This document shows positions 1 to 10,540 of a stretch of DNA of 10,540 nt, piece by piece. The stretch comes from Desulfonatronum sp. (GTDB lineage Bacteria; Desulfobacterota; Desulfovibrionia; Desulfovibrionales; Desulfonatronaceae): the NCBI GenBank assembly GCA_007127655.1, contig SKYX01000164.1, positions 1 through 10,540 of the forward strand. The letters run 5' to 3'. Below the pieces are notes generated by a model. That model was given only the letters and a program-made list of their open reading frames with translations. It was not told where the DNA came from and did not search any database. Position 1 is the stretch's first letter. The number at the start of each line of letters is the position of its first letter. The translations under genes and the position numbers were made by a program.

Positions 1-270
1 CTGCTGGCCGGAGAAAAGGTTTGGCAGGCCCATCGCAGCCATTATTACCAGCGCCTGGTCCAATTGGGCTGGGGACACCGCAAAACCGTGCTGGCGGAGT
101 ACGCCGTGATGCTGGCTGTCGGACTATCCGGGTTGATTCTGCTGCAGCTCGGAAACCCGGCGTGGATTTTGCCCGGCCTGCTGCTCTGGACGTTGATCTA
201 CCTTGTCCTGGCGATGCTGGTGGGTTGGATGGAGCGGCTGTCGCGAAAAAGCCGGACGGAAAACGTTTGA
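1..270 (+). CDS. Glycosyltransferase family 4 (WbpL/WecA-like) sugar-1-phosphate transferase, C-terminal part
   Basis: Only the last 89 codons are present; the 5' end lies off the left edge. The piece begins LLAGEKVWQAHRSHYYQRL. The HRSHYYQ motif is typical of the last cytoplasmic loop of polyprenyl-phosphate N-acetylhexosamine-1-phosphate transferases (WbpL/WecA/MraY superfamily), and its histidines belong to the active-site region. Two hydrophobic segments follow, at about residues 36-54 and 57-80 of the visible part, then a short basic tail (RLSRKSRTE), as expected for a polytopic inner-membrane protein. Members start O-antigen or other glycan-lipid synthesis by moving a sugar phosphate from a UDP-sugar to undecaprenyl phosphate. 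The exact sugar cannot be read from this fragment. The next gene starts 93 bases downstream, so co-transcription is uncertain. Confidence 0.8.
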   Translation: MLAGEKVWQAHRSHYYQRLVQLGWGHRKTVLAEYAVMLAVGLSGLILLQLGNPAWILPGLLLWTLIYLVLAMLVGWMERLSRKSRTENV

Positions 271-363
271 CGCCAGTGCAATCGCTCGGATATCCCGTGA
301 TAAGAAAACAGGCCGATCCTTCACGCTGACCCTGACATGCATCCTGGTTGAAAAGGAATTTTC

Positions 364-798
364 ATGAAAAAAAATGACTTCACCCTGGAAATGTCCGTTC
401 GCGACTACGAATGCGACATGCAGGGGATCGTGAACAACGCCGTATATCAGAACTATCTCGAACATGTCCGCCATGAATGCATGAAGTCCGTGGGCATCGA
501 CTTCAAGCAATATACCATGATGGGTGTTTATTTCGTCGTGGTCCGGGCGGAAATCGACTACAAGAGCGCTTTGACCAGCGGCGATTCCTTTGTCGTCGGC
601 CTGAGCCTGGTCAAGGAAACCCGACTGCGGATGGTTTTTTACCAGGAGATTCACCGCCTGCCCGACCAAAAACTCGTGCTCAAGGCCAAGATCACCGCCA
701 CGGCCCTGAACCAACAGGGCCGACCGGAAATCCCCAAAGAAGTGGAGGACGTGATCAGGGCGCGTTTTCAGGAACAGGCAGGCCACGGAATAAGGTAG
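364..798 (+). CDS. Acyl-CoA thioesterase of the 4HBT (hot-dog) family, YbgC-like
   Basis: The 144-residue protein has the length of a single hot-dog domain. Near the N-terminus it shows the 4HBT signature: D18 in CDMQGIVNN, then YQNYLEHVRHE, matching the D..G.V.N..Y..Y.E..R.E pattern. D18 is the likely catalytic aspartate. These cytoplasmic enzymes hydrolyse short-chain or aromatic acyl-CoA thioesters. The natural substrate here is not evident. The ATG at 364 is preceded by AAGGAA at 353-358, which supports the start. The gene converges with the minus-strand ATPase and the two stops are only 18 bases apart, leaving no room for a separate terminator. YbgC often sits beside tolQ. A TolQ/ExbB-type gene does lie further right (4259-4939), but on the other strand and beyond the accessory patch, so any functional link is speculative. 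Confidence 0.85.
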   Translation: MKKNDFTLEMSVRDYECDMQGIVNNAVYQNYLEHVRHECMKSVGIDFKQYTMMGVYFVVVRAEIDYKSALTSGDSFVVGLSLVKETRLRMVFYQEIHRLPDQKLVLKAKITATALNQQGRPEIPKEVEDVIRARFQEQAGHGIR

Positions 799-816
799 AG
801 TGAGTGAAGGTTCTCC

Positions 817-2034
817 TCAATACAGCAATCCGAACATCCACAAGGGGATGACGTCGCCCAGCCCGCTTTCGATGTCGTCGCGGACGACATACGCGTTCCG
901 CTCCCCGGCGATCTGGCGACGGTTCTTGGATTTGCCGCCGAATTCAAAAAGATACGTCTCGTTCACGAAAAAATCTCCCTGTTTGGCCACCCGCACCCGA
1001 TGTCCGGCGTTTTGGACCTGGTTCACGAAAAACGTCTCGCGAATCGTTCCCAGGGTATCCTCTCTCGCCAATTGTTGCCCCGCGGCCCGCAACAGGTTGG
1101 TATCCGCGAAGAACAGCTTGGCCGGCTTGATGGTGATGGAAGAACCGGCCCCCTGGGGCAAGACCCTGGTGATCATTCCAGCCGCTTCAAGATAGTGCAA
1201 AAAGGTGTAGATGCTGTTGCGGGAGGTCTCGAACCGCCTGGCCATGTTCGCGATATTGATTTCGTAGGGCGGCGACACCGCGATTTCGTACAGGATTTTT
1301 TTCAGGATCGGGATGTTGCCGTGGCGGATTTCGGCGGTATTGGGGATGTCCTCGTAAAGAACCTTTTCAATGACCTGGTGCAGGCGCGTCAGATAGTCTG
1401 CTTCCCCTTCCAGAAAAAAAGGATATGCGCCGTGGTGCAGATAGTCCTGAAACCTGGCAAGAACGGGCCGAACGGTGCTGCCCATGCTTCCGACCAGTCG
1501 GTCGTGATCTGACAGGAGCGTCTCAAACTCCAGGGTGTCCAGCCGCTGCCCATGCTTGAGCAGAATGAACTCCCGGAACGACAATGACGGCAGGGAATAG
1601 TACAGGGCGCGTCGGGACAGGTCCGCTTTGGACAATTGCAGGTGCAGGGCCGAGCTTCCGGAAAACCAGATCCGGGCACGTGGAAAAGCGTCATACAGAC
1701 TTTTGATTTCCACCGGCCAGTTGGCCCGCTTGTGAATTTCGTCCACGGCCAGAATCGTCCCGCCCAGCTTGAAGAAAGTGGCCGCGATATCGTAGAGCCC
1801 CAGGCCTTCCACTCGAACATGATCCGCGGAGAGATACAGGGTTTTCTCCCCCAGGGACTGTTCCCGGGCCAGGGCCTGGAGCAGCAAGGTGGTCTTGCCG
1901 ACACCGCGGCCGCCAACCAGGCCGATCAGTCTGGCCCGCCAATTGATCCTTTCAGCCAGAAACCGCTGGTGCTCCATTGGCGAGGCTGCCAGAAGTTCGA
2001 AGTATATCCCTGTAAAATCGGTCAAATCCAGCAT
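817..2034 (-). CDS. AAA ATPase with DUF4143-type C-terminal region
   Basis: 405 residues from the ATG whose complement is at 2032-2034. I chose this start over one 33 codons upstream because GGAGA sits 6 bases before it and the extra residues do not look like part of the family. Walker A is GGRGVGKTT (residues 41-49, K47) and Walker B is TILAVDEIHK (93-102, D98/E99). A sensor-like SGSS lies at 125-128. The middle contains a winged-helix-like stretch (INIANMARRFETSRNSIY). The C-terminus has the restriction-fold-like FEFGGKSKNRRQI. This layout is that of the widespread AAA_14/DUF4143 ATPases. They are abundant in accessory regions and anaerobes, and their biochemical role is not well established. 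All key ATPase residues are intact, so the gene looks functional. Its start region carries two inverted repeats that could be operators. Confidence 0.87.
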   Translation of the reverse strand: MLDLTDFTGIYFELLAASPMEHQRFLAERINWRARLIGLVGGRGVGKTTLLLQALAREQSLGEKTLYLSADHVRVEGLGLYDIAATFFKLGGTILAVDEIHKRANWPVEIKSLYDAFPRARIWFSGSSALHLQLSKADLSRRALYYSLPSLSFREFILLKHGQRLDTLEFETLLSDHDRLVGSMGSTVRPVLARFQDYLHHGAYPFFLEGEADYLTRLHQVIEKVLYEDIPNTAEIRHGNIPILKKILYEIAVSPPYEINIANMARRFETSRNSIYTFLHYLEAAGMITRVLPQGAGSSITIKPAKLFFADTNLLRAAGQQLAREDTLGTIRETFFVNQVQNAGHRVRVAKQGDFFVNETYLFEFGGKSKNRRQIAGERNAYVVRDDIESGLGDVIPLWMFGLLY

Positions 2035-2044
2035 GTGTTGTCTC

Positions 2045-2090
2045 CACTGAACAGAATTGCACAAAAAGTGTTCAGTGAAGGTGACACCTT
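2045..2090. promoter_or_regulatory. Inverted repeats upstream of the DUF4143 ATPase gene
   Basis: CACTGAACA at 2045-2053 is repeated as its exact reverse complement TGTTCAGTG at 2069-2077, separated by 15 bases. An odd palindrome, AAGGTG-A-CACCTT, follows immediately at 2078-2090. The block begins 11 bases upstream of the ATPase start codon on the minus strand, overlapping its ribosome-binding region and likely promoter. It could be an operator or an mRNA leader hairpin. No convincing -35/-10 pair is visible. Seen: perfect symmetry. Inferred: regulation. Confidence 0.4.
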
Positions 2091-2184
2091 TGGGCAGTCG
2101 CGTCAAGGGGTGAGCAATGACAAGGGGAAGCATTGCGTGTTTTTTGGAAGAGTCTCATCCGTTCTGCTGAACAGCCCTACGTCC

Positions 2185-2647
2185 GAGGCTCTGGCCCAGG
2201 ACGAGAATTGCCCGTTCCGCCACTACAGCCTCTCAGCCCGGATCATGGCCAAACGCAAGGACTATTACGACATTCTGGAGTCCACCCAAAAAGGCGACGG
2301 CGATGCCACCGACTGGCTGGCTTTTTCTACGCCAATTGCAAGACGCGCTGACGATGGCCGGACTGACGGTGAACCGGGTTCTGCAAAAGGCTGGGTTCTG
2401 GCGACAACATGCCCAAACCCTCTTGAACGAGCGCCAGCGCAAGGTCGTCAATCGCCTCCTGGAAGCTGGATGCAGCGAAGACGGAGGCGGCTTCGAAGGC
2501 GGGCTGACCAACCGCAAATACACGGCCATGACCAGATCATCCCGAGCCACCGCGTTCCGGGAGCTTGTCGATCTTGTGAAGAAACACATCCTGCGTCCTC
2601 TGCCCGGCAAAGGCCGCGGCACGGCTTACGAACTGATATGGCCTTGA
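2185..2647 (+). pseudogene. Fic-family protein remnant: C-terminal part only, frameshifted
   Basis: Two overlapping frames together spell the C-terminus of a bacterial Fic/DOC protein. Frame 1 gives EALAQDENCPFRHYSLSARI, then KRKDYYDILESTQKGDGDAT and DWLAF. Frame 2 continues FLRQLQDALTMAGLTVNRVL, LNERQRKVVNRLLEAG, a winged-helix segment (MTRSSRATAFRELVDLV) and a GRGTAYELIWP end. The frames change at a five-T run at 2322-2326, where the ancestor probably had two more T or one fewer. The catalytic Fic domain with its HPFx(D/E)GNGR loop is absent: upstream of about 2185 the frame stops resembling the family and soon meets the divergent ATPase gene. About 155 of a usual 350-390 residues remain. 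Intact relatives AMPylate target proteins. This copy cannot, because it has no active site. Confidence 0.8.
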
Positions 2648-2737
2648 AATCAAATGTATAAAGTGTACTGGAGATTCTGTCCGTCAAAAATGCCCGAACT
2701 TGACCTTGCTGCTCCCCGCCGATACCGTGTTCCATAA

Positions 2738-2752
2738 AGGTCATTATGACCT
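2738..2752. promoter_or_regulatory. Palindromic operator of the toxin-antitoxin operon
   Basis: AGGTCAT-T-ATGACCT is a perfect 7-bp inverted repeat around one central base. It ends 5 bases before the AGGAGG ribosome-binding site of the antitoxin gene. A further half-site, TGACCT, lies at 2701-2706. Phd/YefM antitoxins, alone or with their toxin, typically repress their own promoter by binding such palindromes. The position fits, although no strong -35/-10 pair can be pointed to. Confidence 0.6.
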
Positions 2753-2772
2753 GTTTGAGGAGGATTTTAATT

Positions 2773-3051
2773 ATGCCGGAAGTGTCTATTGCTGTAACAA
2801 AAGGTCATCTGTCCGAGCTGATCGCCAAAAGCGCCTATGCCGGGGAGCGGTTCGTCATCACCAAGAGGAATAAACCGGTTGCCGCCCTGGTCAGCCTTGA
2901 AGATCTGCGGATCATTGAACAGCACGATCAGCGCCAGGGGCTTGCGTCCATTGTCGGCAAATGGAAGGATTTTGAAGAAGTGGGAGAGCGGATTGAAGAC
3001 CTGCGCCAAGTGCGAAACGATTCAGGAACACGAGCCGATGTTTCTCTTTGA
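2773..3051 (+). CDS. Phd/YefM-family (VapB-type) antitoxin
   Basis: 92 residues from the ATG at 2773. AGGAGG at 2758-2763 lies 9 bases upstream, so I rejected the in-frame ATG at 2746, which is inside the operator. The N-terminus (EVSIAVTKGHLSELIAKS, then GERFVITKRNKPVAALVSLE) is the Phd/YefM DNA-binding fold. The R/K-x-x-K-P-V-A-A-L-V strand is its most recognisable feature. The C-terminal part, from about residue 55, is charged and likely flexible, and should wrap and neutralise the toxin. The last 14 bases overlap the toxin gene, which implies translational coupling. Expected role: neutralises the VapC-like RNase made from the next gene and represses the operon through the palindrome at 2738-2752. 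Confidence 0.88.
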   Translation: MPEVSIAVTKGHLSELIAKSAYAGERFVITKRNKPVAALVSLEDLRIIEQHDQRQGLASIVGKWKDFEEVGERIEDLRQVRNDSGTRADVSL

Positions 3052-3439
3052 TACGGACGTCATCACCAACGTCCTGAAGAAACGACCCTCGAGGCCCTTG
3101 TTGCAGCGCCTTGCCCTGGTGCCAAGGAAGCAGCAGCATATCTCAACGGTCACCGTGACGGAGATCGTTTACGGCGCTATGAAGAGCACCCGGCCCGCGT
3201 ATCATCTCGAAAATCTCGAGAAGATTCTGTTGCCTTCCGTGGATGTCGTCGGCTTTGACGCAAAAGCGGCCTATGTCTGCGGACGCATCCGGGCAGAACT
3301 GGGACGCAAAGGCCGACCGCTGGATCTTGCGGACCTCCAAATCGCCGCGACAGCCATTGCGGAGAATTTCACCTTGATCACCGGGAACATAAGACATTTC
3401 AGCAGGATCGAGGAGCTGAGAGCGGAGAACTGGTTGTGA
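3038..3439 (+). CDS. VapC-like PIN-domain toxin (ribonuclease)
   Basis: 133 residues, normal for VapC. The start at 3038 is inside the antitoxin gene and is preceded by AGGA at 3024-3027. PIN-domain acidic residues are visible: D5 (and D7) in FLFDTDVITNVL, E42 in TVTVTEIVYGAM, and D96/D99 in LDLADLQIAATA. N117 in LITGNIRHF occupies the usual fourth position. They form a Mg2+-dependent active site. VapC toxins cleave tRNA or rRNA when the unstable antitoxin is lost. The particular target cannot be predicted. The gene overlaps its antitoxin by 14 bases, the normal order for such a cassette. All catalytic positions look intact, unlike the decayed genes on both sides, so the pair may be what keeps this patch in place. 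Confidence 0.88.
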   Translation: MFLFDTDVITNVLKKRPSRPLLQRLALVPRKQQHISTVTVTEIVYGAMKSTRPAYHLENLEKILLPSVDVVGFDAKAAYVCGRIRAELGRKGRPLDLADLQIAATAIAENFTLITGNIRHFSRIEELRAENWL

Positions 3440-3494
3440 TGAGCGTGAGCAGTTGTTTTTATGAAACCAACCATGAGCATGCTGTTTGCCAAGA

Positions 3495-3518
3495 ATTGTC
3501 CTTGTATGAAGGGACAAT
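3495..3518 (+). terminator. Possible weak hairpin after the toxin gene
   Basis: ATTGTCC at 3495-3501 pairs exactly with GGACAAT at 3512-3518 across a 10-base loop, 55 bases after the VapC stop. No clean T-run follows (GTTTGCTTAG), so intrinsic termination is only possible, not convincing. Confidence 0.28.
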
Positions 3519-3568
3519 GTTTGCTTAGTGTCTTACCCATGAGACCCTGTCATAAAAAACAAGAAATT

Positions 3569-3632
3569 GTTATCAGTTATTGGTTATTTGTTAATTGATT
3601 TTCCTGATAACAAATAACTGATAACTGATAAC
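3569..3632. repeat. Heptad-repeat palindrome (25-bp arms, 14-base loop)
   Basis: The left arm, 3569-3593, is built of 7-base units that all start GTT: GTTATCA, GTTATTG, GTTATTT and a partial GTTA. The right arm, 3608-3632, is its reverse complement at 23 of 25 positions; the two mismatches fall in the second heptad. The loop is 14 bases. On either strand this folds into a long AT-rich hairpin. It lies in the spacer before the degenerate ATPase, 35 bases from its ATG. It resembles the degenerate heptanucleotide tandem repeats (STRR) described in other bacteria, arranged here as an inverted pair. It encodes nothing and is likely a dispersed non-coding repeat. Confidence 0.75.
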
Positions 3633-3666
3633 TGGGTTGCGGGCATGGCCCGCGTTAGATGAACTC

Positions 3667-4116
3667 ATGAACAGTGACAACTTAAAATACGTCTTGCGCC
3701 AGTTCGTGGAGCGGAAGCTGCCGGTTTGTTATCCTCGGGAGCGGTTGCTGCCGACGGGTATGGGGAAGGTTGTCGGCCTGGCCGGGGTCAGGCGTTCAGA
3801 CAAGACATTTCTTTTTTTCGACGCCATCCGCCATCTTCTGGAGGTGCGGCGCACCCGCAAGGATCTCTACTACTTCGTCAACGGCGGCGAAGTGGATCTG
3901 TGCGATGAAGAAGGGACCTTTTTCATCAACTCATGCTGGAGTCTTACAGAGACGCAAACCCGCCAACGCGAGGCCAAATCCATGGCTCTGGGTCATGAAC
4001 GTTGGCCCCAGGCCCAGGGCCGATTGCTCTATCATGAATACGCGCCGGGCAGTGAGCAGGAAATTTCCGAAGCACAGCCTGCATGGCGCTTCCTGGCGCA
4101 GCTTCCCAGGATATAA
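3667..4116 (+). pseudogene. Second DUF4143 AAA ATPase, internally deleted, with damaged P-loop
   Basis: The open frame of 149 residues joins the two ends of a roughly 400-residue ATPase. Residues 1-60 (LKYVLRQFVERKLP, then VVGLAGVRRSDKTFLFFDAI) are the N-terminal region and Walker A. Residues 65-143 (KDLYYFVNGGEVDLCDEEGT, FINSCWSLTE, GRLLYHEY, QPAWRFL) are the nuclease-like C-terminus of the same family. About 250 middle residues, including Walker B and the winged helix, are missing, with the junction near residues 60-66. The P-loop reads GVRRSDKT where GxRRxGKT is expected, so the glycine before the catalytic lysine is replaced by D45. There is no good ribosome-binding site before the ATG at 3667; a TTG at 3637 is in frame but overlaps nothing recognisable. 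It belongs to a different subfamily from the intact ATPase at 817-2034, so it is not a recent duplicate of it. Confidence 0.78.
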
Positions 4117-4131
4117 GTTTTTCTCCAATTG

Positions 4132-4258
4132 TCCATCAAATACTCAACACCGGAGCAGATGGCGCTGGTCAATGCGCTGTATTGAGCGATGGAGTATTCT
4201 CGGGCGGCAACGGACTGGCTGATAAAAACCGTGCTGATCGATCAGAGGGAGCCGCCGG
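4132..4258 (+). pseudogene. Possible coding debris of unknown origin
   Basis: One frame reads protein-like on both sides of a single in-frame TGA at 4183-4185: SIKYSTPEQMALVNALY, then AMEYSRAATDWLIKTVLIDQ. I do not recognise the family. The piece lies between the degenerate ATPase and the 3' end of the ExbB-like gene, where other decayed sequence occurs, so a short remnant is plausible. Chance is also plausible at this length. Confidence 0.2.
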
Positions 4259-4939
4259 TCAATTCGGGGAGCCGTGCAGGTCGTTTTTGACGAGTTTCAG
4301 GAAGAGGTGGGCGAAGTTGGAGAGGTTGCGTTCCAGTTCGCCGAGGCGGCTGAGAAAGTAGTTGTAGAACAGGGTCGCCGGGATGGCCACCAGCAGGCCG
4401 GCTATGGTCGTGCCCAGGGCTTCGCCCAGTCCCTGCCCCACGACCATCAGGTTGGCGGCCCGGCTGAGTTCGCTGAAGCCCTGGAAGGAATGAAAGATGC
4501 CCCAGACCGTGCCGAACAGACCCATCAGAGGGGCGGCATTGGCGCAGACGCCGAGGAAGGTCAGGGGGCGAAAACCGGTGCCGGCCTGCCTGCGGACTTC
4601 GTCCCGGAGGGTGTGGCGCAGGCTTTCCAGGACGATGTGGGCGCGTTCTCCAGGTGGGAGTCCCAGCCCCTGGAGTTCCAGGTATTCGTCATGTCCGGCC
4701 TGGGCGACCTTTTGGGTGATGGACCCTGGGGAGAGGTTGAGGTAGGCGGCTTGCAACTCCCTGGCCTCCCGCAATGTTTCCGTGTCCTCCGCCACGGCCT
4801 TGGACAAGCGGCGAAACTGGATCAGCTTGGCGAAAACCAGCCCCCAGCAGATCACGGACATGGTCGCCAGCAAGAGATATACGCCCTGGATGATCCAGGA
4901 TGCGCGCAGGAATATGTGCAAGTAGGCGATGTCGGGCAT
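4259..4939 (-). CDS. TolQ/ExbB/MotA-family proton-channel subunit, orphan
   Basis: 226 residues, normal for TolQ/ExbB. It has three membrane segments in the family arrangement: TM1 at about 15-38, a long cytoplasmic loop with many charges (about 40-122), TM2 at about 127-150 (ANAAPLMGLFGTVWGIFHSF) and TM3 at about 167-192 (GLGEALGTTIAGLLVAIPA). E173 and T177/T178 in the last segment match the conserved polar positions of the proton path. Such proteins form a pentamer that, with a TolR/ExbD dimer, uses the proton-motive force to drive Tol-Pal or TonB work at the outer membrane. Here no ExbD/TolR follows within the window: downstream on this strand is only debris. The partner must be encoded elsewhere or has been lost. 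The start at 4939 has only a weak AGG upstream. Assignment to TolQ versus ExbB is left open. Confidence 0.87.
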   Translation of the reverse strand: MPDIAYLHIFLRASWIIQGVYLLLATMSVICWGLVFAKLIQFRRLSKAVAEDTETLREARELQAAYLNLSPGSITQKVAQAGHDEYLELQGLGLPPGERAHIVLESLRHTLRDEVRRQAGTGFRPLTFLGVCANAAPLMGLFGTVWGIFHSFQGFSELSRAANLMVVGQGLGEALGTTIAGLLVAIPATLFYNYFLSRLGELERNLSNFAHLFLKLVKNDLHGSPN

Positions 4940-5095
4940 GCGAGGCCTGATCTCCCCGGAACCGGAAAAGCGACTGGTTGAAGGCGAACCAAGGACGCAG
5001 GTCGGATTGAACGATCCGCGATCAACCTAGCGACCAACCGCTGGGAAGGCAATCGGAAAAGGATATGATCACGTACAGGGTGCAAGGAGACATTT
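4940..5095. promoter_or_regulatory. Divergent intergenic region between the ExbB-like and SDR genes
   Basis: Both flanking genes are transcribed outward, so the region must hold two promoters or a shared control site. A near-symmetric element, TTGAACG (5007-5013), 5 bases, CGATCAA (5019-5025), matches at 6 of 7 positions and could bind a regulator. TATGAT at 5064-5069 is a fair -10 box for the SDR gene, but there is no matching -35. AAGGAGA at 5084-5090 is the SDR ribosome-binding site. Confidence 0.3.
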
Positions 5096-6634
5096 ATGGC
5101 TGAGCAACGTGTTTTAGTGACCGGGGCTACCGGATACATTGGCGGGCGGCTGATCAAGAAGCTGCTGGAGCGGGGGCACGCGGTCACGGCCATGGCCCGC
5201 TCCCTGGGCAAGGTGGGGTGTCGGCCATGGGCTGGGCATCCGCTGGTGCAACTGGCCCAGGGAGACGTCATGGACCAGGCTTCTCTGGAGCGGGCCATGG
5301 AAGGTTGCACCGCGGCGTATTATCTGGTGCATTCAATGGCCCCAGGCTCCAAGGATTTCGCTTCGGCGGACAAAGTCGCCGCGGAGAACATGGCCCGAGC
5401 CGCCGAGAACCAGGGGCTTTCGCAGATCATCTACCTGGGAGGCCTGGGGGATGAGAGCGACGCGAATTTGAGCAAACACCTGCGCTCCCGATTGGAAGTG
5501 GCCAAAGTGTTGCGGGAGGGGCGTGTGCCTGTGACCTTCCTGCGGGCGGCCATGATTATCGGGTCGGGCAGTGCGTCGTTTGAAATCCTGCGCTATCTGA
5601 CCGAGCGTCTGCCGGTGATGATCACTCCGCGCTGGGTGCGCACCGAATGCCAGCCCATCGCCGTATCCAACGTGATCGAGTATCTTGCAGGCTGTCTGGA
5701 ACAACCGGAAACCTCTGGTCAGACATACGACATCGGCGGTCCTGACGTGCTCACCTATGAACAGATGTTTCAACTCTATGCCCAGATCGCCGGGTTGCGA
5801 CGCAGAGTCCTGATTCCGGTGCCACTGCTTACTCCACACCTTTCATCGCTCTGGATCAATTTTGTCACACCGATACCTACGGCTTTGGCCAAGCCTCTTG
5901 TTGTGGGGTTGCGCAACCGGGTTGTCTGCTCGGAGAATCGGATTCGGGAAATCATCCCCCAGCGGCTTTTGACCTGTCGGGAAGCTATTGTCACGGCGCT
6001 CCAGAAGGTCCAGCAACTGGACGTGGAAACCTGCTGGAGCGACGCCGGTTTTCAACCGCCTCCGGAATGGCTGGATTGCGGGGACGCCCCCTATGCCGGA
6101 GGCACGCTCCTGGGCTTGTCCTACCACATCAAGATCGAGGCGAAGCCGGAAGAGGTTTGGCCCGTGGTGGCCGCCCTGGGCGGGGAAACCGGCTGGTACT
6201 ATGGGGACTGGCTCTGGCGGTTGCGCGGGTTCATGGACCGGGTGGTCGGCGGAGTGGGGCTGCGGCGCGGACGCCGGCATCCAACGGAAATCCGCGTCGG
6301 CGACGCCCTGGACTTCTGGCGGGTGCTCCAACTGGAACCTGGGCGTCGGTTGCGCCTGCTGGCGGAAATGAAGACACCAGGGGAAGCCCTGCTGGATTTC
6401 GAACTGCGTCCCGTCGGACCGGACGGAGAGCATACGGAAATCATTGAACGTTCCCGATTTTTGCCAAAAGGGCTGTGGGGCCTGGCCTACTGGTACGCCA
6501 CCTATCCGTTCCACATCCTGATCTTCAAGGGCATGCTGGAAAAAATCGCCCATCAGACCGGCCGGGCCGCCGGGCCGGCCAAGCCGATGCCACCACAGGC
6601 CGCCACGAGTTGCGCTTTGCCCGGTGGACAATGA
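5096..6634 (+). CDS. SDR-family NAD(P)-binding protein fused to DUF2867 (YbjT-like)
   Basis: 512 residues; the start is fixed by AAGGAGA at 5084-5090. Residues 6-19 (VLVTGATGYIGGRL) are the Rossmann dinucleotide loop in the atypical-SDR form TGATGYIG. The canonical YxxxK catalytic pair is not obvious, as in NmrA-like and SDR5 proteins that bind the cofactor without a clear dehydrogenase site. The SDR part extends to about residue 300. From about 340 to 490 a second domain (LLGLSYHIKIEAKPEEVWP, WYYGDWLWRLRGFMDRVVGG, then WYATYPFHILIFKGML) matches the DUF2867 domain seen in E. coli YbjT and relatives. The C-terminal 25 residues are proline- and alanine-rich and likely disordered. Probably cytosolic or peripheral to the membrane; substrate unknown. 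The gene stands alone: divergent on the left, and followed by a REP-like hairpin. Confidence 0.85.
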   Translation: MAEQRVLVTGATGYIGGRLIKKLLERGHAVTAMARSLGKVGCRPWAGHPLVQLAQGDVMDQASLERAMEGCTAAYYLVHSMAPGSKDFASADKVAAENMARAAENQGLSQIIYLGGLGDESDANLSKHLRSRLEVAKVLREGRVPVTFLRAAMIIGSGSASFEILRYLTERLPVMITPRWVRTECQPIAVSNVIEYLAGCLEQPETSGQTYDIGGPDVLTYEQMFQLYAQIAGLRRRVLIPVPLLTPHLSSLWINFVTPIPTALAKPLVVGLRNRVVCSENRIREIIPQRLLTCREAIVTALQKVQQLDVETCWSDAGFQPPPEWLDCGDAPYAGGTLLGLSYHIKIEAKPEEVWPVVAALGGETGWYYGDWLWRLRGFMDRVVGGVGLRRGRRHPTEIRVGDALDFWRVLQLEPGRRLRLLAEMKTPGEALLDFELRPVGPDGEHTEIIERSRFLPKGLWGLAYWYATYPFHILIFKGMLEKIAHQTGRAAGPAKPMPPQAATSCALPGGQ

Positions 6635-6636
6635 CG

Positions 6637-6670
6637 TGCTGGATGCGGCTGTCGCCTTATCCGGCCTACA
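6637..6670 (+). repeat. REP-like palindromic element after the SDR gene
   Basis: Two bases after the SDR stop codon lies TGCTGGATGCGGC, then TGT, then CGCCTTATCCGGCCTACA. This closely resembles the enterobacterial REP (PU) consensus, in which a GCCGGATGCGGC arm is followed by CGCCTTATCCGGCCTAC. It folds as a hairpin: CTGGAT pairs with ATCCGG (one G-U), GC faces TT as the usual internal mismatch, and GGC pairs with GCC around a TGTC loop. In enterobacteria such elements sit just 3' of genes, protect mRNA ends and may bind gyrase or IHF; their spread is tied to RAYT transposases. I see no RAYT gene here. Role here inferred: mRNA 3'-end protection or attenuation between the SDR gene and the next operon. 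Confidence 0.6.
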
Positions 6671-6710
6671 AAGCTGAGTGGTGGAGGGCTTGTCCGGGCT
6701 GGTTTTCCAA

Positions 6711-6742
6711 CCGTGAACTGTGAACCCTGAACCGTGAACCCC
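6711..6742. repeat. Heptanucleotide tandem tract (four CCGTGAA-type units)
   Basis: Four consecutive 7-base units, CCGTGAA, CTGTGAA, CCCTGAA and CCGTGAA, followed by CCCC. On the opposite strand every unit starts GTT (GTTCACG and variants), the same GTTNNNN phase as the arms of the palindrome at 3569-3632. Only one arm is present here. It lies in the leader of the ATP-grasp operon, about 75 bases upstream of the start codon. Confidence 0.7.
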
Positions 6743-6815
6743 AAAACGATTGACCTCACCATGGAAAGGGCCTACCGAGAGCTCATTTTATCCGGATGCC
6801 GCGGAGGGCGAGATT

Positions 6816-8234
6816 ATGCTCATGGAGGACGATGTCTTTTTTTCGGACATCAAGCTGGACCCTGAGGTTTCGTATTTTCTGTACATCGGTGAAATCAAGA
6901 CGGACTGCCTGAACCAGTTTGTCAAGGAGACCCTGTCCAAGATCCACGGAAGGCCTTTTGATTTCATCTCCATCCTGTCGGACGTGCTGGATTCCTACCC
7001 GCACAAGAACACCCTGGTGATCAACCCCATGGCCCGTGAACTCTACCGGGCCAAAGGGCGCAAGGTCAGTTTTCGGATCGCCCCGAGGACCTTCGCTTCC
7101 ATGGTCTCGGCTTCCGCCGCGGTCAACGACTTGGTCCGGCAACTCCTGGACAAGCAGGGACAGGTGTTTATCCACGTTTTTGAATCCGTTCCGGAGTTGA
7201 CCCTGGCTTTGATTCCCGACGTGCGCATCCTCGGCCCTAGCGGGCACATCGCCAATATCTGGAATAACAAGCTGTACCAGTTACAGATGCTCAAGGGCAC
7301 GGCCCCGCTGATCGACTATCGGGTTTGCCCGGATGCGGAGTACATGCTGGAAACGGCACGGGAACTCTGGGGGGAATGGCCGGACGGGATTTTCGTCAGC
7401 CAGCCCTATTCCGCGGCCGGGGTGAACAGTTTCCTGGCCACGACTCAGGAGGAGATCGAGACCAAAGCCGCCCACCTCAAGGGGAAGTTCTTCATCAGCC
7501 GCTATATTCCCCACCTTGATGATCCCACGGTGCTTGGGGTCGTGGCCGGTCCCGCGGACGTGTTCATCGCGGCCATCGCGGACCAGGAAATTCAGGACGG
7601 GAACAAGTTTCGCGGATCGACCTTTCCGTCGGCACTGTCTTGCGCCTTGCAGCAGGAGCTTCGGGAGATCACCCGCAAGGTTGGGCAGGTCATGGGTCGG
7701 AGCGGGTATCGCGGGATTTTCGGCTGCGATTACGTTGTCGACGACCAGGGCCGAATTTATTTCGTGGAGGTCAATGCCCGGAAACAGGGCACCACCATGG
7801 AAATGTGCTGTACCCTGGAAAACGCCCTGCCCGTGGACACGCCCGGCTTGCTGGAACTGGAGTACCACGCCGTGATGCACAACCGTTTTCCGGAAAACAA
7901 GATGGAAATCGTCGACGCTCTGGGCGACATCTGTTGGCGGACTTACAACTACAAGCTGGACGCGGAAGCCGAGACCAATCAGTTCGTGCCCGTGGACGAG
8001 GATGAACGAACCTTGTTCCGGGAGGTCAAGGCCGGCAGGCAGGACCACGGCGTGATCGTGGTGGAGCATGTCGGCGGCAGGCTTGCCGTGCAACCCGGGA
8101 CGTTCCTGGGCCGCGTGGTGGCCGTTGGCCACAGCCGGGCGCAGTTGGAGGAGGATATCCGTCTGGGCATCCAGCAGCTCAAGGAATCCATTTTCGATAC
8201 GCTTCAGAACCAAACCACAACGAAGGATGATTGA
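6816..8234 (+). CDS. ATP-grasp domain protein, probable carboxylate-amine ligase (first gene of the operon)
   Basis: 472 residues from the ATG at 6816. GGAGGG at 6803-6808, 7 bases upstream, decides the start over an in-frame TTG at 6750. Residues 1-135 form an N-terminal domain I do not recognise. From about 139 the ATP-grasp fold begins with LGPSGHIANIWNNKLYQLQM; K152 is a candidate nucleotide-binding lysine. It closes with the Mg-ATP motif YFVEVNARKQGTTME (E318, N320, R322), D305 lying shortly before in GCDYVV. About 130 further residues follow, including GRLAVQPGTFLGRVVAVGHS. ATP-grasp enzymes activate a carboxylate as acyl phosphate and join it to an amine or thiol. The substrate is not predictable from motifs I can see. 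The gene ends 2 bases before the radical-SAM gene, so the two are almost certainly one transcript. A carboxylase role is possible but no biotin-attachment site is visible. Confidence 0.8.
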   Translation: MLMEDDVFFSDIKLDPEVSYFLYIGEIKTDCLNQFVKETLSKIHGRPFDFISILSDVLDSYPHKNTLVINPMARELYRAKGRKVSFRIAPRTFASMVSASAAVNDLVRQLLDKQGQVFIHVFESVPELTLALIPDVRILGPSGHIANIWNNKLYQLQMLKGTAPLIDYRVCPDAEYMLETARELWGEWPDGIFVSQPYSAAGVNSFLATTQEEIETKAAHLKGKFFISRYIPHLDDPTVLGVVAGPADVFIAAIADQEIQDGNKFRGSTFPSALSCALQQELREITRKVGQVMGRSGYRGIFGCDYVVDDQGRIYFVEVNARKQGTTMEMCCTLENALPVDTPGLLELEYHAVMHNRFPENKMEIVDALGDICWRTYNYKLDAEAETNQFVPVDEDERTLFREVKAGRQDHGVIVVEHVGGRLAVQPGTFLGRVVAVGHSRAQLEEDIRLGIQQLKESIFDTLQNQTTTKDD

Positions 8235-8236
8235 TC

Positions 8237-9823
8237 ATGAGCAGCACGACGCCGCATGTCTTGGATACGTTCACCGGGGATTTTTTTGAAGACTTATTTG
8301 TCGCCGAGGACGATTCGTCCGCATCGGAAGAACAGCGCGCCGCAGTGGCCGAGTTGAAGAACACGGCCTTGACCCAGGACCTCACTGGTCCCATTGTCGC
8401 ATTGTTCGCGGAATTGGCGCGGATTCATGGCGAGCAGGGCACGACACCGGAGCAACTTGGCCTGACCAGGGAGGAACTTGTCATTTTGGCGGACAAGCAT
8501 GCCAGGCTGGATGAGCACGGCGTGACCGTGGGCGGTCGGGTGGGCAAAGCCCAGCCTATTGTCCGGGAGGCCAAGGCCCGGATCGCCGATTACCTGGAGC
8601 GCAACGCGGTTGAGGCGCCCAGCGGCATCGAGGTTTGGGAGCGGATTCTGGAGAACCAGGCCCGAATCAAGGGCGTCCTGGGCATGACCGACGAGGACTG
8701 GCACTCCTACTCCGGGCAGTTGCGCCATGCCGTGGAGGACGTGGATGCGCTGGCCTCGGTTATCGATCTGCCAGCCAAGGCCGTGGAAGAGGTCCGGAGG
8801 GTCACCCAAACCTACCGGATGCGCCTGACCCCATACTATGCCAGTTTGATTCTGCCGGACCGGAGCAACGACCCCGTGTTGCTTCAAGCCGTGCCCACCG
8901 CGGAAATGGTCGACAACGCCGGGGTGGAGATTCCGCCGGTGGCCGCGGATCATTCCCCGGCCCGGTTGATCGACCAATTTTATCCCCGGGTGGTGACCAT
9001 CAAGGCCACCAATATGTGCGCCATGTACTGCACCCACTGTCTGCGCATCGCGCACATCGGCGCCAAGGATCGGATCTACAGCAAAGAAGCCTACGGCGAG
9101 GCTCTGGACTATATCCGGGCCAACCCGGAAATCCGGGACGTCCTGGTTACCGGCGGGGACGCTTTTGTGCTGCCCAACTCCATGCTGGAATGGCTGCTGG
9201 GTGAGCTGGACTCCATCGAGCATGTGCGGATGAAGCGCCTGGGCACCAGGATTCCGGTCACCACGCCGCAGCGGGTGGACGAAAAATTGCTGGACATCCT
9301 GGAGGCCAGCAACGCGCGCAAGCCGGTGCGCGTGGTTACCCAGATCAACACGGCCCAGGAGATCACTCCAGTCTCCAAGGCTGCGTTCAAGGCGATTTCC
9401 GGGCGGGTCATGGCGGTGATGAACCAGGCCGTGCTGCTCAAGGGCATCAACGACACGAAGATCAAGATGTGGAAGCTGTGCGAAACCATCCAGGAGGCCT
9501 ACGTTCGCCCCTACTACGTGTTCAATTGCAGCTACCGCAACCCACAGTTCACCCATTTGCGCGTTCCCGTGGCCACGGGCCAGGAGATCATCGAGAGCAT
9601 GTACGGCAACATCTCCGGCGACGCAATCCCCCGGTACATCGCCACAGCCGGGGGCAAGATCCCCCTGCACAAGACCAACCTTCTCGGCCGCAAGGACGGC
9701 AACCTGCGGATGCAAAAGCCCTGGAACGAGGAGCGGGTCATGTACCCGGATGCCGATTTTCAGGAATACAACCGGGAAGACTTCGGATTCGCCAGGTATC
9801 GGCCCGACTCCAAAGAAGAGTGA
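8237..9823 (+). CDS. KamA-family radical SAM / PLP aminomutase, not a canonical lysine 2,3-aminomutase
   Basis: 528 residues from the ATG at 8237, with AAGGA at 8223-8227. The radical SAM motif CAMYCTHC gives C261, C265 and C268, in the CxxxCxxC spacing and the TNMCAMYC context of KamA. The PLP lysine is K474 in ATAGGKIPL, equivalent to the PGGGGK motif of lysine 2,3-aminomutase. Family landmarks are intact (TPYYASLI before the cluster; YVRPYYVF near 425). The two aspartates that bind the lysine side chain in the clostridial enzyme (YQCD and VIDAPGGGGK contexts) are not conserved: the regions read FNCSYR (S432) and YIATAGGK (T470). Residues 1-149 are a mostly helical N-terminal extension absent from ordinary KamA. 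The reaction is probably a 2,3-amino shift producing a beta-amino acid; the substrate is unlikely to be lysine. Middle gene of a tight operon. Confidence 0.85.
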   Translation: MSSTTPHVLDTFTGDFFEDLFVAEDDSSASEEQRAAVAELKNTALTQDLTGPIVALFAELARIHGEQGTTPEQLGLTREELVILADKHARLDEHGVTVGGRVGKAQPIVREAKARIADYLERNAVEAPSGIEVWERILENQARIKGVLGMTDEDWHSYSGQLRHAVEDVDALASVIDLPAKAVEEVRRVTQTYRMRLTPYYASLILPDRSNDPVLLQAVPTAEMVDNAGVEIPPVAADHSPARLIDQFYPRVVTIKATNMCAMYCTHCLRIAHIGAKDRIYSKEAYGEALDYIRANPEIRDVLVTGGDAFVLPNSMLEWLLGELDSIEHVRMKRLGTRIPVTTPQRVDEKLLDILEASNARKPVRVVTQINTAQEITPVSKAAFKAISGRVMAVMNQAVLLKGINDTKIKMWKLCETIQEAYVRPYYVFNCSYRNPQFTHLRVPVATGQEIIESMYGNISGDAIPRYIATAGGKIPLHKTNLLGRKDGNLRMQKPWNEERVMYPDADFQEYNREDFGFARYRPDSKEE

Positions 9824-9827
9824 CCTC

Positions 9828-10540
9828 ATGCGCGATCAAATCATCGCCTACCTGGCGGAAAGGGAAGCCGAAGCCGTTGATCTGCTGCGGCGCTTGGTGG
9901 AGATCCAGAGCGGCAGCCGAAACAAGCCGGGCCTGGACCTTATGGCCGTGGTCATGGGCGAGGTCCTGGGACAGGTCTTGCCGGTCGTTCGAATCCTGCC
10001 CTTTGCCGACTACGGAAACATGGTCCAGGCCTCCTCCGGGCCGTGGACCACCGGCGAATCCGGCTTCGTCCTGGTGGGGCACATGGATACCGTGTTCCCC
10101 GCGGACACGTCGTTCACCGCTTTTCAGGAACACGGCGACATCTGTCGCGGGCCCGGAGTTTACGACATGAAGGGTGGTCTGGTGGTGGGCGTTTACGCGC
10201 TCAAGGCGCTCCGGGACCTTGGCGCTTTGGATGCCATGCCGGTGACGTTTTTGTGTAATTCCGACGAGGAAATCGGCTCCCCGGCTTCCCGGTCCTGGAT
10301 CGAGGAGCAAGCCGGGCAGTGTCTGGCCTGCTTGGTGTTTGAAGGCGGAGGGCTGAACCGGGAGGTGGTCACGGGTCGCAAGGGCAGGCTGGGGTTGCGG
10401 GTGACGGTCCGCGGAAGGGCCGGGCACGCGGCCAAAAGCGGCCCCAAAGCCAGCGCGATTCTGGAGCTGGCGCACAAGATCATGGCCCTGGAAGCCTTGA
10501 ACAACGACGCGGAAATCACCGTGAACGTCGGCCACGTGGA
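9828..10540 (+). CDS. M20-family zinc metallopeptidase, N-terminal part (runs off the right edge)
   Basis: The first 237 codons are present. The ATG at 9828 is 4 bases after the previous stop and GAAGAG at 9815-9820 can serve as ribosome-binding site. The metal-site motifs of M20 carboxypeptidase G2/ArgE/DapE relatives are clear: H85 and D87 in GHMDTVFP, D113 in YDMKGG (bridging), E147/E148 in SDEEIGS (general base and ligand), and E172 in VFEGGG. The lid dimerisation domain begins near residue 185 (GRKGRLGLRVTVRGRAGHAA). No signal peptide: the protein starts MRDQIIAYLAERE, so it is cytosolic. Members cleave dipeptides or N-acyl amino acids. In this operon it most likely hydrolyses or edits the product of the ATP-grasp ligase. 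The last metal ligand (a C-terminal His) lies beyond the window. Confidence 0.88.
   Translation, partial: MRDQIIAYLAEREAEAVDLLRRLVEIQSGSRNKPGLDLMAVVMGEVLGQVLPVVRILPFADYGNMVQASSGPWTTGESGFVLVGHMDTVFPADTSFTAFQEHGDICRGPGVYDMKGGLVVGVYALKALRDLGALDAMPVTFLCNSDEEIGSPASRSWIEEQAGQCLACLVFEGGGLNREVVTGRKGRLGLRVTVRGRAGHAAKSGPKASAILELAHKIMALEALNNDAEITVNVGHV

Follow-up and report, generated by a model that had tools for sequence, protein, structure and literature searches.

A conserved ligase–aminomutase–peptidase gene trio of Desulfobacterota as a candidate route to beta-glutamyl compounds

The analysed window (10,540 nucleotides) is one complete contig of a Desulfonatronum sp. draft genome of 84 % completeness. 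Its distal part harbours three genes, all on the forward strand: (i) an ATP-grasp ligase (6816–8234; 472 aa), (ii) a radical SAM aminomutase of the KamA family, akin to glutamate 2,3-aminomutase (8237–9823; 528 aa), and (iii) an M20 peptidase (9828–10540; 237 codons up to the contig end) with carboxypeptidase G2 as nearest solved relative. Each gene starts with ATG; in case of the ligase, the mechanically called open reading frame begins at TTG 6750 and the start was assigned to ATG 6816. Spacing amounts to 2 bases between ligase and mutase and 4 bases between mutase and peptidase. By eye, ribosome-binding sites are apparent for the ligase (GGAGGG, 6803–6808, 7 bases 5' of the ATG) and the mutase (GAAGGA, 8222–8227, 9 bases 5' of the ATG), with a weaker one for the peptidase. 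The coordinates confirm the preliminary description of three co-directional genes with these gaps, each with its own ribosome-binding site; the intact catalytic motifs likewise reported there were verified for the mutase (cluster cysteines, PLP lysine) and for the M20 residues of the peptidase. Since the window is the whole contig and ends there, the M20 gene is incomplete (237 codons vs about 384 in relatives), and its remainder was not found in the window's own incomplete genome.

An alignment of 22 mutase sequences retrieved 90 relatives from the genome collection, the best 80 loci being retained. Among these best 80 of 90, the order ligase–mutase–peptidase occurs at 47 loci, ligase and mutase without peptidase at 12, mutase and peptidase without a ligase directly upstream at 10, and the mutase alone at 4, with 7 loci interrupted by contig ends. 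Three of the 10 carry the ligase elsewhere, either about 0.7 kb further upstream (L074, L079) or inverted and downstream (L085). Judged by title, the retained loci belong mostly to Desulfobacterota (Desulfovibrionales, Desulfobacteraceae, Desulfobulbaceae and kin); outliers by label are single MAGs of Deferribacteres, SAR324 and Brocadiaceae as well as two Spirochaetes. Among 150 genomes from the order, 37 have the ligase, 34 the mutase and 33 both (broken copies in G391 and G050 scored as present); four genomes have the ligase without the mutase (G036, G048, G067 and G059, the last a contig fragment) and one the mutase without the ligase (G030). At phylum level, six of 297 genomes carry the ligase, accompanied by a trio-type mutase in two (the window's own genome and G112) and by a glutamate-type mutase in another two (G157, G232), and adjoining a B12-binding radical SAM protein in the remaining two (G048, assigned by Pfam; G036, assigned by eye from a similar sequence). 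The gene-neighbourhood check proposed in the preliminary description thus finds the trio conserved far beyond one strain, and the recurrence of the same families in the same order argues for more than a chance arrangement.

The ligase belongs to the ATP-grasp superfamily by domain as well as by fold, its AlphaFold2 model (pLDDT 86.8, pTM 0.87) displaying the full ATP-grasp fold (VIA-align). Its closest solved sequence is BesA, an L-propargylglycine--L-glutamate ligase forming a gamma-glutamyl dipeptide intermediate. However, the match is weak (E 8e-8, 35 bits), BesA serves another pathway, and the score against the BesA model NF042917 (28.8 bits) lies below the cut-off of 750. PylC was absent from the sequence matches of the ligase.

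The mutase exceeds the cut-off of the KamA family model TIGR00238 (240.3 vs 199.2 bits) and contains the CxxxCxxC iron-sulfur motif (C261, C265, C268; 9017–9040) and the PLP-binding lysine K474 (9656–9658), which aligns with K337 of lysine 2,3-aminomutase. Among the NCBIfam models for 2,3-aminomutases, that for glutamate scores best (TIGR04368, 352 bits; curated cut-off 650), followed by those for lysine (TIGR03820, 292 bits; cut-off 525) and arginine (235 bits), all three scores remaining under the respective cut-off. In a residue table of 80 rows (the window and 79 of the 80 loci, L086 being left out), Arg270 and K474 are as invariant as the cluster cysteines. The same holds for Ser432, at the pocket position of Asp293 in lysine 2,3-aminomutase, and for Arg434 two residues on (9530–9538), while the position of Asp330 is occupied by Thr in 78 rows (Thr470 in the window) and by Ala in 2. 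Asp293 and Asp330 of lysine 2,3-aminomutase, which bind the epsilon-amino group, have Asp counterparts in all 11 other KamA loci compared. The glutamate 2,3-aminomutase of Clostridioides difficile, reportedly the subject of work by Ruzicka and Frey in 2007, presumably has Lys (Lys332) and Asn at the two positions; the glutamate-type rows have Lys and Thr, respectively, in 17/17 cases (L156, L163 and 15 fusion proteins, some of them near-copies). A lysine/N-acetyl-beta-lysine route was rejected on the pocket residues and on the lack of an acetyltransferase among the typed recurrent neighbour clusters. The label 'lysine 2,3-aminomutase', used by some sources for these genes, would appear to be wrong. 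Selenocysteine, considered from '1 TGA' counts, was ruled out as well, ordinary stop codons ending these genes.

In a tree of 44 mutase rows, the 24 trio-type mutases (the window and 23 of the 80 loci) are monophyletic (100/100), with a long stem branch, and have the glutamate-type mutases as their sister group (99/94); some of the other rows are long-branched and of uncertain placement. Two loci, L156 (G157) and L163 (G232), retain the gene order, with members of the same ligase and M20 families on either side of a different mutase, scoring 632 and 605 bits, respectively, against the TIGR04368 cut-off of 650. At L163, ligase and mutase constitute a single open frame, and a search with this frame yielded 15 protein clusters (915–957 aa) comprising both domains, all 15 with the glutamate-type Lys. 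This fusion, together with the exchange of mutase type among the same partners, provides the strongest evidence that the ligase belongs with glutamate-type chemistry. A divergent KamA-family gene adjoining some loci branches together with another KamA found in the genome of the window (L063; 100/100), at a great distance from the trio mutases, and has TIGR04368 as its best NCBIfam model (219 of 650 bits).

Compared with glutamate 2,3-aminomutase, the window's mutase agrees in top family score, sister-clade position and, in two lineages, ligase and peptidase neighbours, but differs by its sub-cut-off score, by Ser for the pocket Lys, by about 100 extra N-terminal residues and by a shorter loop before the PLP lysine. 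Judged from sequence, the amino acid of the pathway is most likely glutamate, not lysine, and the mutase probably converts glutamate to beta-glutamate. Another amino acid or a dipeptide as mutase substrate, with beta-glutamate unconnected with the pathway, would suit a pocket unlike both the lysine and the glutamate type and a score of barely more than half the cut-off; this is nevertheless improbable in view of the sister clade, the gene swap with glutamate-type mutases, and the fact that the relatives of ligase, peptidase and linked receptor (see below) all handle glutamate.

The peptidase comprises the families Peptidase_M20 and M20_dimer, and in the profile search carboxypeptidase G2 (1.2e-56) is by far its nearest solved relative (next family 5.5e-24). 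The PRK06133 score is 200 of 349 bits. Metal ligands and catalytic Glu (H85, D87, D113, E147, E148, E172) are present in 21/21 rows and H353 in all 20 rows that extend to it. The equivalents of H229, N275 and R324 of carboxypeptidase G2 are also kept; the M20 protein differs at Lys208, near the position of which an invariant Arg-Lys pair (184–185) is located, and by having no secretion signal evident by eye.

Within 8 kb of the retained loci (best 80 of 90), genes were found for TRAP permeases (31 loci), TAXI receptors (29), GntR-FCD regulators (10) and peptide-type ABC receptors (6). The linked TAXI receptors have kept the principal glutamate-binding positions of VcGluP (Y45, S75, Q93 and E125) in 27/27 aligned sequences; according to PMC11574862, Y45 and Q93 are the key residues of VcGluP and occur in 78 % and 54 %, respectively, of the TAXI set analysed there. 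A close TAXI orthologue was not found in the window's own incomplete genome. The neighbour cluster c6 was discarded as an antisense frame over the TAXI gene (tblastn). In many relatives, a linked glutamate-type TAXI-TRAP importer could supply the substrate. Transporters and regulators of this kind, as well as the enoyl-CoA hydratase and acyl-CoA ligase genes just upstream in G157, would also fit a catabolic salvage of imported beta-glutamate or glutamyl peptides to glutamate for growth. Such salvage is quite unlikely, however, since an ATP-spending ligase would be odd in a purely degradative route and no catabolic enzyme recurs among the typed neighbours, which represent part of the recurrent clusters.

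Gamma-glutamyltranspeptidase genes occur at 7 of the 15 loci that have no ligase within 8 kb and at 0 of the 65 loci with ligase (best 80 of 90; Fisher p 2e-6, the rows not being independent). Five of the 15 (L077, L103, L121, L142, L143) have less than 450 bases of upstream contig, so that their ligase may sit off the contig; dropping them leaves 7/10 ligase-less loci with the gene. The genome of L142 appears to carry a ligase on a separate contig (G022). TTH is found at the expected catalytic threonine in 11/11 of the transpeptidases found, no signal peptide is evident by eye at the printed starts (some of them uncertain), and five of the seven loci also contain the peptide-type ABC receptor. 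Placed on the mutase tree, the transpeptidase label has to change 4 times, with no fewer than 3 of these changes forced by well-supported branches; therefore, the pattern is probably not a single inherited event. The contrast suggests that ligase and transpeptidase share a bond type, i.e., a glutamyl amide. It could be explained by conjugation as the first step, whereby the ligase would form a gamma-glutamyl amide, the mutase would isomerise its glutamyl part and the M20 enzyme would free beta-glutamate, the amine acting as a reusable handle. The gamma-glutamyl product of BesA would agree with this, as would the absence from the trio mutases of the Lys thought to hold the free side-chain carboxylate. 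Yet this ligase also occurs as a fusion with, or a neighbour of, Lys-keeping mutases, which suits free glutamate, the invariant Arg434 could stand in for the Lys, and the contrast itself is tempered by the five loci at contig ends. Conjugation before isomerisation is therefore regarded as doubtful.

From the observed gene order, conservation, fusion and catalytic motifs, we infer instead a scheme starting from free glutamate, to which we assign a probability of about one half. The radical SAM enzyme would shift the amino group of L-glutamate from carbon 2 to carbon 3, yielding beta-glutamate (3-aminoglutarate), the ATP-grasp ligase would couple an amine to one of the beta-glutamate carboxylates to form a beta-glutamyl dipeptide or amide, and the M20 enzyme would split the beta-glutamyl bond, recovering the compound. 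An amino acid, for instance glutamate, is a plausible amine partner. In pyrrolysine biosynthesis, the KamA-like mutase PylB feeds the ATP-grasp ligase PylC; this pair differs from the trio in substrate and mutase reaction and has no M20 peptidase. This analogy, together with the resemblance of the peptidase to a C-terminal-glutamate enzyme, is the reason for guessing at glutamate as partner.

The scheme retains the make-and-take-back route to a beta-amino-acid amide originally proposed, which has gained from the trio conservation and the ligase–mutase fusion in 15 clusters, and adds glutamate as the probable amino acid missing from that proposal. The parallel drawn there with carnosine metabolism extends to the enzyme classes and not beyond them. 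Carnosine synthase and carnosinase, like the NAGGN osmolyte operon, combine an ATP-grasp maker with a metallopeptidase as in the trio, but they include no radical SAM aminomutase and concern other compounds. The lysine 2,3-aminomutase/AblA and AblB system for N-epsilon-acetyl-beta-lysine shares with the trio the KamA family, cluster motif, PLP lysine and a beta-amino acid as product class; the trio deviates by the replacement of Asp293 (80/80 rows) and Asp330 (Thr/Ala), and by an ATP-grasp ligase in place of the acetyltransferase.

While the component families are known, no paper on the ligase–mutase–peptidase trio was found among the open-licence papers searched, and the combination of a mutase–ligase pair with a recycling peptidase was not met in that literature. 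We know of no settled cellular role for bacterial glutamate 2,3-aminomutase. Beta-aminoglutarate is present in anoxic marine sediments; a search of the open-licence literature found no support for this occurrence. An osmolyte role for the product is plausible, since methanogens use beta-glutamate and beta-glutamine as osmolytes (PMC1224877). The same review states that early NMR evidence excluded an aminomutase as the origin of methanogen beta-glutamate, so that the trio would be a distinct bacterial route. For Moorella, a protectant role of beta-glutamate was proposed on the grounds that a glutamate 2,3-aminomutase gene is expressed (PMC7835215). One may speculate, as an unlikely extension, that a beta-glutamyl dipeptide (perhaps beta-glutamyl-glutamate), formed by a PylBC-like pair and turned over by a recycling peptidase, serves sulfate reducers as a novel type of compatible solute or nitrogen store and is a source of the beta-aminoglutarate of anoxic marine sediments. 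The trio and its natural fusions give a concrete means whereby bacteria could form beta-glutamate and its amides, and may provide a handle on the producers or removers of beta-glutamate compounds in anoxic sediments.

The gene immediately upstream of the ligase-aminomutase-peptidase trio in the window encodes an NAD-binding SDR protein fused to DUF2867 (5096-6634, assigned by domain match). This gene occupies the same position in four further loci, all from the same genus, and there is no sign of its membership in the proposed beta-glutamate pathway of the trio. Further upstream, a small antitoxin-like gene is followed by a PIN-domain-like gene (2746-3439, both judged by eye); from this by-eye reading, the couple perhaps represents a toxin-antitoxin pair.

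In three loci (L091, L104 and L120), a distinct second KamA-family gene adjoins the trio upstream of the ligase gene in divergent orientation. These loci belong to Desulfonatronospira and Desulfonatronovibrio, and their divergent gene clusters with L063, another KamA-family gene from the genome of the window. The same genome encodes a further KamA-family protein (L062, contig C248), which carries Glu at the position of Asp293 of lysine 2,3-aminomutase as well as an odd loop preceding the PLP lysine.

Two genomes contain broken or mis-assembled copies of trio genes: (i) in G391, the mutase is split into two pieces in different frames (contig C1, about 1518516-1520068), and (ii) in G050, ligase and mutase contain stops (contig C9, about 71913-74801).

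The ligase family also occurs without the aminomutase. In two such genomes, both Desulfovibrionaceae, the ligase-family gene adjoins a gene for a B12-binding radical SAM protein (DUF4070; L164, 7977-10980; L165, about 6258-9397); a third genome with the ligase alone is G067. The B12-binding radical SAM protein of L164 and L165 is perhaps another tailoring enzyme, acting on the same kind of substrate.
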